From assembly GCA_024103385.1 (NCBI GenBank), contig JAGFIT010000087.1:1-64000 (forward strand): DNA of 64,000 bases, read 5' to 3'. Below the pieces are notes generated by a model that did no database searches, was not told the origin of the DNA, and saw nothing but the letters and a program-made list of their open reading frames with translations. Positions 1 to 64,000 of this stretch are shown here, in pieces (position 1 is the first letter of the stretch; each line of letters opens with the position of its first letter). The position numbers and the translations under genes were made by a program. This DNA is from Vicingus serpentipes. GTDB taxonomy: Bacteria; Bacteroidota; Bacteroidia; Flavobacteriales_E; Vicingaceae.

Positions 1-476
1 TTCCCTTCTAACAATGGAAACCATAGCATATCTACCACCCATCCGTGTAAAAAAGGAGCATACCCTCCTTCCTCTGGAAAAAAAGTAGCCAACTGGTTAA
101 AACTTTCGTTAAAGATTAATCCATAAAAAGCACTATCAATTATATTGCCTACTGCTCCAGCAAAAATCAAAGCTATACTGATTTTTAATCCTGATGGGGA
201 TAATTTTGGTAATTTAAACAAATAATACCCTATACCACATACAGCAACAATTCTAAATAAGCTTAATGCTAATTTTCCCCAATCACCGCCAAATTCCATC
301 CCAAATGCCATTCCTCTGTTTTCAGTAAAATGGATGTAAAACCAATCACCAAGTACAGGAAATTCCTGACTCAAATACATATGCGTTTTCACCCATATTT
401 TAGATGCTTGATCGACAAACAACACTAAAAAAATAAGAACAATAGGTTTTGAAATAATGGAAAGAAATTTGTTCAT
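1..476 (-). CDS. lspA: lipoprotein signal peptidase (signal peptidase II), 3' end beyond window
   Basis: Inner-membrane aspartyl peptidase that cleaves the signal peptide of prolipoproteins after lipidation. I read it directly from the minus strand: it starts at the ATG at 476-474 with MNKFLSIISK and stays open to base 1, about 158 codons. Visible family motifs are NRGMAFG, GNIID (first catalytic Asp) and GWVVDMLWFP (second catalytic Asp), with hydrophobic membrane segments between. The C-terminus and stop lie outside the window. It is the last visible gene of the minus-strand run ileS, dksA-like, lspA, but a terminator at 531-556 separates it from the dksA-like gene. Several lipoproteins in this window are its probable substrates. 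Confidence 0.93.
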   Translation of the reverse strand, partial: MNKFLSIISKPIVLIFLVLFVDQASKIWVKTHMYLSQEFPVLGDWFYIHFTENRGMAFGMEFGGDWGKLALSLFRIVAVCGIGYYLFKLPKLSPSGLKISIALIFAGAVGNIIDSAFYGLIFNESFNQLATFFPEEGGYAPFLHGWVVDMLWFPLLEG

Positions 477-530
477 TGAGTTTATTAAAAATTAGAAACC
501 TACAATTTCTAATTATAAAAAGTAAGCAAT

Positions 531-556
531 TAAAAAGCTCCCGCTATGCAGCGGGA
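531..556 (-). terminator. intrinsic terminator after the dksA-like gene
   Basis: On the minus strand CCCGCTGCATAGCGGG folds into a GC-rich hairpin (540-555), followed by AGC and a run of T. It lies 37 bases after the stop of the dksA-like gene and before lspA, so it probably ends or attenuates the ileS-dksA transcript. Confidence 0.75.
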
Positions 557-592
557 TTAGTTCAACTTATCACGTAAAAATGTGAAGTTTCA

Positions 593-967
593 CTAACCCT
601 GAGCTTCCTTTGCCTCAATACTTAATGTTGCATGAGGAACAGCCATTAATCTTTCTTTTCTAATTAATTTACCTGTAACCCTACAAACACCATAAGATTT
701 ATTAGAAATCCTAACTAATGCATTGTCTAAAGATCTTATAAATTTTTCTTGACGTTGAGCCAATTGTGCTACTTCTTCTCTAGAAAGTGTTGCAGCTCCT
801 TCTTCCATCATTTTAAATGAATGAAGGGTATCATCTGTTCCATTATCATCTTTATGAGACAAAGAATCTCTCAATGCATCTAAATCACTTTGTGCAGCTT
901 GAATTTTCTTTTCAATTAAGGCTTTAAATTCCGCTAAATCTTTATCTGAATATCTTACTTCTGCCAT
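593..967 (-). CDS. DksA/TraR-family protein with reduced zinc finger
   Basis: A 124-residue member of the DksA/TraR family, whose members bind the RNA polymerase secondary channel and adjust transcription, often with ppGpp. The N-terminal half is a predicted coiled-coil hairpin (residues about 8-85). The C-terminus has the family segment YGVCRVTGKLI. Only one cysteine (in GVCR) of the usual four zinc ligands is present; the others are replaced by non-metal residues. This reduced finger is what I recall as common for the short Bacteroidota paralogues, so it need not mean loss of function. The gene begins 13 bases after the ileS stop and is probably co-transcribed with it. Confidence 0.85.
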   Translation of the reverse strand: MAEVRYSDKDLAEFKALIEKKIQAAQSDLDALRDSLSHKDDNGTDDTLHSFKMMEEGAATLSREEVAQLAQRQEKFIRSLDNALVRISNKSYGVCRVTGKLIRKERLMAVPHATLSIEAKEAQG

Positions 968-980
968 ATCTTTAATTTTT

Positions 981-3900
981 TTAATTTAATTTTTTGATAG
1001 AAATTAAAGTAGTCACATCTTTTTCCAATTCTACTTCAATTCCTTCATTATTATCCAGTCCGTCAACAATATCAAGTTGCCCTGCTAAAGTTTCCGAACA
1101 AATATAATTTTTATTTTCATTAATTGCATTATTTATTTCGTTGTGTTGAACGATTTTAAGATGTATTTTATCCGTCACTTCTAAACCGCTTTCTTTTCTT
1201 AGGTTTTGAATACGATTTACAAATTCTCTGGCTATTCCTTCAGCTTTTAAATCTTCCGTTAAAGTAATATCTAAAGCCACCGTTACTCCTCCTTCACTAG
1301 TAACTATCCACCCCGGAATGTCTTGTGTTGTAATTTCAACATCTGCTAATTCCAAGATTACTTCTTGTCCTTCAATTGTCAATTTTTTTGACTTATTACT
1401 TTCTATAAAAGCAATGTCATCCTGATTAAACTGATTAACAACTGCCGCAATCTGTTTCATTATCTTACCATATTTTGGCCCTAATGTTTTGAAGTTCGGT
1501 TTGATTTTTTTCACCAAAACGCCTTCTGTATCTACCAAATATTCTAGCTCTTTTACATTTGTTTCAGCAAGAATTAAATCTTCCACATCTTCTAACTGAC
1601 GCTTAAATTTCTCATCCAAAATAGGCACCATTAATTTCTGTAGTGGCTGACGAACCTTAATATTCTCTTTCTTTCTTAAGCTCAACACCATGGAAGAAAC
1701 TTTCTGAGCAATGTCCATCCGTTCTTCTAAATCAGTATCAATGGTTTGGGCATTTACTTTAGGAAAATCCGATAAATGTACTGAAGTCGTATCTCCTTTT
1801 CCACTCACTGCAACCAAATCCGAATACAATTGATCCATGTAAAATGGAGCAATAGAAGCCGAAAGTTGTGCAACCACTTCCAAACATTTATACAAGGTTT
1901 GGTAAGCAGCAATTTTATCTTGAGAATATTCTCCTTTCCAAAAACGTCTTCTACACAAACGAACATACCAGTTACTCAAATGATCATTGACGAACTCTTG
2001 AATCAATCGTCCCGCTTTAGTAGGTTCAAAATTATTATAGTGAATATCTACATCCTCAATTAAAGAATTTAATTTGGATATAATCCAACGGTCAATTTCT
2101 GGTCGTTCAGCCACAGGGACCTCATCTTCCGAATAAGTGAACCCATCCAGGTTGGCATACAAAGCAAAGAACCCATAAGTATTATAAAGGGTTCCAAAAA
2201 ATTTGCGCTGTACTTCTGTAATTCCTTCTAAATCAAATTTTAGATTATCCCAAGGTTGCGCATTGGTAATCATATACCAACGTGTGGCATCAGCCCCATA
2301 TTTCCCTAGTGTTTCGAAAGGATCAACAGCATTGCCTAAACGCTTGGACATTTTTTGACCATTTTTATCCAACACCAAACCGTTTGACACTACATTTTTA
2401 TAAGCTACAGAATCAAACACCATTGTTGCAATGGCGTGCAACGTAAAAAACCAACCTCGTGTTTGATCTACCCCTTCAGCAATAAAGTCTGCAGGAAAAA
2501 ATAAATTATCATCTATTTGTTCTTTATTTTCAAAAGGATAATGTTGTTGAGCATAAGGCATGGCACCTGAATCAAACCAAACATCAATTAGATCAGCTTC
2601 GCGTTTCATAGGTTTCCCTGACGAAGAAACCAAGGTAATTTCATCCACATAGTTTTTATGTAAATCGAATTTATCATAGTTTTCTTTGCTCATATCTCCT
2701 ACCACAAAATCAGCTAACGGACTTGATTGCATAAATCCTGCAGCAACAGATTTTTCAATTTCTCCTTTTAATTGCTCAACTGATGAAATACAAATTTCTT
2801 CGTCTCCTTCTTCTGTTCTCCATATTGGAATAGGAATACCCCAATAACGCGAACGGGATAAATTCCAATCGTTTAAATTCTCTAACCAATTTCCAAAGCG
2901 ACCTGTACCGGTGCTTTCTGGTTTCCAATTAATGGTCTTGTTCAATTCAATCATTCTGTCTTTTACAGCAGTAGATTTAATGAACCAAGAATCTAAGGGG
3001 TAATACAACACTGGCTTGTCCGTTCTCCAACAATGCGGATAACTGTGTTCATAGGTTTCTTTTTTAAATAATTTTCCTTCTTCTTGCAGCTTAAGAACAA
3101 TTCGCTTATCCACATTCAAATACTCTTTTAAGTCTTTAATTTTTCCTTTGCTTTCGAGTATTTCCTTTTGCTTCTTGAATTCAATGTCTTTTTCTTCTTC
3201 CGTTAAATATTCTTCTTTAACACATTCTCCTCCATACAAGAAATCATCATCTTTTACCTCTTTTCTAAATCTTCCTTGTAAATCAACTAATGGAACTGGA
3301 TTTCCGTTATCATCCAATACCAGCATAGAAGGAACCCCAGCATCTTTAGCCACCTGAGCATCGTCTTGTCCAAAGGTAGGTGCAATGTGTACAATACCAG
3401 TACCATCCTCAGTGGTAACAAAATCACCTGCAATAACCTGAAAGGCATTCTCCGCATTTTCATAAGGCAGTGCATAAGGTAAGAGTTGTTCGTATTGGAT
3501 TCCAACTAGATCAGAACCTTTAAATTCTTTTATTATTTTACCTTGTGGTTTGTTTTGTCCCTTAATATTATATTCAAATTTTTCTACTTCACCTCTCAAA
3601 TAAGCGTCATAAAAATCAAAAATACTATCATATTCACCAATAATATCGTTTGTATTCTCATCATGTTGATTAAATCCTGCTGGGTGAATAAAATGTTTTT
3701 CAAAAAGGTTTTTAGCAACAACAACATATATTAGATTACCAGTATATTGGTTAAAGGTTTTCACCAACACATAATCAATCTTAGGCCCAACAGCCAGAGC
3801 CGTATTAGAGGGCAAAGTCCAAGGAGTGGTTGTCCAAGCGAGGAAATAAGTCCCCTCTAACTCCCCCAAAAGGGGAGAATCTCCCTTTCCTTCGGAAAGG

Positions 3901-4562
3901 GCTGGGGATAGGCTTTTTATCCTAAACTGAGCAACAGCTGTGGTGTCTTTTACATCTCGATAACACCCTGGCTGGTTTAATTCGTGCGAACTTAACCCTG
4001 TACCTGCTGCTGGAGAATAAGGTTGAATAGTATATCCTTTATACAATAAATTCTTTTGGTGTAACTGACCTAACAACCACCAAACTGTTTCAATATATTT
4101 GTTTTCGTAGGTAATGTATGGATCATCCATATCCACCCAATACCCCATTTTTTCCGTTAAGTCATTCCAAATATCGGTGTACTGCATTACTGTTTCTCTA
4201 CACTCTTTGTTGTATTCGTCAACCGATATTTTTTTACCAATGTCTTCTTTGGTAATGCCCAATTTTTTCTCTACACTTAACTCCACAGGCAAACCATGCG
4301 TATCCCAGCCTGCTTTTCGTTTTACCTGAAACCCTTTTAAGGTTTTATAACGACAAAATATATCTTTTATGGCTCTTGCCATTACATGATGAATCCCTGG
4401 CAATCCATTTGCTGAAGGCGGTCCTTCATAAAAAACAAATGGTTTTTTACCATCTCGAGTAGTTATACTTTTTTCAAATACTTTATTCTTTTCCCACTTT
4501 TCTAATACCTCCTTAGAAACGTTGGGCAAGTCTAATCCGTTATATATTTTATACTGACTCAT
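981..4562 (-). CDS. ileS: isoleucyl-tRNA synthetase
   Basis: Charges tRNA-Ile with isoleucine and edits valine. At 1193 residues it is longer than the roughly 940 of the usual bacterial type and lacks an obvious C-terminal zinc finger, so it looks like the long (type 2, eukaryote-like) form; the type assignment is inference. The class I signatures are PPSANGLPGIHH (HIGH-type, near residue 48) and KMSKRLGN. The editing domain contains WTTTPWTLPSN. Just before that motif, residues about 217-238 (LSPALSEGKGDSP and flanks) are encoded by a dispersed palindromic repeat (3850-3914) in frame. tRNA-Ala lies upstream and the dksA-like gene 13 bases downstream. Confidence 0.96.
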   Translation of the reverse strand: MSQYKIYNGLDLPNVSKEVLEKWEKNKVFEKSITTRDGKKPFVFYEGPPSANGLPGIHHVMARAIKDIFCRYKTLKGFQVKRKAGWDTHGLPVELSVEKKLGITKEDIGKKISVDEYNKECRETVMQYTDIWNDLTEKMGYWVDMDDPYITYENKYIETVWWLLGQLHQKNLLYKGYTIQPYSPAAGTGLSSHELNQPGCYRDVKDTTAVAQFRIKSLSPALSEGKGDSPLLGELEGTYFLAWTTTPWTLPSNTALAVGPKIDYVLVKTFNQYTGNLIYVVVAKNLFEKHFIHPAGFNQHDENTNDIIGEYDSIFDFYDAYLRGEVEKFEYNIKGQNKPQGKIIKEFKGSDLVGIQYEQLLPYALPYENAENAFQVIAGDFVTTEDGTGIVHIAPTFGQDDAQVAKDAGVPSMLVLDDNGNPVPLVDLQGRFRKEVKDDDFLYGGECVKEEYLTEEEKDIEFKKQKEILESKGKIKDLKEYLNVDKRIVLKLQEEGKLFKKETYEHSYPHCWRTDKPVLYYPLDSWFIKSTAVKDRMIELNKTINWKPESTGTGRFGNWLENLNDWNLSRSRYWGIPIPIWRTEEGDEEICISSVEQLKGEIEKSVAAGFMQSSPLADFVVGDMSKENYDKFDLHKNYVDEITLVSSSGKPMKREADLIDVWFDSGAMPYAQQHYPFENKEQIDDNLFFPADFIAEGVDQTRGWFFTLHAIATMVFDSVAYKNVVSNGLVLDKNGQKMSKRLGNAVDPFETLGKYGADATRWYMITNAQPWDNLKFDLEGITEVQRKFFGTLYNTYGFFALYANLDGFTYSEDEVPVAERPEIDRWIISKLNSLIEDVDIHYNNFEPTKAGRLIQEFVNDHLSNWYVRLCRRRFWKGEYSQDKIAAYQTLYKCLEVVAQLSASIAPFYMDQLYSDLVAVSGKGDTTSVHLSDFPKVNAQTIDTDLEERMDIAQKVSSMVLSLRKKENIKVRQPLQKLMVPILDEKFKRQLEDVEDLILAETNVKELEYLVDTEGVLVKKIKPNFKTLGPKYGKIMKQIAAVVNQFNQDDIAFIESNKSKKLTIEGQEVILELADVEITTQDIPGWIVTSEGGVTVALDITLTEDLKAEGIAREFVNRIQNLRKESGLEVTDKIHLKIVQHNEINNAINENKNYICSETLAGQLDIVDGLDNNEGIEVELEKDVTTLISIKKLN
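3850..3914. repeat. dispersed palindromic repeat (family A) in frame inside ileS
   Basis: The plus strand reads CCCCTCTAACTCCCCC, then AAAAGGGGAG, then the hairpin CCCTTTCCTTCGGAAAGGG, then CTGGGGAT. The same modular pattern (CCCCTC, CTCCCCAAAGGGGAG, second hairpin, GGGG) recurs at 34020-34118 and 36728-36808. Here it is read as about 22 sense codons of ileS without a stop or frameshift. Confidence 0.8.
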
Positions 4563-4631
4563 GTTTATTTTTAAGAGATGCGAATTTAATAAAAGTATGT
4601 CTATATTATACTTCCTTTACTAGGAGATTTA

Positions 4632-4667
4632 AAAATAAAAAACCGCTATAGAATTCTATAGCGGTTT
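4632..4667 (-). terminator. intrinsic terminator after tRNA-Ala
   Basis: A perfect 26-base palindrome at 4641-4666 (AACCGCTATA / GAATTC core / TATAGCGGTT) is followed on the minus strand by a T-rich run. It lies directly downstream of tRNA-Ala and separates it from ileS. Confidence 0.85.
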
Positions 4668-4669
4668 AG

Positions 4670-4743
4670 TGGAGAATATCGGAGTCGAACCGATGACCTC
4701 TTCACTGCCAGCGAAGCGCTCTAGCCAACTGAGCTAATCCCCC
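4670..4743 (-). tRNA. tRNA-Ala (GGC)
   Basis: A 74-nt cloverleaf on the minus strand. Acceptor GGGGGAT pairs with ATTCTCC with G-U wobbles. The D-arm is GCTC-AGTTGGCTA-GAGC, the anticodon stem CTTCG/TGAAG has loop CTGGCAG with anticodon GGC, and the T-arm carries GGTTCGACTCC. The discriminator is A and no CCA is encoded. The GGC anticodon reads GCC/GCU alanine codons. Confidence 0.95.
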
Positions 4744-4850
4744 AAAAGTAATTCACAAAATTATCAATTTATATTGATTATTTAGAATCCTTATGACCAA
4801 TAAATAACCATTAGAAAAACATCCTTTATAAATCCACTGATTTAAAGTAT

Positions 4851-4858
4851 TACTTTTG
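4851..4858 (+). promoter_or_regulatory. Bacteroidota -7 promoter element before the helicase gene
   Basis: TACTTTTG matches the TAnnTTTG -7 consensus of the Bacteroidota housekeeping sigma factor and lies 18 bases before the ATG at 4877. No clear -33 TTTG is visible. Confidence 0.5.
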
Positions 4859-4876
4859 CTAAACTAAAAAGACCAA

Positions 4877-6097
4877 ATGAAATTTAACGAACTTAATTTT
4901 GAACCTCAAGTCATCGAAGCACTCGATGCTATGGGGTTTGACACTCCAACACCCATCCAAGAACAAGCTATTCCTGCAATTATGCAAGGGAAAGATGTTA
5001 TCGCTTGCGCCCAAACCGGAACAGGAAAAACAGCCGCTTTTGTACTTCCTATTTTAAATGCTATTTGTAAAAGAGGTAGTTCTGAAAAAGTAAGTACCAT
5101 TGTTATTGTTCCTACTCGTGAATTGGCTATACAAATTGACCAACAAGTGGAAGGTTTAAGTTACTTTACCAATGCCACTTCTATTGCTATTTATGGAGGA
5201 GGAGATGGAAAAAGTTTTGATTCTGAAAAAAAAGCATTGACTACTGGTGCAGATATTGTTATTTGTACTCCAGGTCGTTTTATTTCTCATTTAAATATGG
5301 GTTATTTTGACACTTCTGGCGTTAAACATTTTATATTAGATGAGGCAGATAGAATGTTGGATATGGGATTCAATGAAGACATCACAAAAATTGCTGAGAA
5401 ATTACCTGCAAATCGACAAAATCTACTGTTTTCTGCTACAATGCCTCCTAAAATCCGACAACTTTCTGCTCAATTATTAAAAGATCCTGTTACCATTAAC
5501 ATCGCTATTTCTAAACCCAACGAAGGTATTTTACAAGCAGCTTATTTAGTACACAACCATCAAAAAATAAAATTGATTAGTGAAATACTCAAAGGAAAAG
5601 ATCACGATTTTATTTTAGTTTTTTCTTCAAGAAAAGTTACCGTAAAAGAAATTGTACAAGCGTTAAATAAAGTTGGTCTTCCTGCAAAAGGAATTCACTC
5701 TGATTTAAACCAACAAGAAAGAGAAGAAGTACTTTTAGATTTTAAGAACAAAAAAATAAAATTGCTGGTTGCCACCGATGTACTTTCCAGAGGAATAGAT
5801 ATTAAAGGAATCAACCTAGTAATCAACTATGATATCCCTAGTGATGCTGAAGATTACGTACACCGAATTGGAAGAACTGCAAGAGGAGATAATACTGGAG
5901 TAGCCTTAACTTTTATTAATGCTGATGATTGCTATAATTTCTCTAAAATTGAAAATTTAATAGGTTGTGAAGTTAAAAAGCTAGCCTTACCTGCAGGTTT
6001 TGAACCTGGACCTGAATATGATACTTCTTATAAAAAGCCTTTTAAGAAGGGAGGCAACTTTAATAAAAAAAGAAACTGGAAACCGAGAAGCAAATAA
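4877..6097 (+). CDS. DEAD-box RNA helicase
   Basis: A 406-residue ATP-dependent RNA helicase of the RhlE/CsdA-like group, which unwinds RNA duplexes in ribosome assembly, mRNA turnover or cold adaptation. The motifs in order are the Q motif (PTPIQEQAIP), motif I AQTGTGKT (residues 45-52), PTRELA, TPGR, DEAD (about 154-157), SAT (about 185), and in the second RecA domain HRIGRTAR. The C-terminus is a short basic tail (KKPFKKGGNFNKKRNWKPRSK), typical of RNA-binding extensions. It is monocistronic by spacing. A second helicase of the family is encoded at 36832-38070. Confidence 0.95.
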   Translation: MKFNELNFEPQVIEALDAMGFDTPTPIQEQAIPAIMQGKDVIACAQTGTGKTAAFVLPILNAICKRGSSEKVSTIVIVPTRELAIQIDQQVEGLSYFTNATSIAIYGGGDGKSFDSEKKALTTGADIVICTPGRFISHLNMGYFDTSGVKHFILDEADRMLDMGFNEDITKIAEKLPANRQNLLFSATMPPKIRQLSAQLLKDPVTINIAISKPNEGILQAAYLVHNHQKIKLISEILKGKDHDFILVFSSRKVTVKEIVQALNKVGLPAKGIHSDLNQQEREEVLLDFKNKKIKLLVATDVLSRGIDIKGINLVINYDIPSDAEDYVHRIGRTARGDNTGVALTFINADDCYNFSKIENLIGCEVKKLALPAGFEPGPEYDTSYKKPFKKGGNFNKKRNWKPRSK

Positions 6098-6276
6098 CCT
6101 ATCAATTAATAGATAGAAGCATACTAACATTTCCCCCCAACACATTATCATTATGGAGAGAGATCAATGCCTTCGTTAACCTTAAAATAAAGTAGTTGAC
6201 TCAAAACCTTACAATAATTAAGGTTACTTTATAGAATACTTAATTCTCTGGTCATTTTAGGATAACATACTCCAAC

Positions 6277-6284
6277 TAGTTTTG
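6277..6284 (+). promoter_or_regulatory. -7 promoter element before the SiaC-like gene
   Basis: TAGTTTTG matches TAnnTTTG and lies 17 bases before the ATG at 6301, the same distance seen for other genes here. Confidence 0.45.
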
Positions 6285-6300
6285 TTAAAAAATAATGATC

Positions 6301-6693
6301 ATGAAAAAAATTGAAATTGCAGGAACATACAGCTCTCCAAAGATAGTGATTGATTCCAGCACCGGTATTATTAAAATTTGTGGAAGATCAACTATGATAA
6401 AGCCTCAAGAGTTTTATCCTTACGTAATTGAATATATTGAAAACTATTGTAATCAGCCACACACCAAATCGTTACTCATTATAGACCTTGAACATTTTAA
6501 TTCTTTATCTTCAAGGTATCTGCTGATGATTATCGAACTCATTTCAAAAATTGAATATAAAAAAGGCCATCATGTCAAAATCAATTGGTATTTTGAGTCT
6601 GATGATATAGGGATTAAAGAGAATATCAAACTATTCAGTAAAGTGATTCAATTTAAAATCAATGCCATAGAGCACCAGTACGAGCTAGTATAA
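6301..6693 (+). CDS. SiaC-family (DUF1987) regulatory phosphoprotein
   Basis: About 130 residues with the SiaC/DUF1987 layout: an N-terminal segment ending in IKICGRSTMIKPQEFYPYV, then IDLEHFNSLSSRYLL, then VKINWYFESDDIGIKE. In Pseudomonas aeruginosa SiaC is phosphorylated on a residue in the corresponding N-[ST]-S-S stretch by the kinase SiaB and dephosphorylated by SiaA, and the unphosphorylated form activates a diguanylate cyclase. Here the stretch is around residues 66-70. No SiaA, SiaB or SiaD is adjacent, so the partners are unknown. The start could also be the ATG at 6295. A second copy begins at 63842. Confidence 0.85.
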   Translation: MKKIEIAGTYSSPKIVIDSSTGIIKICGRSTMIKPQEFYPYVIEYIENYCNQPHTKSLLIIDLEHFNSLSSRYLLMIIELISKIEYKKGHHVKINWYFESDDIGIKENIKLFSKVIQFKINAIEHQYELV

Positions 6694-6824
6694 ACTTCTT
6701 TTAATCTAAAGTAGCCACAACCCTGCATAAGCAGTTCTTATCTTCACTAAGAAAAGCCTTCTTCACTTCGTTATTTCTCTGAAAAAGAGATACTAAATTC
6801 TTCTTAACAAAAGTTGACCTCTCT

Positions 6825-6832
6825 TATTTTTG
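6825..6832 (+). promoter_or_regulatory. possible -7 promoter element of the VTC operon
   Basis: TATTTTTG fits TAnnTTTG and lies 55 bases before the likely ATG at 6888 of the three-gene operon. This is the only good match in the 195-base gap after the SiaC-like gene. Confidence 0.35.
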
Positions 6833-6887
6833 ACTTTTATTAAATGTTTCTGTTATGTAAAGAAATGTTTAAATTTGGGTGGTTGAT

Positions 6888-7646
6888 ATGGATGATTTAA
6901 AACACATTTTATCTCTTTTTAACCCTATTTCATTGGAAGATATGGATCGGGTAGCATTACAGAACCGAACCGATACTAAGTTTGTTTTTGAAGTTGCACT
7001 TTTACCAAAAATTTTAAATGACATCCTCCCCTATTATTTTATTCTAGAAATAAAAAAGAAGAGAACCAATGACTATAAAACGCTTTATTACGACACGGAA
7101 GATTTAAAAAGCTACCTGGAGCATCATAATGGAAAAGGCAACAGATTAAAAGTGCGTTGTAGAAAGTACATTGATTCTAATCTCCATTTTTTAGAAGTTA
7201 AATACAAAAACAACAAAAGAAGAACCATTAAATCAAGATTGAAAGTAAATGATTTTGAAACCAACTTGTCTGCAGCATCTAAACAATTTATTAGTAATAA
7301 CTCCACTTACACGGAGTACAAATTAACACCTATTTTGTGGAACAGTTTTACTCGATTAACATTAGTTCATAAAACCAAAAAAGAGCGCTTAACCATTGAT
7401 ATTAACATGGAATTCACTCACTTTTCTTCTAAAGAAAATAAAGTGCTAAAAAACATTGTAGTTGCTGAAGTTAAACAAGAAAAAGCTTCTGGAGGTTCTG
7501 ATTTTATACAAGCCATCAAAAAATACCACATCAGAAAAAGTAGCATGAGTAAATATTGTGTGGGTACTGCATTACTGAACAAAAACATAAAAAGAAATAA
7601 TTTCAAAGAACGTATTTTAAAAATTAACAAACTGAACTATGCTTAA
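6888..7646 (+). CDS. VTC-domain (polyphosphate polymerase-like) protein
   Basis: About 252 residues matching the VTC domain, a triphosphate-tunnel (CYTH-like) fold that in yeast Vtc4 makes polyphosphate from ATP. Visible features are an early basic R-x-D-x-K-F motif (LQNRTDTKFVFE), Y-Y-D-T-E (TLYYDTEDL), an R-K-K set along strands (NRLKVRCRKY, FLEVKYKNNKRRTIKSR) and late acidic residues (VVAEVKQEK). These basic and acidic strand residues are what line the tunnel in the family. GTG at 6879 is possible but ATG at 6888 is preferred. It overlaps the next gene by 8 bases, so translation is probably coupled. Enzyme activity is inferred from family only. Confidence 0.85.
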   Translation: MDDLKHILSLFNPISLEDMDRVALQNRTDTKFVFEVALLPKILNDILPYYFILEIKKKRTNDYKTLYYDTEDLKSYLEHHNGKGNRLKVRCRKYIDSNLHFLEVKYKNNKRRTIKSRLKVNDFETNLSAASKQFISNNSTYTEYKLTPILWNSFTRLTLVHKTKKERLTIDINMEFTHFSSKENKVLKNIVVAEVKQEKASGGSDFIQAIKKYHIRKSSMSKYCVGTALLNKNIKRNNFKERILKINKLNYA

Positions 7647-8319
7647 CGACATTCTTTTACGAATACCCATTTTAGAATCTAAGATTTGGGATTATAATGA
7701 TTTTGGAGAAATGGTCATCCGATTTATACTGAATTTTATTGTTTCCTTTATTGTGATTAGGGTTATTTACTACCCTATACACAAAAGAAAAGATTACCTT
7801 TTTACCTATTTCCTGTTCAATATCCTTATTTTCTTTATATGTATTCTCCTTAACAGTGTTAAATTAAAGCTCGGTTTTGCTTTTGGTTTATTTGCCATTT
7901 TTGGAGTTTTAAGGTACCGTACCGAACAGCTTCCCATAAAAGAAATGACTTACTTATTTATCATCATTGCTATCGCCATTATTAACTCTTTAACCAATAA
8001 CAAAATAACTATTGCGGAAGTCTTATTTACCAATATTGTCATTGTTTTAGCTGCCTACCTTCTCGAAAAAGTTTTTTTATTAAAACACGAATCTCGAAAA
8101 TCCATTTTGTACGAAAACATTGAATATATAAAACCTGAAAATCATTCACTCCTTATTAGTGATTTAAAAAATAGAACTGGATTATCCATTCATAGAGTAG
8201 AAATAGGTAGTGTCGATTTTTTAAGAGATACTGTTAAACTCATTATTTTTTATTATGAAGAAAACGCTACCAAACCCTTCAATGAAAACGAACCCTTAGT
8301 GACGAATAGAAATGAATAA
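7639..8319 (+). CDS. DUF4956 membrane protein
   Basis: A 226-residue protein with about four hydrophobic segments in the first 150 residues (for example FIVSFIVIRVIYYPI, LFNILIFFICILL, LFIIIAIAIINSL, IVIVLAAYLL) and a soluble C-terminal domain of about 75 residues. The segment FGLFAIFGVLRYRTEQ with its RYRTE motif is typical of DUF4956. In the family the gene is regularly next to a VTC-domain gene, as here, which suggests that it anchors or gates the VTC protein. It overlaps both neighbours by 8 bases. Its function is unknown. Confidence 0.85.
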   Translation: MLNDILLRIPILESKIWDYNDFGEMVIRFILNFIVSFIVIRVIYYPIHKRKDYLFTYFLFNILIFFICILLNSVKLKLGFAFGLFAIFGVLRYRTEQLPIKEMTYLFIIIAIAIINSLTNNKITIAEVLFTNIVIVLAAYLLEKVFLLKHESRKSILYENIEYIKPENHSLLISDLKNRTGLSIHRVEIGSVDFLRDTVKLIIFYYEENATKPFNENEPLVTNRNE

Positions 8320-9016
8320 AAAAATAATTATTCTCATCATAATACTATTCCCCCTTTTTACGGAGAGTCAGGTAGTTAGTGACGCTAAATTGTGGACTGA
8401 TGTTTCTATAAGAAAAGAAGTTAACGATTTTGAGTTTTCATTTGAAGAAGCCTGGCGATTAGATGAAAACTTTACCCATACTGATAAAATTTTTACGGAA
8501 TTAGGAGCTGAATATAAGGTCATTAAAGCACTTTCATTGGACTTAGGGTATCGGTTTAGCAAAGAAAACAAATATGAAGATAAAACTTATCTCATCAATC
8601 ACCGAATAGATTTTGGTGCTACCTACAAATACAAAATAAATAACATAAAATTAGCGGTAAAAACAAAACTACAAACCAAGAGTGCTCCTTCTGATGACAT
8701 TAACCCTACTTATTGGAGAAATAAATTAACCATCAGCACTTCTTTCAGAGAAAATTTTACACCGTACCTATCGTATGAATTCTTTTACCAATTTAACGAC
8801 CAACAGGTCATTAACCGAAACCGTCTTTCATTAGGAACCAAGTACGATTTTAATAAAAAAAGCTCGATTAACCTGTTCTATACCTTTGAAAATAGGTTCA
8901 ACACCAACAACCTACAATACAACCATATTTGGGCTATTGGGTATCGCTATCAACTACCGAAAAGCAAGCGCAAAAAACAAGAGGAGCAATCTTCTGAAGA
9001 TGTTTCTACCAAGTAA
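8312..9016 (+). CDS. DUF2490 outer-membrane beta-barrel protein
   Basis: A 234-residue exported protein. It has an N-terminal signal peptide (MNKKIIILIIILFPLFTES) and then alternating strands rich in aromatic residues (TDVSIRKEVNDFEFSFEEAWR, LDLGYRFSKENKYED, YLSYEFFYQFND), ending in IGYRYQLP and a charged tail. This is the pattern of DUF2490 small outer-membrane barrels. As third gene of an overlapping operon with the VTC and DUF4956 genes, it may provide the envelope end of that system; this is inference. Confidence 0.75.
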   Translation: MNKKIIILIIILFPLFTESQVVSDAKLWTDVSIRKEVNDFEFSFEEAWRLDENFTHTDKIFTELGAEYKVIKALSLDLGYRFSKENKYEDKTYLINHRIDFGATYKYKINNIKLAVKTKLQTKSAPSDDINPTYWRNKLTISTSFRENFTPYLSYEFFYQFNDQQVINRNRLSLGTKYDFNKKSSINLFYTFENRFNTNNLQYNHIWAIGYRYQLPKSKRKKQEEQSSEDVSTK

Positions 9017-9067
9017 ATCACTCTATGAATTGTGATGTGTTTTGTGATAGTTAAAATTGGATATAAA

Positions 9068-9094
9068 CAAAAAACGCCAGCCTTTCGGCTAGCA
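9068..9094 (-). terminator. intrinsic terminator after tRNA-Asn
   Basis: The minus strand reads GCTAGCC-GAAA-GGCTGGC (9076-9093), a seven-pair stem with a GNRA-type tetraloop, followed by GTTTTTTG. It lies 14 bases after the tRNA 3' end. Confidence 0.85.
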
Positions 9095-9107
9095 TTTTCA
9101 TTTTAAG

Positions 9108-9181
9108 CTCCCCCTCTTGGGCTCGAACCAAGGACCCTCTGATTAACAGTCAGATGCTCTAACCAGCTGAGCTAAGGAGGA
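9108..9181 (-). tRNA. tRNA-Asn (GTT)
   Basis: A 74-nt cloverleaf on the minus strand: acceptor TCCTCCT/AGGGGGA, D-arm GCTC-AGCTGGTTA-GAGC, anticodon stem TCTGA/TCAGA with loop CTGTTAA and anticodon GTT, T-arm CTTGG-TTCGAGC-CCAAG, discriminator G. Its first 14 bases plus 4 flanking bases are repeated exactly at 9536-9553, beyond the GIY-YIG gene. Confidence 0.95.
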
Positions 9182-9185
9182 ATTT
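9168..9185. repeat. direct repeat copy 1 (5' end of tRNA-Asn)
   Basis: TGAGCTAAGGAGGAATTT on the plus strand. It covers the first 14 bases of tRNA-Asn plus 4 bases of 5' flank and is identical to 9536-9553. Confidence 0.9.
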
Positions 9186-9189
9186 ATTT

Positions 9190-9483
9190 TTAATATCTTT
9201 CTTTTAATTTTAAAACCACCTCAGGATATTTTTTTAAATTTTTGATATAAGTAACACTTTTCATCTTTTTGATGTGACTTTCAATCATTAATGATTGTTT
9301 TTTATTGTCACACTCAACTAACAAATATTCTTTCCAATCATTTGTCTTTTTAGTGTACGAATTATCGTAGAACCCTGAGTTATGCTGTTCCAATCTATTT
9401 TCAAAATCAACTGTCATCCCTACATAGAAACGATCTAGATGAATTGAATATATGACATAAACAATATATTTCTCAAAAACCAT
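9190..9483 (-). CDS. small GIY-YIG nuclease-domain protein
   Basis: 97 residues from the ATG at 9483 (MVFEKYIVYVIYS). An upstream extension of the frame only reads through repeats and is not likely translated. Family landmarks are YVIYS and FYVGM (the GIY and YIG positions), ENRLEQHN with the conserved Arg, and SLMIESHIKKMKS with the conserved Glu. This matches the short UPF0213-like single-domain nucleases common in Bacteroidota. The closest neighbour is tRNA-Asn, whose 5' end is duplicated on the other side of the gene. Whether it cuts DNA is unknown. Confidence 0.85.
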   Translation of the reverse strand: MVFEKYIVYVIYSIHLDRFYVGMTVDFENRLEQHNSGFYDNSYTKKTNDWKEYLLVECDNKKQSLMIESHIKKMKSVTYIKNLKKYPEVVLKLKERY

Positions 9484-9517
9484 TATGTAATGAACACTTC
9501 CTCTTTTTTCTCTAACC

Positions 9518-9535
9518 TCCCGATAGCTATCGGGA
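9518..9535. repeat. palindromic repeat (family B)
   Basis: TCCCGATAGCTATCGGGA is a perfect 18-base palindrome immediately before the second tRNA-Asn fragment. The same core CCGATAGCTATCGG occurs at 54075-54094 inside a gene. Confidence 0.85.
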
Positions 9536-9553
9536 TGAGCTAAGGAGGAATTT
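9536..9553. repeat. direct repeat copy 2 (truncated tRNA-Asn 5' end)
   Basis: TGAGCTAAGGAGGAATTT, identical to 9168-9185, but followed by CCGTAAACGG and preceded by a palindrome instead of the rest of a tRNA, so it is a remnant rather than a gene. Confidence 0.9.
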
Positions 9554-9572
9554 CCGTAAACGGATGGCAATA

Positions 9573-9606
9573 TTAGTTGAAAGTTTTGAATTATACAATA
9601 TATTTG
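9573..9606 (+). promoter_or_regulatory. promoter of the PfkB kinase gene
   Basis: TTTTG at 9574-9578 and TATATTTG at 9599-9606 are separated by 20 bases, matching the Bacteroidota -33/-7 pattern. The ATG at 9629 is 22 bases downstream. Confidence 0.65.
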
Positions 9607-9628
9607 TAAAAAAATTAAAACTAGAAAT

Positions 9629-10558
9629 ATGAGCTTATTAGTAATAGGAACGGTAGCGTTTGATGCCATTGAAACCCCTTTTGGAAAAACAGATAAAATT
9701 ATTGGAGGAGCTGCTACCTATATCAGTCTTTCAGCATCCAACTTTGTAAATAAAACCAACATTGTTTCTGTAGTTGGAGGTGATTTTCCTCAAACTGGAT
9801 TAGATATGTTAGAAGAAAACAATGTGGATCTGGAAGGTTTAGAAATTAGAGAAAATGAAAAAACATTTTTCTGGTCAGGAAAGTACCATAACGACATGAA
9901 TACTCGAGACACATTGGACACTCAATTAAATGTATTAGAAACATTCAACCCAGTTGTTCCTGACAACTACCAAGATTGTGAATTTTTAATGTTAGGTAAT
10001 TTAGCTCCTACTGTTCAAAAGCAAGTAATTAATAGTTTACACAACAGACCCAAATTAATTGTAATGGACACCATGAATTTTTGGATGGACATTGCTATGG
10101 ATGAATTAAAAAGTACTATCTCTATGGTGGATGTTTTATCTATCAATGATGAAGAGGCTCGCCAATTATCTGGAGAATATTCTCTAAGAAAAGCAGCACA
10201 AAAAATATTGGCTATGGGTCCTCAATACTTAATCATTAAAAAAGGGGAACACGGTGCTTTACTGTTCGATAAAAATGAAGTTTTCTTTGCGCCTGCTTTA
10301 CCATTAGAAGAAGTTTTTGATCCAACAGGTGCTGGAGATACTTTTGCTGGTGGATTTATTGGTTACTTAGCGGAAACAAAAGATATCTCTTTTGACAACA
10401 TGAAAAGAGCTGTTATTTACGGTTCTGCAATGGCTTCTTTTTGTGTAGAGAAATTCGGAACAGAACGATTAGAAAATCTTACTGATGGAGAACTAGAAAA
10501 AAGAGTGCATGAGTTTATTAGCTTAGTACAATTTGATATTTCTTTAGTAAACAGTTAA
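9629..10558 (+). CDS. PfkB-family sugar/nucleoside kinase
   Basis: A 309-residue ribokinase-fold kinase. The N-terminal glycine pair motif is in KIIGGAATYISLSASNF (about residues 28-45). The C-terminal PfkB signature 2, DPTGAGDTFAGGF, contains the catalytic Asp and the anion-hole glycines. The substrate cannot be decided from sequence; adenosine- or ribokinase-like sugars are all possible. It stands alone with its own promoter and a hairpin after the stop, divergent from the GIY-YIG/tRNA-Asn unit. Confidence 0.9.
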   Translation: MSLLVIGTVAFDAIETPFGKTDKIIGGAATYISLSASNFVNKTNIVSVVGGDFPQTGLDMLEENNVDLEGLEIRENEKTFFWSGKYHNDMNTRDTLDTQLNVLETFNPVVPDNYQDCEFLMLGNLAPTVQKQVINSLHNRPKLIVMDTMNFWMDIAMDELKSTISMVDVLSINDEEARQLSGEYSLRKAAQKILAMGPQYLIIKKGEHGALLFDKNEVFFAPALPLEEVFDPTGAGDTFAGGFIGYLAETKDISFDNMKRAVIYGSAMASFCVEKFGTERLENLTDGELEKRVHEFISLVQFDISLVNS

Positions 10559-10582
10559 AAAAAATGATGAATTTGATGATTT

Positions 10583-10611
10583 GAAGATGTGTTAATTTAA
10601 AACACATCTTC
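10583..10611. terminator. hairpin between convergent pfkB-type and hemD genes
   Basis: GAAGATGTGTT and AACACATCTTC form a perfect 11-pair stem with a 7-base loop, 25 bases after the kinase stop and just before the hemD stop. It lacks a strong T-tract, so termination is likely but not certain. Confidence 0.55.
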
Positions 10612-10614
10612 AGG

Positions 10615-11343
10615 TTATCTCCCCATTTCCAGATTAATAATTGCCTCAATAATACCTTCCTCGGTAAAAGGATTAGCTACAGCATCTACCTTCACATCTA
10701 GCTGTTTAGCTGTTTCAGCTGTTTCTGGACCAATACACACCACTTTAGCATTATTTACTCCTATACCTAAATCTATAAAAGATTTAACCGTAGAGCCACT
10801 TGTAAAGGTGATATAATCTACTCCATTTTTAAAAAGGCTTTTCAATTCTGAAGGAGTATAACTTATTTTTTTATTCTCGTAAGACTTTACTGAATACACT
10901 TTTGCTTTTCGTTCTTTCAAGAATAATTCAATATCCTTTTTAGCAATAGCTGATTGTGGTAATAAAACCGTTTGATTTTCCAACAATGGCATTTCTTTCA
11001 CCAAAGCTGCAGCTGTGTATACTAATGGAACAAAAGATGCTGTTAAATTATATTCTTCTAATGCTTCCATGGTTTTGGGTCCAACTACAGCAATTTTTGA
11101 ATGAACAGAAGCAACCTCAACAACCTCAAAAAAAGTATGCACAGCATTGTAACTAGTAAAAACTATCCAATCAAATTGTTGTTGTTGATAGGTAGCTAAT
11201 AATTCAGGCTGGTTTATGGATGAAAGTTGAATCAAAGGCAATTCAACAGGTTCGGCTCCTAGCTTTTTTAATTTTTCTGAAAAAGGAGCTATCTTATCTT
11301 TTGGCCGAGTAATAACAACCCTCTTATTTTTAAGAGGCAACAT
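10615..11343 (-). CDS. hemD: uroporphyrinogen-III synthase
   Basis: About 242 residues. It closes hydroxymethylbilane to uroporphyrinogen III with inversion of ring D. The HemD family is weakly conserved, but LKNKRVVITRP at the start, IVFTSYNAVHTFFE, IAVVGPKTMEAL, YITFTSGSTVKSFI and VVCIGPETAETAKQ follow its two-domain pattern. ATG at 11343 is preferred over GTG at 11346. The gene overlaps the end of the hemA-hemC fusion by 14 bases, which points to coupled translation and supports the assignment. Confidence 0.92.
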   Translation of the reverse strand: MLPLKNKRVVITRPKDKIAPFSEKLKKLGAEPVELPLIQLSSINQPELLATYQQQQFDWIVFTSYNAVHTFFEVVEVASVHSKIAVVGPKTMEALEEYNLTASFVPLVYTAAALVKEMPLLENQTVLLPQSAIAKKDIELFLKERKAKVYSVKSYENKKISYTPSELKSLFKNGVDYITFTSGSTVKSFIDLGIGVNNAKVVCIGPETAETAKQLDVKVDAVANPFTEEGIIEAIINLEMGR

Positions 11344-13516
11344 CACTCAGCACTTTTTTTTTATCTTCTACTTCTTCTTTCAACTGATTAGCTAAAGTTC
11401 TTGCTAATTCTTTTTTATCTTCTACTTTTCCTTGAATTGATTTTCTAGAAAAATACTTTCCATCCTCTGTAGCGAAAATACCTTCAATAAAAATTTCGTC
11501 TTGAACAACTTTTGCATAAGCTGCTATTGGTAAATTACACCCTCCACCTAAAGCAATTAAAAAGGCACGTTCAGCATCAGCTGCATGTTTAGTAGGATCA
11601 TGCTTCAATTTCTTCACCAAATCCAATACATACCCATCTTTATCAATTAGTTCTATCCCTAATATTGCTTGCCCAACAGCTGGGAGCATAACATCTGTTT
11701 CAAAGATTTCAGTAACCACATCCATCATGTTCATTTTCTGTAATCCCGTAGCTGCTAAAACAATAGCATCATAGCCCTCTGTTTCCATTTTATGAATTCG
11801 ACCATCTACGTTCCCCTGAATAAATTTGTACTCCAAATCAGGTCTAATTTGTTGCAACTGAACACTTCTTCTTAAACTCCCTGTTCCGATGACTGCTCCT
11901 GCTGGTAATTCTCTTAGTGTTTTTCCTGATTTAGAAATCAACACGTCTCTTACATCTTTTCTTTCCGTGACAGGTATAATTCTTAACCCAACTACTTCTT
12001 CTGTTGGCACATCTTTATAACTGTGCACCGCAATATCAATTTCTCCTGCCAACATGGAGCGTTGCAATGCAGAAGTAAAAGCTCCAACCACACCTATATC
12101 GCCATCATCTCCACTGGTTCTAATAATCTTGGTTTCAAACTCATAATCAGGTTGTATTTTTTTCAACTGATCTATCACCCAGTTAGTTTGTGTTAAAGCT
12201 AACTTACTCCCTCTTGTTCCAACAATTATTTTCTTTTTAGGAACAAAAATATCTACTCCTTGTACATCTAAAATATGTTGTGCCGTATGGATTGGGTTAT
12301 CTTGCTCATGTAAATTCTGAGCAATACTTTTTATTCCTTCAATAGTAGGGTTAGATATTTTTCTTAATAACCGATGAGTAAATCGTTGTAACAATTCTTC
12401 AATATGGTCCTGAGGTGAATCTTCTAATTTAGGCAATAACCACTTCAGTTCTTCATTTTTTATCTCCTCTAAATTATTCCAATATTTTTCAATAATTGGA
12501 GCCACTTTTCGATTTTTTAACCATACCATAAACCAATCCAACTCTTCATTTACAATTTTACGGGCTTGTGGTATTTCATCATACCGTTTTAATAAACCAT
12601 CATAGGTTATTTTTTTAATATCATCTAAATCGTATAAAGTAATGTTTGGATCATCTTTTAAGGATGGATTAAAATTTCTAGGAACACCAAAATCAATAAA
12701 CAACTTAGATCCCCCTGTTTGTAATGCGAATTGAGCTCTCGGACATTTACTTTCAGCCATGGTTTCTTCATGCAGCAAATTAATTTCTCCCTGTGTACCC
12801 CCAATAATTACACTTGCTTCAGAAAGTGCCTGATGCATATTTTCCATGTTAACTGGCTCTCCGTTCCATTCTTCTGCCATTTCTTTCGCCCTGTCCTGAT
12901 CGTGACTTGCTACGTATAATTTTTTAATTTTTGTTCTATCCAATATTGTCGTCACTAAATTGGCCATATTCCCAGTCCCTATTATCAAAAAAGTAGTTTC
13001 AGAAATCTCAACATCATGTTGAGCAATCAATTCAAAACCAACAGTTGCTAATGAAGCCGAGAATTTACCAATATTCGTTTCTAACCGAACTCTTTTCCCT
13101 GTGTGTATTCCCTGTCGAATCAACTCGTCCAATACTGGTCCTACCGTTTTCTGTTCTCTACCTAATTCTAAAGCATCTCTAATTTGCCCTGTAATTTGAT
13201 GTTCTCCAACTGCTTGAGACTCTAACCCTGCAGCTGTAGAAAATAAATTTCGAATGGCTATTTCACTATCTGGTAAAATAGATAAGTATTGACGGTAATT
13301 TCCAAATTGATCAAAATAGTTCAATATATCATTATGACTTGAACCAAATGCATAAATAGATAAACGATTACAGGTAGAAACAATAAAAACTTCTTCGTAG
13401 CTTTTTTTCAATTCTGCTAGTGCTGCAATAGTTTGTTCCTTATTTAAAGCTAAACGTTCTCTTACCGCTATAGGGGCAAATCGATGACTAAGTTCTACGC
13501 CTACTATTTTATCCAT
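11330..13516 (-). CDS. hemA-hemC: fused glutamyl-tRNA reductase / hydroxymethylbilane synthase
   Basis: One uninterrupted 728-codon frame holds two consecutive heme enzymes. Residues 1 to about 420 are glutamyl-tRNA reductase, with the catalytic Cys in STCNRLSIYA (about residue 50), AVGEHQITGQI and a Rossmann motif IIGTGNMA. From about residue 425 (KIIVGTRGSKLALTQT) to the end is porphobilinogen deaminase, with ASTRGS-like start, RTSGDDGD, DIAVHSYKDVPTE and the dipyrromethane-binding Cys in GGGCNLPIAAYA. Both halves are full length. The fusion joins steps one and four of C5-pathway heme synthesis; hemB and hemL lie at 33062-35595. I know these as separate adjacent genes in many relatives, so the fusion is notable. 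Confidence 0.95.
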   Translation of the reverse strand: MDKIVGVELSHRFAPIAVRERLALNKEQTIAALAELKKSYEEVFIVSTCNRLSIYAFGSSHNDILNYFDQFGNYRQYLSILPDSEIAIRNLFSTAAGLESQAVGEHQITGQIRDALELGREQKTVGPVLDELIRQGIHTGKRVRLETNIGKFSASLATVGFELIAQHDVEISETTFLIIGTGNMANLVTTILDRTKIKKLYVASHDQDRAKEMAEEWNGEPVNMENMHQALSEASVIIGGTQGEINLLHEETMAESKCPRAQFALQTGGSKLFIDFGVPRNFNPSLKDDPNITLYDLDDIKKITYDGLLKRYDEIPQARKIVNEELDWFMVWLKNRKVAPIIEKYWNNLEEIKNEELKWLLPKLEDSPQDHIEELLQRFTHRLLRKISNPTIEGIKSIAQNLHEQDNPIHTAQHILDVQGVDIFVPKKKIIVGTRGSKLALTQTNWVIDQLKKIQPDYEFETKIIRTSGDDGDIGVVGAFTSALQRSMLAGEIDIAVHSYKDVPTEEVVGLRIIPVTERKDVRDVLISKSGKTLRELPAGAVIGTGSLRRSVQLQQIRPDLEYKFIQGNVDGRIHKMETEGYDAIVLAATGLQKMNMMDVVTEIFETDVMLPAVGQAILGIELIDKDGYVLDLVKKLKHDPTKHAADAERAFLIALGGGCNLPIAAYAKVVQDEIFIEGIFATEDGKYFSRKSIQGKVEDKKELARTLANQLKEEVEDKKKVLSDVAS

Positions 13517-13753
13517 ATCTTAGTTAAATTCGCGATAAAGTTATGAATTTATATCTCGTTTAACCTGATAAATATCCTTCGTTTTTTAGAAATAAATACC
13601 TATCAATAATTTTAGTTACAGTTCTCTATTTTTTCTTTTTCGCGCTAATTTTAACACTCAAAAAAATATTATTATTATAAAAAACAACATATCTAACTGA
13701 TTTTTAGATGATTAAAATTTTTATTCAAATGTGAATGGAATACATAACTAATT

Positions 13754-13761
13754 TACTTTTG
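13754..13761 (+). promoter_or_regulatory. -7 promoter element before the small lipoprotein
   Basis: TACTTTTG matches TAnnTTTG, 34 bases before the ATG at 13796. The 279-base region from 13517 to here is otherwise AT-rich spacer between the divergent hemA-hemC and lipoprotein genes, with no other feature that I recognise. Confidence 0.5.
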
Positions 13762-13795
13762 GATAAGTAAACTAAACTATTTTTAACTTAACAAA

Positions 13796-14050
13796 ATGAA
13801 AAAAACTTATTTTCTAGCTGCTGTATTATTAACAGCGATGGTTGTATCTTGTGGTCCAACTCAAGAAGAAATCGAAGCAAAAGAACAAGCTGTAACAGAT
13901 TCTATTGCTGCTTATGATGCTCAAGTTGCTGCTGAAGCAGAAGCACAAGCTGCTGCACAAGCAGAAATGGAAGCACAAGCTGCTAAAGAAAAAGCTGCTG
14001 CAGATTCGTTAGCTGCAGTTGAAGCTAGCAATGCTGTAAAGAAGAAATAA
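13796..14050 (+). CDS. small Ala/Glu-rich lipoprotein
   Basis: 84 residues. The signal peptide ends in a lipobox (VVSCGP, Cys at about 19). The remainder is almost entirely Ala, Glu, Gln, Asp and Lys in an alpha-helical, coiled-coil-like heptad pattern (AAEAEAQAAAQAEMEAQAAKEKAA), ending in KKK. This resembles Lpp-like or periplasmic spacer lipoproteins in composition only. The strong terminator right after it and its own promoter suggest a short, possibly abundant monocistronic transcript. The function is unknown. Confidence 0.8.
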   Translation: MKKTYFLAAVLLTAMVVSCGPTQEEIEAKEQAVTDSIAAYDAQVAAEAEAQAAAQAEMEAQAAKEKAAADSLAAVEASNAVKKK

Positions 14051-14070
14051 TATATTTCTTTATAAAGAAA

Positions 14071-14096
14071 AAGGGAATCGATCGATTCCCTTTTTT
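14071..14096. terminator. bidirectional intrinsic terminator
   Basis: AAGGGAATCGATCGATTCCCTT is self-complementary across 14071-14092, with T6 on the right and A-rich sequence on the left. It can end both the lipoprotein gene and the Rrf2 gene, which converge here. Confidence 0.9.
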
Positions 14097-14116
14097 GTTT
14101 CTCTATGATTCTTTTT

Positions 14117-14578
14117 TTATTTTAAACTGTCTTTTAGCTTTGATGGAAAATTTTGTATAAAAGCGTTTCCCTCATCTATTTTATTTGCTAAATCAGCAAT
14201 TGATGTAGTTGAAAAAAGGGTATATAATCCATCCCTATATACTTTGAAATTATCATGCAAAGGACAAGGGTGCTCTTCCGAACAATTATTCAACCCTAAA
14301 CCACATTGAAAAAAAACATCCAAACCATCCATCACCTCTATCACTTTAATCAACCTTACCTGTTTCGATTCTCTATCCAAATAAAAACCTCCATTAGGTC
14401 CTTTAATGGATTGAATAATTTTGTGCTTGGTTAATTGCTGTAGTATTTTACCTAAATAATGAACAGGCAAATCTAGTTCTTGAGCAATTTCCTTAATGCC
14501 TATCTTAGCTTCTTCTCTTGCATTATGAGCAATAAAAATAATAGCACGCAAGGCATATACACACGATTTTGATAACAT
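14117..14578 (-). CDS. Rrf2-family transcriptional regulator
   Basis: 153 residues with the Rrf2 winged helix (YALRAIIFIAHN, IKEIAQELDLPVHYLGKILQQLTKHKII, GPNGGFYL). Three cysteines at about 92, 99 and 105 (QCGLGLNNCSEEHPC) match the iron-sulfur ligand pattern of IscR/NsrR-type members, so it can probably sense NO or iron-sulfur status. It begins one base before the end of the Ric gene (TAATG overlap), so the pair is one operon and it is likely an autoregulator of that operon. Confidence 0.9.
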   Translation of the reverse strand: MLSKSCVYALRAIIFIAHNAREEAKIGIKEIAQELDLPVHYLGKILQQLTKHKIIQSIKGPNGGFYLDRESKQVRLIKVIEVMDGLDVFFQCGLGLNNCSEEHPCPLHDNFKVYRDGLYTLFSTTSIADLANKIDEGNAFIQNFPSKLKDSLK

Positions 14579-15297
14579 TACAGTAATTCTTTTTCTAGTG
14601 CTATTGCCTTAGGAAACAAAATGTTATTTTCTAAATGAATGTGTTGAAATAAATCATTTTGATACTCTTCTAACTTAGAATACAAAGCTCTAAAGGTGTT
14701 ACATGCTCCTTCTGGTGGAGTGTGATTATTACTTAACTCGGCAATTTTTTCTAAAATTCCTCCAGCATCAGTATGTTCAGATTCCATCATATGGATTGGA
14801 TTTTGAATTGATCCAAAAGGTGGGGGCATAATTTTTACTCCATGTTTTTTTGCCTTAGCCAATTCTTTTATAAAAGGGAATAATATCATTTCCTCTTTAT
14901 GCATGTGACTGTTTAATTCGTTAGCTATAGCATGAAACAATTTATTAATTTCCACTACCTCAGTATAATGATGTCCATGTACTTTCGCTACCCTATCAGA
15001 ATATTGAATAATTAATTCATTGGCTTCTGCTACATATTTATGATGGGTATTGATGATGTAATCTGCCAAAAAATCTAAATCCCAAGTATTAAAATCTTGA
15101 GCTCCTGTTGGTGCCTTTCCGATATTTAAAATTTCTTCTTTTAACTTTGAATAATCAACCCCTTTTTTAGCACATATTTCTTGCACAGGAACATTTCCTC
15201 CACAACAAAAATCAATTTTGTTTTTCTTAAAAATATCAGCTGATTTAATATTTTCAGTCACAATTTCGGCCACAGTTTTATTATCTATATTTTCCAT
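14578..15297 (-). CDS. ric: iron-sulfur cluster repair di-iron protein (Ric/YtfE/ScdA)
   Basis: 239 residues from the ATG at 15297 (MENIDNKTVAEIV). The frame is open 35 codons further up, but that part runs through the promoter. The N-terminal ScdA_N domain carries DFCCGGN, and the hemerythrin-like part carries the metal ligands in INTHHKYVAE, LNSHMHKEEMILFPF, ESEHTDAGG and HIHLENNILFP. The family repairs iron-sulfur clusters damaged by NO or oxidative stress and can release or reduce NO. It is the first gene of a two-gene operon with the Rrf2 regulator. Confidence 0.94.
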   Translation of the reverse strand: MENIDNKTVAEIVTENIKSADIFKKNKIDFCCGGNVPVQEICAKKGVDYSKLKEEILNIGKAPTGAQDFNTWDLDFLADYIINTHHKYVAEANELIIQYSDRVAKVHGHHYTEVVEINKLFHAIANELNSHMHKEEMILFPFIKELAKAKKHGVKIMPPPFGSIQNPIHMMESEHTDAGGILEKIAELSNNHTPPEGACNTFRALYSKLEEYQNDLFQHIHLENNILFPKAIALEKELL

Positions 15298-15325
15298 AAC
15301 ATTTAGTTTTAAATAATTTCTACTA

Positions 15326-15333
15326 CAAATATA
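15326..15333 (-). promoter_or_regulatory. -7 promoter element of the ric operon
   Basis: CAAATATA on the plus strand is TATATTTG on the minus strand, 28 bases before the ric ATG. This supports the shorter start. Confidence 0.5.
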
Positions 15334-15409
15334 CAAATAAAATAATAAAAGACCTAAATATCTTTTATTGAATTTTAAAAAATATTTTTGTTGACTAATC
15401 AATCCTGAA

Positions 15410-17503
15410 TTAATACGCTAATAAGCCTCTCAAAGCTTTAGCCACCTTCTCTCCACTTGGCAGTAAAGTAGCCTCTAAAATAGAATTTAATGGAATAGCT
15501 GGAGTATCCACTGAACCAATAATTTCTATAGGTGCATCCAAATGTTCAAAACAATTTTTCTGAATTCTTGCGGCCAACCCTAAGGTAAACGAACTTTCTA
15601 TTGATTCTTCCGTTACCAACATTACTTTATTATGTTTTTTCGTAGCTGTATACATCGCCTCTTCATCCAGCGGATTCAACGTTCGCAAATCAATAATCTC
15701 CACTTGACCTTTAAATTGTTTTTCTGCCTCCAAACTCCAGTACACACCTCTACCATAAGTAATAATTACTGCACTCTCCCCTTTTTCTACTTTTTCTTCA
15801 TCAGCCTCCAAAACTGTTCTGGCTTTACCAAAAGGAATTACATAGTCCTCATCTGGCTCAATGGTCATTGCTCCTTGTGTTCCTTTAATTTTACTCCAAT
15901 ACAAGCCTTTGTGTTCAAATATAACCACTGGGTTTGGGTCGTAATAGGCAGCTTTCAACAACCCTTTTAAATCAGCTCCTGTGGAAGGATAAGCGACCTT
16001 TACTCCTCTTATATTTGTTACCACTGACTCAACACTAGATGAATGATAAGGACCTCCAGAGCCATAAGCCCCAATAGGTACTCGAAGAACCATGCTTGCT
16101 GGCCACTTTCCATTGGATAAATAATAGGAACGACTTACTTCTGTAAACAATTGATTTAAACCTGGCCAAATGTAATCTGCAAACTGCACCTCAACAATAG
16201 GTTTTAATCCCACAGCAGCCATACCGACAGTACTTCCTACTATAAACGCTTCCTGTATAGGTGTGTTAAACACCCTATCGTCTCCAAACTGTTGAGCCAA
16301 AGTAGCTGCCTCGCGAAAAACTCCTCCTAATCGTGCCCCTACATCTTGCCCGTACAACAAACATTCGGGGTGTTTATTCATTAACTCCCTCACCGCAAAA
16401 AGTGCCGAATCCACCATTACTGTCTTCTCCTTCCCTTCTGGTGCTCTCACCCCTTTTTCTTCCGTAATAGGCGTTGGCGCAAAATGATACGTAATTAAAT
16501 CTTCTGGTCGAGGGTCTTCTTCTTTTAATGCCAATTGATAGTCCGCTTCGACTGTTTTTATAGCTTCCTCCTCAATGGTTTTTATCTCTTTTTCTGAAAC
16601 ACCTAAATCCAATAATTCTTTAATGATTTTAGAATAAGGGTCTTTTTTCTTTGCTTCATCCAAATCATCTCGATACCACTCCATCCTCACCCCAGATGTA
16701 TGATGATTTAGTAAAGGAACTTTTGCATGCACTATAAACGGCCGTCTTTCTTTACGAACTATTTCAATCACCTCCTGCATGGCGATATAAGATTCTGAAA
16801 AATTAGATCCATCAATAGTTCTTACTTCCATCCCCTTAAACCCCTTTGCATAATGCGTAATATCTTGCGCTCTTGTTTCTTCTGCATTAGCAGAAATATC
16901 CCAATCATTGTCTTGTACCAAATAAATAATGGGCATCTTTTTTAATACTGCCATTTGAAACGCCTCAGAAACTTCCCCTTCAGTGGTACACGCATCTCCC
17001 AAACTACAAAGTACTACTGGGTTTTCTCCTTTGTAATCTTCCGCTATTCCAGTCTTCTCCTTGTATTGAATACCCATTGCCACACCTGTAGCAGGTATAG
17101 CTTGCATCCCTGTAGCAGAACTTTGGTGCGGTATTTTTGGTTTGTCAGCGTCATTTAAGCTAGGGTGAGCATAATACGTTCTCCCTCCAGAAAAAGGGTC
17201 ATTTCGTTTTGCCAGCAATTGTAACATCAATTGAAATGGTGTCATTCCAATTCCCAACAGCATACTATCATCACGGTAATAAGGAAAAACAAAATCTTGC
17301 GGTTTTAATTGCAACCCGGTAGCTAACTGAATAGCCTCATGCCCTCTTGAAGTAGCATGCACATACTTAGCAGTAACCTCTTTATTTTTTTCATACAATT
17401 CCGTCAACGCTTTAGCCATAGCCATCAACCTGAATGCTTCTAAAACCACTTCCTTTTTCACTTGAGTTACTTCCTTCATTTTTTTGTCCATTACTACTGC
17501 CAT
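15410..17503 (-). CDS. 2-oxoacid dehydrogenase E1, fused alpha and beta subunits
   Basis: A 697-residue thiamine-diphosphate enzyme that decarboxylates a 2-oxoacid and passes the acyl group to lipoyl-E2. The alpha-type half (residues 1 to about 340) has the phosphate-binding GDACTTEGEVSEA and HQSSATGMQAIPATGVAMG. The beta-type half (about 365-697) starts after TVMVDSALFAVRELM and has GQDVGARLGGVFREA, PIQEAFIVGSTVGMAAVGLKP and the C-terminal EESIESSFTLG. The fusion resembles Bacteroidota branched-chain (BkdAB-like) E1; a pyruvate-type substrate cannot be excluded. No E2 or E3 is nearby. lipB at 47968 supplies the lipoylation needed by its partner. Confidence 0.9.
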   Translation of the reverse strand: MAVVMDKKMKEVTQVKKEVVLEAFRLMAMAKALTELYEKNKEVTAKYVHATSRGHEAIQLATGLQLKPQDFVFPYYRDDSMLLGIGMTPFQLMLQLLAKRNDPFSGGRTYYAHPSLNDADKPKIPHQSSATGMQAIPATGVAMGIQYKEKTGIAEDYKGENPVVLCSLGDACTTEGEVSEAFQMAVLKKMPIIYLVQDNDWDISANAEETRAQDITHYAKGFKGMEVRTIDGSNFSESYIAMQEVIEIVRKERRPFIVHAKVPLLNHHTSGVRMEWYRDDLDEAKKKDPYSKIIKELLDLGVSEKEIKTIEEEAIKTVEADYQLALKEEDPRPEDLITYHFAPTPITEEKGVRAPEGKEKTVMVDSALFAVRELMNKHPECLLYGQDVGARLGGVFREAATLAQQFGDDRVFNTPIQEAFIVGSTVGMAAVGLKPIVEVQFADYIWPGLNQLFTEVSRSYYLSNGKWPASMVLRVPIGAYGSGGPYHSSSVESVVTNIRGVKVAYPSTGADLKGLLKAAYYDPNPVVIFEHKGLYWSKIKGTQGAMTIEPDEDYVIPFGKARTVLEADEEKVEKGESAVIITYGRGVYWSLEAEKQFKGQVEIIDLRTLNPLDEEAMYTATKKHNKVMLVTEESIESSFTLGLAARIQKNCFEHLDAPIEIIGSVDTPAIPLNSILEATLLPSGEKVAKALRGLLAY

Positions 17504-17526
17504 TCCTCATTTCTTTGAGCATCTAA

Positions 17527-17534
17527 CAAATATA
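17527..17534 (-). promoter_or_regulatory. -7 promoter element of the E1 gene
   Basis: Minus-strand TATATTTG, 23 bases before the ATG at 17503. No matching element was found for the divergent dCMP deaminase gene in the same 178-base gap. Confidence 0.5.
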
Positions 17535-17681
17535 GCAAAAAAGGAAACTTTCTGTATAAAATGTTCTTTTCTTAACTTATTACCTCCTAGTTTTTAAGAA
17601 ATTTTTAAAAATTCCACATAGGAATAAAAATTCATACCCTATAATTGTCTGCAATTTCCTAATTTGGCACTTTATTTTATA

Positions 17682-18134
17682 ATGGACAACTCTTACAGTA
17701 CATCAAAACAATTACGCTACGATAGCGCTTACTTAAAAATGGCTTTAGAGTGGGCAAAACTATCACACTGCAAACGAAAACAAGTAGGAGCGCTTATTGT
17801 TAAAGACAGAATGATTATTTCTGATGGATACAATGGCACACCAACAGGCTTTGATAATTGTTGTGAAGGAGATACTGGTGAAACACATTGGTATGTATTG
17901 CATGCTGAAGCCAACGCCATGATGAAAATTGCCAAATCAACCCACAATGCCGATGGCGCCACACTTTACCTAACTCTTTCTCCATGTAAAGAATGTAGCA
18001 AGCTTATTTTACAAGCAGGCATCAAAAGAGTGGTTTACATTAATGCTTACAAAGATAATTCTGGTTTGGACTTCTTAACATCTTCTAACATTGAAGTTAC
18101 TCACCTCCCACTAGAAAAAATGAATGACCTTTAA
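17682..18134 (+). CDS. deoxycytidylate (dCMP) deaminase family protein
   Basis: 150 residues from the ATG at 17682 (MDNSYSTSKQ); a TTG 18 bases upstream is less likely. Zinc-site motifs are HAEANAMMK (His ligand and catalytic Glu) and SPCKECSK (two Cys ligands). GYNGTPTGFDNCCE is typical of dCMP deaminases, which make dUMP for thymidylate synthesis. It sits 17 bases before the S41 protease gene and may be co-transcribed with it. Confidence 0.9.
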   Translation: MDNSYSTSKQLRYDSAYLKMALEWAKLSHCKRKQVGALIVKDRMIISDGYNGTPTGFDNCCEGDTGETHWYVLHAEANAMMKIAKSTHNADGATLYLTLSPCKECSKLILQAGIKRVVYINAYKDNSGLDFLTSSNIEVTHLPLEKMNDL

Positions 18135-18151
18135 TTGACTTACACCATAAT

Positions 18152-19795
18152 ATGAGCAACAACAAAAAGTTAATTTTCCTCTTATCCCCTATCATTATCG
18201 CTTTATTTTTTGTTGTAGGTATTTATTTAGGAGCTATTTTGTCTAATTCCTCCACCAGTAGTAATAAAACCGTTATTTTTTCTAAAAACAAACGTTTTAA
18301 TACTACTACTAAACTTAATGAAATTTTAAACTTTATTAGTGATACTTATGTTGATTCTGTTGACAAAAGAGAGTTAACAGAAAAGTCCATATCTTCTATG
18401 CTTTCTCAATTAGATCCTCACTCTTACTACATTCCTGCGCGAGAATTTGATGATATGAACGAGCCCTTAGAAGGAAATTTTGACGGCATCGGTATCGAGT
18501 TTCGATTAAAAAACGACACCGTACTAGTAATTGCTCCTGTAGCCAACGGTCCTTCAGAAAAATTAGGTATAAAAGCTGGAGACAGAATTATTAAAGTAGA
18601 TACCATTCCTATTGCTGGAGTAAATATTACTAACGAAAAAGTGATTAAACTCCTCAAAGGACCACGAGGAACTAAAGTAAATGTAATTATTAAACGAGTA
18701 GGCGTAAAAAAACCATTACGATTTACCATTACAAGAGATCGAATACCTATATACAGTGTAGACTCTCCGTATATGATTACCAAAAACACAGGCTATTTAA
18801 AAATTACCCGTTTTGCAAAAACCACTTATGCCGAGTTTTTAAAAGCGACTGACCAACTCCAAAAAGAAGGTATGAAAAACCTCATTATTGATTTACGAGG
18901 AAACGGTGGAGGGGTACTTTCTGCTGCTACTAATATTGCCGATGAAATTTTGCCTAAAAACAAAATGATTGTATATACCGATGGAAGAGTGAGAAACAAA
19001 AGTGAGTATTTCTCCTCTGCTGGAGGATCTTTAGAACACACCAACATTGTTATTCTAATTAATGAAAACTCTGCCTCTGCCAGCGAAATTTTGGCAGGTG
19101 CTATTCAGGATAATGACAAAGGAACAATTATAGGAAGACGTTCTTTTGGAAAAGGATTGGTACAAGAACAAGTGGTTTGGCCAGATGGCTCTGCCCTACG
19201 TTTAACAGTTGCTAGATATTACACCCCTACGGGAAGATGTATTCAAAAACCCTATGAAGAAGGAGCAGAAAATTACCGTGCTGAAGCCTACAACCGATAC
19301 ACTAATGGAGAGTTGCTTTCGTCTGATAGCATTCATTTTCATGACTCCTTAAAGTATTATACTCCTGAAGGAAAAGTAGTTTATGGTGGTGGTGGTATTA
19401 TGCCCGATATTTTTGTTCCACTAGATACTAACGGTGGTAGTAATTACTTATATGAATTGCGCTACAGAGGAATTGTACAAGATTTTGCACTCAATTTTGT
19501 AGATAAAAAACGAAAAGAGTTGATTGAACAGTATGAAACAGCAGTAAACTTTAAAAATAACTTCACCATAAGTAACGACCTTTTTAACAGCCTTATTAAA
19601 TATGCTGATGAAAATGAGGTAAAACGTAATTTATCAGAAATTCAACTCTCCAAAGAATTAATTTTAAGAGACGTGAAGGCGGCTATTTGTCGTAACTTAT
19701 TTAACGATTTGGGATATTATGTAATTGTAAATGAGTACGACAACACCGTTCAAGAAGCCATTAAAGTGTTAAGTGATTATGAAAAAAGACATTAA
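18152..19795 (+). CDS. S41-family C-terminal processing peptidase
   Basis: A 547-residue envelope protease. It has an N-terminal membrane anchor or signal (LIFLLSPIIIALFFVVGIYLGAI), a PDZ domain (about residues 105-190, with FDGIGIEF and GLKAGDRI-like IKAGDRIIKV), and the S41 catalytic core with the Ser in NENSASASEILAGA and the Lys in RRSFGKGLVQEQ. C-terminal helices follow. Such CtpA/Prc enzymes trim the C-termini of exported proteins. The next gene begins inside its last codons. Confidence 0.94.
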   Translation: MSNNKKLIFLLSPIIIALFFVVGIYLGAILSNSSTSSNKTVIFSKNKRFNTTTKLNEILNFISDTYVDSVDKRELTEKSISSMLSQLDPHSYYIPAREFDDMNEPLEGNFDGIGIEFRLKNDTVLVIAPVANGPSEKLGIKAGDRIIKVDTIPIAGVNITNEKVIKLLKGPRGTKVNVIIKRVGVKKPLRFTITRDRIPIYSVDSPYMITKNTGYLKITRFAKTTYAEFLKATDQLQKEGMKNLIIDLRGNGGGVLSAATNIADEILPKNKMIVYTDGRVRNKSEYFSSAGGSLEHTNIVILINENSASASEILAGAIQDNDKGTIIGRRSFGKGLVQEQVVWPDGSALRLTVARYYTPTGRCIQKPYEEGAENYRAEAYNRYTNGELLSSDSIHFHDSLKYYTPEGKVVYGGGGIMPDIFVPLDTNGGSNYLYELRYRGIVQDFALNFVDKKRKELIEQYETAVNFKNNFTISNDLFNSLIKYADENEVKRNLSEIQLSKELILRDVKAAICRNLFNDLGYYVIVNEYDNTVQEAIKVLSDYEKRH

Positions 19796-20186
19796 TCCTC
19801 CCAGCATAAAAGATGTAGCCGTGGCGGTGGTTTCAGAAAAAAATGAATTGAACCAAGACATTTGGAATGTTTACCTCATCAACCTGAAAGACGAAGCCAT
19901 AGAAGGTGTATTGGTTTCTTCAAAAGGCTATTTTACTGATTTAAAAGATCAAGAAACCAAAACCTCTGTATTGAGGCATTCTATTGGAACAGTAGAAGCA
20001 AAAAGTACCCGTTTAATTGAACCTATTATGGAGGAGCTCTTTAACATACACAACGAATATTGGGTAAGTTTTTTTGTAGACAACCAAATGCTCGATAAAA
20101 AATACATTTTTTTAGCAGAAACCATTAAGGAAGAGAACCTCATTAACATTCCTCTTTTGAATAAAAAGGGAGTGATGATAAAATAA
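19779..20186 (+). CDS. conserved hypothetical protein
   Basis: About 135 residues from the ATG at 19779 (MKKDINPPSIKDVAVAVV), overlapping the protease gene by 17 bases. No signal peptide or membrane segment. The beta-rich first half (DIWNVYLINLKDEAIEGVLVSSKGYF) looks like a small globular cytoplasmic domain. I recall similar small proteins in other Bacteroidota but know no function. Translational coupling to the S41 protease and the following exonuclease puts it in one operon. Confidence 0.7.
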   Translation: MKKDINPPSIKDVAVAVVSEKNELNQDIWNVYLINLKDEAIEGVLVSSKGYFTDLKDQETKTSVLRHSIGTVEAKSTRLIEPIMEELFNIHNEYWVSFFVDNQMLDKKYIFLAETIKEENLINIPLLNKKGVMIK

Positions 20187-20194
20187 TTACACTT

Positions 20195-20914
20195 ATGCTC
20201 ACTAAAATCAACCTTGAAAAAATACTGTTTTTAGACATCGAAACAGTTGCTCAACAACCCGAATTTTCGAAATTAGACGATAATTTTAAAAAGCACTGGG
20301 AGCAAAAAGCGAGTTTTATTACTCGCAATGAAGAAACTCCTGAGGAGATTTATAATCGTGCGGGAATTTATGCTGAATTTGGGAAAATTGTATGTATTTC
20401 TGTGGGAGTTATCCGAATAGAAAACGGAGTTAAAAAGCTACACATTAAATCTTTTTACAACGATAATGAAAAGGAGTTGCTCACTTCCTTTTTTGAAATG
20501 CTAAACCAACATTACAATTCTCAAGATGCATTATTGTGCGCTCACAACGGCAAAGAGTTTGACTTCCCTTATATTGCTCGAAGAGGCTTAATTAATGGGT
20601 TAAATATTCCTCAAATATTAGATCTGGCAGGTAAAAAACCCTGGGAAATTTCGCATTTAGACACATTACAATTATGGAAATTTGGCGATTACAAACATTA
20701 CACTTCGTTAAGTTTATTAACCACCATTTTTAACATTCCTACACCAAAAGATGATATTGATGGTAGCATGGTAAACGAAGTTTATTGGAAAGACAATGAT
20801 TTGAAAAGGATTGCCGTTTATTGTGAAAAAGATGTGGTAGCACTAACCCAGTTGTTTTTACGATTTAGAAATGAAAGTTTGATTGATCAAAATAACATCG
20901 TTATTCCCCAATGA
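20195..20914 (+). CDS. 3'-5' exonuclease, PolB-like DEDD superfamily
   Basis: 239 residues with the RNase H-like exonuclease motifs: LFLDIETVA (Exo I Asp and Glu), CAHNGKEFDFPYIARR (Exo II) and YCEKDVVALTQLFLRF (Exo III with Asp). It is a free-standing proofreading-type domain without a polymerase, known in Bacteroidota as a predicted PolB-like exonuclease. The stop overlaps the next start (ATGA at 20911-20914). Confidence 0.87.
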   Translation: MLTKINLEKILFLDIETVAQQPEFSKLDDNFKKHWEQKASFITRNEETPEEIYNRAGIYAEFGKIVCISVGVIRIENGVKKLHIKSFYNDNEKELLTSFFEMLNQHYNSQDALLCAHNGKEFDFPYIARRGLINGLNIPQILDLAGKKPWEISHLDTLQLWKFGDYKHYTSLSLLTTIFNIPTPKDDIDGSMVNEVYWKDNDLKRIAVYCEKDVVALTQLFLRFRNESLIDQNNIVIPQ

Positions 20915-21426
20915 TAAAATTTATACGCTATAAAATTGTATTGTTACTTTTTTTAAGTATTGTCCTTTTCGCTTGTCAACAAGAAAAAAGTCCCTACTTC
21001 TCTACCATATTAAAATCCGAAAAAGGTCATTTGAGAGGTGCTCAAATTGGAGATTCATATAACAACATTCTACGACTAGAAAACGATAGCTTTTTAATAG
21101 ACCAAATGGAAGACTACCTCCATTATGAATACGAACTAGATATGGGAAATAGTTATACTGTTACTTATGATTTTTCTAGAACAAATGAACTTTACGAAAT
21201 TGAAACTACTGCCTATTTTGATTTAATTCAGGATGCCAATTTGCTGTTTAATCATTTCAACAATCATTTCACTAAGAAATATGGAAACGGAAAAAAAGAA
21301 GAAGATGGCTACACAGTATGGAAAACTGTTCAAAAAAAGACCAACACCAATATCGAAATTGCAATGATTAATGAAAGTGTTTCCTATGGCATTATCACTA
21401 TCAAAATCAGAGATTTAGATTATTAA
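20911..21426 (+). CDS. hypothetical lipoprotein
   Basis: 171 residues. The signal peptide has a lipobox (LFACQQE, Cys at about residue 22). The mature part has a beta-rich, mixed fold (GAQIGDSYNNILRLE, YELDMGNSYTVTYDFSR) and no recognised domain. It is coupled to the exonuclease gene by a 4-base overlap, but the two products act in different compartments. The function is unknown. Confidence 0.75.
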   Translation: MIKFIRYKIVLLLFLSIVLFACQQEKSPYFSTILKSEKGHLRGAQIGDSYNNILRLENDSFLIDQMEDYLHYEYELDMGNSYTVTYDFSRTNELYEIETTAYFDLIQDANLLFNHFNNHFTKKYGNGKKEEDGYTVWKTVQKKTNTNIEIAMINESVSYGIITIKIRDLDY

Positions 21427-21566
21427 CTTAGTAGTTAATTAATCCCCATTAATCCACACATAAACAACAATCATCTAAATTGAATACATCTATTGAATAG
21501 TTTTCTTGTTTTCTTTTTCAAGAAAGTGTATTTTTATTGCCCTTTGCAAAAGAAGAAACACATCGT

Positions 21567-23375
21567 ATGAACAGTAGAAGTTTATTAGAAATAAAGAATT
21601 TAGTTACAGAATTCCGTACAGAAGAAGAAACTGTTAAAGCAGTAAATGATGTCTCGTTTACCTTAAATAGAGGAGAAACTATTGGTATTGTTGGAGAATC
21701 TGGCTCTGGAAAATCTGTCACCTCATTATCTGTTATGCGATTAATCCCTAACCCTCCAGGAAAAATAGCTGCTGGGGAAATCTTATACCATACCGAAAGC
21801 GGAGTAATAGACCTTGTTAAAGTTTCTGAAAAAGAAATGAGAAACTACCGGGGAAACGACATTGCTATGATATTTCAGGAACCGATGACTTCATTAAATC
21901 CTGTTTACATTTGTGGCGATCAAGTTGCTGAAGCAATCATTTTACACCAAAAAGTAAATAAAAAAGAAGCCAAAGCAATTACTATTGATTTGTTTACTCA
22001 GGTAGAATTACCAAGGCCAACTGAAATGTTTGACGCCTACCCACATCAAATATCAGGAGGACAAAAACAACGTGTAATGATTGCAATGGCGATGTCTTGC
22101 AATCCTTCCATACTAATTGCTGATGAACCTACAACAGCATTAGATGTAACTGTACAAAAAACCATCTTGGAGTTAATGATGCAATTGCAACAGAAACACG
22201 ATATGGGAATTTTGTTCATAACGCATGATTTAGGTGTAATTGCCGAACTAGCTGATAAAGTAGTGGTTATGTACAAAGGGAAAATTGTAGAACAAGGCAG
22301 TGTGCTTGATATTTTCAACAACCCACAACATCCGTATACCAAAGGATTATTAGCATGTAGGCCGCCTTTAAACAGAAGATTAAAATGGCTACCTACTGTA
22401 TCCGACTTTATGAAAATTAATGAAGATGGAACAATGCACGAGACCAATAAATCTGTTGCAGAAGTAACCGACAGTTTAGTGGTGTCTTCAGAAGAAACCG
22501 CTAAAAAGCACGAGGTTCTTTATCAGCAAAATCCCATATTAGAAATTAAAAACCTAAAAACCTATTTCCCTATCAATAAAGGTATGTTTGGAAAAGCTAC
22601 TAGTTATGTTCAAGCAGTTGATGATGTTTCTTTTGAAGTTTATCCTGGAGAAACCTTAGGTTTAGTAGGAGAATCTGGTTGTGGAAAGACCACTTTAGGT
22701 AGAACTATCTTAAAATTAGTAGAACCTACTTCTGGTCAAATTGTATTTGAAGGGAACGACTTAACAGCTCTTAACAGTAAAGAGATGCGTGATTACAGAA
22801 AGGAAATGCAAATTATCTTTCAAGATCCTTACTCCTCTTTAAACCCTAGAATCACCATTGGTGAAGCCATTATGGAGCCTATGCGTGTTCATGGTGTTTT
22901 TAACAACGACAAAGAACGTAAAGCTCATGTTATGGAGCTGCTGAAAAAAGTAAGTCTATTAGAGCAACATTTTTATAGGTATCCACATGAATTTTCTGGA
23001 GGACAAAGACAACGTATTTGTATTGCTCGTTCTTTAGCACTCAATCCCAAATTTATTATTTGTGATGAATCTGTTTCTGCATTAGATGTATCTGTTCAAG
23101 CTCAAGTGTTGAACTTATTAAACAAGTTAAAAGAAGAATTTAATTTTACCTACATTTTCATTTCTCACGATTTATCGGTGGTTAAATTTATGAGTGACCG
23201 AATGATTGTAATGCAACAAGGAAAAATTGTTGAAGTAGGCAATGCCGATGAAATTTATGCTAACCCAAAAACAGAATACACCAAAGAGTTAATTGCCGCT
23301 ATTCCTAAAGGAGAGCTAGACGATATTAAAGCTTCATTGGAAAAGAAGAAAGTAAGACGAGCTGTAACTGCATAA
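21567..23375 (+). CDS. ABC transporter with two fused ATPase domains (oligopeptide type)
   Basis: About 602 residues from the ATG at 21567 (MNSRSLLEIKNLVTEFR). It holds two complete ABC ATPases of the DppD/DppF type: first Walker A GESGSGKS and signature SGGQKQRV, then GESGCGKT and SGGQRQRI, each with a Walker B aspartate (ILIADEPTTALD, FIICDESVSALD). PYTKGLLACRPP is the oligopeptide-transporter C-terminal motif. Layout matches YejF-like fused ATPases of peptide importers. The partner permeases and binding protein are not in this window. Confidence 0.93.
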   Translation: MNSRSLLEIKNLVTEFRTEEETVKAVNDVSFTLNRGETIGIVGESGSGKSVTSLSVMRLIPNPPGKIAAGEILYHTESGVIDLVKVSEKEMRNYRGNDIAMIFQEPMTSLNPVYICGDQVAEAIILHQKVNKKEAKAITIDLFTQVELPRPTEMFDAYPHQISGGQKQRVMIAMAMSCNPSILIADEPTTALDVTVQKTILELMMQLQQKHDMGILFITHDLGVIAELADKVVVMYKGKIVEQGSVLDIFNNPQHPYTKGLLACRPPLNRRLKWLPTVSDFMKINEDGTMHETNKSVAEVTDSLVVSSEETAKKHEVLYQQNPILEIKNLKTYFPINKGMFGKATSYVQAVDDVSFEVYPGETLGLVGESGCGKTTLGRTILKLVEPTSGQIVFEGNDLTALNSKEMRDYRKEMQIIFQDPYSSLNPRITIGEAIMEPMRVHGVFNNDKERKAHVMELLKKVSLLEQHFYRYPHEFSGGQRQRICIARSLALNPKFIICDESVSALDVSVQAQVLNLLNKLKEEFNFTYIFISHDLSVVKFMSDRMIVMQQGKIVEVGNADEIYANPKTEYTKELIAAIPKGELDDIKASLEKKKVRRAVTA

Positions 23376-23384
23376 TCAACCATC

Positions 23385-24755
23385 ATGGCAAAAACCAAAG
23401 TAAAAACCGCTTTTTTTTGTCAAAATTGTGGTGCTCAATTTCCTAAATGGGTTGGAAAATGTACTTCGTGCAATGCATGGAACACTATTGTTGAAGAAGT
23501 TATCAGCAAGCCTGACCCCAGTTCAGTATCAGCAACATTTAATATCCAAAAATCAAACAAACCCAAGCAGATTGAAAACATTGAATTGGCCGATGTTCCT
23601 CGAATAAAATTACCCGGAACAGAGTTAAATCGGGTATTAGGTGGAGGCTTAGTACCTGGTTCATTAGTACTTTTTGGAGGTTCTCCAGGCATTGGAAAAT
23701 CTACCTTAATGCTGCAAATGTCGTTAAGACTAAAAGGCAAAAAGACATTGTACGTAACCGGTGAGGAAAGCGACCAGCAAATAAAAATGCGGGCAGATAG
23801 AATCGGAAACAAAAACCCCGATTGTTTTATCTTAACAGAAACCGCTACCCAACAAATTTTTCAGCACATTAAAGCGTTACAACCTGAAGTATTGGTAATC
23901 GATTCTATTCAAACTTTACACACTGCGGTTATTGATTCATCTCCTGGAAGCATTTCTCAGGTAAGAGAATGTACCGCTGAACTGATGCGATACGCTAAAG
24001 AAACCAATACTCCTGTATTTTTAATTGGCCACATTACCAAAGACGGAACAATTGCTGGTCCTAAAATATTAGAACACATGGTAGATGTTGTGCTTCAATT
24101 TGAAGGAGACAGAAATCACATCTACCGATTGCTCCGATCCATCAAAAATCGTTTTGGCTCTACCAATGAATTAGGCATTTATGAAATGCATGGTGCTGGA
24201 TTACGTGAAGTAGACAACCCTTCTGAAATATTAATTAGCAACAAAGAAGAAGAATTAAGTGGAACAGCCATTGCTGCTACCATGGAAGGAAACCGCCCTT
24301 TATTAATTGAAATACAAGCATTGGTGAGTACTGCAGCATATGGCACACCTCAGCGTTCTACTACTGGATTTGATTCCAAAAGGCTAAACATGTTATTGGC
24401 TGTATTGGAAAAACGATGTGGCTTTAAATTAGGAGCTAAAGACGTTTTCTTAAATGTTGCTGGAGGGCTAAAAGTAAACGACCCTTCGGTAGATTTAGCC
24501 GTTATTAGTGCAGTATTGTCATCTGGAGAAGATATGCCTATAGACTCTACTATATGTTTTTCTGCTGAAGTTGGTTTATCAGGTGAAATCCGGCCTATTA
24601 GTCATATTGACCAACGTATTGTGGAAGCCGAAAAACTGGGATTCAAAAAAATATTTATCTCCAAATACAATAAAAAAGGATTAGGCACTGAACATAAAAT
24701 TGATATTGTGCTGGTAAGCAAAATCGAAGAAGTATTTAATCATTTATTTGGTTAA
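23385..24755 (+). CDS. radA: DNA repair protein RadA
   Basis: 456 residues. The order is a zinc finger (CQNCGAQFPKWVGKCTSC, residues about 11-28), Walker A GGSPGIGKST, Walker B VLVIDSIQTL, the RadA KNRFG motif (IKNRFGSTNELG) and a Lon-protease-like C-terminal domain. RadA is a RecA-paralogue helicase that promotes branch migration in recombination repair. It follows the ABC ATPase gene by 9 bases. Its last 12 bases overlap the 3' end of convergent mltF. Confidence 0.96.
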   Translation: MAKTKVKTAFFCQNCGAQFPKWVGKCTSCNAWNTIVEEVISKPDPSSVSATFNIQKSNKPKQIENIELADVPRIKLPGTELNRVLGGGLVPGSLVLFGGSPGIGKSTLMLQMSLRLKGKKTLYVTGEESDQQIKMRADRIGNKNPDCFILTETATQQIFQHIKALQPEVLVIDSIQTLHTAVIDSSPGSISQVRECTAELMRYAKETNTPVFLIGHITKDGTIAGPKILEHMVDVVLQFEGDRNHIYRLLRSIKNRFGSTNELGIYEMHGAGLREVDNPSEILISNKEEELSGTAIAATMEGNRPLLIEIQALVSTAAYGTPQRSTTGFDSKRLNMLLAVLEKRCGFKLGAKDVFLNVAGGLKVNDPSVDLAVISAVLSSGEDMPIDSTICFSAEVGLSGEIRPISHIDQRIVEAEKLGFKKIFISKYNKKGLGTEHKIDIVLVSKIEEVFNHLFG

Positions 24756-26174
24756 ATTAGCTGAAGCTTCAGTAGCACTTTTGTAATGTCGATAGCGCTC
24801 CATAATCTCATTTACATAATCGTAAACAATATAGCCTTTACAATAGCCATGTTCTACCACCTTATCTTTATAATACTTGGGTTTTGATTTATACAATAAA
24901 AAGTAACTTACCTCTTTCCATGAATTAGATGATTTACCGTATTTTTTTGCTAAATTTTTAGCATCAATAACATGTCCTGGTCCAACATTGTAAGATGCCA
25001 GTACAAACTTAGCTCGCTCCACAGGATCTGCAACATGCTCTACCCATATCTTATCTAATTTTCTTAAATACCTTATTCCTGCTTTTATATTTTCTTCTAC
25101 CCCAGAAAGTGTGTCTACTCCGTACTTAGCTCCAGTTTGAGGCATAAATTGCATTAAACCAAAAGCTCCTCCCCAACCTCTAGCATTATTATTAAAATGT
25201 GATTCTTGATAGGACATAGCTGCCAATAGCTCCCAATCCCATTGAATTTTTGGTGCATATTTTTTAAAAAGAAGGTCATAAGGAGATATTTCTCCACTTG
25301 CTAAAGTATAAGAAGAATGTTTTAGACGTTGATTAAAGGCATACTGATTCTTAAAATATTTCGCATACAACATCTTATATTTTTTTGTTTTCTGAAATTT
25401 TTTCAACCAGCTATTCATTGATAATAAAAGCGAATCAGAATTATTTCTTGTCATCCAAGCAATTTCTTCTTCTCCACTAATTTCGAAAGAAATATCTATA
25501 TTGGGATAACGCCATTGATTAATGATAGCTATATTTTTATCAGCTACTGTATAATCCAATTTTTTAGTAGCTACTCCTTCTATTAGCTCCTCTAATGAAG
25601 TATTCCCTTCCACAGTTTTTACATTAATTTTTCCTTTTATTTCTTTAGACAAGTGATAAAGTCTAGCCTCATAGCTAGATGATTTTCCAACCACAACCGT
25701 TTTTCCCTTTAACTCAAAAGGAGATTTTAATAGTTTTTCTTGAATGTTTTTCTTACTCATCTTCTTCCAATTATCTGGTTTTCGTTGAATCAACACCTGA
25801 TTAGTCGTAAAAACAGGATGTGTAAAATGAACTTTCTTTAATCTTTCTTTAGTAATCGTAAAATTGGAAGCTACCACATCTCCAACCCCTTTATTTAAAT
25901 AAACATATATACTATCCCTATTTTTCATTGGAATAATTTCCAACTCTACACCAATATGCTCCGAATATTTTTTCAACAAATCATACTCAAAACCCATAGG
26001 GATCCCTTTATAAATAAAATAACTCGTAGGACCATAATTGATAATAGCTTTAATTACCCCCTCTTGTTTAATACTAGATAAATCTCTATCAACTGGAGCA
26101 ATATCCGTATCCCCACACCCAACTATGAGGAGAGTGTAAAATAAAAAAAGACAGTAATTTAAAAATTTGTTCAT
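24744..26174 (-). CDS. mltF: membrane-bound lytic transglycosylase F-like lipoprotein
   Basis: About 476 residues from the ATG at 26174 (MNKFLNYCLFLF), chosen because it gives a proper lipoprotein signal with the lipobox IVGCGD. Residues about 45-270 form a family-3 solute-binding domain (IKAIINYGPTSYFIYKGIPMGFEYDLL). From about 300 there is an SLT transglycosylase domain with the catalytic Glu in AAMSYQESHFN, then AFGLMQFMPQTG and VLASYNVGPGHV. It cleaves peptidoglycan at the outer membrane. Its 3' end overlaps radA by 12 bases. Confidence 0.92.
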   Translation of the reverse strand: MNKFLNYCLFLFYTLLIVGCGDTDIAPVDRDLSSIKQEGVIKAIINYGPTSYFIYKGIPMGFEYDLLKKYSEHIGVELEIIPMKNRDSIYVYLNKGVGDVVASNFTITKERLKKVHFTHPVFTTNQVLIQRKPDNWKKMSKKNIQEKLLKSPFELKGKTVVVGKSSSYEARLYHLSKEIKGKINVKTVEGNTSLEELIEGVATKKLDYTVADKNIAIINQWRYPNIDISFEISGEEEIAWMTRNNSDSLLLSMNSWLKKFQKTKKYKMLYAKYFKNQYAFNQRLKHSSYTLASGEISPYDLLFKKYAPKIQWDWELLAAMSYQESHFNNNARGWGGAFGLMQFMPQTGAKYGVDTLSGVEENIKAGIRYLRKLDKIWVEHVADPVERAKFVLASYNVGPGHVIDAKNLAKKYGKSSNSWKEVSYFLLYKSKPKYYKDKVVEHGYCKGYIVYDYVNEIMERYRHYKSATEASANLTK

Positions 26175-26209
26175 ATAAAAATTGGTGAGGCTTTTCAACA
26201 ACTCAATTT

Positions 26210-28375
26210 GTGGCTAATTTAGTTGTTTATAATTTACGGCAAACACAAAATAAAGTTGTCTTTTTGAAAAATGCTTTTTACATAATTCTCCTTAGCTGTA
26301 TTTGTTTATCATCAAACACAAGCAGTGCTTGTACTATAAAGAATGGTTATGAGGCGTTACAAATTCATGATTATTTTAAGGCTAAAAAACTGTTCTACAA
26401 AAAATTAAAAACCCAACCCGCAGCAGCTGGATACGGATTAAGCATTATATACTCTCGCAACAACAACCCTTTTTACAACCTAGATTCTGCTTTACATTAT
26501 ATTCAAAATGCTACAGCGGCTTATTTTAAAATAACTCATCCAAAAAAACTAGCTAAACTAAAAGCACTTAACGTAGATACCAACAACATCTGTCAACACA
26601 AATATTTAGTGGATAAACAATGTTATGAAGTTGCTCAAGAATTGAACACCATAAAAGCATACAACCATTTCATCAAAAACAACAATGATGCTTTACAATA
26701 CCATTTAGCAATTGCCAACAGAAATAACTTGGCTTACTTGCAAGCAAAAAAACAAAAAACAGCCAAAGCCATTGCTGAATTTATTACTAATTACCCTAAT
26801 GCCCAACAAATTCCAGAAGCAAAAGCCCGGCACGAAAAATTGCTGTTCAAGGAATATACCAGTAACAACACTATTGAAAATAACTTACGTTTCATCGAAG
26901 ATCACCCCACCAATAAATACATTGGCAAAGCGGAACAAAATATTTATGAATTGGCCACTCAAAACAAAACAATTGCTGAGTACCATCACTTTATAAAAAC
27001 TTACCCCAACAATCCTTCAGTGCCTAGTGCATGGAGAAACATTTACAGTTTATCCACCCGAATTCATACTTCAGAAAATATCCAACAATTTCTTCATCAA
27101 TACCCCGATTATCCTTTTCAAGATGAATTGGAAAAAGACTATGAACTAGCCAACACCCCTTTTTACCAATTTAAAAAGGAAGGAACTTGGGGGTATGTAG
27201 ATGATAATTTAACAATTACCATCTCAAACAAATACAGCTGGACAAGTGATTTTTCTGAAGGAGTTGCTGCTGTTGCTTATAATGGCAAAGTAGGCTACAT
27301 CAATAAAAATGGAAATTCCGTTATCTCTTTTAAATATGATGAAGGAGAACCTTTTAACCAAGGACTTGCTATTGTAGGAAATGATGAGAAATATGGAATT
27401 ATCAATAGAATAGGCGAAGAGATAGTTCCTCTAATGTATGATGATATTGGAGAATTAGCACATCATTATATCACTATTGAAATGGATGAAAAATATGGCT
27501 TTATTGACCGAAAAGGAAACCTTAAAGTAGGGCTGAAATACGAAGCGGTAAGTGATTTTACAAACGGCATTGCTTATGTAAAAATGGATGGCGTTTATGG
27601 TGTGATTGACACCAATCTCTATTACATTGTGAAGCCCAAATTTGAATGGATAGATAACCTAAAAAGTTCTTTTATTAGAATCCGAGAAAATGGTAAATAT
27701 GGAGCAATTAATACAAAAGGAGAGTACATTATTTCTCCTCAATACGACCAATTATCTGAACTGCAAAATGGACTAGCTGTAGCTGTAAAAGAAAACTCAT
27801 ATGGATATATAGCTGCTAATGGAAAAATACAAATCCCCATAAACATCGAAAAAAAAGAAGGTATTTTAAATTGGGGATTGTTTAATGAAAAAGGATATGC
27901 CAGAATACTAACAGAAGATAAATTTGGGCTCATTGATACTGCTGGAAAGAAGTTTATTCCTGCCTTATTTGAAGATATTAGTGCAATGTCTGATCAATTG
28001 ATTGCTGTTAAAAGGCACGGAAAATGGGGCTATTGTGATTACAATACCCAACTGAAAATACCCTACCTTTTTAATATAATTACCACATTTCAAAAAGGTG
28101 TTGCTATCGTAAAAAATGAGGATGGTTATGGATTAATTGACACTAAAGGTGTTTTTGTTATCCCTGCACAATACGAAGCTATGCAATGGATAATCCCTCA
28201 ATTTTTATTGGTTCAACTCAACGATAAATACGGAGTTATTAACCAAAAAGGAGAAATAATCATTCCTATTCAATACAACGAAATAACCATTACTCCTGAC
28301 AATAAATTAATACAACTTTCTACAGACGAAGAAATTACCTATCAAAAAAACACACTTTCTGCTGCAAATGATTAA
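26210..28375 (+). CDS. WG-repeat protein with TPR-like N-terminal region
   Basis: Up to 721 residues. The N-terminal third (about 45-300) is helical and TPR-like, with periodic segments such as IAEFITNYPNAQQIPEAKAR and IAEYHHFIKTYPNNPSVPSAW. The rest is about nine WG repeats (GTWGYVDDNLT, GKVGYINKNGN, EKYGFIDRKGN, GKWGYCDYNTQ), a beta-propeller-like or solenoid module of unknown ligand. The start is unclear: GTG at 26210 gives an unusual long leader, while TTG at 26264 would give a normal signal peptide (KNAFYIILLSCICLSS). It overlaps the Nudix gene by 8 bases. Confidence 0.85.
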   Translation: MANLVVYNLRQTQNKVVFLKNAFYIILLSCICLSSNTSSACTIKNGYEALQIHDYFKAKKLFYKKLKTQPAAAGYGLSIIYSRNNNPFYNLDSALHYIQNATAAYFKITHPKKLAKLKALNVDTNNICQHKYLVDKQCYEVAQELNTIKAYNHFIKNNNDALQYHLAIANRNNLAYLQAKKQKTAKAIAEFITNYPNAQQIPEAKARHEKLLFKEYTSNNTIENNLRFIEDHPTNKYIGKAEQNIYELATQNKTIAEYHHFIKTYPNNPSVPSAWRNIYSLSTRIHTSENIQQFLHQYPDYPFQDELEKDYELANTPFYQFKKEGTWGYVDDNLTITISNKYSWTSDFSEGVAAVAYNGKVGYINKNGNSVISFKYDEGEPFNQGLAIVGNDEKYGIINRIGEEIVPLMYDDIGELAHHYITIEMDEKYGFIDRKGNLKVGLKYEAVSDFTNGIAYVKMDGVYGVIDTNLYYIVKPKFEWIDNLKSSFIRIRENGKYGAINTKGEYIISPQYDQLSELQNGLAVAVKENSYGYIAANGKIQIPINIEKKEGILNWGLFNEKGYARILTEDKFGLIDTAGKKFIPALFEDISAMSDQLIAVKRHGKWGYCDYNTQLKIPYLFNIITTFQKGVAIVKNEDGYGLIDTKGVFVIPAQYEAMQWIIPQFLLVQLNDKYGVINQKGEIIIPIQYNEITITPDNKLIQLSTDEEITYQKNTLSAAND

Positions 28376-29006
28376 CCATTTAGAAACATATCTTCAACAC
28401 CGATTAAAAGAAGAATTGCCAGGAAAGAAAGCACACCTAGAAGTTGCCCCTTATAGAAAGGTAACTTTTGATAACCACGACCTTCGTCAAGCAAAGAAAA
28501 GCAGTGTGTTGATTTTATTTTACAGTAAAAACAATAGTATTTACACGGCTTTAATGCAACGAACAACTTATGATGGATCTCATAGTGGACAAATTTCGTT
28601 TCCTGGAGGAAAAGCAGAGCCTTCTGACACCTCCATATTGCATACCGCCCTACGAGAAGCCAATGAAGAACTTGGCATTATTGCTAACGATGTCAATATA
28701 ATAGGGCAACTCACTGATGTATTTATTCCTGTAAGCAACTTTCATGTTGTTCCCATCATAGGTATCGCTAAAAAAACTCCTGATTTTGTATTGGAAAAAA
28801 AAGAGGTGGAAGAAGTTATTGAAGTAAATCTCCACCAATTCGTCCAACAGGAATTAATTCAAAACAAAGTAAAAATGGCGAACAATACCATTGTAAAAGT
28901 ACCTTCTTTTGAATACCAACAAAAAATAATATGGGGAGCAACAGCATTGATGCTAAACGAACTAAAACACATTCTATCTGATTGGAATAAAACTAATTCT
29001 TTTTAA
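28368..29006 (+). CDS. Nudix hydrolase, CoA pyrophosphatase type
   Basis: 212 residues. The Nudix box is GGKAEPSDTSILHTALREANEELGI, with the metal-binding REANEEL segment; the preceding SGQISFPGGK and following VSNFHVVPIIG fit the NudL-type CoA diphosphatases, which hydrolyse CoA derivatives to phosphopantetheine and 3',5'-ADP. It begins within the last codons of the WG-repeat gene and ends 2 bases before the cyclo-ligase gene, in one operon. Confidence 0.9.
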   Translation: MINHLETYLQHRLKEELPGKKAHLEVAPYRKVTFDNHDLRQAKKSSVLILFYSKNNSIYTALMQRTTYDGSHSGQISFPGGKAEPSDTSILHTALREANEELGIIANDVNIIGQLTDVFIPVSNFHVVPIIGIAKKTPDFVLEKKEVEEVIEVNLHQFVQQELIQNKVKMANNTIVKVPSFEYQQKIIWGATALMLNELKHILSDWNKTNSF

Positions 29007-29008
29007 TC

Positions 29009-29566
29009 ATGAATATTGATGAAGAAAAAAAAGCTTTACGAAAAGTGATGCTCATAAAAAGAGCTCAACTCAACGTTTCAATGAAAGAAAAATACGATAA
29101 GTGGGTTTGTGATGAACTAGAAAAAATGATTATTGCCAAAAACTACAAAACTGTTCACGCCTATTTACCAATGGGTAAAGAAATTAACATTACTCCCCTG
29201 TTGGAAAAACTGTTACGTAAAAAAATTACTGTGGTAACTCCTAAAACATTGCCGAAAAGAAAATTAGAAAACAGGGTATTGACCTCTCTTACTGATATTG
29301 AAAAAGGTGTGTTTGGAACTACCCATCCTGCCAACCCCGAAGAATATAAAGGGACATTTGATTTAATCATCGTGCCAGGGTTGGCATTTGACAGCAACAA
29401 TTACCGATTAGGTTATGGCGGTGGATATTATGACAATTTTCTCATCAACCATCCTCAAGCCTATAAAGCAGGTATTTTTTATCCCTTTCAGCAAGTGGAA
29501 AAAGTACCTATAGAAGAACACGATTTAGCTCTCCATACTATTTTGCACCAAAAATTCTCCTCCTAA
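29009..29566 (+). CDS. 5-formyltetrahydrofolate cyclo-ligase
   Basis: 185 residues. It converts 5-formyl-THF to 5,10-methenyl-THF with ATP. Family markers are the basic start EEKKALRKVMLIKRAQL, the central HAYLPMGKEINITPLLE and the C-terminal IIVPGLAFDSNNYRLGYGGGYYDNFL (folate/ATP loop). Its stop is directly followed by the ATG of a small gene (TAAATG), so the two are coupled. Confidence 0.95.
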   Translation: MNIDEEKKALRKVMLIKRAQLNVSMKEKYDKWVCDELEKMIIAKNYKTVHAYLPMGKEINITPLLEKLLRKKITVVTPKTLPKRKLENRVLTSLTDIEKGVFGTTHPANPEEYKGTFDLIIVPGLAFDSNNYRLGYGGGYYDNFLINHPQAYKAGIFYPFQQVEKVPIEEHDLALHTILHQKFSS

Positions 29567-29752
29567 ATGTACCCTTACCACAATAAAATAAAGCAACGCA
29601 TTAAAAACAAAGAACTGGTAAAATACGAATATGTAGAGCGCTACAAAAATATTTCTCCTTGCTTACTTTTATATTTTGATACAGAACCTAAAATTCGACC
29701 AATTAGAGAACATCGATTTAAGGAGTATGAGGAGATTTTAACCAAAGAATAA
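29567..29752 (+). CDS. small conserved hypothetical protein
   Basis: 61 residues, basic and hydrophilic, with no signal or membrane segment (MYPYHNKIKQRIKNKELVKYEYV, SPCLLLYFDTEPKIRPIREHRF). It starts at the base after the cyclo-ligase stop. Compact conserved-looking motifs (ISPCLLLYF, RPIREHRFKEYEE) argue for a real gene. I recall this type of short protein in Bacteroidota genomes but know no function. Confidence 0.65.
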   Translation: MYPYHNKIKQRIKNKELVKYEYVERYKNISPCLLLYFDTEPKIRPIREHRFKEYEEILTKE

Positions 29753-29854
29753 ATTCAAAAAATGAATTTTTGTCATTCGTTATGAAAAATTTTCACCTGT
29801 ATTTAACAATTTTTAAGTAAAACCCGACAAAATTACGCTCCTATACGATTGGCA

Positions 29855-29921
29855 AACAGATTGTTAAGCTAAATCAAAGATCATGATCTTATGAATTAAA
29901 TTATTGTTTAACCAGTCTGTT
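29855..29921. promoter_or_regulatory. inverted repeats upstream of hsp20, possible operator
   Basis: A near-perfect inverted pair, AACAGATTGTTAA (29855-29867) and TTAACCAGTCTGTT (29908-29921), flanks the perfect 14-base palindrome AAGATCATGATCTT (29877-29890). The set lies 43-109 bases before the hsp20 ATG. It could be a stress-regulator site or a hairpin in the leader. No CIRCE sequence is present. Confidence 0.35.
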
Positions 29922-29963
29922 AGTCTTAAAACTTTCTGACTTGCAGACATAAAACTTTTAATT

Positions 29964-30416
29964 ATGGGAACTTTAATAAAAAGAAATGGAAGTTTTTTCC
30001 CCACAATACCTACTTTATTTGATGATATTTTAGTTAAAAATTTATTTAATAATTCCGATATCAATCATATTGATCATTCTAATACTTTTCCTGCTGTAAA
30101 TATTCAAGAAACTAACACTAGTTACGAACTAGAGCTTGCTGCACCAGGCATGAATAAAGATGATTTTGATATTGAGATTAGTAACAATAAATTAATTGTT
30201 AATGCTCATCGAACAAAAGAAATAGAAGATAAAGGAGAAAACTATACAAGAAGAGAATTTAATTATCAGCAATTTCAACGTTCATTTCAATTACCAGAAA
30301 TGTTGGTTAATGAAGAAAAAATTGTTGCTAATTACAACAATGGAATACTGAAAATTACCCTTCCTAAAAAGGAAGAAAACAAAGCAAACCCTTTTAGAAG
30401 AATAACCATATCATAA
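29964..30416 (+). CDS. Hsp20/alpha-crystallin small heat-shock protein
   Basis: 150 residues. ATP-independent holdase that binds unfolding proteins. The alpha-crystallin domain covers about residues 40-140: FPAVNIQETNTSYELELAAPGMNKDDFDIEI at its start, and YNNGILKITLPKKEE near its end, which contains the conserved NGILKITLPK strand. RRITIS at the C-terminus is the I-x-I-type tail that links oligomers. It stands alone, with a terminator just after the stop. Confidence 0.95.
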   Translation: MGTLIKRNGSFFPTIPTLFDDILVKNLFNNSDINHIDHSNTFPAVNIQETNTSYELELAAPGMNKDDFDIEISNNKLIVNAHRTKEIEDKGENYTRREFNYQQFQRSFQLPEMLVNEEKIVANYNNGILKITLPKKEENKANPFRRITIS

Positions 30417-30440
30417 TCGTAACAATGAAAATGTTTTGCT

Positions 30441-30475
30441 AAAAAAAGGCTTTAGATGTTCTAAAGCCTTTTTTG
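30441..30475. terminator. bidirectional terminator after hsp20
   Basis: AAAAAAGGCTTTAG and CTAAAGCCTTTTTT form a 14-pair stem with the 5-base loop ATGTT. It can stop the hsp20 transcript and, from the other side, the tRNA-Leu transcript. Confidence 0.9.
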
Positions 30476-30522
30476 TACCCGGAGTGGGAATCGAATCTAC
30501 CTGTCGGTAGACAGGCCCACAC
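30475..30522. repeat. duplicated 3' fragment of tRNA-Leu, interrupted by a palindrome
   Basis: GTACCCGGAGTGGGAATCGAA (30475-30495) is identical to 30570-30590, the 3' end of tRNA-Leu. The match then resumes with CCCACAC at 30516-30522 after 20 inserted bases. So 28 bases of the tRNA were duplicated and a palindromic repeat entered the copy. Confidence 0.88.
30496..30515. repeat. palindromic repeat (family C) inside the tRNA-Leu fragment
   Basis: TCTACCTGTCGGTAGACAGG, with the stem CCTGTC-GGTA-GACAGG. Comparing the two tRNA-Leu copies shows its exact borders: GAA before, CCCACAC after. Similar palindromes are, from memory, dispersed in Bacteroidota genomes. Confidence 0.85.
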
Positions 30523-30570
30523 GATATAATTTCTTTCGAACTAACACAAAAAACCTGTGAGAGATAAAAG

Positions 30571-30651
30571 TACCCGGAGTGGGAATCGAACCCACACTCC
30601 AGTGGAACACGAGTTTGAGTCGTGCGCGTCTACCAGTTCCGCCATCCGGGC
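30571..30651 (-). tRNA. tRNA-Leu (CAA)
   Basis: An 81-nt minus-strand tRNA with a long variable arm. Acceptor GCCCGGA/TCCGGGT (G1-U72 wobble), anticodon stem CACGA/TCGTG, loop CTCAAAC with anticodon CAA, variable arm after TCGTG, T-arm with GGTTCGATTCC, discriminator A. It reads UUG codons. A partial copy of its 3' end lies 95 bases downstream. Confidence 0.95.
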
Positions 30652-30752
30652 ATTTATTTTTCTTGATTCTTCAAACGGTTTGCGAAAATATTGAATAGTT
30701 TTGATACTTAAAAATTATTACATCAAATATTTCACTCAAATAATTCATTTTA

Positions 30753-30784
30753 TTTGTCTTAGAATTAATAAATTAATACATTTG
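30753..30784 (+). promoter_or_regulatory. promoter of prs
   Basis: TTTG (30753-30756), 20 bases, then TACATTTG (30777-30784): the full Bacteroidota -33/-7 arrangement. The ATG is 25 bases further on. Confidence 0.7.
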
Positions 30785-30809
30785 CAGCCCTTTTAATTTT
30801 AGGAAATTA

Positions 30810-31745
30810 ATGATGGAACCAAAAGTTAAATTATTTGCAGGGAGAGCTTCCATGGATTTGGCCAATAAAATTGCTACATCTTATGGTACCGAGCTCGGCA
30901 ATATAATTATTCATACATTCAGTGATGGTGAGTTCCAACCATCATTTGAAGAATCTGTAAGAGGTTCTGATGTATTTATAATTCAATCCACATTTCCACC
31001 AGCAGATAATTTGATGGAATTATTATTAATGGTAGATGCGGCTAAACGAGCTTCAGCTAGAAGAATAGTTGCTATTATTCCTTACTTTGGATTAGCAAGA
31101 CAAGATAGAAAAGACAAACCAAGAGTGCCAATAGGGGCAAAATTAGTCGCCAATATGCTACAAGCAGCTGGTGTAACTCGAATTATGACAATGGATTTAC
31201 ATGCTGACCAAATCCAAGGGTTTTTCGAAGTTCCTGTTGATCATCTTTATGCTTCGACCATTTTCATCCCATACATTAAAAGCTTAAATCTTCCTAATTT
31301 AACAATGGCTTCTCCTGATATGGGAGGAACCAAAAGAGCAAATGCTTACGCTAAAATTTTAGGAGCAGAAGTAGCTGTATGTTACAAGCAAAGAAAAAAA
31401 GCCAATGTAATTGAAGATATGTTTTTAATTGGCGAAGTAGAAGGAAGAAATGTTGTTATTGTTGACGACATGGTAGATACTGCTGGAACGTTAACCAAAG
31501 CTGCTGATATTATGATGGAAAAAGGAGCTAACAGTGTTAGGGCCATATCTACTCATCCTATTTTATCTGGAGAAGCATATAGCAGAATTGAGAATTCAAA
31601 ATTAACGGAACTCATCGTAACAGATTCTATTCCTTTATCACAACAAAGTGGAAAAGTAAAAGTGATTTCTGTAGCCGACTTGTTCGCTAACATAATTAAT
31701 AAAGTATTTAATCACGAATCCATTAGCGAATCTTTTATTTGCTAA
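30810..31745 (+). CDS. prs: ribose-phosphate pyrophosphokinase
   Basis: 311 residues. It makes PRPP from ribose 5-phosphate and ATP for nucleotide, His and Trp synthesis. Signature motifs are YFGLARQDRKDKPRVPIGAKL (ATP and metal site), MDLHADQIQGFF and the PRPP loop VIVDDMVDTAGTL. ATG at 30810 or 30813 are both possible. It is followed at 21 bases by rplY, an arrangement (prs, rplY, pth) conserved in many bacteria. Confidence 0.97.
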   Translation: MMEPKVKLFAGRASMDLANKIATSYGTELGNIIIHTFSDGEFQPSFEESVRGSDVFIIQSTFPPADNLMELLLMVDAAKRASARRIVAIIPYFGLARQDRKDKPRVPIGAKLVANMLQAAGVTRIMTMDLHADQIQGFFEVPVDHLYASTIFIPYIKSLNLPNLTMASPDMGGTKRANAYAKILGAEVAVCYKQRKKANVIEDMFLIGEVEGRNVVIVDDMVDTAGTLTKAADIMMEKGANSVRAISTHPILSGEAYSRIENSKLTELIVTDSIPLSQQSGKVKVISVADLFANIINKVFNHESISESFIC

Positions 31746-31766
31746 TAATAAAATAAAACTAAAAAA

Positions 31767-32423
31767 ATGAAATCTGTAGCATTAACCGGAAACAAGAGAG
31801 CTGAAAGAGGATCATCAAATGCTAATGCTCTTAGGAAAGAAGAAAAAGTACCTTGTGTAATATACGGAGGTAAAGAAAACATCCATTTCACTGTAAATGA
31901 AATAGCCTTTGGAAAAATCATTAACTCTCCTGAAGTCTTTTTTGTTGATTTAGATATTGATGGTACTAAAGTTAAGACTATCATCCAAGATGTTCAATTT
32001 CACCCTGTAACAGATAGAGTAACACATGTTGACTTCATTGAAGTTGTTGACAACAAACCACTTATTGTTAGCTTACCTGTATTTACTACTGGTGCTTCAA
32101 GAGGCGTCCTTAATGGTGGTAAATTAAGGATGGTAACGCGAAAACTAAAAGTAAAAGGATTACCTGCTGCTTTACCAGAAAAAATCGAATTGGATATCAC
32201 TAATCTTAGAATTGGTCAATCTATTAAAGTTGCTGATGTTAACCTTGATGGATTATCTATTTTAGATGCCGCTAACGCTGTTGTTGTTGCTGTTAAAATG
32301 AGTAGAGTTGCTGTTGCTGAAGAAGAGGAAGAAGCAGAAGGTGAAGAAGGAGCAGAAACTGGTGATGCACCAGCTGCAGAAGAAGCAGAGGCAAAAACAG
32401 AAGAAGCAGCTCCTGCTGAATAA
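31767..32423 (+). CDS. rplY: 50S ribosomal protein L25/general stress protein Ctc
   Basis: 218 residues. The N-terminal L25 domain (about 1-90: VALTGNKRAERGSSNANALRKEEKVPCVIYGG) binds 5S rRNA. The TL5/Ctc C-terminal domain (about 95-185) follows, then an acidic low-complexity tail (EEEEEAEGEEGAETGDAPAAEE). It is the middle gene of prs-rplY-pth and has no terminator before pth, unless the palindrome inside pth serves as one. Confidence 0.95.
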   Translation: MKSVALTGNKRAERGSSNANALRKEEKVPCVIYGGKENIHFTVNEIAFGKIINSPEVFFVDLDIDGTKVKTIIQDVQFHPVTDRVTHVDFIEVVDNKPLIVSLPVFTTGASRGVLNGGKLRMVTRKLKVKGLPAALPEKIELDITNLRIGQSIKVADVNLDGLSILDAANAVVVAVKMSRVAVAEEEEEAEGEEGAETGDAPAAEEAEAKTEEAAPAE

Positions 32424-32431
32424 ATAAAATT

Positions 32432-32995
32432 ATGAAGTATTTAGTTGTAGGACTCGGTAATATAGGTTCTGAATACGAAAATACTCGACATAATATAGGT
32501 TTTAAAATACTGGATGCTTTAGCTAAAGCATCCAGTATTTTTTTTGAGGCCAATAAACTAGGCGATACTACTACCTTAAAATTTAAAGGAAGAACAATTA
32601 TTTTGTTAAAACCATCTACTTACATGAACCTAAGTGGAAAAGCAGTGAATTACTACCTCCAAAAAGAAAAAATTAACCTAGAAAATTTACTAGTCATTAC
32701 AGACGATATTGCTTTACCTTTTGGAACTTTACGGTTAAAAGGAAAAGGGTCTGATGGCGGACATAATGGATTAAAAAACATTATCGAAGTGTTAGGTAAT
32801 GCTAACTATGCGCGACTTCGTTTTGGTGTAGGAAGCGACTTTGTTCAAGGAAAGCAAATTAATCATGTGCTAGGAGAATTTGCTCCTGAAGAGCAAGCTC
32901 TTTTACCTGAACGAATAGAAAAAGCTATCCAAGTTATTAAAGCATTCACCACTATAGGACTAGGACGAACGATGTCTGAATTCAATAATAAATAA
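32432..32995 (+). CDS. pth: peptidyl-tRNA hydrolase
   Basis: 187 residues. It recycles peptidyl-tRNA that has dropped off ribosomes. Motifs are VVGLGNIGSEYENTRHNIGF with the catalytic His, KPSTYMNLSGKAV, ITDDIALPFG and KGSDGGHNGLK. Codons about 25-37 are encoded by a perfect 38-base palindrome followed by eight T (32504-32545); the protein there (KILDALAKASSIFFEAN) aligns naturally with Pth, so it is not an insertion. The gene lies 8 bases after rplY. Confidence 0.96.
   Translation: MKYLVVGLGNIGSEYENTRHNIGFKILDALAKASSIFFEANKLGDTTTLKFKGRTIILLKPSTYMNLSGKAVNYYLQKEKINLENLLVITDDIALPFGTLRLKGKGSDGGHNGLKNIIEVLGNANYARLRFGVGSDFVQGKQINHVLGEFAPEEQALLPERIEKAIQVIKAFTTIGLGRTMSEFNNK
32504..32545 (+). terminator. 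terminator-like palindrome within pth
   Basis: A perfect 38-base palindrome (arms AAAATACTGGATGCTTTAG and CTAAAGCATCCAGTATTTT) ends in a run of eight T (32538-32545). In shape it is an ideal intrinsic terminator, but it lies about 75 bases inside the pth reading frame and 80 bases after the rplY stop. Whether it terminates, attenuates or is ironed out by translating ribosomes cannot be told. Confidence 0.6.
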
Positions 32996-33034
32996 AATCT
33001 GATAAAAATCACCCCTTACTTCTGTCAACAAACT

Positions 33035-33042
33035 TATATTTG
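33035..33042 (+). promoter_or_regulatory. -7 promoter element of the hemB operon
   Basis: TATATTTG matches TAnnTTTG and lies 19 bases before the hemB ATG. The 66-base gap after pth holds nothing else. Confidence 0.6.
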
Positions 33043-33061
33043 TACCCATTAAATTTCTCCA

Positions 33062-34063
33062 ATGGCAGAACGATTAAGAGACAGCAGAAAATCAGAAGCA
33101 ACTAGATCTTCAGTAAGAGAAACACATTTAAAAGTTACCGATTTTGTTTACCCCCTATTTATTGAAGAAGGTAACAATATCAAAAAAGAGATTGTTTCCA
33201 TGCCAGGCATCTTTCGTTATTCGTTGGATCGAATTAATAAAGAAATAGATGAAGTTGTTGCTTTAGGAATTAAATCGGTTATTCTCTTTGGGATCCCTTT
33301 ACACAAAGATGCTGAAGGAAGTGAAAGTTGGAATGAGGAAGGAATTATCCAAAAAGGCATTAAACATATCAAAAAACATTATCCTACCTTACAAGTAATT
33401 GCAGATGTTTGCTTTTGCGAATATACCGATCATGGTCATTGCGGAGTTTTATGTAATCACGATGTAGACAACGATTTGACATTAGTTAATTTAAGAAAAC
33501 AAGTGTTAGCTCAAGCTAAAGCTGGAGTAGATATGGTCGCTCCTTCTGGCATGATGGATTTTGCCGTTAGAGAAATTAGAGATGAGCTGGATAAAAATGG
33601 ATTTAAGCATATTCCAATTATGGGATACTCTGTAAAATATTGTTCTTCTTATTATGGCCCTTTTAGAGATGCGGCAGATTCTGCTCCAAGCTTTGGTGAT
33701 AGAAGAACTTACCAAATGGATCCTGCTAATAGAAATGAAGCCATCAAAGAAGCACAAGCTGATGTAGATGAAGGAGCAGAAATATTAATGGTCAAACCAG
33801 CTTTATCCTACTTAGATATTATCAGAGATTTAAAAAACAATTTTGATTTACCTATTGCAGCATACAATGTAAGCGGAGAATATGCTATGATAAAAGCAGC
33901 TGGGCAAAACGACTGGATTGATGAGCAAAAAGTAATGATGGAAACTTTACTTTCTATTAAAAGAGCTGGAGCAGATATTATAATTACTTATTTTGCTAAA
34001 GAAGCAGCTAAAATATTAGCCCCTCCTAACCTCCCCAAAGGGGAGGAAAAAGTCCCCTCTTGA
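33062..34063 (+). CDS. hemB: delta-aminolevulinic acid dehydratase (porphobilinogen synthase)
   Basis: 333 residues. It condenses two 5-aminolevulinate to porphobilinogen. Markers are the zinc-type cysteine segment [14 protein letters not shown], the two active-site Lys ([19 protein letters not shown] and [10 protein letters not shown]) and the C-terminal [15 protein letters not shown], where the family normally ends. The last 14 or so residues ([14 protein letters not shown]) and the stop are supplied by the family-A dispersed repeat at 34020-34118. hemL and hemE follow. Confidence 0.96.
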
Positions 34064-34118
34064 GAGGGGAAGATTTTGTCTAAATCTTTGATTTAGCAAA
34101 CAAAATCAGGGGTGTGTA
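34020..34118. repeat. family-A palindromic repeat forming the hemB 3' end
   Basis: Modules in order: CCCCTCCTAAC, the hairpin CTCCCCAAAGGGGAG, AAAAAG, the hairpin TCCCCTCTTGAGAGGGGA, then an AT-rich hairpin (GATTTTGT...AAACAAAATC, 34072-34107) and GGGGTGTGT. It shares the module order with 3850-3914 and 36728-36808. The TGA in CTTGAGA is the hemB stop. Confidence 0.8.
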
Positions 34119-34311
34119 AAAATGAGCGAGGGCGAATGAACGAATGGAGCGAAATATGGAATAACTAGCTAAGTTGGTAAGCCAAGAGCGAAAAAGTTAT
34201 GTAATATTTGGCATTCGTTCTTGATTTTTGGTTCTTTTTATCAAGAAAAAGAACATAAATATAACAACAAACAGATTCCGAAACAAGTTCGGAATGACGA
34301 TAAGAATAAAG
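34119..34311. repeat. composite repeat region between hemB and hemL
   Basis: This non-coding stretch holds the inverted pair GTTCTTTTT/GAAAAAGAAC around ATCAA (34231-34254) and a further hairpin ATTCCGAA-ACAAG-TTCGGAAT followed by GACG (34275-34295), a form I recall as dispersed in Bacteroidota genomes. Before these is a mixed-composition segment (34125-34200) with several GCGA/CGAATG-type short repeats. No gene is supported, although the hemL frame is open back to 34228 by chance. Confidence 0.65.
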
Positions 34312-35595
34312 ATGAAGAACATAAGATCAAAAGAATTATTTGAAAAAGGACAAAAACATTTAGTTGGAGCTGTAAACTCTCCGGTGAGAGCATTTAACTC
34401 TGTAGGCGGAAATCCATTGTTTATGGAGAAAGCTCACGGAAGCAAAATATATGATGTGGATGGAAACGAATATATCGATTTAGTGCTTTCCTACGGACCA
34501 ATGATTATTGGACATGGTAACAACAAAGTAATTGAAGCGGTTCAAAAACAAGTATCTAAAGGTTTTACATTTGGAGCAAGTACTGAAAATGAAATTAGAT
34601 TAGCTGAAATGATTTGCAATGCTTTTCCAGGAATGGATAAAGTAAGATTTGTAAACTCGGGAACGGAAGCCATATTAAGTGCAATACGTTTGGCAAGAGC
34701 TTACACTGGTAAAAATCACATTGTAAAATTTGCTGGTTGTTATCACGGACATTCCGATGCTTTATTGGTTGCAGCGGGTTCTGGTCTAGCAACTTTAAGT
34801 ATTCCGGGAAGTGCTGGAGTACCAGCTGATGCGGTAAAAAACACGTTGATTGCTGAATACAACAATATTGATTCAGTAAAAAAACACATTGCTGAGTGTG
34901 ATGATATTGCTGCAGTATTTATTGAACCTATTGCAGGAAATATGGGCGTTGTAATACCTTCCAATGAATTTATTTCTGAGCTAAGAGAAATAACTAAACA
35001 AGCAGGAATATTGTTAGTGGTTGATGAAGTAATGACTGGATTTCGATCTAAATTTGGTGGAGCACAAGATTTATTAGGAATTAAAGCTGATATTACCTGT
35101 CTAGGTAAAGTGGTTGGTGGTGGCTTTCCTGTTGGAGCTTATGGAGCAAGAAACGAAATTATGGAAATGGTAGCGCCTTTAGGTGCAATGTATCAAGCTG
35201 GTACTTTATCAGGTAATCCTGTTGCAATGGCTGCAGGAATTTCTACTTTAGAAGAACTAGAAACTCAAAAACCTTACGACAAGTTTAATAAACAAGCTGA
35301 AACTATTGAAAAAGCATTATTAGCTGCTGCTGCTGAAAATGGAATTGATTTAGCTGTAAATCGATTTGGTTCTATGATTAATCCATTCTTTACTGCTAAA
35401 ACGGTGACTAATTTCACCGAAGCTCAAGAGTGTGATACTGAGCGTTTCACTAAGTTCTTCTGGGGATTAATAGAAAATGGAGTTTACATTCCACCAAGTC
35501 AGTTTGAAGCATGGTTTTTATGTTCTGTATTAACAGATCGTGATATAAATAAAATTATTGATGCAATAAATGTAGCCATGAAAATGGCTAAATAG
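34312..35595 (+). CDS. hemL: glutamate-1-semialdehyde 2,1-aminomutase
   Basis: 427 residues from the ATG at 34312 (MKNIRSKELFEKGQKH). The frame is open for 28 more codons upstream, but those read through a dispersed repeat and are not like the family. This PLP enzyme makes 5-aminolevulinate from the HemA product. Motifs are GAVNSPVRAF, the PLP Lys in TCLGKVVGGGFPVGA and MYQAGTLSGNPVAM. It is between hemB and hemE. Confidence 0.96.
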   Translation: MKNIRSKELFEKGQKHLVGAVNSPVRAFNSVGGNPLFMEKAHGSKIYDVDGNEYIDLVLSYGPMIIGHGNNKVIEAVQKQVSKGFTFGASTENEIRLAEMICNAFPGMDKVRFVNSGTEAILSAIRLARAYTGKNHIVKFAGCYHGHSDALLVAAGSGLATLSIPGSAGVPADAVKNTLIAEYNNIDSVKKHIAECDDIAAVFIEPIAGNMGVVIPSNEFISELREITKQAGILLVVDEVMTGFRSKFGGAQDLLGIKADITCLGKVVGGGFPVGAYGARNEIMEMVAPLGAMYQAGTLSGNPVAMAAGISTLEELETQKPYDKFNKQAETIEKALLAAAAENGIDLAVNRFGSMINPFFTAKTVTNFTEAQECDTERFTKFFWGLIENGVYIPPSQFEAWFLCSVLTDRDINKIIDAINVAMKMAK

Positions 35596-35689
35596 ATTAA
35601 AGAGCAAAGACATAAAGAATAGACTAATAAAAAAATCTTTTTTCTATTTTCTTAAAGCGAAGCGGTCTTTACTCTAAAACAAAATAGAT

Positions 35690-36727
35690 ATGGCAGAATT
35701 TAACGACAATTTTTTAAAAGCGTGTAGAAGAGAAAAAACTCCTTACACTCCACTTTGGTTAGCCCGACAAGCAGGACGTTACCAAAAAGAGTATATGAAG
35801 ATAAAGGAGAAGTACAGCATAATTGATATCAGTACTATTCCTGAAGTGAGCGCTGAAGTTACCTTGCTGCCTATCAATCAATTTGAATTAGATTCAGCCA
35901 TTATATTCTCTGACATCTTAATTCCATTAGGACCAATGGGAATTAGCTTTGAATACAAAAAAGGTTACGGACCATTAATACACAACCCTATTAGAACAGT
36001 GGCTGATGTTGAAAAACTAAAAGTAGTGGATCCAGCTACCGAAATGTGGTACACAGGTAAAGCTTTGGAAATACTAAAAGGAGAACTGAATGTACCTTGT
36101 ATCGGTTTTGTTGGTGCTCCATTTACTTTGGCAAGTTACATGATTGAAGGTGGTCCATCGAAGAACTATGAAACCATGAAAGCTTTTATGTACAATGAAC
36201 CAAAAGCTTGGCATTTATTGATGGATAAATTGGGAACAGTAATGGCTAACTACCTCAACTTTCAGATTGAATGTGGGGCGATGGCGGTGCAAATTTTTGA
36301 TAGCTGGGTAGGTGCCCTAGACATTGACGATTACAACGAATATGTGTATCCTCATGTAGAAAAAATGATACAAATTGTAAAAGGTAAATACCCGAATGTT
36401 CCTTTAATTTCTATGGGAGTAAACTCTGCACATTTAATACCAAGCTTACGTAAAGCCAATCCAGATGTAATTGCTATTGATTGGAAAACAGACTTAGCCA
36501 AAACGTGGGCAGACTTAAATTACGAAGTAGCCGTACAAGGTAATTTAGACCCAACCGCTTTGTTTGCCGATTGGGACATTATTGAACGTAAAACCAAAAA
36601 GATTTTAGATTCTGTAAAAGGAAAACCGGGACACATCTTTAATTTAGGACACGGTATTTTACCTGGAACACCTGTTGAAAATGTAAAGCGTTTGTGTGAG
36701 TTTGTTCATGAGTATACGAGGAAATGA
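35690..36727 (+). CDS. hemE: uroporphyrinogen decarboxylase
   Basis: 345 residues. It removes four acetate carboxyls from uroporphyrinogen III to give coproporphyrinogen III. Family markers are the start TPLWLARQAGRYQKEY (substrate-binding Arg), SDILIPLGPMG, IGFVGAPFTLASYMIEG and FNLGHGILPGTPVENVK. It ends in YTRK just before a family-A repeat that fills the gap to the convergent helicase gene. The region 35596-35689 before it shows no distinct signal. Confidence 0.97.
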   Translation: MAEFNDNFLKACRREKTPYTPLWLARQAGRYQKEYMKIKEKYSIIDISTIPEVSAEVTLLPINQFELDSAIIFSDILIPLGPMGISFEYKKGYGPLIHNPIRTVADVEKLKVVDPATEMWYTGKALEILKGELNVPCIGFVGAPFTLASYMIEGGPSKNYETMKAFMYNEPKAWHLLMDKLGTVMANYLNFQIECGAMAVQIFDSWVGALDIDDYNEYVYPHVEKMIQIVKGKYPNVPLISMGVNSAHLIPSLRKANPDVIAIDWKTDLAKTWADLNYEVAVQGNLDPTALFADWDIIERKTKKILDSVKGKPGHIFNLGHGILPGTPVENVKRLCEFVHEYTRK

Positions 36728-36808
36728 GAGCCCCCTCTTAATCTCCCCAAAGGAGAGAAATTTCCTCCTTGAGGAGGGTGTCTCTGTAAGAGACGGGAGG
36801 TGTATTTT
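36728..36808. repeat. family-A palindromic repeat between hemE and the helicase gene
   Basis: CCCCCTCTTAATCTCCCC, AAAGGAGAG, the hairpin TTTCCTCCTTGAGGAGG, GTCTCTGTAAGAGAC and GGGAGGTGT follow in the same order as the other family-A copies. It begins right after the hemE TGA. Its hairpins may also serve as terminators for the two converging genes. Confidence 0.75.
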
Positions 36809-36831
36809 TATTTATTCCATAACAAGACTCT

Positions 36832-38070
36832 CTACCCCCTATTCCCTCTGTAATTATTTGAATTTCGATTACCTCCTCCCTGTTTTGACTTATTAGGGTT
36901 TCTAGGTCCACGTTCTTGTTTAGGTGGCGAGGGTATATTTTCCAACTCAAAACCGGATACAGTTTCACAATCGAGTTTGTTTCCCAATAATTTTTCAATG
37001 TCTCTAAGGTAATCGTACTCTTCAAAATCTATTAACGAAATGGCTATCCCACTAGCTCCAGCTCTACCTGTTCGTCCAATTCGGTGCACATAATCTTCTG
37101 GTACATTGGGTAATTCGTAATTAATTACATGAGGTAACAATGGTATATCCAACCCTCTGGCCGCAATATCGGTAGCTACCAACACACGCACTTTACCACT
37201 CTTAAAATCAGCCAACGCTTTAACTCTTGCTCCTTGAGTTTTATTACCGTGTATGACAGCGGAAGTAATGTTCTTTTTAGCTAATTTTTTTGCCAAATTA
37301 TTAGCCCCATGTTTGGTGCGTGTAAAAATTAATACCTGACTCCAGTTGCCTTCCGATATTAATTTAATTACCAACTCTGCTTTTCTTCCTCTATCTACTT
37401 TATACCCTTTTTGGTTTACTTTTTCAGCAGTTGTATTTTCTGGTGTAGCTTCAACTAATACCGGTTGATGTAAAATGCTATTGGCTAATTTTTTAATGTC
37501 TTTCGAAAAAGTGGCCGAGAAGAACAAGTTCTGTCTTCTTTTAGGCAACAGATCCATAATGCGTTGAATGTCTCTCAAAAACCCCATATCCAACATTCTA
37601 TCCGCCTCATCCAACACTAAAATCTCAACACTGGCTAACGACAATTCTCCTTGATTGTGTAAATCTAGTAGCCTACCCGGTGTGGCGACCAATAAATCCA
37701 ATCCATTTTTAATGGCTTTTATTTGTGGGTTTTGATTTACTCCTCCAAAAATTACTGCCGAACGAAAATCGATAAACTCACTATACTCTTTTACATTATC
37801 ATAGATTTGAGCTGCTAACTCTCTTGTAGGGGTTAATACCAAGGCTCTAATTTGTCTTTTTTGAGATTGCTGAGATTGCGATAATAATTGTAAAATAGGC
37901 AAGGTAAATCCAGCTGTTTTTCCAGTCCCAGTTTGTGCAGATGCTAATACATCTTTACCTTGTAATACAACTGGTATTGCCTTTTCTTGTATTGGTGAAG
38001 GCTCAGTATAACCTTTTTTTGCAACAGCTTTTAATAGTGGTGCTGCTAATCCTAATGAATCGAATGACAT
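36832..38070 (-). CDS. DEAD-box RNA helicase, RhlE type
   Basis: 412 residues. Motifs are [63 protein letters not shown], and in the second domain [24 protein letters not shown] and [10 protein letters not shown]. The C-terminal tail is rich in Asn, Arg and Gly ([23 protein letters not shown]), typical of RhlE-type RNA binding. It is a paralogue of the helicase at 4877, with a different tail. Confidence 0.94.
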
Positions 38071-38119
38071 AAAATCTTTTTGGAAATGAGATTATAGTAA
38101 TGTCATTTCAGTTAAGCTG

Positions 38120-38127
38120 CAAAACTA
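38120..38127 (-). promoter_or_regulatory. -7 promoter element of the RhlE-type gene
   Basis: Plus-strand CAAAACTA is TAGTTTTG on the minus strand, 50 bases before the helicase ATG. This leaves a short 5' leader, as is usual for cold-inducible helicase genes. Confidence 0.4.
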
Positions 38128-38181
38128 TACTGTATTCTTAGTATTTCAATATTATTTTAAAGTAGTTGCAAACAAAATAAT

Positions 38182-39291
38182 ATGATAAGTTTACATTTGA
38201 TTTTTAACAGTACAACTTTGCCACAACAACCGATAATAGAAAAAAAGCACTTCTGCATCCTTCCTTGGATTCATTTGCACGTTTCACAAAACGGTAGAGT
38301 TAGTCCTTGTTGCAACAACAATAAGTACTTGGGGAATGTGAAAGAAAACACCATTGATGAAATTTGGAAAGGAAAAGCTTTTGAGGAATTGAGAGAACAA
38401 TTCGCAAGCAATATTCCTGATAAAAGATGTAACCACTGTTACAATATTGAAGCTTCTGGTAAAGAAAGTATGCGCCAAATTTCTAATCAGAAATATGCAA
38501 AGGAACTTGACAGAGTTGAGACAAATAACCCTGAACCGATTTATTTAGACATCCGCTTTTCTAACATCTGCAACTTTAAATGCAAAACCTGCTGGCATGG
38601 CAATAGCTCTGCTTGGTTTGAAGAAGGTAGTAAACGAAATGCTTCTGATGAACGAATCATCAAAGCTTTCACCAATAATTTTGATGAGCTTCTAAACTAT
38701 TTAGATGATATAAAAGAAATCTATTTTGCTGGCGGTGAACCTTTAATCATGGAAGAGCATTACCAGGTTTTAGAAGAACTTGAAAAGCGAGAATTATTTG
38801 ATGTAGAATTACGTTACAACACCAACTTTTCTAATCTCAACTTTAAAGAAAAAAGCATTTTACACCTTTGGAAGAGATTTAAAAAAGTACATGTAAGTGC
38901 AAGCATTGATGCTGCTTTTAAGTTAGGAGAAGAAATTAGAGCAGGTTTTAATTGGGAAGAGTTCATCAAGAATCGAAAAGAAATGTTAAATATCTGCCCT
39001 GAGGTCTATTTTGAAATTACACCAACTGTTAGCTCCCTCAACATATTTAATTTACCTGAATTGCATCAAGAGTTAGTGAAACAACAGTTAATGGATATAA
39101 ACAATATTTACCTTAACTTTCTAGAACGACCTCAAGAATTCAATGTCCAACAACTATCAATAATACAAAAAAAAGAGGCTCAAGAAATTCTTAACCAACA
39201 CATTAAATGGTTAGTTACCAATAATGCAACTCAAAAGGTAATTACTGATTTTGATAACTTAATCAGCTATATGAAAATCTATTTGATTTAG
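38182..39291 (+). CDS. radical SAM protein with N-terminal SPASM/twitch-type cysteines
   Basis: 369 residues. The SAM-radical cluster motif is CNFKCKTC (about residue 132), followed by FAGGEPLIMEEH, the GGE motif of the family. Before it, FCILPWIHLHVSQNGRVSPCC and CNHCYN form an additional iron-sulfur ligand set, the SPASM/twitch type that is usually C-terminal. This inverted order is known in a group of uncharacterised Bacteroidota proteins. No target peptide or tailoring partner is adjacent, so the substrate is unknown. A T9SS surface gene and a small lipoprotein lie downstream on the opposite strand. Confidence 0.85.
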   Translation: MISLHLIFNSTTLPQQPIIEKKHFCILPWIHLHVSQNGRVSPCCNNNKYLGNVKENTIDEIWKGKAFEELREQFASNIPDKRCNHCYNIEASGKESMRQISNQKYAKELDRVETNNPEPIYLDIRFSNICNFKCKTCWHGNSSAWFEEGSKRNASDERIIKAFTNNFDELLNYLDDIKEIYFAGGEPLIMEEHYQVLEELEKRELFDVELRYNTNFSNLNFKEKSILHLWKRFKKVHVSASIDAAFKLGEEIRAGFNWEEFIKNRKEMLNICPEVYFEITPTVSSLNIFNLPELHQELVKQQLMDINNIYLNFLERPQEFNVQQLSIIQKKEAQEILNQHIKWLVTNNATQKVITDFDNLISYMKIYLI

Positions 39292-39303
39292 TTAGAAAAG
39301 CAC

Positions 39304-39705
39304 TTATTTAACGATGATAAAATCAGGAAGCGTAACGGTTTCTTCTTTTTCCGTAATTTCAGCATCAACCGAAAGCGCAGTAACTCCAGAAGGAACAGTT
39401 CCTGTAGAATCTTTAGAATAAACAAAAATAGTATACTTCCCTTTTCTTAAATTTTTAAACTCAAACAAACCAGCAGGATTGGTTTCCACTTTATCATCAT
39501 AAAATTCATTGTCACCATAAATAATATACACATCTTCTTCAGGAGCATAATATGAGTTTAGCAATTGAGTGAAAGAAGCATTGTAATCATTAGCATAAAC
39601 AGAACCCCTGATAGAAGCTCTCCCTCCCTTTCCTTCTTCTTTCTTACATGAAGAAAATCCCAACATTACAATTATTGATAGGAATATTAATGCGTACTTT
39701 TTCAT
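39304..39705 (-). CDS. small lipoprotein with a carboxypeptidase-regulatory-like domain
   Basis: 133 residues from the ATG at 39705 (MKKYALIFLSIIVML), with lipobox FSSCKK. The mature part has a beta-sandwich pattern (RASIRGSVYANDYN, GLFEFKNLRKGKYTIFVYSKD) typical of CarboxypepD_reg/SdrD-B-like domains. The start lies 10 bases after the stop of the large CotH protein gene, so they form one operon. Confidence 0.85.
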   Translation of the reverse strand: MKKYALIFLSIIVMLGFSSCKKEEGKGGRASIRGSVYANDYNASFTQLLNSYYAPEEDVYIIYGDNEFYDDKVETNPAGLFEFKNLRKGKYTIFVYSKDSTGTVPSGVTALSVDAEITEKEETVTLPDFIIVK

Positions 39706-39715
39706 AGTAGTGTTT

Positions 39716-42700
39716 TTAAAATATTGCAAATTTGATGCGTTCATTATATTGATCCGATTTTATCTCAACAACATAAGTTCCTGCTGCCAAGTTATACTGT
39801 TTTTTTGTAAACGTGATGGTAAAAATTCCTTCTTCATGAAATTGAGAATGAGGAACCAATTCAGCTACTTCTTTACCATCAGTAGAAAATATTTTTATTG
39901 AAAGTTGTTGTTGTTCAGGTATAGTATAGTTAATATTAATTGTTCCTGAAGATGGGTTTGGGTAAACACTCATTTCATAGCCTAATGGAGTAAAATAGGC
40001 TGTAAATTCATCATTTTCTTCCACATTAGATTCAAATGAAATAGCTCCTTTATCCAAAAGCTCCGTTAATTTCGATTCCCAATGATCAAAGGTATATCCA
40101 GAATTAGCGATAGCAGTGATTGTTACCGGGTTACCATCAAAATAAACACCCGTCCAAGGCAACTCATCAGGGATAATGGTGTTGATTTTAATAACTCCAG
40201 CTCCTTCTGGTTGGACTTTAAGCGTAACATCCACTTGTTTAGTTAATGAAAACTGAGCTTCAATATGATCTCTTACTATAGCAGGACGCTTTTCCATAAA
40301 ATTCAACAAGCTATCTATTTCATTTTTCCAAGTGGGCACATCTGTACTCTTAGCCACCCAAAAGGTCGGGAATAATTCTATTGGACCAGCCCATTTATTA
40401 AAGTGACGAGCCATCTCAGGTTCTATATCATCTGCCATTTTATTAGCAATAGCAGCTACTCTGTCATATTGAAAAGTAGTGTTCACTAAATCTGCATACC
40501 TATTGATAAAATATTTTTCATAACCCGCGTTTTCTATAATGTTCTGAAAAATTAAAACATGAGGATTTATAGGTGCTGGAGCATTTAATAAAGTGCCCAT
40601 AAGATCATGGTAAACATTAGCAATAGAACCAAACAAACCTGTGCCTAAATCTGTATCCCATAAAACGTACCTCCATTTACCAACAGGGTTGTTAATTCTC
40701 CAAAATTTGATGTTGTTACTTGTGGAGTCTGATAGCCAATCTACATTTCCATAATACAATTCAGCAATATAATAATCAGTAAAGTTTCTAATATCCAGAC
40801 TATCTTTCACCTTATTATAATTCGAATCTATACTTAAATCATTAGTCACCATATAATTTGCTAAGCTTAAAAACCCTTTATTAGAACCTACTATTTCGTC
40901 ACCACTAAAACGCAGAAAATCTATTGTTCCTTCATGCACCTCACTATGGTTATTATAAATATAACGATCATCCTGTCTTTCTCTTATCCCATAAACACCC
41001 CAATAATCTCCATTTAAAAACACCACACAAGGTTCATACGCCATGTAATCTAATTTTAGATCACGTACAACTCTTAACATATAAGCGTCTCTAAAATGAG
41101 TAGTGTTATAATCAATTCCTCCATTTCTTAAATTAAAATTCTTAAACCTATTCAAATAAGGTTTCTCAGGGAAAAGGTTGTAATTAATCCATTTTTGATT
41201 GTAATCATCTTTAGCTAAAACCCTAAAACTTTTTTGAGGAAATGATTTAGAATAGTTCCCGTGTATCTTTAACCCCACATCCAAATCGAACCCTAAGTTT
41301 TTATTTCTGTCAAAGTACTCTACATGAGCTTCTCTTTCCCATCCCATCCAAAAATTAGACCCATGAAAAGGGTAATTAACCGAATCTGCATTTGGACCAA
41401 ATACATATATTCCTGTATAATAACTCCATAAATTTTCTGGATTAGTGGTTAGCGAAATTACCGGCAACTTAATGTCTTCATCAATAAAATACGTGGCTGT
41501 TGTCGTTCTACTTGCAATCAAATTCGGATCGCTCGGAAAAACCCTTGCCTTTAATACTTTATTAGAAACTATAGGAATAAATGCTCCTACCCCATAAATA
41601 GGTGAAGATGCTGTTGGAATGCTTCCATCAACTGTATAACGAATAATACCTGAATTAGATGCTGTAATCTTGGTACTCTGACCTCCATCATAAAAGCCTG
41701 TTTTTAATGTAAATTGTGGAGGTTCTGCATAATTTTTAAAACATTGAGCTATCCCATTAGTTGTATCAGGAGTTGGCGTTTCAAAAATACACCACTCTGC
41801 AGCGCCATCTGTTTTCCGGCCTCTGGAATGATTAGTCTGCACTTCATTCATAATCACTTCATCTAATAAAGCTCCATTATTATCAACCAATTTTATCCTA
41901 AATGGTGAGCTTGATATATTAAAGTTCGTATGTAAGTTACTGCTTTCTACAGGAAAAGGAAAAAATGTAATTGAAGTATCTTTTACTCCTAATAACAAGT
42001 ATGGTCTAGCTGTCATATCTGACATGTCTCCTGCATAGTTGTGAACCTGAACAGCAAAAGTGTTTAAACCATTAACCAGGGCAGATTTTAAAACAGCATC
42101 TTCAATAAAATAGAATTCCAAGCTACCTCCCTGATATTCTTGTGCCTCATGCTCGTCATACGCATAATCGCTATACAATGGAGGCACTCCTTTTACTCCT
42201 ACATTATTACGTTTCAATTCCACTCCATTAAGGTAAGCTACAAAACCATCGTCATAATCAATTGCCATTAAAGCCACTGCTATATTGGATGTATCAGGAA
42301 GAGTAAAGCTTGTTCTCAAAAAACAAGAAATAGCAGGAGCAATAACTGTTGAGTCATCACCATCTCCATAACCAATGCCTCCTTGTCCGGAGTTCCATGA
42401 TGCATCATTAAAAGACGGTAATTTCCAATTTACTGGAGGCTGGGAGTTTCCTTCAAAATATTTCCATATTAATTCTGGTAAAACAGGAACTTCCCAATGA
42501 TCAAAAATATTTTTTCTGTCTTTTTCTGAAGCAAAAACGGTTAAATACTCCCCAGGACCGATAAATATCTCTGGAAATGTCCATTCAACAATATCTCCTT
42601 CTTGCCTGATAAATTTATATCCTTCTAAACTTACTGGAGAAGCACCGCTGTTGTACAATTCAATCCAATCAGGATAATCTCCATCTTCATCAGCATAACC

Positions 42701-42793
42701 TGAATTTTGTGCACTAGAAATCTCATTAATCAGTACTTGCCCATAGGAGTATGTACTGATAAAGAAAAATATAAATAGGAGTAAACTTCTCAC
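39716..42793 (-). CDS. large T9SS-secreted protein with lamin-tail and CotH domains
   Basis: 1025 residues. It has a signal peptide (MRSLLLFIFFFISTYSYG), then a lamin-tail domain (VLINEISSAQNSGYADEDG; DWIELYNSGASPVSL), a chitobiase/FN3-like region with GIIRYTVDGSIP, and a CotH kinase domain (LRNGGIDYNTTHFRDAYMLRV; GVYGIRERQDDRYI, DTDLGTGLF). Next is a repeat with FDHWES, and a C-terminal T9SS type-A sorting domain (YEMSVYPNPSSGTININY, GTYVVEIKSD). It is therefore exported by the Por system and attached to or released from the cell surface. CotH kinases phosphorylate surface proteins in Bacillus spores; the substrate here is unknown. Confidence 0.93.
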   Translation of the reverse strand: MRSLLLFIFFFISTYSYGQVLINEISSAQNSGYADEDGDYPDWIELYNSGASPVSLEGYKFIRQEGDIVEWTFPEIFIGPGEYLTVFASEKDRKNIFDHWEVPVLPELIWKYFEGNSQPPVNWKLPSFNDASWNSGQGGIGYGDGDDSTVIAPAISCFLRTSFTLPDTSNIAVALMAIDYDDGFVAYLNGVELKRNNVGVKGVPPLYSDYAYDEHEAQEYQGGSLEFYFIEDAVLKSALVNGLNTFAVQVHNYAGDMSDMTARPYLLLGVKDTSITFFPFPVESSNLHTNFNISSSPFRIKLVDNNGALLDEVIMNEVQTNHSRGRKTDGAAEWCIFETPTPDTTNGIAQCFKNYAEPPQFTLKTGFYDGGQSTKITASNSGIIRYTVDGSIPTASSPIYGVGAFIPIVSNKVLKARVFPSDPNLIASRTTTATYFIDEDIKLPVISLTTNPENLWSYYTGIYVFGPNADSVNYPFHGSNFWMGWEREAHVEYFDRNKNLGFDLDVGLKIHGNYSKSFPQKSFRVLAKDDYNQKWINYNLFPEKPYLNRFKNFNLRNGGIDYNTTHFRDAYMLRVVRDLKLDYMAYEPCVVFLNGDYWGVYGIRERQDDRYIYNNHSEVHEGTIDFLRFSGDEIVGSNKGFLSLANYMVTNDLSIDSNYNKVKDSLDIRNFTDYYIAELYYGNVDWLSDSTSNNIKFWRINNPVGKWRYVLWDTDLGTGLFGSIANVYHDLMGTLLNAPAPINPHVLIFQNIIENAGYEKYFINRYADLVNTTFQYDRVAAIANKMADDIEPEMARHFNKWAGPIELFPTFWVAKSTDVPTWKNEIDSLLNFMEKRPAIVRDHIEAQFSLTKQVDVTLKVQPEGAGVIKINTIIPDELPWTGVYFDGNPVTITAIANSGYTFDHWESKLTELLDKGAISFESNVEENDEFTAYFTPLGYEMSVYPNPSSGTININYTIPEQQQLSIKIFSTDGKEVAELVPHSQFHEEGIFTITFTKKQYNLAAGTYVVEIKSDQYNERIKFAIF

Positions 42794-42868
42794 TTTTAGG
42801 GTGTTATTAACTACCGTAAAGTAAAATTAGACATTAATTTTTGATTACTAAAACGTTACATTTTTGCT

Positions 42869-44791
42869 TTAAGCTTGCAATTGTTCCAGTTTTTCCTGAC
42901 ACTCTTCCCAGTCTTTCATCGCTTTTTCTAGACTTTTCTTTACGACTCCATATTCCTCCATCAACTCTTGGGTATACTGCTTAGGATCTAACAGTTTTTG
43001 GTTCATTTCCTCCACTCTGCTTTCCATATCAGCAATTTCTTTCTCTAGGTTAGTCACCTTGTTTTTAGTTTTCCTAATATCTTTATCCAATTGTTTTCTC
43101 TCTTCGTAACTCAACTTGTTTTCAGATGTCGACTTGTCCTTTTTTTCAACCTCCTTCTCTTTATGCTCAAATTCCCTGATAGTATCCACTTTTTTTGTTT
43201 TCAAGAAATCATACACACCGCCTAAAAATTGTTTTACCCTTCCATTGGTAAACTCATACATTTCATCCACCAAGCCATCTAAAAAGTCCCTATCATGAGA
43301 TATTACTAATAATGTTCCATCATAATTCATTAAAGCCTGTTTCAATACTTCTTTAGAGCGAATATCCAAGTGATTGGTAGGCTCATCCAGCACCAATAAA
43401 TTAACTGGTTCCAACAACAACAAACACAAGGCTACTCTCGCTCGTTCACCTCCCGAAAGCACTTTTATTTTTTTATCAATCTCTTCTGATCCAAACATAA
43501 AAGAACCTAAAAGTCCTCTAATATTTTTACGAATTTCTCCATGAGCAGCGGCATCAATCGTTTCAAAAACAGTTTTCTCCTTATCTAACTCTTCTGCTTG
43601 GTTTTGAGCAAAATAAGCCATATCAACATTGTGCCCAATCTTTAACTCTCCTTCATGCTCCAGCTCTCCCACAATAATTTTAGTCATGGTTGTTTTTCCT
43701 TCTCCATTCTTTCCGACAAAAGCTACTTTCTTACCTCTTTCTATATAAAAATTGGCATCGCTAAACACTTGATTTTCACCATAAGCTTTACCCACACCAT
43801 GTGCTTCGACAGCCACTCTTCCTGAACGGGGTGCTGGAGGAAAAGAAAAACGCATAGCAGCAGTGTCTTCTTCTTCTATTTCAATCCTATCAATTTTATC
43901 CAGTTGTTTAATCCTACTTTGTACCTGCACCGCTTTACTTGCTTTTGACCGAAAACGTTCAATAAATTTTTCTGTATCTGCAATTTGTTTTTGCTGATTG
44001 GTATACGCAGCCATTTCTAATTCTCTTCTCTCTTGGCGTTGTTTTAAATAATTCGAGTAATAGGTTTTATAATCGTAAATTTTTCCGAGTGAAATTTCGA
44101 TTGTTCTGTTGGTCACATTATCCAAAAATGCCTTATCGTGAGAAATTAAAACTACTGCCCCACTATAAGTCTTTAAAAAATCTTCTAACCATTGTATGGA
44201 TTCAATATCTAGGTGATTGGTAGGCTCATCCAACAATAACAAATCAGATCGTGTCAATAAAATTTTAGCCAACTCAATTCGCATTCTCCATCCACCACTA
44301 AACTCATCTGTTAAACGATTAAAATCTTCTGGAGTAAAGCCTAGTCCTTTCAATATCATCTCCACATCAGCATCAACATTAAATCCCCCTATTAACTGTA
44401 ATCTTTCATTATAATCATTTAAATGATTTAATAAATCCATATAGCTATCCGACTCGTAATCTTCTCTTGTAGCCAATTGATGGTTAATAGCGTCTATCTT
44501 TTCATTGATATCAAGCACTTCTTTAAAAACAGATTTCCCTTCTTCTAGCACTGTTTTTCCGTGCACAAAATCCATATCTTGAGGCAAATAGCCTACCGTA
44601 AAATCTGCAGGAAAAGAAACATTCCCTCCATCCGACTGATTTTCTCCAACAATTACTTTCAACAAGGTTGATTTACCTGCTCCATTTTTTCCAACCAACC
44701 CAATTCGATCTTGCTTGTTAATCAGAAACGAAATTTTGTTAAACAAATAACGTTCTCCAAAATTTACTGTCAATTCATTAATCCCTACCAT
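42869..44791 (-). CDS. ABC-F family ATPase
   Basis: 640 residues with two ABC domains and no membrane part. Walker A GKNGAGKST (about 37-45) and GKNGEGKT; signatures FSGGWRMRIELAK and LSGGERARVALC; Walker B LLLLDEPTNHLD and LLVLDEPTNHLD. The linker between the domains is charged, and the C-terminus (about 540-640) is a coiled coil (NKVTNLEKEIADMESRVEEM), as in Uup/EttA-like proteins that act on ribosomes. The gene begins next to the divergent DUF983 gene. Confidence 0.94.
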   Translation of the reverse strand: MVGINELTVNFGERYLFNKISFLINKQDRIGLVGKNGAGKSTLLKVIVGENQSDGGNVSFPADFTVGYLPQDMDFVHGKTVLEEGKSVFKEVLDINEKIDAINHQLATREDYESDSYMDLLNHLNDYNERLQLIGGFNVDADVEMILKGLGFTPEDFNRLTDEFSGGWRMRIELAKILLTRSDLLLLDEPTNHLDIESIQWLEDFLKTYSGAVVLISHDKAFLDNVTNRTIEISLGKIYDYKTYYSNYLKQRQERRELEMAAYTNQQKQIADTEKFIERFRSKASKAVQVQSRIKQLDKIDRIEIEEEDTAAMRFSFPPAPRSGRVAVEAHGVGKAYGENQVFSDANFYIERGKKVAFVGKNGEGKTTMTKIIVGELEHEGELKIGHNVDMAYFAQNQAEELDKEKTVFETIDAAAHGEIRKNIRGLLGSFMFGSEEIDKKIKVLSGGERARVALCLLLLEPVNLLVLDEPTNHLDIRSKEVLKQALMNYDGTLLVISHDRDFLDGLVDEMYEFTNGRVKQFLGGVYDFLKTKKVDTIREFEHKEKEVEKKDKSTSENKLSYEERKQLDKDIRKTKNKVTNLEKEIADMESRVEEMNQKLLDPKQYTQELMEEYGVVKKSLEKAMKDWEECQEKLEQLQA

Positions 44792-44795
44792 ACCG

Positions 44796-44803
44796 CAAAA
44801 TTA
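44796..44803 (-). promoter_or_regulatory. -7 promoter element of the ABC-F gene
   Basis: Plus-strand CAAAATTA is TAATTTTG on the minus strand, 4 bases before the ATG at 44791. The distance implies a leaderless or very short 5' end, so this match may be coincidental. Confidence 0.3.
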
Positions 44804-44844
44804 GTTAAGTGATTTTAATCACCTACAATAAAGTGTAAAATAAA

Positions 44845-44852
44845 TATCTTTG
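44845..44852 (+). promoter_or_regulatory. -7 promoter element of the DUF983 gene
   Basis: TATCTTTG matches TAnnTTTG, 21 bases before the ATG at 44874. Confidence 0.55.
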
Positions 44853-44873
44853 TAGAATAATAAAAAATAAAGG

Positions 44874-45272
44874 ATGCCTCAAAATTCAACTGCCTTTTCT
44901 AGTGTAATGCGATTTAAATGTCCTAGATGTCGCGAAGGGAATTTGTTTTGTAATAAAAACGTTTATCAATTCAAAGATTTTTTTAAGATGCCTAAAGAAT
45001 GTGAAAAATGTGGACAAGATTTTGAACCCGAAACAGGATTTTATTTAGGTGCAATGTATGTTAGTTACGGGTTAACCATAGCTCTTAATGTAGCTATTTT
45101 TGTCGTTTTATTAATTTTTCAATGTTACAATTTGACCAACTTTTTCATCGTTGCTGGAATTGCTCTGGTCGTTACATTGCCTTATGTATTTAAAATCTCT
45201 AGGTCGATATGGATTACAATGATGGTTAGATACGACCCTAACGCTATTAAAAATCATGAAGCACAACATTAA
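44874..45272 (+). CDS. DUF983 membrane protein
   Basis: 132 residues. It has two zinc-ribbon-like Cys pairs in the N-terminal part (FKCPRCREGNLF and CEKCGQDFEP), followed by GFYLGAMYVSYG and two transmembrane segments (IALNVAIFVVLLIFQC, FFIVAGIALVVTLPYVF). This matches the uncharacterised DUF983 family, common in Bacteroidota and Alphaproteobacteria. Its end overlaps the next gene by 17 bases. Confidence 0.9.
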   Translation: MPQNSTAFSSVMRFKCPRCREGNLFCNKNVYQFKDFFKMPKECEKCGQDFEPETGFYLGAMYVSYGLTIALNVAIFVVLLIFQCYNLTNFFIVAGIALVVTLPYVFKISRSIWITMMVRYDPNAIKNHEAQH

Positions 45273-45891
45273 AGTCAATAGAACTGCTCAGTATTACACG
45301 CTTGGCAATCTCGAAGCTCCAAAATCAATATGGTTTGTGTTGCATGGTTATGGCTATTCTGCAAAATATTTCATTAAAAAGTTTGAACCTATACTTACTG
45401 ATAACATTTTAGTTGTTGCTCCTGAAGGACTTTCTAAATTTTACCTAAACGGGGTTAACGGTAGAGTTGGCGCAAGTTGGATGACCAAAGAAAACAGAGA
45501 GGAAGAAATAGATGATTACATTGATTTCCTAAACCGGCTTTATGCAGTTATAATTGGTGATAATTCTAATGTAAAAATTAACATTGTAGGGTTCTCTCAG
45601 GGAGGAGCAACAGCAAGTAGATGGTTGGCAAACGGAAATATTAAATGTGCTAATTTTATTCTTTGGGCAAGTTTTTTTCCCGAAGATATGGAAATTAAAA
45701 GCATAGCCAATAATACCAATACTTTTGTTTTGTATGGAGATGATGATGAATACATCACCGAAGATTGGGCAGAAAAGCAAGAGCAAATCATTCAACAATC
45801 AAATATCAAATACCAACTGATAAAATTTAAAGGAAAACATGATATTCCTGCTGATGTACTAAAAGAAAATAGCTTAATTTACAACTGGTAA
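45256..45891 (+). CDS. alpha/beta hydrolase (phospholipase/carboxylesterase type)
   Basis: 211 residues. The nucleophile elbow is GFSQGGATAS (Ser), the oxyanion loop is FVLHGYGYSAKYF, and the terminal His is in FKGKHDIP. An aspartate in LYGDDDEYIT would complete the triad. It belongs to the esterase/thioesterase-like abhydrolase_2 group. It overlaps DUF983 at its start by 17 bases, and its 3' end overlaps the convergent GT9 gene by 18 bases. Confidence 0.87.
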   Translation: MKHNIKVNRTAQYYTLGNLEAPKSIWFVLHGYGYSAKYFIKKFEPILTDNILVVAPEGLSKFYLNGVNGRVGASWMTKENREEEIDDYIDFLNRLYAVIIGDNSNVKINIVGFSQGGATASRWLANGNIKCANFILWASFFPEDMEIKSIANNTNTFVLYGDDDEYITEDWAEKQEQIIQQSNIKYQLIKFKGKHDIPADVLKENSLIYNW

Positions 45892-46875
45892 TCCCTTCAG
45901 TACTTCCTCCTCATCAATATCATTCATGCATTTAAAATGACCCTTAGGGCACTTATTATAACCTATCTTGGAACAAGGTCTGCACGATAATTTTTTATTT
46001 TGGATTATCGTATATTTTTCAGGTTGATTAGGATAGTAAGGATACATTCCAAATTCAGGGACAGTGTTTCCCCAAACAGAAATAATTTGAACTCCTAATG
46101 CAACTCCAATATGCATCAACCCTGTATCATGAGTAATTAACACTTTACTTTGTTTTATCAATGATGCAGATTGATTGATGTTAAATTTTCCACAAGAATT
46201 AAAAATTGCCCCCCCAACTTCTTGGCTAATTTTTTCCCCAACCTCCTTATCTTCATTTCCTCCCAACAACACAATTGGTTGATTTGCTTTCTTACAAATA
46301 GAACTAATTTTATTTGACGGAAGTCTTTTCGTGAAATGCTGTGCTCCTATTGCAAAAGCAACATATCCATTTTGATGAGTAACTGGTAAATCCGTAACGT
46401 TCACCTCATCTGCTGCTGGAATAAAATAGTCCAACCCTTTATTATCATTTTCAACACCCAATGTTTTTACTGCTCCAAAATAACGATCTACAATATGCAA
46501 AGCAGGCAATTTATTAATTTTAAAAGCGGTTAATAACCATTTTTGGTAATTGATTTTATCAAAAGTAAATACCAGACTCTTTAGTTTTTTAACTACTCGC
46601 TTAGAGCGAAGATTCTTGTGCAAATCAATCACATAATCAAACTTTTCTTGCACCAACACCTCCAATACTTCATTGGTGCTTTTTTCAATAGTATGCACTT
46701 TTGAGATATTAGGATTGTGGTCAACAATAGATCGATATTGTTTTTTAATCAAGAAGTGAATTTCAAGCTCTCCCTCCAACTGCTCTTTTAAACTTCGAAC
46801 AACAGGAGTAGTCAAAACAATATCTCCAATTGAACTAAAACGAATAATCAATATTTTTACCTTCGCTTTTTCCAT
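45874..46875 (-). CDS. glycosyltransferase family 9 (heptosyltransferase-like)
   Basis: 333 residues of GT-B fold. RFSSIGDIVLTTPVVRSLKEQL at the N-terminus is the ADP-heptose:LPS heptosyltransferase start, and VLITHDTGLMHIGVALGVQIISVWGNTVPEF is the sugar-nucleotide binding loop. The C-terminal Cys-rich segment (LSCRPCSKIGYNKCPKGHFKCM) is common in Bacteroidota members. It probably adds a sugar to lipopolysaccharide; the acceptor is unknown. It stands alone on the minus strand. Confidence 0.92.
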   Translation of the reverse strand: MEKAKVKILIIRFSSIGDIVLTTPVVRSLKEQLEGELEIHFLIKKQYRSIVDHNPNISKVHTIEKSTNEVLEVLVQEKFDYVIDLHKNLRSKRVVKKLKSLVFTFDKINYQKWLLTAFKINKLPALHIVDRYFGAVKTLGVENDNKGLDYFIPAADEVNVTDLPVTHQNGYVAFAIGAQHFTKRLPSNKISSICKKANQPIVLLGGNEDKEVGEKISQEVGGAIFNSCGKFNINQSASLIKQSKVLITHDTGLMHIGVALGVQIISVWGNTVPEFGMYPYYPNQPEKYTIIQNKKLSCRPCSKIGYNKCPKGHFKCMNDIDEEEVLKGLPVVN

Positions 46876-46879
46876 ACAA

Positions 46880-46887
46880 CAAATATA
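46880..46887 (-). promoter_or_regulatory. -7 promoter element of the GT9 gene
   Basis: Minus-strand TATATTTG, 4 bases before the ATG at 46875. The very short leader makes this uncertain; the real start may be a few codons further in. Confidence 0.3.
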
Positions 46888-46946
46888 GTTATCCCTAACA
46901 TTAAAGCGGATTAATTATTACTTTTACTTCCATTTTAATAAAGTTT

Positions 46947-47930
46947 ATGAGAGAGTTAATTGAAAATTTTACCCAACATATTAGCGAATCAATTGCTATA
47001 AGTGAAAATGCTAATTTACGACCTACCAACAAAAAAATTAATAATGTATTAATTTGTGGATTAGGTGGTTCTGGTATTGGAGGAACAATTATTTCACAAA
47101 TTGTAGCAACCGATACTCAAGTTCCTGTTATTGTCAATAAAGATTACAATATCCCTGCTTTTGTTAATGAAAACACGTTAGTTATTTGTTGCTCCTACTC
47201 TGGAAATACAGAGGAATCATTAGAAATGTTAATTCAAGCTCAACAAAAAAACGCGGAAATTGCTTGTGTCACTTCTGGAGGAAAATTAAAAGAAATTGCT
47301 CAACAAAAAAATTACAATCACATTATTATTCCTAGTGGACATCCTCCAAGAGCAGCATTTGGATTATCTTTTCCTCCTTTGTTTTTTTTATTAAAGAACT
47401 ATCAATTGATTTCTAATGATTATACCAAACAATTAAAATCAGCCATTAATATACTCGATAAAGAAGAAAATAATATACTTACTGAAGCGAGAACTATCAC
47501 AGAAAAATTATTTCAAAAAATTCCTGTTATTTACGCTGCTGCTAATTATGAAGGAGTTGCTATTCGCTTTCGTCAGCAAATCAATGAAAATTCAAAAATG
47601 TTGTGCTGGCATCATGTTATTCCGGAAATGAACCACAATGAATTAGTAGGTTGGACAAGCAAAAATGAAGATTTAGCTGTAGTTATTTTTAGAAATGAAG
47701 ACGATTATTTTCGAACTCAAAAAAGAATAGAAGTTAACAAAGCTGTATTTCAGCAATATACTTCTACCATTATTGAAATTTATTCCAAAGGATCATCTCA
47801 ATTAGAGAAAGCCTTATACCTAATCCATATTGGTGATTGGGTATCTTATCTCTTAGCAGAAAAAAAAGGAATTGATGTTACTGAAGTAGATGTCATCACT
47901 AATCTTAAAAATGAGCTGTCAAAAATATAG
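46947..47930 (+). CDS. bifunctional phosphoglucose/phosphomannose isomerase
   Basis: 327 residues. The SIS domain is at the start (VLICGLGGSGIGGTIISQIVA; VICCSYSGNTEESLEM). The C-terminal half is the Pgi/Pmi-specific domain, with IPEMNHNELVGWTS containing the conserved Glu and His. The enzyme interconverts glucose 6-phosphate, mannose 6-phosphate and fructose 6-phosphate. The family is best known from archaea and Bacteroidota. It precedes lipB by 37 bases. Confidence 0.92.
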   Translation: MRELIENFTQHISESIAISENANLRPTNKKINNVLICGLGGSGIGGTIISQIVATDTQVPVIVNKDYNIPAFVNENTLVICCSYSGNTEESLEMLIQAQQKNAEIACVTSGGKLKEIAQQKNYNHIIIPSGHPPRAAFGLSFPPLFFLLKNYQLISNDYTKQLKSAINILDKEENNILTEARTITEKLFQKIPVIYAAANYEGVAIRFRQQINENSKMLCWHHVIPEMNHNELVGWTSKNEDLAVVIFRNEDDYFRTQKRIEVNKAVFQQYTSTIIEIYSKGSSQLEKALYLIHIGDWVSYLLAEKKGIDVTEVDVITNLKNELSKI

Positions 47931-47967
47931 CTTACTTCGTACCTCACGATGATGAAATTAATACCCA

Positions 47968-48666
47968 ATGCAACAAGTACATTTTCAAGATTTAGGATTA
48001 ATTGACTACAAAGAAGCTTGGGATTACCAAGAACAACTTTTTAAAACCAATGTAGATGCTAAAATCGAAAATCGTAAAGCTGAAAAAATAATTGTTCCTA
48101 CTAATCATCATTTGCTTTTCTGTGAACATCCTCACGTATACACCCTAGGGAAAAGTGGAAATGAAAGCCATCTTTTATTATCTGAAAAAATGCTCCAACA
48201 AAAAGGAGCAACCTATTACAAAATAAACAGAGGAGGTGATATTACTTATCACGGTCCAGGGCAAATTGTCGGGTATCCTATTTTAGATTTAGACTATTTT
48301 TTTACTGATATCCATAAATACCTGAGATTATTAGAAGAAATGATTATTCTTACGCTAGCAGAATATGGTATAAAGGCAGGGAGGTATGAAGGTTTTACTG
48401 GCGTATGGATAGACCCTGAAAATCCATTAAAAGCGAGAAAAATATGCGCCATGGGAGTTCGTTGTAGTCGTTGGGTAACGATGCACGGTTTTGCGCTAAA
48501 TATTAATGCAGACTTAGATTATTTCAATAATATCATCCCCTGCGGAATAAACGATAAACAAGTTACTTCCTTAAAAAAGGAACTTAATCAAGAAATTAAC
48601 GTAGAGGGGGTGAAAGAAAAATTAAAAACCCATTTTACAACACTCTTCAAGGCTAAATTAATCTAA
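47968..48666 (+). CDS. lipB: octanoyl-[ACP]:protein N-octanoyltransferase
   Basis: 232 residues. It transfers octanoate from ACP to lipoyl domains of E2 and GcvH. The motifs are RGGDITYHGPGQIVGYPIL, RKICAMGVRCSRWVTMHGFALN with the catalytic Lys, and IIPCGI with the catalytic Cys. It serves 2-oxoacid dehydrogenases such as the E1 at 15410-17503. The following serine hydrolase starts 1 base after the stop. Confidence 0.96.
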   Translation: MQQVHFQDLGLIDYKEAWDYQEQLFKTNVDAKIENRKAEKIIVPTNHHLLFCEHPHVYTLGKSGNESHLLLSEKMLQQKGATYYKINRGGDITYHGPGQIVGYPILDLDYFFTDIHKYLRLLEEMIILTLAEYGIKAGRYEGFTGVWIDPENPLKARKICAMGVRCSRWVTMHGFALNINADLDYFNNIIPCGINDKQVTSLKKELNQEINVEGVKEKLKTHFTTLFKAKLI

Positions 48667-48667
48667 C

Positions 48668-49816
48668 ATGAAAATCGTTAAAAAAATAGTTCTTACAATA
48701 ATTATCGTTATTGGACTTGCTTCTCTATTGGTTGTTATTACTGGAAACACCCACCTATTTAAAGCTGTTTCTTCTACCTATTTAAAAGGAAAAACAGGTC
48801 CTACTATTGATGATTACCCTCTCTTTGAAAACAGAAAAGTAGCAGTCGGAAAATACCAGCCTTGGTTAATTAGCAGAAACTACAATAAAACTAAAGATGA
48901 TATTCTTTTAAAAGAAATTGAAAAATATCATCCTGCCGCTTTTTTAATAGTTAAAAATGATTCCATTTGTTATGAAGAGTATTGGGATAATTATAATGAG
49001 AACTCATTAACTAATTCTTTCTCCATTGCTAAAACATTTGTAGGTTTGTTAATAGGTATTGCCATTGATGAAGGTAAAATTAATGGAGTAGATGACCCTG
49101 TTGCTAATTATTTACCTCAATACAAAGAACACACGGAACTTACTATTGAACATTTACTTACCATGAGCTCAGGAATTAATTTTGATGAAAGCTACAATAG
49201 TCCTTTTGGCCACATGGCAAAAGCTTACTATGGAACCGATATTAAAAAATTGAACTCCAATTATACCGTAATGGAAAAGCCTGGAGAAACATGGAGATAC
49301 CTTGGCGGAAATACAATTATTTTATCCCTCATATTAGAAAAAGTAACAGGTATGTCCCTTTCTGAATACATGAGTGAAAAAGTATGGAAACCCATTGGTG
49401 CCAAAAATGAGGCATTATGGAGTTTAGATCATAAAGATGGGCTAGAAAAAGCCTATTGTTGTTTTTACTCTAATGCCAGAGATTTTGCTAGAATTGGAAA
49501 ATTGTATTTAAATGGAGGATTATGGAATGGCGAACGAATTGTAACAGAAAAATATGTTGATGCATCTATTTGTTCTGCCTACCACCTAAAAGATAAAGAC
49601 AAAAAACCTGTAGATTTTTATGGTTATCAAATGTGGAGCACCTATTACAAAGACATCGATATATTTTATGCTAGAGGTATACAAGGTCAATACATTATCA
49701 CTATCCCTGAAAAAAATATTGTTATTGTGAGATTAGGCTATCAACGTGCTTCTAACCTAGAAAATAATCACCCAGCAGATTTATACCATTACATTGATTT
49801 TGCTTTGAAGCAATAA
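48668..49816 (+). CDS. serine hydrolase (beta-lactamase/DD-peptidase-like)
   Basis: 382 residues with an N-terminal membrane anchor (IVLTIIIVIGLASLLVVIT). The SxxK catalytic motif is SFSIAKTF (about residue 117); the YxN motif is probably YNS or YLGGN, and the C-terminal ARGIQGQYIITI lies where the KTG-like strand should be. It is the class C beta-lactamase-related group (EstB/PbpE-like esterases), not a resistance enzyme by sequence. It ends immediately next to the convergent DUF2480 gene. Confidence 0.9.
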   Translation: MKIVKKIVLTIIIVIGLASLLVVITGNTHLFKAVSSTYLKGKTGPTIDDYPLFENRKVAVGKYQPWLISRNYNKTKDDILLKEIEKYHPAAFLIVKNDSICYEEYWDNYNENSLTNSFSIAKTFVGLLIGIAIDEGKINGVDDPVANYLPQYKEHTELTIEHLLTMSSGINFDESYNSPFGHMAKAYYGTDIKKLNSNYTVMEKPGETWRYLGGNTIILSLILEKVTGMSLSEYMSEKVWKPIGAKNEALWSLDHKDGLEKAYCCFYSNARDFARIGKLYLNGGLWNGERIVTEKYVDASICSAYHLKDKDKKPVDFYGYQMWSTYYKDIDIFYARGIQGQYIITIPEKNIVIVRLGYQRASNLENNHPADLYHYIDFALKQ

Positions 49817-50323
49817 TTAATTTTTCCTTTTAAACAAAGGCACTGAAGAACATGCTTCTCCAAATAAAATGTTCTTTGCATAACCTTGTAGTTTTACTGT
49901 AAAATCTACAAAAGCAGCTTCAGGAATAGGATACTTCCCACACCCTTTTACAATTACATTCTTATCTTGAAACCGTGTGAAATCAAGTGTTGAAATTATC
50001 GAATCAAAAATTTCTTTCTCTAATTGTTCCTTATTACCCATTATTACTTTTTTAGCAAAAGGTTCTATTTTAGAAGCCAACAACATAAACGCCCAAAGAG
50101 GAACAATAGCATCTGAAGAACAAATTATTCCAACATATTTACCTTGGTATTTAGACCAATCATTTTGTAGGATAAACGCTCTAAACTCTTTTTCTACCAA
50201 TACTAACCCTTCATGTAAATTTTCCTTAATATCATACAATACTCGTTCTCCCTCTGGATAATAGTCATCTAAACTTACTTGAATTAGATTACTGTTTTCT
50301 ACTCTATTTACAATTTCATCCAT
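49817..50323 (-). CDS. DUF2480 family protein
   Basis: 168 residues that fit the Bacteroidota-specific DUF2480: MDEIVNRVENSNLIQVSLDDYYP at the start, FRAFILQNDWSKYQGKYVGIICSSDAIVPLWAFMLL in the middle and VKGCGKYPIPEAAFVDFTVKL towards the end. Cytoplasmic, with no signal or membrane segment. Its function is unknown. It shares the intergenic region of 80 bases with the aldehyde dehydrogenase gene. Confidence 0.88.
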   Translation of the reverse strand: MDEIVNRVENSNLIQVSLDDYYPEGERVLYDIKENLHEGLVLVEKEFRAFILQNDWSKYQGKYVGIICSSDAIVPLWAFMLLASKIEPFAKKVIMGNKEQLEKEIFDSIISTLDFTRFQDKNVIVKGCGKYPIPEAAFVDFTVKLQGYAKNILFGEACSSVPLFKRKN

Positions 50324-50327
50324 AACC

Positions 50328-50335
50328 CAAAATTA
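50328..50335 (-). promoter_or_regulatory. -7 promoter element of the DUF2480 gene
   Basis: Plus-strand CAAAATTA is TAATTTTG on the minus strand, 4 bases before the ATG. As for the ABC-F gene, the distance is short and the match may be coincidental. Confidence 0.25.
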
Positions 50336-50372
50336 CGTTAAAATAATTCCACATCTACCCACTATATTTAGT

Positions 50373-50380
50373 TAAATTTG
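50373..50380 (+). promoter_or_regulatory. -7 promoter element of the aldehyde dehydrogenase gene
   Basis: TAAATTTG matches TAnnTTTG, 23 bases before the ATG at 50404. Confidence 0.55.
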
Positions 50381-50403
50381 TAAATAATTATAAAAAAGCA
50401 GCT

Positions 50404-51963
50404 ATGTCTACTACCTTCACAGCAAATCAGTACGGAATAAAAGAAGCTTTACAACAATTAGGTGTAAAGGAAATTAACAACGGCACATCAACTGGATCCA
50501 TAAACTTTGGAGGTGGAAATCCTATCGATTCTTATTCTCCTGTTGATGGAAAATTAATTGGAAGCGTTACTACTACAACCAAAGAAGATTATGAAAAAGT
50601 AATAGATGCTGCTCAAAAAGCTTTTAAGGCATTTCGCCAAATTCCAGCACCACAAAGAGGAGAAATTGTTCGTCAGTTTGGAAACAAATTAAGAGAGTTA
50701 AAAGAACCACTAGGAAAATTGGTGTCTTATGAAATGGGAAAATCTTTACAAGAAGGATATGGGGAAGTACAAGAAATGATTGATATCTGTGATTTTGCTG
50801 TAGGCTTATCAAGGCAATTACACGGACTCACAATTCCATCTGAACGCCCTGGGCATGTAATGAGAGAACAATACCATCCTTTAGGAATTGTAGGTATTAT
50901 TTCTGCTTTTAATTTCCCTGTTGCAGTTTGGGCGTGGAATACTGCTTTATCATGGGTTTGTGGTGATGTTTGTGTTTGGAAAGCTTCTGAAAAAACTCCT
51001 CTTTGCGCTGTTGCTTGTCAAAATATTATAGCTGCAGTACTTAAAAAAAATAATTTACCTGAAGGAATATCATGCATTATCAACGGAGACTATAAAGTAG
51101 GTGAAATGATAACTACTGATGAAAGAATCCCTTTAATTTCTGCAACTGGATCTACAAGAATGGGAAGAATTGTTGGTACAACCGTAGCGCAACGTTTTGG
51201 GAAATCTTTATTGGAGTTAGGCGGAAATAATGCTATCATTATCACTCCCAGTGCCGATTTAAAAGTAGTAGTTCCTGGAGCTGTATTTGGCGCTGTTGGT
51301 ACTTGCGGACAAAGATGTACTTCTACTAGAAGATTAATTATTCATGAATCTGTTTACGATAAAGTAAGAGATGCTATTGTAGGCGCTTACCAACAAATTA
51401 CAATTGGTAATCCTCTAGATCAAAAAAACCATGTTGGTCCGTTGATTGATAAAGATGCTGTCAACACGTATTTAAGTGCTATCGAAAAAGCAAAATCAGA
51501 AGGAGGAAATATCTTAATTGAGGGTGGTGTTTTAGAAGGAGAAGGATATGAGAGTGGTTGCTATGTAAAACCTGCTATTATTGAAGCTAAAAACGAATTT
51601 GAGATTGTACAATCAGAAACCTTTGCTCCAATTTTATATTTATTAAAATACAACGGTGATGTAGAAAATGCTATTGAAATCCAAAATGGAGTTGCCCAAG
51701 GATTATCTTCTGCAATTATGACCAATAGCATCAAAGAAGCTGAACGATTTTTATCTTTTGCTGGTTCGGATTGTGGCATTGCCAACGTTAATATTGGAAC
51801 TTCTGGAGCTGAAATAGGTGGTGCTTTTGGTGGAGAAAAAGAAACAGGTGGTGGGCGTGAGTCTGGTTCTGATGCATGGAAATTTTACATGAGAAGACAA
51901 ACCAACACCATTAACTATTCTGATGAATTGCCTTTAGCACAAGGCATTAAGTTTGATTTGTAA
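50404..51963 (+). CDS. aldehyde dehydrogenase, ALDH7 (aminoadipate-semialdehyde) type
   Basis: 519 residues. The catalytic Cys is in AVGTCGQRCTSTRR, the general-base Glu in LLELGGNNAI, and the NAD site in ISATGSTRMGRIVG. MREQYHPLGIVGIISAFNFPVAVWAWN and the C-terminal GETETGGGRESGSDAW-like segment (GGEKETGGGRESGSDAWKFYMRR) match ALDH7 (antiquitin), which oxidises alpha-aminoadipate semialdehyde in lysine breakdown. Stands alone with its own promoter and terminator. Confidence 0.93.
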   Translation: MSTTFTANQYGIKEALQQLGVKEINNGTSTGSINFGGGNPIDSYSPVDGKLIGSVTTTTKEDYEKVIDAAQKAFKAFRQIPAPQRGEIVRQFGNKLRELKEPLGKLVSYEMGKSLQEGYGEVQEMIDICDFAVGLSRQLHGLTIPSERPGHVMREQYHPLGIVGIISAFNFPVAVWAWNTALSWVCGDVCVWKASEKTPLCAVACQNIIAAVLKKNNLPEGISCIINGDYKVGEMITTDERIPLISATGSTRMGRIVGTTVAQRFGKSLLELGGNNAIIITPSADLKVVVPGAVFGAVGTCGQRCTSTRRLIIHESVYDKVRDAIVGAYQQITIGNPLDQKNHVGPLIDKDAVNTYLSAIEKAKSEGGNILIEGGVLEGEGYESGCYVKPAIIEAKNEFEIVQSETFAPILYLLKYNGDVENAIEIQNGVAQGLSSAIMTNSIKEAERFLSFAGSDCGIANVNIGTSGAEIGGAFGGEKETGGGRESGSDAWKFYMRRQTNTINYSDELPLAQGIKFDL

Positions 51964-51978
51964 AAAGAAATTCTTTAA

Positions 51979-52020
51979 ATAATAAGCTCAATAGAATTCT
52001 ATTGGGCCTATTATTATTCT
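51979..52020. terminator. bidirectional terminator
   Basis: AATAATAAGCTCAATAG and CTATTGGGCCTATTATT are arms of a long hairpin (51979-52017) with an AATT loop, followed by T-rich sequence. It lies between the convergent ALDH and outer-membrane protein genes. Confidence 0.75.
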
Positions 52021-52032
52021 TTTTTATACCAA

Positions 52033-52830
52033 TTAAAACGCTATACCTACAGAAATAGCAAATTTGAAATTGGGAAATAAAAAAGGTGCTTTAACACTCA
52101 CTTTATCATTTTCTGTGGTTACATTAACCTTGTCTCCAACAATCGTAAAATCCTTCATTTCTTCTCTAATTTCATTTCCCCATTTTTCATAATCAACATC
52201 CATATCTTCTGCCGTTATATCTACTTCAAACAAATAAGAATCAATTCCCAAACCAAAAAAATTCCAATCTATTGACACTTTCTGAGCGATTAACCATTGA
52301 TATCCAATCATCGCTCCTAACCCTAATTGCCTGAACCCTGCATCAAAATTGCCTATCACATCTATATCATAACCTGAACCATTATATGTAGCCTTAGATT
52401 GTTGAGTAGGTGTTAAATCTGCAAATTCTGAAGGTGTTGCTTCATAGCCAAATTCTGTCGAAGTTTCAATTTTATACTTGTTGTATTTTATGTATGGTGC
52501 AAAATAAAAACCTCTAGGAGCTTCTCTTAGAGAACTAGTATAAAAACGATATTCTCCACTTATAGAAAAACCTGTTACTCTATTTTTAAGATCAATTGTT
52601 CCTCCATAATCTTCAACTTTAGATTCGTCATAGATAAAATTGGGCAATTCGTTAGGGATTATTATCCCTAGGTTAATTTGAGCTGTTTGTTTTTCTTTAA
52701 TTACCCTTTCATAACCCACCCTGATCTCTCCCCATATAGTAGGAAGTATGCTTAATTTAACATTGTTGTTTTGAGTGTAAGATTTAATTCCCGCGATTAT
52801 TACTATACAAATTATAATACATTTTTTCAT
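52033..52830 (-). CDS. outer-membrane beta-barrel protein (DUF3575-like)
   Basis: About 265 residues from the ATG at 52830 (MKKCIIICIVIIAGIKSYTQ); a GTG 6 bases upstream is less likely. A signal peptide is followed by a barrel-like strand pattern (GEIRVGYERVIKEKQTAQINLGI, RGFYFAPYIKYNKY, RQLGLGAMIGYQW, DWNFFGLGIDSYLFE), with the last strand KFAISVGIAF ending in Phe, which is usual for outer-membrane barrels. The DUF3575 assignment is tentative. The function is unknown. Confidence 0.75.
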   Translation of the reverse strand: MKKCIIICIVIIAGIKSYTQNNNVKLSILPTIWGEIRVGYERVIKEKQTAQINLGIIIPNELPNFIYDESKVEDYGGTIDLKNRVTGFSISGEYRFYTSSLREAPRGFYFAPYIKYNKYKIETSTEFGYEATPSEFADLTPTQQSKATYNGSGYDIDVIGNFDAGFRQLGLGAMIGYQWLIAQKVSIDWNFFGLGIDSYLFEVDITAEDMDVDYEKWGNEIREEMKDFTIVGDKVNVTTENDKVSVKAPFLFPNFKFAISVGIAF

Positions 52831-52908
52831 TTCCACGATTTAATAAAGGCAAAGGAAATAATATTTTGTGATTTATTCAATAATACATTTTACATTCATT
52901 ATAATCAC

Positions 52909-52916
52909 TAAATTTG
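52909..52916 (+). promoter_or_regulatory. -7 promoter element of the first thiamine unit
   Basis: TAAATTTG matches TAnnTTTG and lies just before the first TPP riboswitch, so the riboswitch would be near the 5' end of the transcript. Confidence 0.5.
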
Positions 52917-52920
52917 GACT

Positions 52921-53076
52921 AAGCTTTGAGGGTGTCATAAGTTGTAAGTTTTAAGTTTTAAAGTTACTGAAACACGATTTACTTTTTACTTTCCTCTTTC
53001 TACTTTCAACCAAAAAGACTGAAATCATACCCTTTTAACCTGAATTCGGTAATGCGAACGCAGGAAAAAGTATCAG
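52921..53076 (+). ncRNA. TPP riboswitch with a long P3 arm
   Basis: The conserved THI-element blocks are GGGTGTC (52930-52936), CTGAAAT (53019-53025), ATACCC (53027-53032), AACCTGA (53037-53043), TAATGC (53050-53055) and GCAGG (53060-53064), in the correct order. CTGAAA replaces the usual CTGAGA. Between GTC and GAC lies an 80-base AT-rich segment that can fold into one extended P3 arm (AGTTG...CAAC; AAGT...ACTT). P1 may be CTTT with AAAG. It precedes the thiamine-binding protein, PnuC-type transporter and kinase genes by 57 bases, so TPP should repress thiamine salvage. Confidence 0.8.
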
Positions 53077-53132
53077 AAAAGGAGATAGCTTCCTAACTCA
53101 TTTTCAAAGCTATTTTACTAAAATTGTTAATT

Positions 53133-53381
53133 ATGAAAACAACAGTAGAAATAAGTAAATATCCATTAACCAATGATTACGAACCTCCTATTTTAGATTT
53201 TATTAATCGCTTAAATGAGAATACTAACTTTACTGTAAAAACTAATGCCACCAGTACACATATTACTGGCAATTACGATGAAGTCATGGAAGCTCTTCAA
53301 AAAGAAATAAAAACTTCTTTTGAAAAATATGGAAAAGCTATTTTTGTAATGAAAGTACTTTTAGGTGATTTGGGCATCTAA
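53133..53381 (+). CDS. thiamine-binding (MTH1187/YkoF-like) protein
   Basis: 82 residues from the ATG at 53133 (MKTTVEISKYPL); a TTG 9 bases upstream is less likely. The family fold (DUF77) is visible in VEISKYPLTNDYEPPILDFINRLN, VKTNATSTHITGNYDEVMEALQKEI and KAIFVMKVLLGD. Members bind thiamine or hydroxymethylpyrimidine derivatives. It directly follows a TPP riboswitch and overlaps the transporter gene by 17 bases, which supports the role. Confidence 0.88.
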   Translation: MKTTVEISKYPLTNDYEPPILDFINRLNENTNFTVKTNATSTHITGNYDEVMEALQKEIKTSFEKYGKAIFVMKVLLGDLGI

Positions 53382-53952
53382 CCATATTGACTTATTGCTT
53401 GAAATAATAGCGGTAATTTTGGGAATTATTTATGTTTTTTTAGCAGCAAAAAACAAAATTTCTTGTTGGATATATGGAATATTGGGCTCACTGCTCAGTA
53501 TTATCCTTTTTGTGTTTTATGCAAAACTATATGCTGAAGCAATGTTGTATTTATTTTATGTAGCAGCAGGGATTTACGGCTGGGTAAACTGGAAAAATCA
53601 AAAACATGAATCCGAAGTTTATCAGAAAAAAATATCAACACACCTGTTTATTGTTAGCTGTGGAGTTGGGTTATCAATTGGACTTTATTTGATCTTAACC
53701 ACATTTTTTAAAGAAGCAAAAAAACCTTTAATTGATTCATTTACAACCGTTTTCAGTCTTATTGCTACTTACTTAACTACCAAAAAATGGATAGCAAATT
53801 GGATTTATTGGATTGTAATAGACGTGGTAAGCACCTATCTTTATTTTAGTAGAGGCCTAGAAATTTATGCCTTATTAATGCTAGCTTATTCTTTTATAGC
53901 TCTTTATGGTTATTGGGAATGGAAAAAATTAAATGTTATTAAAGTTGACTAA
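53365..53952 (+). CDS. PnuC-family transporter, probable thiamine transporter PnuT
   Basis: 195 residues from a GTG start. It has about seven transmembrane segments (IIAVILGIIYVFLAAK, WIYGILGSLLSIILFVFYA, LYLFYVAAGIYGWVNWKNQ, FSLIATYLTTKKWIANWIYWIVIDVVSTYLY) with the PnuC family W-[IV]-x-N-W and W-x-[IV]-V-x-D motifs. PnuC imports nicotinamide riboside; members under TPP riboswitches are thiamine transporters. Here a riboswitch, a thiamine-binding protein and a thiamine TonB receptor surround it. It overlaps both neighbours (17 and 20 bases). Confidence 0.9.
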   Translation: MIWASNHIDLLLEIIAVILGIIYVFLAAKNKISCWIYGILGSLLSIILFVFYAKLYAEAMLYLFYVAAGIYGWVNWKNQKHESEVYQKKISTHLFIVSCGVGLSIGLYLILTTFFKEAKKPLIDSFTTVFSLIATYLTTKKWIANWIYWIVIDVVSTYLYFSRGLEIYALLMLAYSFIALYGYWEWKKLNVIKVD

Positions 53953-54484
53953 GAAAATTGTTATAACAGGACCCGAATCTTCAGGGAAAACAACTCTAAC
54001 AAAGTTATTAGCCGAAGAATACAATACCACTTTTGTCAAAGAATATGCCCGAGAATACCTATCAACCCTTCGACATTCCGATAGCTATCGGAATCAGAGT
54101 GGCAAATCATACAGTTTGGATGATGTATTGAAAATGGCAAAAGAACAGTTAAATCAAGAAGAAAATGCTCCTCAACAACTTTGTTTTTTTGATACCGATT
54201 TAACGGTTTATGCCATTTGGATAAAAAAAAAATACAACTTAGAAATAGATTGGATTACTCAACATTTAAAAACAAGTATGGATAAATTATATTTGTTGTG
54301 TGATGTAAATATTAAATGGGAAGAAGACCCTTTAAGAGAACATCCTGATATTAAAGATAGAAAACGATTGTTTCAAGACTATATCAACTTACTAGAAAAA
54401 TACCAGCTTCCTTACCATATTATTTCTGGAGATATTCCAACCAGAATAAAAAAAGTGAAGAAAATAATCCGTCAATTAAATTAA
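53933..54484 (+). CDS. NadR-like P-loop kinase, probably for thiamine or a related riboside
   Basis: 183 residues. The Walker A motif is GPESSGKTT (about residues 12-20), the Walker-B-like Asp is in CFFDTDLTVYAI, and REHPDIKDR is the lid segment. It resembles the ribosylnicotinamide-kinase half of NadR. Residues about 48-54 (SDSYRNQ) are encoded by a 20-base palindromic repeat at 54075-54094, an in-frame insertion. It overlaps the PnuC gene by 20 bases, so it may phosphorylate the imported thiamine and trap it; substrate is inferred. Confidence 0.8.
   Translation: MLLKLTKKIVITGPESSGKTTLTKLLAEEYNTTFVKEYAREYLSTLRHSDSYRNQSGKSYSLDDVLKMAKEQLNQEENAPQQLCFFDTDLTVYAIWIKKKYNLEIDWITQHLKTSMDKLYLLCDVNIKWEEDPLREHPDIKDRKRLFQDYINLLEKYQLPYHIISGDIPTRIKKVKKIIRQLN
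54075..54094. repeat. palindromic repeat (family B) in frame inside the NadR-like gene
   Basis: ATTCCGATAGCTATCGGAAT is a perfect 20-base palindrome and shares CCGATAGCTATCGG with 9518-9535. It is read through as sense codons. The surrounding protein (REYLSTLRH and SGKSYSLDD) would be continuous without it, giving an insertion of about 10 residues. Confidence 0.85.
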
Positions 54485-54488
54485 TTTA

Positions 54489-54496
54489 TACCTTTG
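54489..54496 (+). promoter_or_regulatory. -7 promoter element before the second TPP riboswitch
   Basis: TACCTTTG matches TAnnTTTG, 5 bases after the kinase stop and 12 bases before the GGGGTG block. So the receptor gene probably has its own promoter and own riboswitch. Confidence 0.55.
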
Positions 54497-54504
54497 CTTC
54501 GTCT

Positions 54505-54602
54505 CATGGGGTGCCTTACTTTTCAGGCTGAGATTATACCCATTTACGCTAAAAATGTTTGGCGTAAAGAACCTGATCCAGATAATGCTGGCGTAGGTAA
54601 GT
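54505..54602 (+). ncRNA. TPP riboswitch before the TonB receptor gene
   Basis: The conserved blocks are GGGGTGCC (54508-54515), GGCTGAGA (54526-54533), ATACCC (54536-54541), GAACCTGATCC (54569-54579), GATAATGCTGGCGTAGGTAA (54581-54600). Blocks and order are near-consensus. A facultative stem TTACGC/GCGTAA (54544-54549, 54562-54567) is inserted between the ATACCC and GAACCTGA blocks. A 60-base leader to the receptor ATG could hold the expression platform. Confidence 0.95.
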
Positions 54603-54662
54603 TAAATTTATTATTAACATAACGAATGTGCTACCCCACATCGTTCGTCTTATTTTATTAAG

Positions 54663-57104
54663 ATGAAAAAAATCATTACATGTGCGATAAGCATCGCATC
54701 AAGTTTAAGCTGTTTAGCTCAATTTAACATCTCAGGAACAGTTAAAGATTCAACACTACAAAACATTACTGGAGCAACCATAAAAGTTGCTGAAACTTAC
54801 AAAGGGGTTTTCACTGACAACAACGGAGCATATCAACTGGCTAATGTTAAACCAGGTCAGTATGTGATAGAAGTTAGTTTTATAGGTTATTCCTCACAAA
54901 AAAAAGACGTAACGATTACTGATAAAGATGTGGAGCTTCATTTTCAGATTCAACAATCAACTACTTCTCTAGGAGAAGTTATTGTTTCAAGTACTCGAGT
55001 AGAAGAAAACGCTCCTTTTGCCCACACCAATATTTTAAAACAAGATTTTGAAAAAAATAACTTAGGTCAGGACATTCCTATCTTATTACAAAATTCTCCT
55101 TCAATGGTTTCAACAAGTGATGCTGGAGCTGGAGTAGGTTATACCGGGTTTCGTTTACGAGGTTCTGATGCCACTAGAATTAACGTGACCATTAATGGTA
55201 TTCCTGTGAATGATGCAGAATCACAAGGAACCTATTGGGTAAATATGCCCGATTTTGCTTCTTCAACTGAAAACATCCAAATCCAACGTGGTGTAGGTTC
55301 ATCCACCAATGGAGCTAGTGCTTTTGGTGGCAGTATTAATTTACAAACCGACAACCTTAACGAAAAAGCTTACGGTTCAATTTCAGCTTCTTATGGTTCT
55401 TTTAATACGCATAAAGAAACCGTGAAATTTGGTACTGGCTTAATCAATAAAAATTGGGCTTTTGATGGAAGAATATCCAATGTTCAATCTGATGGTTATA
55501 TTGACAGAGCTACTTCTGATTTAAAAAGTTACTACTTATCTGCTGGTTATTATAGTAAGAAAACAGCTATAAAAGCCATTACTTTTTCAGGAAAAGAAAA
55601 AACCTATCAAAGTTGGTGGGGAACTCCAGAAAGTAGAATTACAGGAAATAAAAAAGAAATGGAAACCCATGCCACAAATAATTGGTTAGATGATGCTCAA
55701 ACATATAACCTCTTAAATTCTGGAAGAACTTACAACTATTATCAATACGACAATGAAACCGATAATTACCAGCAAGACCATTATCAATTGCACGTCTCAA
55801 ACCAGTTTAACGATAAATTAAATGCAACTATGGCTTTTCATTATACTTATGGAAGAGGGTATTATGAGCAGTTCAGAAAACAAGATAATTTTTCATCATA
55901 CGGCTTATCCGATTTAATTATTAATACAGATACCATTACTTCATCGGACATTATTAGAAGGAGATGGTTGAGTAATGATTTTTATGGCAGCACATTTAAC
56001 CTCAACTATAAAAACACTAAAGTAAAATTAACTTTTGGTGGTGCTTACAACATTTATGATGGTGACCATTATGGAGAAATTATATGGGCTCAATTTGCTA
56101 ATGAAAGCAGTATCAGAGACCGGTATTACGACAATAATGGTTTAAAAAAAGATTTTAATTCATTCTTAAAAGCAACTTATTCAATTGCCTCTAAAACCAC
56201 CATTTTTGGAGATTTACAAATCAGAACAATAGATTATAAAGCATCTGGAATCGACAATAATTTAGGTACAATTGCTGTTGACACCAACTTTGTATTTTTT
56301 AACCCTAAGGCAGGAGTTAATCACCAGCTCAATGAAAAAATACGGCTTTATGCTTCTTTTAGTGTAGGAAATAAAGAACCCAGTAGAAATGATTTTATAG
56401 ACAATCCTGCCAACAAACAACCTAAACATGAAACGTTGTTTGATTATGAAGCAGGAATTGATTTAAAATTCAAAAAAATACTGATTCAGGGTAATTTCTA
56501 TTATATGGATTACACCAATCAATTAATTTTAACAGGAGAACTTAACGATGTTGGTTCAAGTGTAAGAACCAACGTAGCTAAAAGTCATAGAACTGGTTTA
56601 GAATTGGTAAGTAGCTTCTTGATAAGTAAAAAAGTAAAACTAAATGTTAATGCCACTTATTCTCAAAACAAAATTAATGACTTTACAGAAATTTTGTATG
56701 ATTATACAACAGGGTTTGATATTATAGAAAATAAATATAAGAATACAGATATAGCGTTTTCTCCAAATGTAATTGCTGCTGCTGCTATTGAATACAATCC
56801 GTTTAAAGGAATTAACCTCATGTTGCAAACAAAATATGTAGGTGATCAATTTTTGGATAACACATCAAATGCTAACCGTAAAATTGATGCTTACCAAACA
56901 ATTGATGCTCGCTTATCGTATTCTATTTTTCCAAAAAGATTAAAAGAAATTTCGTTTAACTTTTTAGCAAATAATATTTTAAACACTTTATATAGTAGTA
57001 ATGGTTACACATATAGCTATATTGTTGGAGAAATCATTACAGAAAACTTTTATTACCCTCAGGCTGGCACCAACTTCTTAGTTGGGATGACGGTTAAGTT
57101 TTAG
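54663..57104 (+). CDS. TonB-dependent receptor, probable thiamine uptake
   Basis: 813 residues. A signal peptide (MKKIITCAISIASSLSCLAQ) is followed by a carboxypeptidase-regulatory-like domain (FNISGTVKDSTLQNITGATIKV; PGQYVIEVSFIGYSSQ) typical of Bacteroidota receptors, a plug domain (LGEVIVSSTRVEENAPFAHTNI; GFRLRGSDATRINVTINGIPVNDAESQG) and a 22-strand-type barrel ending in FLVGMTVKF. The direct TPP riboswitch indicates that it imports thiamine or a precursor. No TonB box can be named with certainty. Confidence 0.92.
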   Translation: MKKIITCAISIASSLSCLAQFNISGTVKDSTLQNITGATIKVAETYKGVFTDNNGAYQLANVKPGQYVIEVSFIGYSSQKKDVTITDKDVELHFQIQQSTTSLGEVIVSSTRVEENAPFAHTNILKQDFEKNNLGQDIPILLQNSPSMVSTSDAGAGVGYTGFRLRGSDATRINVTINGIPVNDAESQGTYWVNMPDFASSTENIQIQRGVGSSTNGASAFGGSINLQTDNLNEKAYGSISASYGSFNTHKETVKFGTGLINKNWAFDGRISNVQSDGYIDRATSDLKSYYLSAGYYSKKTAIKAITFSGKEKTYQSWWGTPESRITGNKKEMETHATNNWLDDAQTYNLLNSGRTYNYYQYDNETDNYQQDHYQLHVSNQFNDKLNATMAFHYTYGRGYYEQFRKQDNFSSYGLSDLIINTDTITSSDIIRRRWLSNDFYGSTFNLNYKNTKVKLTFGGAYNIYDGDHYGEIIWAQFANESSIRDRYYDNNGLKKDFNSFLKATYSIASKTTIFGDLQIRTIDYKASGIDNNLGTIAVDTNFVFFNPKAGVNHQLNEKIRLYASFSVGNKEPSRNDFIDNPANKQPKHETLFDYEAGIDLKFKKILIQGNFYYMDYTNQLILTGELNDVGSSVRTNVAKSHRTGLELVSSFLISKKVKLNVNATYSQNKINDFTEILYDYTTGFDIIENKYKNTDIAFSPNVIAAAAIEYNPFKGINLMLQTKYVGDQFLDNTSNANRKIDAYQTIDARLSYSIFPKRLKEISFNFLANNILNTLYSSNGYTYSYIVGEIITENFYYPQAGTNFLVGMTVKF

Positions 57105-57164
57105 TTCATGCTCCTCATTCTCCTTTACGGAGAGAAAAGGAGTATTTAGTTTAGTTCAACCCTT

Positions 57165-57192
57165 AAGTTCCTCTATAAAGAGGAACTTTTTT
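57165..57192 (+). terminator. intrinsic terminator after the receptor gene
   Basis: AAGTTCCTCT-ATAA-AGAGGAACTT (57165-57188), followed by T. It is preceded by a less regular inverted segment CTCCTTTACGGAGAGAAAAGGAG (57119-57141), which may be a decayed family-A repeat. Confidence 0.85.
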
Positions 57193-57237
57193 CTTATCGA
57201 CTTTTTCTTACTTTTGAAAGGAACTAACTAATACAGA

Positions 57238-57663
57238 ATGGCTGAAAATAAAACACAAAAAACTCAATTGAATGTTGAAGATTTTATCAATGCTGTAGAA
57301 CACGAAGGGAAAAGAAAAGATGCTTTTGAAATTTTGGAAATGATGAAAACCATAACTAAAGAAAAGCCTAGAATGTGGGGAACAAGTATTATCGGTTTTG
57401 GAGATGTACATTACAAATATGCAAGTGGTAGAGAGGGCGATTGGTTTAAAGTTGGATTCTCTCCTCGTAAAGCTAATATCTCTTTATATCTGATGGGATG
57501 CGATATTTCTAAAGCAGGTGAAATGCTAAAAAAATTAGGAAAACATAAAACCGGGAAAGGTTGCTTATATATAAATAAGTTAGCTGATATAGATACAGGA
57601 GTATTAAAAGATTTGATAAAAGAAGGATATGAAAATGGTCACATTGGAACAGAAAATCATTAA
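57238..57663 (+). CDS. DUF1801 domain protein
   Basis: 141 residues. The pattern KTQKTQLNVEDFINAVEHEGKRKDAFEILEMMKTITKEKPRMWGTSIIGFGDVHYKYASGREGDWFKVGFSPRKANISLYLMGC fits the YdhG-like DUF1801 fold (cysteine C in LMGC is not conserved in the family as far as I know). Cytoplasmic. Function unknown. Its stop overlaps the ATG of the truncated hemoglobin gene by 1 base (TAATG). Confidence 0.85.
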   Translation: MAENKTQKTQLNVEDFINAVEHEGKRKDAFEILEMMKTITKEKPRMWGTSIIGFGDVHYKYASGREGDWFKVGFSPRKANISLYLMGCDISKAGEMLKKLGKHKTGKGCLYINKLADIDTGVLKDLIKEGYENGHIGTENH

Positions 57664-58034
57664 TGAGAGACATTGAAACCAAAGAAGATTTATCCTTTTT
57701 AATGAATGCCTTTTATTCTAAAATGCTAAAGGATAAAGAAATAGGCTATATCTTTACAGAAGTAGCTCAATTAGATTTAGAAAAACACCTTCCTTCTCTA
57801 ACTAACTTTTGGGAAAACATGTTGCTTCAACCCAATGGTTATAAAAAAAATATAATGGATATCCACCTTCAATTGAATGGGAAAGAAAAATTAATGCCCC
57901 AACACTTTGAACGCTGGTTGTTCTTATTAAATGAAACCGTTACTGAAAATTTCAAAGGAGAAAAAGTGACACAAATGTTGAATAGTTCCAAAAATATTGC
58001 TGCTATGATGCAATATAAAATGGATTTAACTTAA
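57663..58034 (+). CDS. group III truncated hemoglobin
   Basis: 123 residues. The proximal His is in MPQHFERWLFLL, whose HFxxWL pattern is typical of group III. The E-helix region LTNFWENMLLQPNGYKKNIMDIHLQL fits the class. The protein binds O2 or NO in other species. It is translationally coupled to the DUF1801 gene. Its last 4 bases overlap the convergent small membrane protein gene. Confidence 0.92.
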   Translation: MRDIETKEDLSFLMNAFYSKMLKDKEIGYIFTEVAQLDLEKHLPSLTNFWENMLLQPNGYKKNIMDIHLQLNGKEKLMPQHFERWLFLLNETVTENFKGEKVTQMLNSSKNIAAMMQYKMDLT

Positions 58035-58216
58035 TGTAAAAACCGATTAACAATTACATAAGCTACAGCTACTACTAAAATTGCTATTAACACCCAATAA
58101 GTACCTTTAAACAATTCTTTGTTTGCTCTACTGTCTTTGTAAAACAAATAACCTATTACTACTAGAAAGGTTATAATAAAGCAGATAGCAAATATTTTCT
58201 GACCAGGTGTAAACAT
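58031..58216 (-). CDS. small membrane protein
   Basis: 61 residues with two transmembrane segments (KIFAICFIITFLVVIGYLFY and YWVLIAILVVAVAYVIVN) joined by a charged loop (KDSRANKELFKGT). The family is unknown to me. It is downstream of the Smr gene by 9 bases and probably in one operon with it and the secreted protein before it. Confidence 0.7.
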   Translation of the reverse strand: MFTPGQKIFAICFIITFLVVIGYLFYKDSRANKELFKGTYWVLIAILVVAVAYVIVNRFLH

Positions 58217-58225
58217 CTCCCAAAG

Positions 58226-58480
58226 TTAAAATTTAAAATAGACAAACAACCGCCCAAAATTCTTACTATCTTTGTCTATTCTATGATATTGGTTTTTAAT
58301 GTGGGGTTGTTGTAAAAAGCGAATAACCTTTTTCTTCAATTGTCCTGAACCTTTTCCAGGAATAATTTCTACGATTTTAATTTTTTTAGCTACCGCCTCT
58401 TCAATAACACTATTTAAAGCAGTATCGATTGCTTTTGCGTTATTGTAAACATCATGTAAATCCAATTGAAGTTTTGCCAT
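58226..58480 (-). CDS. Smr-domain protein
   Basis: 84 residues from the ATG at 58480. The first motif is LQLDLHDVYNNA (the LDLH strand) and the second is VEIIPGKGSGQLKKKVIRFL, which contains the TGxG-like HGKG loop (IPGKGSG). This is a stand-alone Smr domain, a nicking-endonuclease-like module also used in ribosome-collision and RNA processes. The start overlaps the stop of the upstream gene (TGATG). Confidence 0.88.
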   Translation of the reverse strand: MAKLQLDLHDVYNNAKAIDTALNSVIEEAVAKKIKIVEIIPGKGSGQLKKKVIRFLQQPHIKNQYHRIDKDSKNFGRLFVYFKF

Positions 58481-58911
58481 CAATCTGCCTTAGAAGCAAC
58501 TATTTTCCAATCATTATCTTCTTTTTTCATACTCACATGGATAATGATTGGATTTTCTTTTCTAAAAGTAGCTTTCACACTCACTTCATTGTTATTTTCG
58601 GCAAAATCAATTACTTCAAAAACAAAGTAACTGTCTAAATTTCCTTTATAAATATTCTTAAAAGTAGTTATTTCAACATGCGTCATCACCTTAACACGCT
58701 TATTAAACTTAAAAACAATTAAATTGTTAGGAATCTTATCATCATTAATAATTAGTAATGGGGTTTCTCCAGACTGTTCTTCTTCAGTATAATGCCCCTT
58801 TAAAGCATGCAAATCAATTGTTTTTTGGATAACAATATTAATATCCCTAGAACTCTGTCCAAAAAACAATGAAGGAATAAAAAAACACAATATAAAGGCA
58901 ATTTTTCTCAT
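58480..58911 (-). CDS. secreted hypothetical protein
   Basis: 143 residues from the ATG at 58911 (MRKIAFILCFFIPSLFFGQ). The signal peptide has no lipobox, so the product is probably periplasmic. The rest is a single alpha/beta domain (NLIVFKFNKRVKVMTHVEITTFKNIYKG; EVSVKATFRKENPIIIHVSMKKEDNDWKIV) that I do not recognise. It is the first of a three-gene operon with the Smr and small membrane protein genes. Confidence 0.7.
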   Translation of the reverse strand: MRKIAFILCFFIPSLFFGQSSRDINIVIQKTIDLHALKGHYTEEEQSGETPLLIINDDKIPNNLIVFKFNKRVKVMTHVEITTFKNIYKGNLDSYFVFEVIDFAENNNEVSVKATFRKENPIIIHVSMKKEDNDWKIVASKAD

Positions 58912-59000
58912 ATATATACGCATCAAAAATCTAGGTTATATTGTACGTAAAAATAATAAAAATGTTACACGATTTATTTTTGAGACTCGCCCAACCACTT

Positions 59001-59034
59001 TTTTGTTTTCTTAAATAAAAAAATAGTAACTTTG
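59001..59034 (+). promoter_or_regulatory. promoter of the 59068 lipoprotein gene
   Basis: TTTTG (59001-59005), 21 bases, TAACTTTG (59027-59034): -33 and -7 elements at the typical spacing. The ATG is 33 bases downstream. Confidence 0.65.
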
Positions 59035-59067
59035 ATTAACAATTAAACCACTATAAATAAGCAAGAT

Positions 59068-59928
59068 ATGAAATCTTTAAACTTAATAAGCATTATAATT
59101 ATATTGGTAATTTCTATTACTAGTTGTAGAAAAGATAAAAAAACCATTGATAGCGATACTTTTTCATCTCAAGATAACAGTACTGCTGAAAACTTGTTTG
59201 CTGATGTAAAAAAGGTAGTAGAAGAAGTAGCTAATGATGAAGGAGAAAGTAACAAAAAAGGAGATAAGGCTAATAAATACTCGTTTGGATCTTGTGCCAC
59301 AGTGAGTATAACTCCTACTTGGGCTGACACTACCTGGCCAAAAACATTAACCATCGATTTTGGAACAACTAATTGTACTGGATATTATGGCGTTAATCGA
59401 AGAGGAATTATTACTGTTAACCTAACAGGGCGTTACAGAGATCCTGGAACTGTTTTAACCGTAAGTTTAAATAATTATTACGTAAATGATTATAAGGTTG
59501 AGGGCACTAAAACATTAACTAATAATGGTCGAAACTCCAACAATAACCTTTCTTACAGTGTAAATGTTACTGGTGGTAAGATTATTGACCCTAATGGTAA
59601 ATCCATTCAATGGGCATCTTCATATACGAGTGAATGGGTTGAAGGAGAATCCACTAATTTATTTACAGATGGAATAAGCGGCTTATGTGATGATGTTTAT
59701 TTAATTACGGGTGGAGGAAATGGAATTAATAGAAACGGATTAGCTTTTTCTGCAAACATCATTTCCCCTTTACGTAAAGAAATTTGTTGTAGATGGATAG
59801 TGAGTGGTTCTTATGAAATAATCCCTAGTGGTTTATCTAAACGTGTTGCTGATTTTGGAAACGGTACTTGCGACAATTCAGCAACTGTAACCATTAATGG
59901 AAATACCTACAACATTAAAATGTTCTAA
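59068..59928 (+). CDS. hypothetical lipoprotein
   Basis: 286 residues. Signal peptide with lipobox (ISITSCRK, Cys at about 20). A charged, low-complexity linker (about 25-70: SSQDNSTAENLFADVKKVVEEVANDEGE) leads to a beta-rich domain with six or more cysteines (SFGSCATVSI; GTTNCTGYYG; GLCDDVY; EICCRWIVSG; GTCDNSATV) that may form disulfides. I recall this type of outer-membrane-attached protein in Bacteroidota but know no function. It has its own promoter and a strong terminator. Confidence 0.75.
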   Translation: MKSLNLISIIIILVISITSCRKDKKTIDSDTFSSQDNSTAENLFADVKKVVEEVANDEGESNKKGDKANKYSFGSCATVSITPTWADTTWPKTLTIDFGTTNCTGYYGVNRRGIITVNLTGRYRDPGTVLTVSLNNYYVNDYKVEGTKTLTNNGRNSNNNLSYSVNVTGGKIIDPNGKSIQWASSYTSEWVEGESTNLFTDGISGLCDDVYLITGGGNGINRNGLAFSANIISPLRKEICCRWIVSGSYEIIPSGLSKRVADFGNGTCDNSATVTINGNTYNIKMF

Positions 59929-59943
59929 CATTCCTACTTACAT

Positions 59944-59989
59944 TATAAAAAGAGAAAAAGCGGGGATGCCCGCTTTTTCTCTTTTTATA
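59944..59989 (+). terminator. long-stem terminator after the lipoprotein gene
   Basis: A perfect 21-pair stem (TATAAAAAGAGAAAAAGCGGG / CCCGCTTTTTCTCTTTTTATA) with loop GATG, T-rich at the 3' arm. Strong termination is likely. Confidence 0.88.
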
Positions 59990-60059
59990 GCTATACTTCC
60001 ATTTATGTATATAAGTGACCATTGGTGTAAGTAAAGCGGAATAAATCAGAGAATAAAAG

Positions 60060-60067
60060 TAGTTTTG
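60060..60067 (+). promoter_or_regulatory. -7 promoter element of the M61 gene
   Basis: TAGTTTTG matches TAnnTTTG, 18 bases before the ATG at 60086. Confidence 0.5.
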
Positions 60068-60085
60068 GTTAATAAACGGTCTTTT

Positions 60086-61925
60086 ATGAAAAATTTATTC
60101 AGCATATTAATATCACTAACTGCTTTCTTTTCTGGTTTTGCCCAAAATAATATTTACCAGTTTCACCTCAATTTAAACAACATTAAGGATGACCAATTGG
60201 AAGTCACTTTAAAAACACCTCAAATAGCCTCCGATACCATTATATACAACATCCCTAAAATTGTTCCTGGAACATACCAAATCTATGATTTTGGGCAATA
60301 TGTAACAAAATTTAAAGCTTTTAACAAAGAAGGAAAACCATTAACTGTCAATCAATTAAATAAAAATCAGTGGGAAATTTATAATGCTAAAAATCTTGAT
60401 AAGATTACTTATTGGGTTGAAGATACTTGGGATGCCAATATAGATGAATTGGTATTTGAACCTGGTGGAACAAATATTGAAACAGGAGAAAATATGGTGT
60501 TAAACAATCATGGTTTTTTTTGGCTATTTCGATAATATGAAAAATTATAACTATGAAATTAATATTACTCGTCCTTCTACCTTTTACGGTTCAACTGGTT
60601 TAACAACAGGTGTTACTGTCAATAATCAAGACCAATTTGTTACCAATAATTATATGGATCTGGTAGATGCTCCTATTATGTATAATGAGCCCGATACTAC
60701 AGTTATTAAAGTAGGAGAAACGGACATCCTAATTTCTGTTTACTCTAAAAACAAAACTGCATCCGCTAAAGAATTAGCAAGAGATATTCAAGCTATTTTA
60801 GAATTACAAAAAAATTATTTAGGCGAATTACCTGTAAAAAAATATGCTTTTATTATCTATCTTTATTCAGGAAAAAGTGGGTCAGGAGGAATTGGCGCTC
60901 TGGAGCACTCTTACTCCTCATTTTATTACCTTCCTGAAATGGCTGCTCATGAACTATCTGAAATTATTGTAAGGATAGCCGCTCACGAGTTTTTTCACAT
61001 TGTAACTCCCCTAAATATTCATTCCGAGGAAATTGGTGATTTTGATTTTATCCATCCTAAAATGTCCAAACACCTATGGCTTTATGAAGGTGTTACCGAA
61101 TATTTTGCAGGACACGTTCAAGCTTATGGAAATAAGGTTAACCCTGAAATGTATTTAGATATTATTCATGAAAAATTACTGGGTGCAGAGCAGTTTAAAG
61201 ACAACTTACCTTTTACAGAAATGAGTTTAGGTTGCTTAGATGAACACAAAGATCAATACTACAATGTTTATCTCAAAGGCGCATTAATTGGCTTGTGCCT
61301 AGATATATTGCTTAGAGAACAATCTAAAGGAAAGGTTGGTTTAAAAGATATTACTAAAAAATTATCACTAACCTATGGTAAAAATGTTCCATTTCAAGAT
61401 GATGAATTATTTGATAAAATCACCGAGCTCTCGACTCCTGAAATCAGACTTTTTTTCAAAAACTATGTAGAAGGAGACCAGTCACTCCCTTTAACAGAAG
61501 TACTTCAAAAAGTAGGAATTACATTTAAGAAAAATGTAACTACAAAAGAAATTACACTTGGCGACATAACGCTTGGCGGAAATCCTGAAACCAACCGACT
61601 TTTTGTAATGAACATTGAAAACATGAATGCATTTGGAAAAAAATTAGGTTACCATAAAGAGGACGAAATAATATCTATTAATGGCATTGAAATTAGCTTA
61701 CATAATGCTCAAAAGACAATAGAAAACATACAAAAAAACACAAAAGAAGGTGATAAAATTGAAGTGGTAATTGCTAGAAAAACAAATGGGAATATCAAAA
61801 ACAAAAAGTTAAAAGGAAAGGCTATAAGCATTGAAAAGACTAGAAAATATTTATTGGAGTTAAACAAAAATGCTACCGAACAACAACATCAATTATATAA
61901 AGCTTGGCTAGGACAGAATGAATAA
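60086..61925 (+). pseudogene. M61-family metallopeptidase, frame broken at an eight-T run
   Basis: The gene is split into two overlapping frames. The first starts at 60086 (MKNLFSILISLTAFFSGFAQ signal peptide) and covers the N-terminal domain to NNHGFFWLFR, stopping at 60535. The second continues with FFGYFDNMKNYNYEI, the zinc site AAHEFFHIVTPL with the third ligand in LYEGVTEYFAGH, and a C-terminal PDZ domain (about 460-560 of the joined protein). Deleting one T from the run at 60514-60521 restores one frame of about 612 residues. M61 enzymes are glycyl aminopeptidases of the envelope. The break may be mutation, sequencing error or slippage. Confidence 0.88.
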
Positions 61926-61958
61926 TTATTACCTTTAAATAATCAACGTGAAAAAAAT

Positions 61959-62999
61959 ATGCTCAATAAGAAAAAACTATACTGGGTTTCTCAAATAATA
62001 GGCTGGCTAGTTTATGTATTAATTGCAGGTTTTTTCAATCTCCTTAATAACAATGAACTAAATGCTGAATTAATAGTTAGTTTATTGTGCATATACTTAA
62101 TTGGTATCACTATTTCTCATATTTACCGAACAGTGATAGTGAGGTTAAATTGGATGCGCTACAACATCACTCATTTAATCCCTAGAGTATTAATGGGTGT
62201 TATCGTTTTTGGAACCATCGTTTACTTTATCCAAACCATTGTATTAGACATCATTATAACCAACACTCTTTACCAATTTAGCTTTGCTGATGCTTTTCCA
62301 AAAATTATCAATTGGACATTACTTTTTCTTTTGTGGTCATTGTTCTATTTTTTGTTTCACTTTATTAATAACTATAAGAAAGAAGAAATAAAAAACTTGA
62401 AATGGCAAGCTACTAAAAACGAAATAGAATTAAATAAAATAAAATCCCAACTTAACCCCCATTTTATTTTTAATTCTATGAACAGTATAAGAGCATTAGT
62501 AGACGAAAACCCGATGTTAGCAAAAGATGCCATTACACAACTTTCTAATGTGCTTAGAAATTCTTTATTGATGGGAAAGAAAAAAGTAATTCCTTTTAAT
62601 GAAGAATTAAAACTAGTAAATGATTATTTAAACCTAGAAAAAACACGTTTTGAAGAACGCTTAATCATCAAAAAAAATATTGATAAAATAACCGAATCCT
62701 TTTTAGTCCCCCCTTTAATGGTTCAAACATTAGTTGAAAATGGAATAAAGCATGGAACTTCGCAATTACCCAAAGGAGGAGAGATAAAAATTGATTCTCG
62801 AATAGAAAATGATTCTCTAATTATTACCATATACAATGATGGGTATTATGACGAAACTCAACAACCCGAGACAGGTTTTGGATTAATAAACACCAAACAA
62901 CGTTTACAACTGTTATATGGAGATCATGCACACTTTAAAATAGTTAATGAAGATGGAAAAGTAAAAACAGAACTCATTATTCCAAAAGATATTATCTAA
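61959..62999 (+). CDS. LytS/YehU-family sensor histidine kinase
   Basis: 346 residues. Four transmembrane segments occupy about residues 10-150 (IIGWLVYVLIAGFFNLL, LLCIYLIGITISHIY, VLMGVIVFGTIVYFI, WTLLFLLWSLFYFLFHF). Then a coiled coil leads to the phosphoacceptor motif QLNPHFIFNSMNSIRAL (His), and an HATPase_c domain with the N box (LVENGIKHG) and GFGLINTKQRL. It pairs with the LytTR response regulator 15 bases downstream. Its signal is unknown. Confidence 0.94.
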   Translation: MLNKKKLYWVSQIIGWLVYVLIAGFFNLLNNNELNAELIVSLLCIYLIGITISHIYRTVIVRLNWMRYNITHLIPRVLMGVIVFGTIVYFIQTIVLDIIITNTLYQFSFADAFPKIINWTLLFLLWSLFYFLFHFINNYKKEEIKNLKWQATKNEIELNKIKSQLNPHFIFNSMNSIRALVDENPMLAKDAITQLSNVLRNSLLMGKKKVIPFNEELKLVNDYLNLEKTRFEERLIIKKNIDKITESFLVPPLMVQTLVENGIKHGTSQLPKGGEIKIDSRIENDSLIITIYNDGYYDETQQPETGFGLINTKQRLQLLYGDHAHFKIVNEDGKVKTELIIPKDII

Positions 63000-63013
63000 T
63001 AAAACAAAAATTT

Positions 63014-63721
63014 ATGCAAGCAATTATTGTTGATGACGAACGACTCGCAAGAAAAGAACTACGAACCCTATTGGCTTCATTTCCAGATATAAAAATTATT
63101 GGGGAATGTGACAATGCTAACGATGCTATTACAGAAATTGATAAATTAAAACCTGACTTAATCTTCTTGGACATACATATGCCGTGTAAAGATGGTTTTA
63201 GTGTTTTAGAAGAACTCCATCATATACCACAAGTCATATTTGTTACCGCTTACGATGAGTATGCCATCAAAGCTTTTGAAGTAAATGCACTTGATTATTT
63301 ATTGAAACCTGTACAATCAGATCGATTAGAAGAAGCCATCAAAAAATTAACAAAAGAAACTCCTATTTCTAAAGAAAATGATAAACTAAACCTTAACGAT
63401 TCGGTATTTGTAAAAGACGGAGACAACTGTTGGTTTGTCAAACTAAAAGATGTCCCTATGTTTGAATCAGAAGGCAATTATGTTCGAGTTTATTTTGAGA
63501 ATCATAAACCATTGATTCTAAAATCGTTAAATAATTTAGAAACAAAGCTCGATGAAAAATATTTTTTTCGAGCCAACCGCAAATTAATTATTAACCTCAA
63601 CTGGATAGACAAAATAGAAAATTGGTTTAATGGCGGACTAATGGTAGATATGAAAAATGGAAAGAAAGTAGAAATATCTAGACGTCAAACCAGTAAACTA
63701 AAAAACATGAAAAGTTTATAG
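63014..63721 (+). CDS. LytTR-family response regulator
   Basis: 235 residues. The receiver domain (about 1-115) has the acidic pocket DDE near the start, the phosphoacceptor Asp in DLIFLDIHMPCKDG and the conserved Lys in LLKPVQS. The LytTR DNA-binding domain (about 135-235) has FFRANRKLIINLNWI and ISRRQTSKLKN. It forms one operon with the kinase. The 120-base gap before the SiaC-like gene includes no terminator that I can see. Confidence 0.95.
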   Translation: MQAIIVDDERLARKELRTLLASFPDIKIIGECDNANDAITEIDKLKPDLIFLDIHMPCKDGFSVLEELHHIPQVIFVTAYDEYAIKAFEVNALDYLLKPVQSDRLEEAIKKLTKETPISKENDKLNLNDSVFVKDGDNCWFVKLKDVPMFESEGNYVRVYFENHKPLILKSLNNLETKLDEKYFFRANRKLIINLNWIDKIENWFNGGLMVDMKNGKKVEISRRQTSKLKNMKSL

Positions 63722-63841
63722 CCTATTTTTTTAATTTATCTATAAATTGGTGTAATTAGTGGGCGTTTTTCTCAATTACGTATAAAAAGTAATGCTTCCT
63801 ATTGATTTTATTCGGATATTGAAGATTCTAGGTGACTAACT

Positions 63842-64000
63842 ATGGAAGTAATTAAGATTAAACCAACGAATGTTTCTCCTGAAATTATTCTTGATATGAA
63901 AAATAATATTTTTTCTATTAGGGGTAAATCCGTGGTATCTGAAGTGGATAGTTTCTACGCTCCCGTACTCGATTGGTTAGAAAAAGCAGAAGGCAGACTG
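63842..64000 (+). CDS. second SiaC-family (DUF1987) protein, cut by the window end
   Basis: The first 53 residues (MEVIKIKPTNVSPEIILDMKNN, IFSIRGKSVVSEVDSFYAPVLDWLEK) show the SiaC start: P-E-I at the first strand, F-S-I-R-G-K-S and the FYAPVLDWL helix. It resembles the copy at 6301 in layout. The phosphorylated segment lies beyond the window. It follows the LytTR regulator by 120 bases in the same direction. Confidence 0.8.
   Translation, partial: MEVIKIKPTNVSPEIILDMKNNIFSIRGKSVVSEVDSFYAPVLDWLEKAEGRL

Follow-up and report, generated by a model that had tools for sequence, protein, structure and literature searches.

The tRNA-Asn gene in the 64,000-nucleotide stretch of the Vicingus serpentipes genome analysed here (the window) is accompanied by a small GIY-YIG gene and by a second copy of the tRNA 5' end. 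The question raised by this locus is whether gene and duplicate together form a mobile unit that uses the tRNA gene as its target, as an initial annotation had proposed. That interpretation of a small mobile unit at a tRNA gene largely holds: on the best reading, the window unit belongs to a family of very small tRNA-targeting mobile elements.

The sequence TGAGCTAAGGAGGAATTT was found to occur exactly at 9168-9185 and 9536-9553, 368 bases apart, as had been described (shuffled sequences gave a mean of 0.12 matches), and no further copy with up to three mismatches was detected elsewhere in the 64-kb window. Owing to this 18-bp direct repeat, unit coordinates of 9168-9535 are equivalent to those given in Table 1. 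The 97-codon gene between the repeats, on the strand of the tRNA, was confirmed as a GIY-YIG gene (Pfam PF01541, E 1.1e-10, above the cut-off). The extent of the duplicate needed revision: its 18-base first part stands, but the remnant is longer, continuing with a palindrome and then with tRNA bases 18-25. Read on the minus strand, it consists of AAAT-TCCTCCTTAGCTCA-[TCCCGATAGCTATCGGGA]-GGTTAGAG-AAAAAAGAGGAA, where TCCCGATAGCTATCGGGA is a perfect 18-bp palindrome and AAAAAAGAGGAA is a stretch pairing back to the remnant start (fold z-score -1.84, modest). The remnant thus holds tRNA-Asn bases 1-25 except for D-loop bases 15-17, which are swapped for the palindrome.

Table 1. Features of the tRNA-Asn locus in the window
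Feature	Position	Strand	Basis
Intact tRNA-Asn (GUU) gene	9107-9181	-	ARAGORN and Rfam
Inserted unit, 368 bp	9186-9553	-	Alignment against the empty sites of G008, G010 and G004
GIY-YIG nuclease gene, 97 codons and stop	9190-9483	-	ORF, Pfam match, conserved catalytic-type residues
AAGAGGAA, pairing with remnant TTCCTC and closing a long hairpin	9498-9505	-	Fold, z -1.84 (modest)
Remnant, part 2: GGTTAGAG, tRNA bases 18-25	9510-9517	-	Sequence reading
Palindrome TCCCGATAGCTATCGGGA, in place of remnant D-loop bases 15-17	9518-9535	.	Same position in G011 and G013
5' remnant, part 1: 4 flanking bases and tRNA-Asn bases 1-14	9536-9553	-	Repeat search
Native upstream flank with putative tRNA promoter (CTAATATTGC, 9568-9577)	9554-9628	-	Conserved in empty genomes, immediately 5' of the tRNA

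The GIY-YIG gene is the sole ORF within the 368-bp unit, and no tyrosine or serine integrase is encoded there according to the ORF list. The stop codon of this gene ends 8 bases short of the tRNA, and the native promoter is found on the other side of the remnant, so that nuclease and tRNA are probably made as one transcript. A group I intron in the tRNA was considered and rejected, as Rfam gives only tRNAs in the window and the duplicate is present. Elsewhere in the window (11330-13516, minus strand), a 728-amino acid glutamyl-tRNA reductase/porphobilinogen deaminase fusion (hemA-hemC) was observed; G008, a genome of the same genus, has a similar long ORF.

The GIY-YIG domain makes up 71 of the 97 amino acids of the window protein, and no separate DNA-binding domain was found in it. 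Residues Y9, S13, Y20, G22, R30, E68 and K72 are invariant among 32 of its relatives. The closest solved sequences are those of single-domain UPF0213 proteins (PDB 1zg2 and 1ywl, E 1.6e-14 and 1.5e-11) and SLX1 (about 3e-8), the latter being a structure-specific nuclease; to our knowledge, neither group has been described as mobile or tRNA-linked. Given these relatives, and as the protein has no DNA-binding domain of its own, recognition of folded or branched DNA is plausible. In I-TevI, by contrast, a separate DNA-binding region gives a long recognition site. A structure prediction from the single sequence (pLDDT 47) was set aside.

Comparison of the tRNA-Asn locus across fourteen genomes of the genus (G000 being the window genome) showed the unit to be absent in nine, namely G003-G010 and G012, where the tRNA directly follows the upstream flank, which contains a CTAATATTGC-type putative promoter; for G003 and G007, whose contigs stop at the tRNA 3' end, emptiness is known for the 5' side only. 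The empty sites anticipated in relatives thus exist on the 5' side, and the displacement of the promoter suggested for the window is borne out, the flank being located about 370 bp further off than in the empty genomes. Alignment shows a clean insertion separating the conserved flank from the intact tRNA. G000 and G011 both have the unit, and in both the palindrome is identical and identically placed; relatives with the gene but lacking the duplicate would have spoken against the proposal, and G011, the other occupied genome, carries duplicate, palindrome and gene. G013 holds a relic consisting of the remnant and palindrome with no nuclease gene, while the locus is cut by a contig end in G001 and missing from the assembly of G002. 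The nearest relatives of G000 according to the neighbouring pfkB gene, G007 and G008, are empty, as are those of G011 according to its own neighbour gene. Occupied and empty alleles at one site are therefore found among relatives, as is expected of free-standing homing endonuclease genes. Genomes were available as one per species, many of them drafts broken at tRNAs, and hence the comparison captured no insertion event separating near-identical strains.

Two further loci of the genus deserve mention. In G008, a tRNA-fMet gene with an upstream hairpin-bearing remnant (L268; C70:23373-23522) occurs in a genome in which no nuclease gene was found; it is a relic or a non-autonomous form. In G011, the 3' part of a tRNA-Asn gene and its native downstream flank are joined to foreign, island-like sequence (L254; C117:3060-3102), and larger integrating elements may use this tRNA-Asn.

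All four of the closest GIY-YIG genes in the window genome are adjacent to tRNA genes, for Asn, Val, Leu and Met. A model of 32 tRNA-linked GIY-YIG proteins was used to search the family and the phylum, the loci being fetched and duplicates removed. The initial annotation had suggested searching for other such genes beside tRNAs with partial duplicates, and these proved abundant: a tRNA gene lies within 300 bp in 97 of the 114 strong loci (at least 80 bits). In all 97 the nuclease is on the tRNA strand, being located 3' of the tRNA in 82 and 5' of it, the less common form seen in the window, in 15 (a few locus labels are uncertain). Several of the 17 non-linked strong loci stop at contig edges or contain partial tRNAs. 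Among weaker paralogues (50-70 bits) a tRNA is near in just 8 of 55; these figures depend on a bit cut-off that is not independent, since tRNA-linked proteins went into the model, while the strand result, the remnants, the protein tree and the later tests are independent of it. The paralogues of these genomes that are not tRNA-linked may be ordinary UPF0213/SLX1-type members. Searches of phage and plasmid records (E 1e-6) and of viral contigs revealed no close relative.

Beyond the nuclease gene, a remnant of the cognate tRNA is the rule. When 22 isoacceptors were aligned to this region, the tRNA of the locus itself gave the best alignment in 85 of 95 testable loci (about 4 expected by chance); a detectable remnant is missing in a minority of loci. 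In some (e.g. L009, L010, L017, L034 and L082), remnants with the same palindrome flank the intact tRNA on both sides, a pattern that would be expected from repeated insertion into the same tRNA. The draft contigs of G003, G007 and G008 break off inside tRNA genes or precisely at their ends, where tRNA remnants probably act as assembly repeats, and tRNA-linked elements may thus be under-counted in draft genomes.

The Met-type proteins were additionally scanned against a species-level genome collection, giving 80 loci. Six of these had been seen previously and counts were adjusted accordingly: a same-strand tRNA occurs within 400 bp in 61 of the 74 new loci (57 Met, 3 Asn, all in Cloacimonadota, and 1 Asp). 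The taxa covered include Bacteroidota, Balneolaceae, Rhodothermia, Ignavibacteria, Cloacimonadota, KSB1 and Marinimicrobia. The Met-type remnant CTCATA-[TCCGCC NNNN GGCGGA]-CG-AGG-TTCGA was identified in 61 of the 80 loci (62 matches, one spurious), its hairpin being found at one fixed place, where it stands in for the variable loop and the 3' portion of the anticodon arm. In the six-pair stem, two pairs change jointly from C-G to T-A (in 5 and 8 sequences, with no mixed cases), giving 13 double changes compared with 1.8 in shuffles. The percentage of paired positions is biased because these sequences were chosen for being palindromic; the joint changes at inner pairs are hard to explain without selection for pairing. 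The hairpins of other types also have fixed places, in the anticodon arm for Val and Ala and in the T-arm for Asp.

As a rule, the remnant hairpin belongs to the element itself. According to pattern searches, from which all genome-wide palindrome statistics derive, the Met palindrome TCCGCC..GGCGGA has one copy in the window genome, within the element, and TCCCGTTNNAACGGGA, the Asn palindrome of other genera, is confined to the element loci of four genomes except for single copies in G005 and G066. The window palindrome is an exception, its family having 35 sites in the genome versus 4 for a control pattern. Copies of TCCCGATNNNNATCGGGA number 21 in G000, 9 in G002, 8 in G011 and 5 in G013, with none or one in the other ten genomes of the genus; the three genomes known to hold a tRNA-Asn unit or relic (G000, G011 and G013) are all rich in it. 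The palindrome as a dispersed repeat moved by the nuclease was nonetheless rejected as a general rule, since the other two of the three remnant palindromes tested are not dispersed. Two copies of TCCCGATNNNNATCGGGA in G000 (C72:66193-66210, equivalent to L063:1001-1018, and C72:66321-66338) are located inside the gene for bacterial class A RNase P RNA (L063:792-1176). Another (L066:1001-1018) appears to lie inside a gene for a protein, which recalls the palindromic elements of Rickettsia.

Tandem arrays of five to ten near-identical units were seen in several genomes (L034, L035, L036, L198, L213 and L214). The repeated unit consists of gene and remnant with a period of 315-457 bp, and one intact tRNA terminates the array. 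On a tree of 122 proteins (81 columns, many forks weak), the tRNA label requires 48 changes against a mean of 91 after shuffling, with none of 200 shuffles as low; starred clades correspond to His, Gly, Ser, Leu, Asp and Asn types. The Met clade covers several families and classes, and the Met-type protein of the window genome groups with proteins of another class. Nuclease clades follow tRNA identity across families and phyla. Sequence divergence points to strong purifying selection on the proteins (dN 0.16 with saturated dS for the window protein and its G011 counterpart; dN 0.04 and dS 0.45 for L074 and L027).

The explanation that we favour, and regard as likely, is a homing-like, isoacceptor-specific element with a GIY-YIG nuclease that would insert at tRNA genes and leave one intact tRNA and a remnant marked by a presumably functional hairpin. 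Each unit would encode a single-domain nuclease specific for one tRNA isoacceptor, which would promote a break at or near the cognate tRNA gene or at the hairpin remnant, and repair of the break would insert the unit next to an intact tRNA copy. The expected product is an intact tRNA with a truncated cognate copy beyond the nuclease gene, an arm or loop of which has been swapped for a hairpin: the order is tRNA, terminator, nuclease and 3' remnant in the 3' form, and 5' remnant, nuclease and tRNA in the 5' form, that of the window. As the intact tRNA would remain a possible target, further rounds of insertion could follow and units would stack into tandem arrays. RNase P would free the tRNA from a shared nuclease-tRNA transcript. 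Cleavage of the DNA and its position, insertion by way of break repair, the common transcript and the part played by the hairpin are what we infer from sequence patterns, and the 'restored' tRNA and 'homing' of the initial annotation are readings of mechanism of the same kind. The hairpin would most likely serve for recognition, as a break site, or as a site that cannot be recut. The remnant copy is interrupted by the palindrome, yet the neighbouring tRNA keeps its intact sequence, and so classical donor protection by an interrupted recognition site is not evident.

A bolder version of this model, put forward only tentatively, is a new class of transposable element in which the nuclease acts on the hairpin between the tRNA halves, where the element would have its end, and the halves serve as homology arms for insertion at the matching tRNA gene. 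If so, the choice of target would be written in the tRNA remnant of the element and would stay isoacceptor-specific through horizontal spread. There is a fair chance that the mechanism is categorically new.

Some features of these loci could be accommodated in other ways. The pairing of an intact tRNA with a 3' fragment resembles attL/attR, and the unit could be a miniature tRNA-integrating island moved by a tyrosine integrase acting in trans, its tRNA fragments being attachment-site scars; the island-like junction at the tRNA-Asn of G011 would be in keeping with this. It is an unlikely origin, however, for units without an integrase that also exist in 5' forms, whose remnants have hairpins in place of arms, and whose conserved GIY-YIG gene tracks tRNA type in the same orientation every time. 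A host role of the gene at tRNA loci (maintenance or dosage), with the remnants as by-products of local duplication, would agree with the purifying selection and fixed orientation and with the plausible co-transcription in the window. We consider it improbable given the patchy occurrence within one genus, the occupation of different tRNAs in different species, a relic without the gene and clades that cross families and phyla. Slightly less probable again are tRNA decoys, by which hairpin-bearing tRNA-like RNAs or DNAs and the nuclease would protect against tRNA-cleaving toxins, phage factors or other elements attaching at the same tRNA: the hairpins replace arms hit by known anticodon nucleases, arrays hold many remnant copies and the same tRNA-Asn is used by the island-like junction, whereas the window protein matched no defence family and half of the tRNA is missing from the remnants. 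That the duplicate is due to chance, or is a decayed tandem tRNA gene next to an unrelated gene, might suit remnants that are non-functional tRNA pieces, but is refuted by the comparative data, with an exact 18-bp repeat joined by two more collinear tRNA pieces and the same arrangement at more than 100 independent loci.

The favoured homing-like element has its nearest described counterpart in SegB of T-even phages, a free-standing homing endonuclease of the GIY-YIG type that reportedly cuts inside tRNA genes; segB has been reported near tRNAs in many phages and is reported to drive tandem amplification of the tRNA-segB segment (PMC13096335). Both systems combine a GIY-YIG nuclease beside tRNA genes with tandem amplification. 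SegB is encoded by phages and is associated with many different tRNA isotypes, whereas the present proteins are chromosomal and single-domain, of about 80-100 amino acids, with clades that follow one isoacceptor and a cognate tRNA remnant bearing a hairpin. Islands and prophages that integrate by tyrosine integrases likewise use tRNA genes, keep an intact tRNA and leave a fragment, but the present unit is of about 370 bp, has no integrase, exists in 5' and 3' forms and carries hairpins for arms. Short hairpins beside a mobile nuclease gene are shared with REP/RAYT and IS200/IS605 systems, which use HUH (Y1) enzymes in place of a GIY-YIG enzyme. Assignment to a REP/RAYT system was rejected on account of the enzyme, the single copy of the Met palindrome in its own genome and the near-confinement of TCCCGTTNNAACGGGA to element loci. 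The open-access literature searched yielded no published description of the nuclease-tRNA-remnant arrangement, and the family is apparently undescribed so far.

The element is distributed across Bacteroidota and several neighbouring phyla, where it is usually overlooked as a 'GIY-YIG protein next to a tRNA'; few mobile elements that encode their own enzyme would be smaller. It would explain the hairpin-broken tRNA fragments of these genomes and why their assemblies break at tRNA genes. The family is a natural source of nucleases that are each linked to a single tRNA isoacceptor, and provides a case, open to experiment, of essential genes being invaded by an element that does not kill its host.
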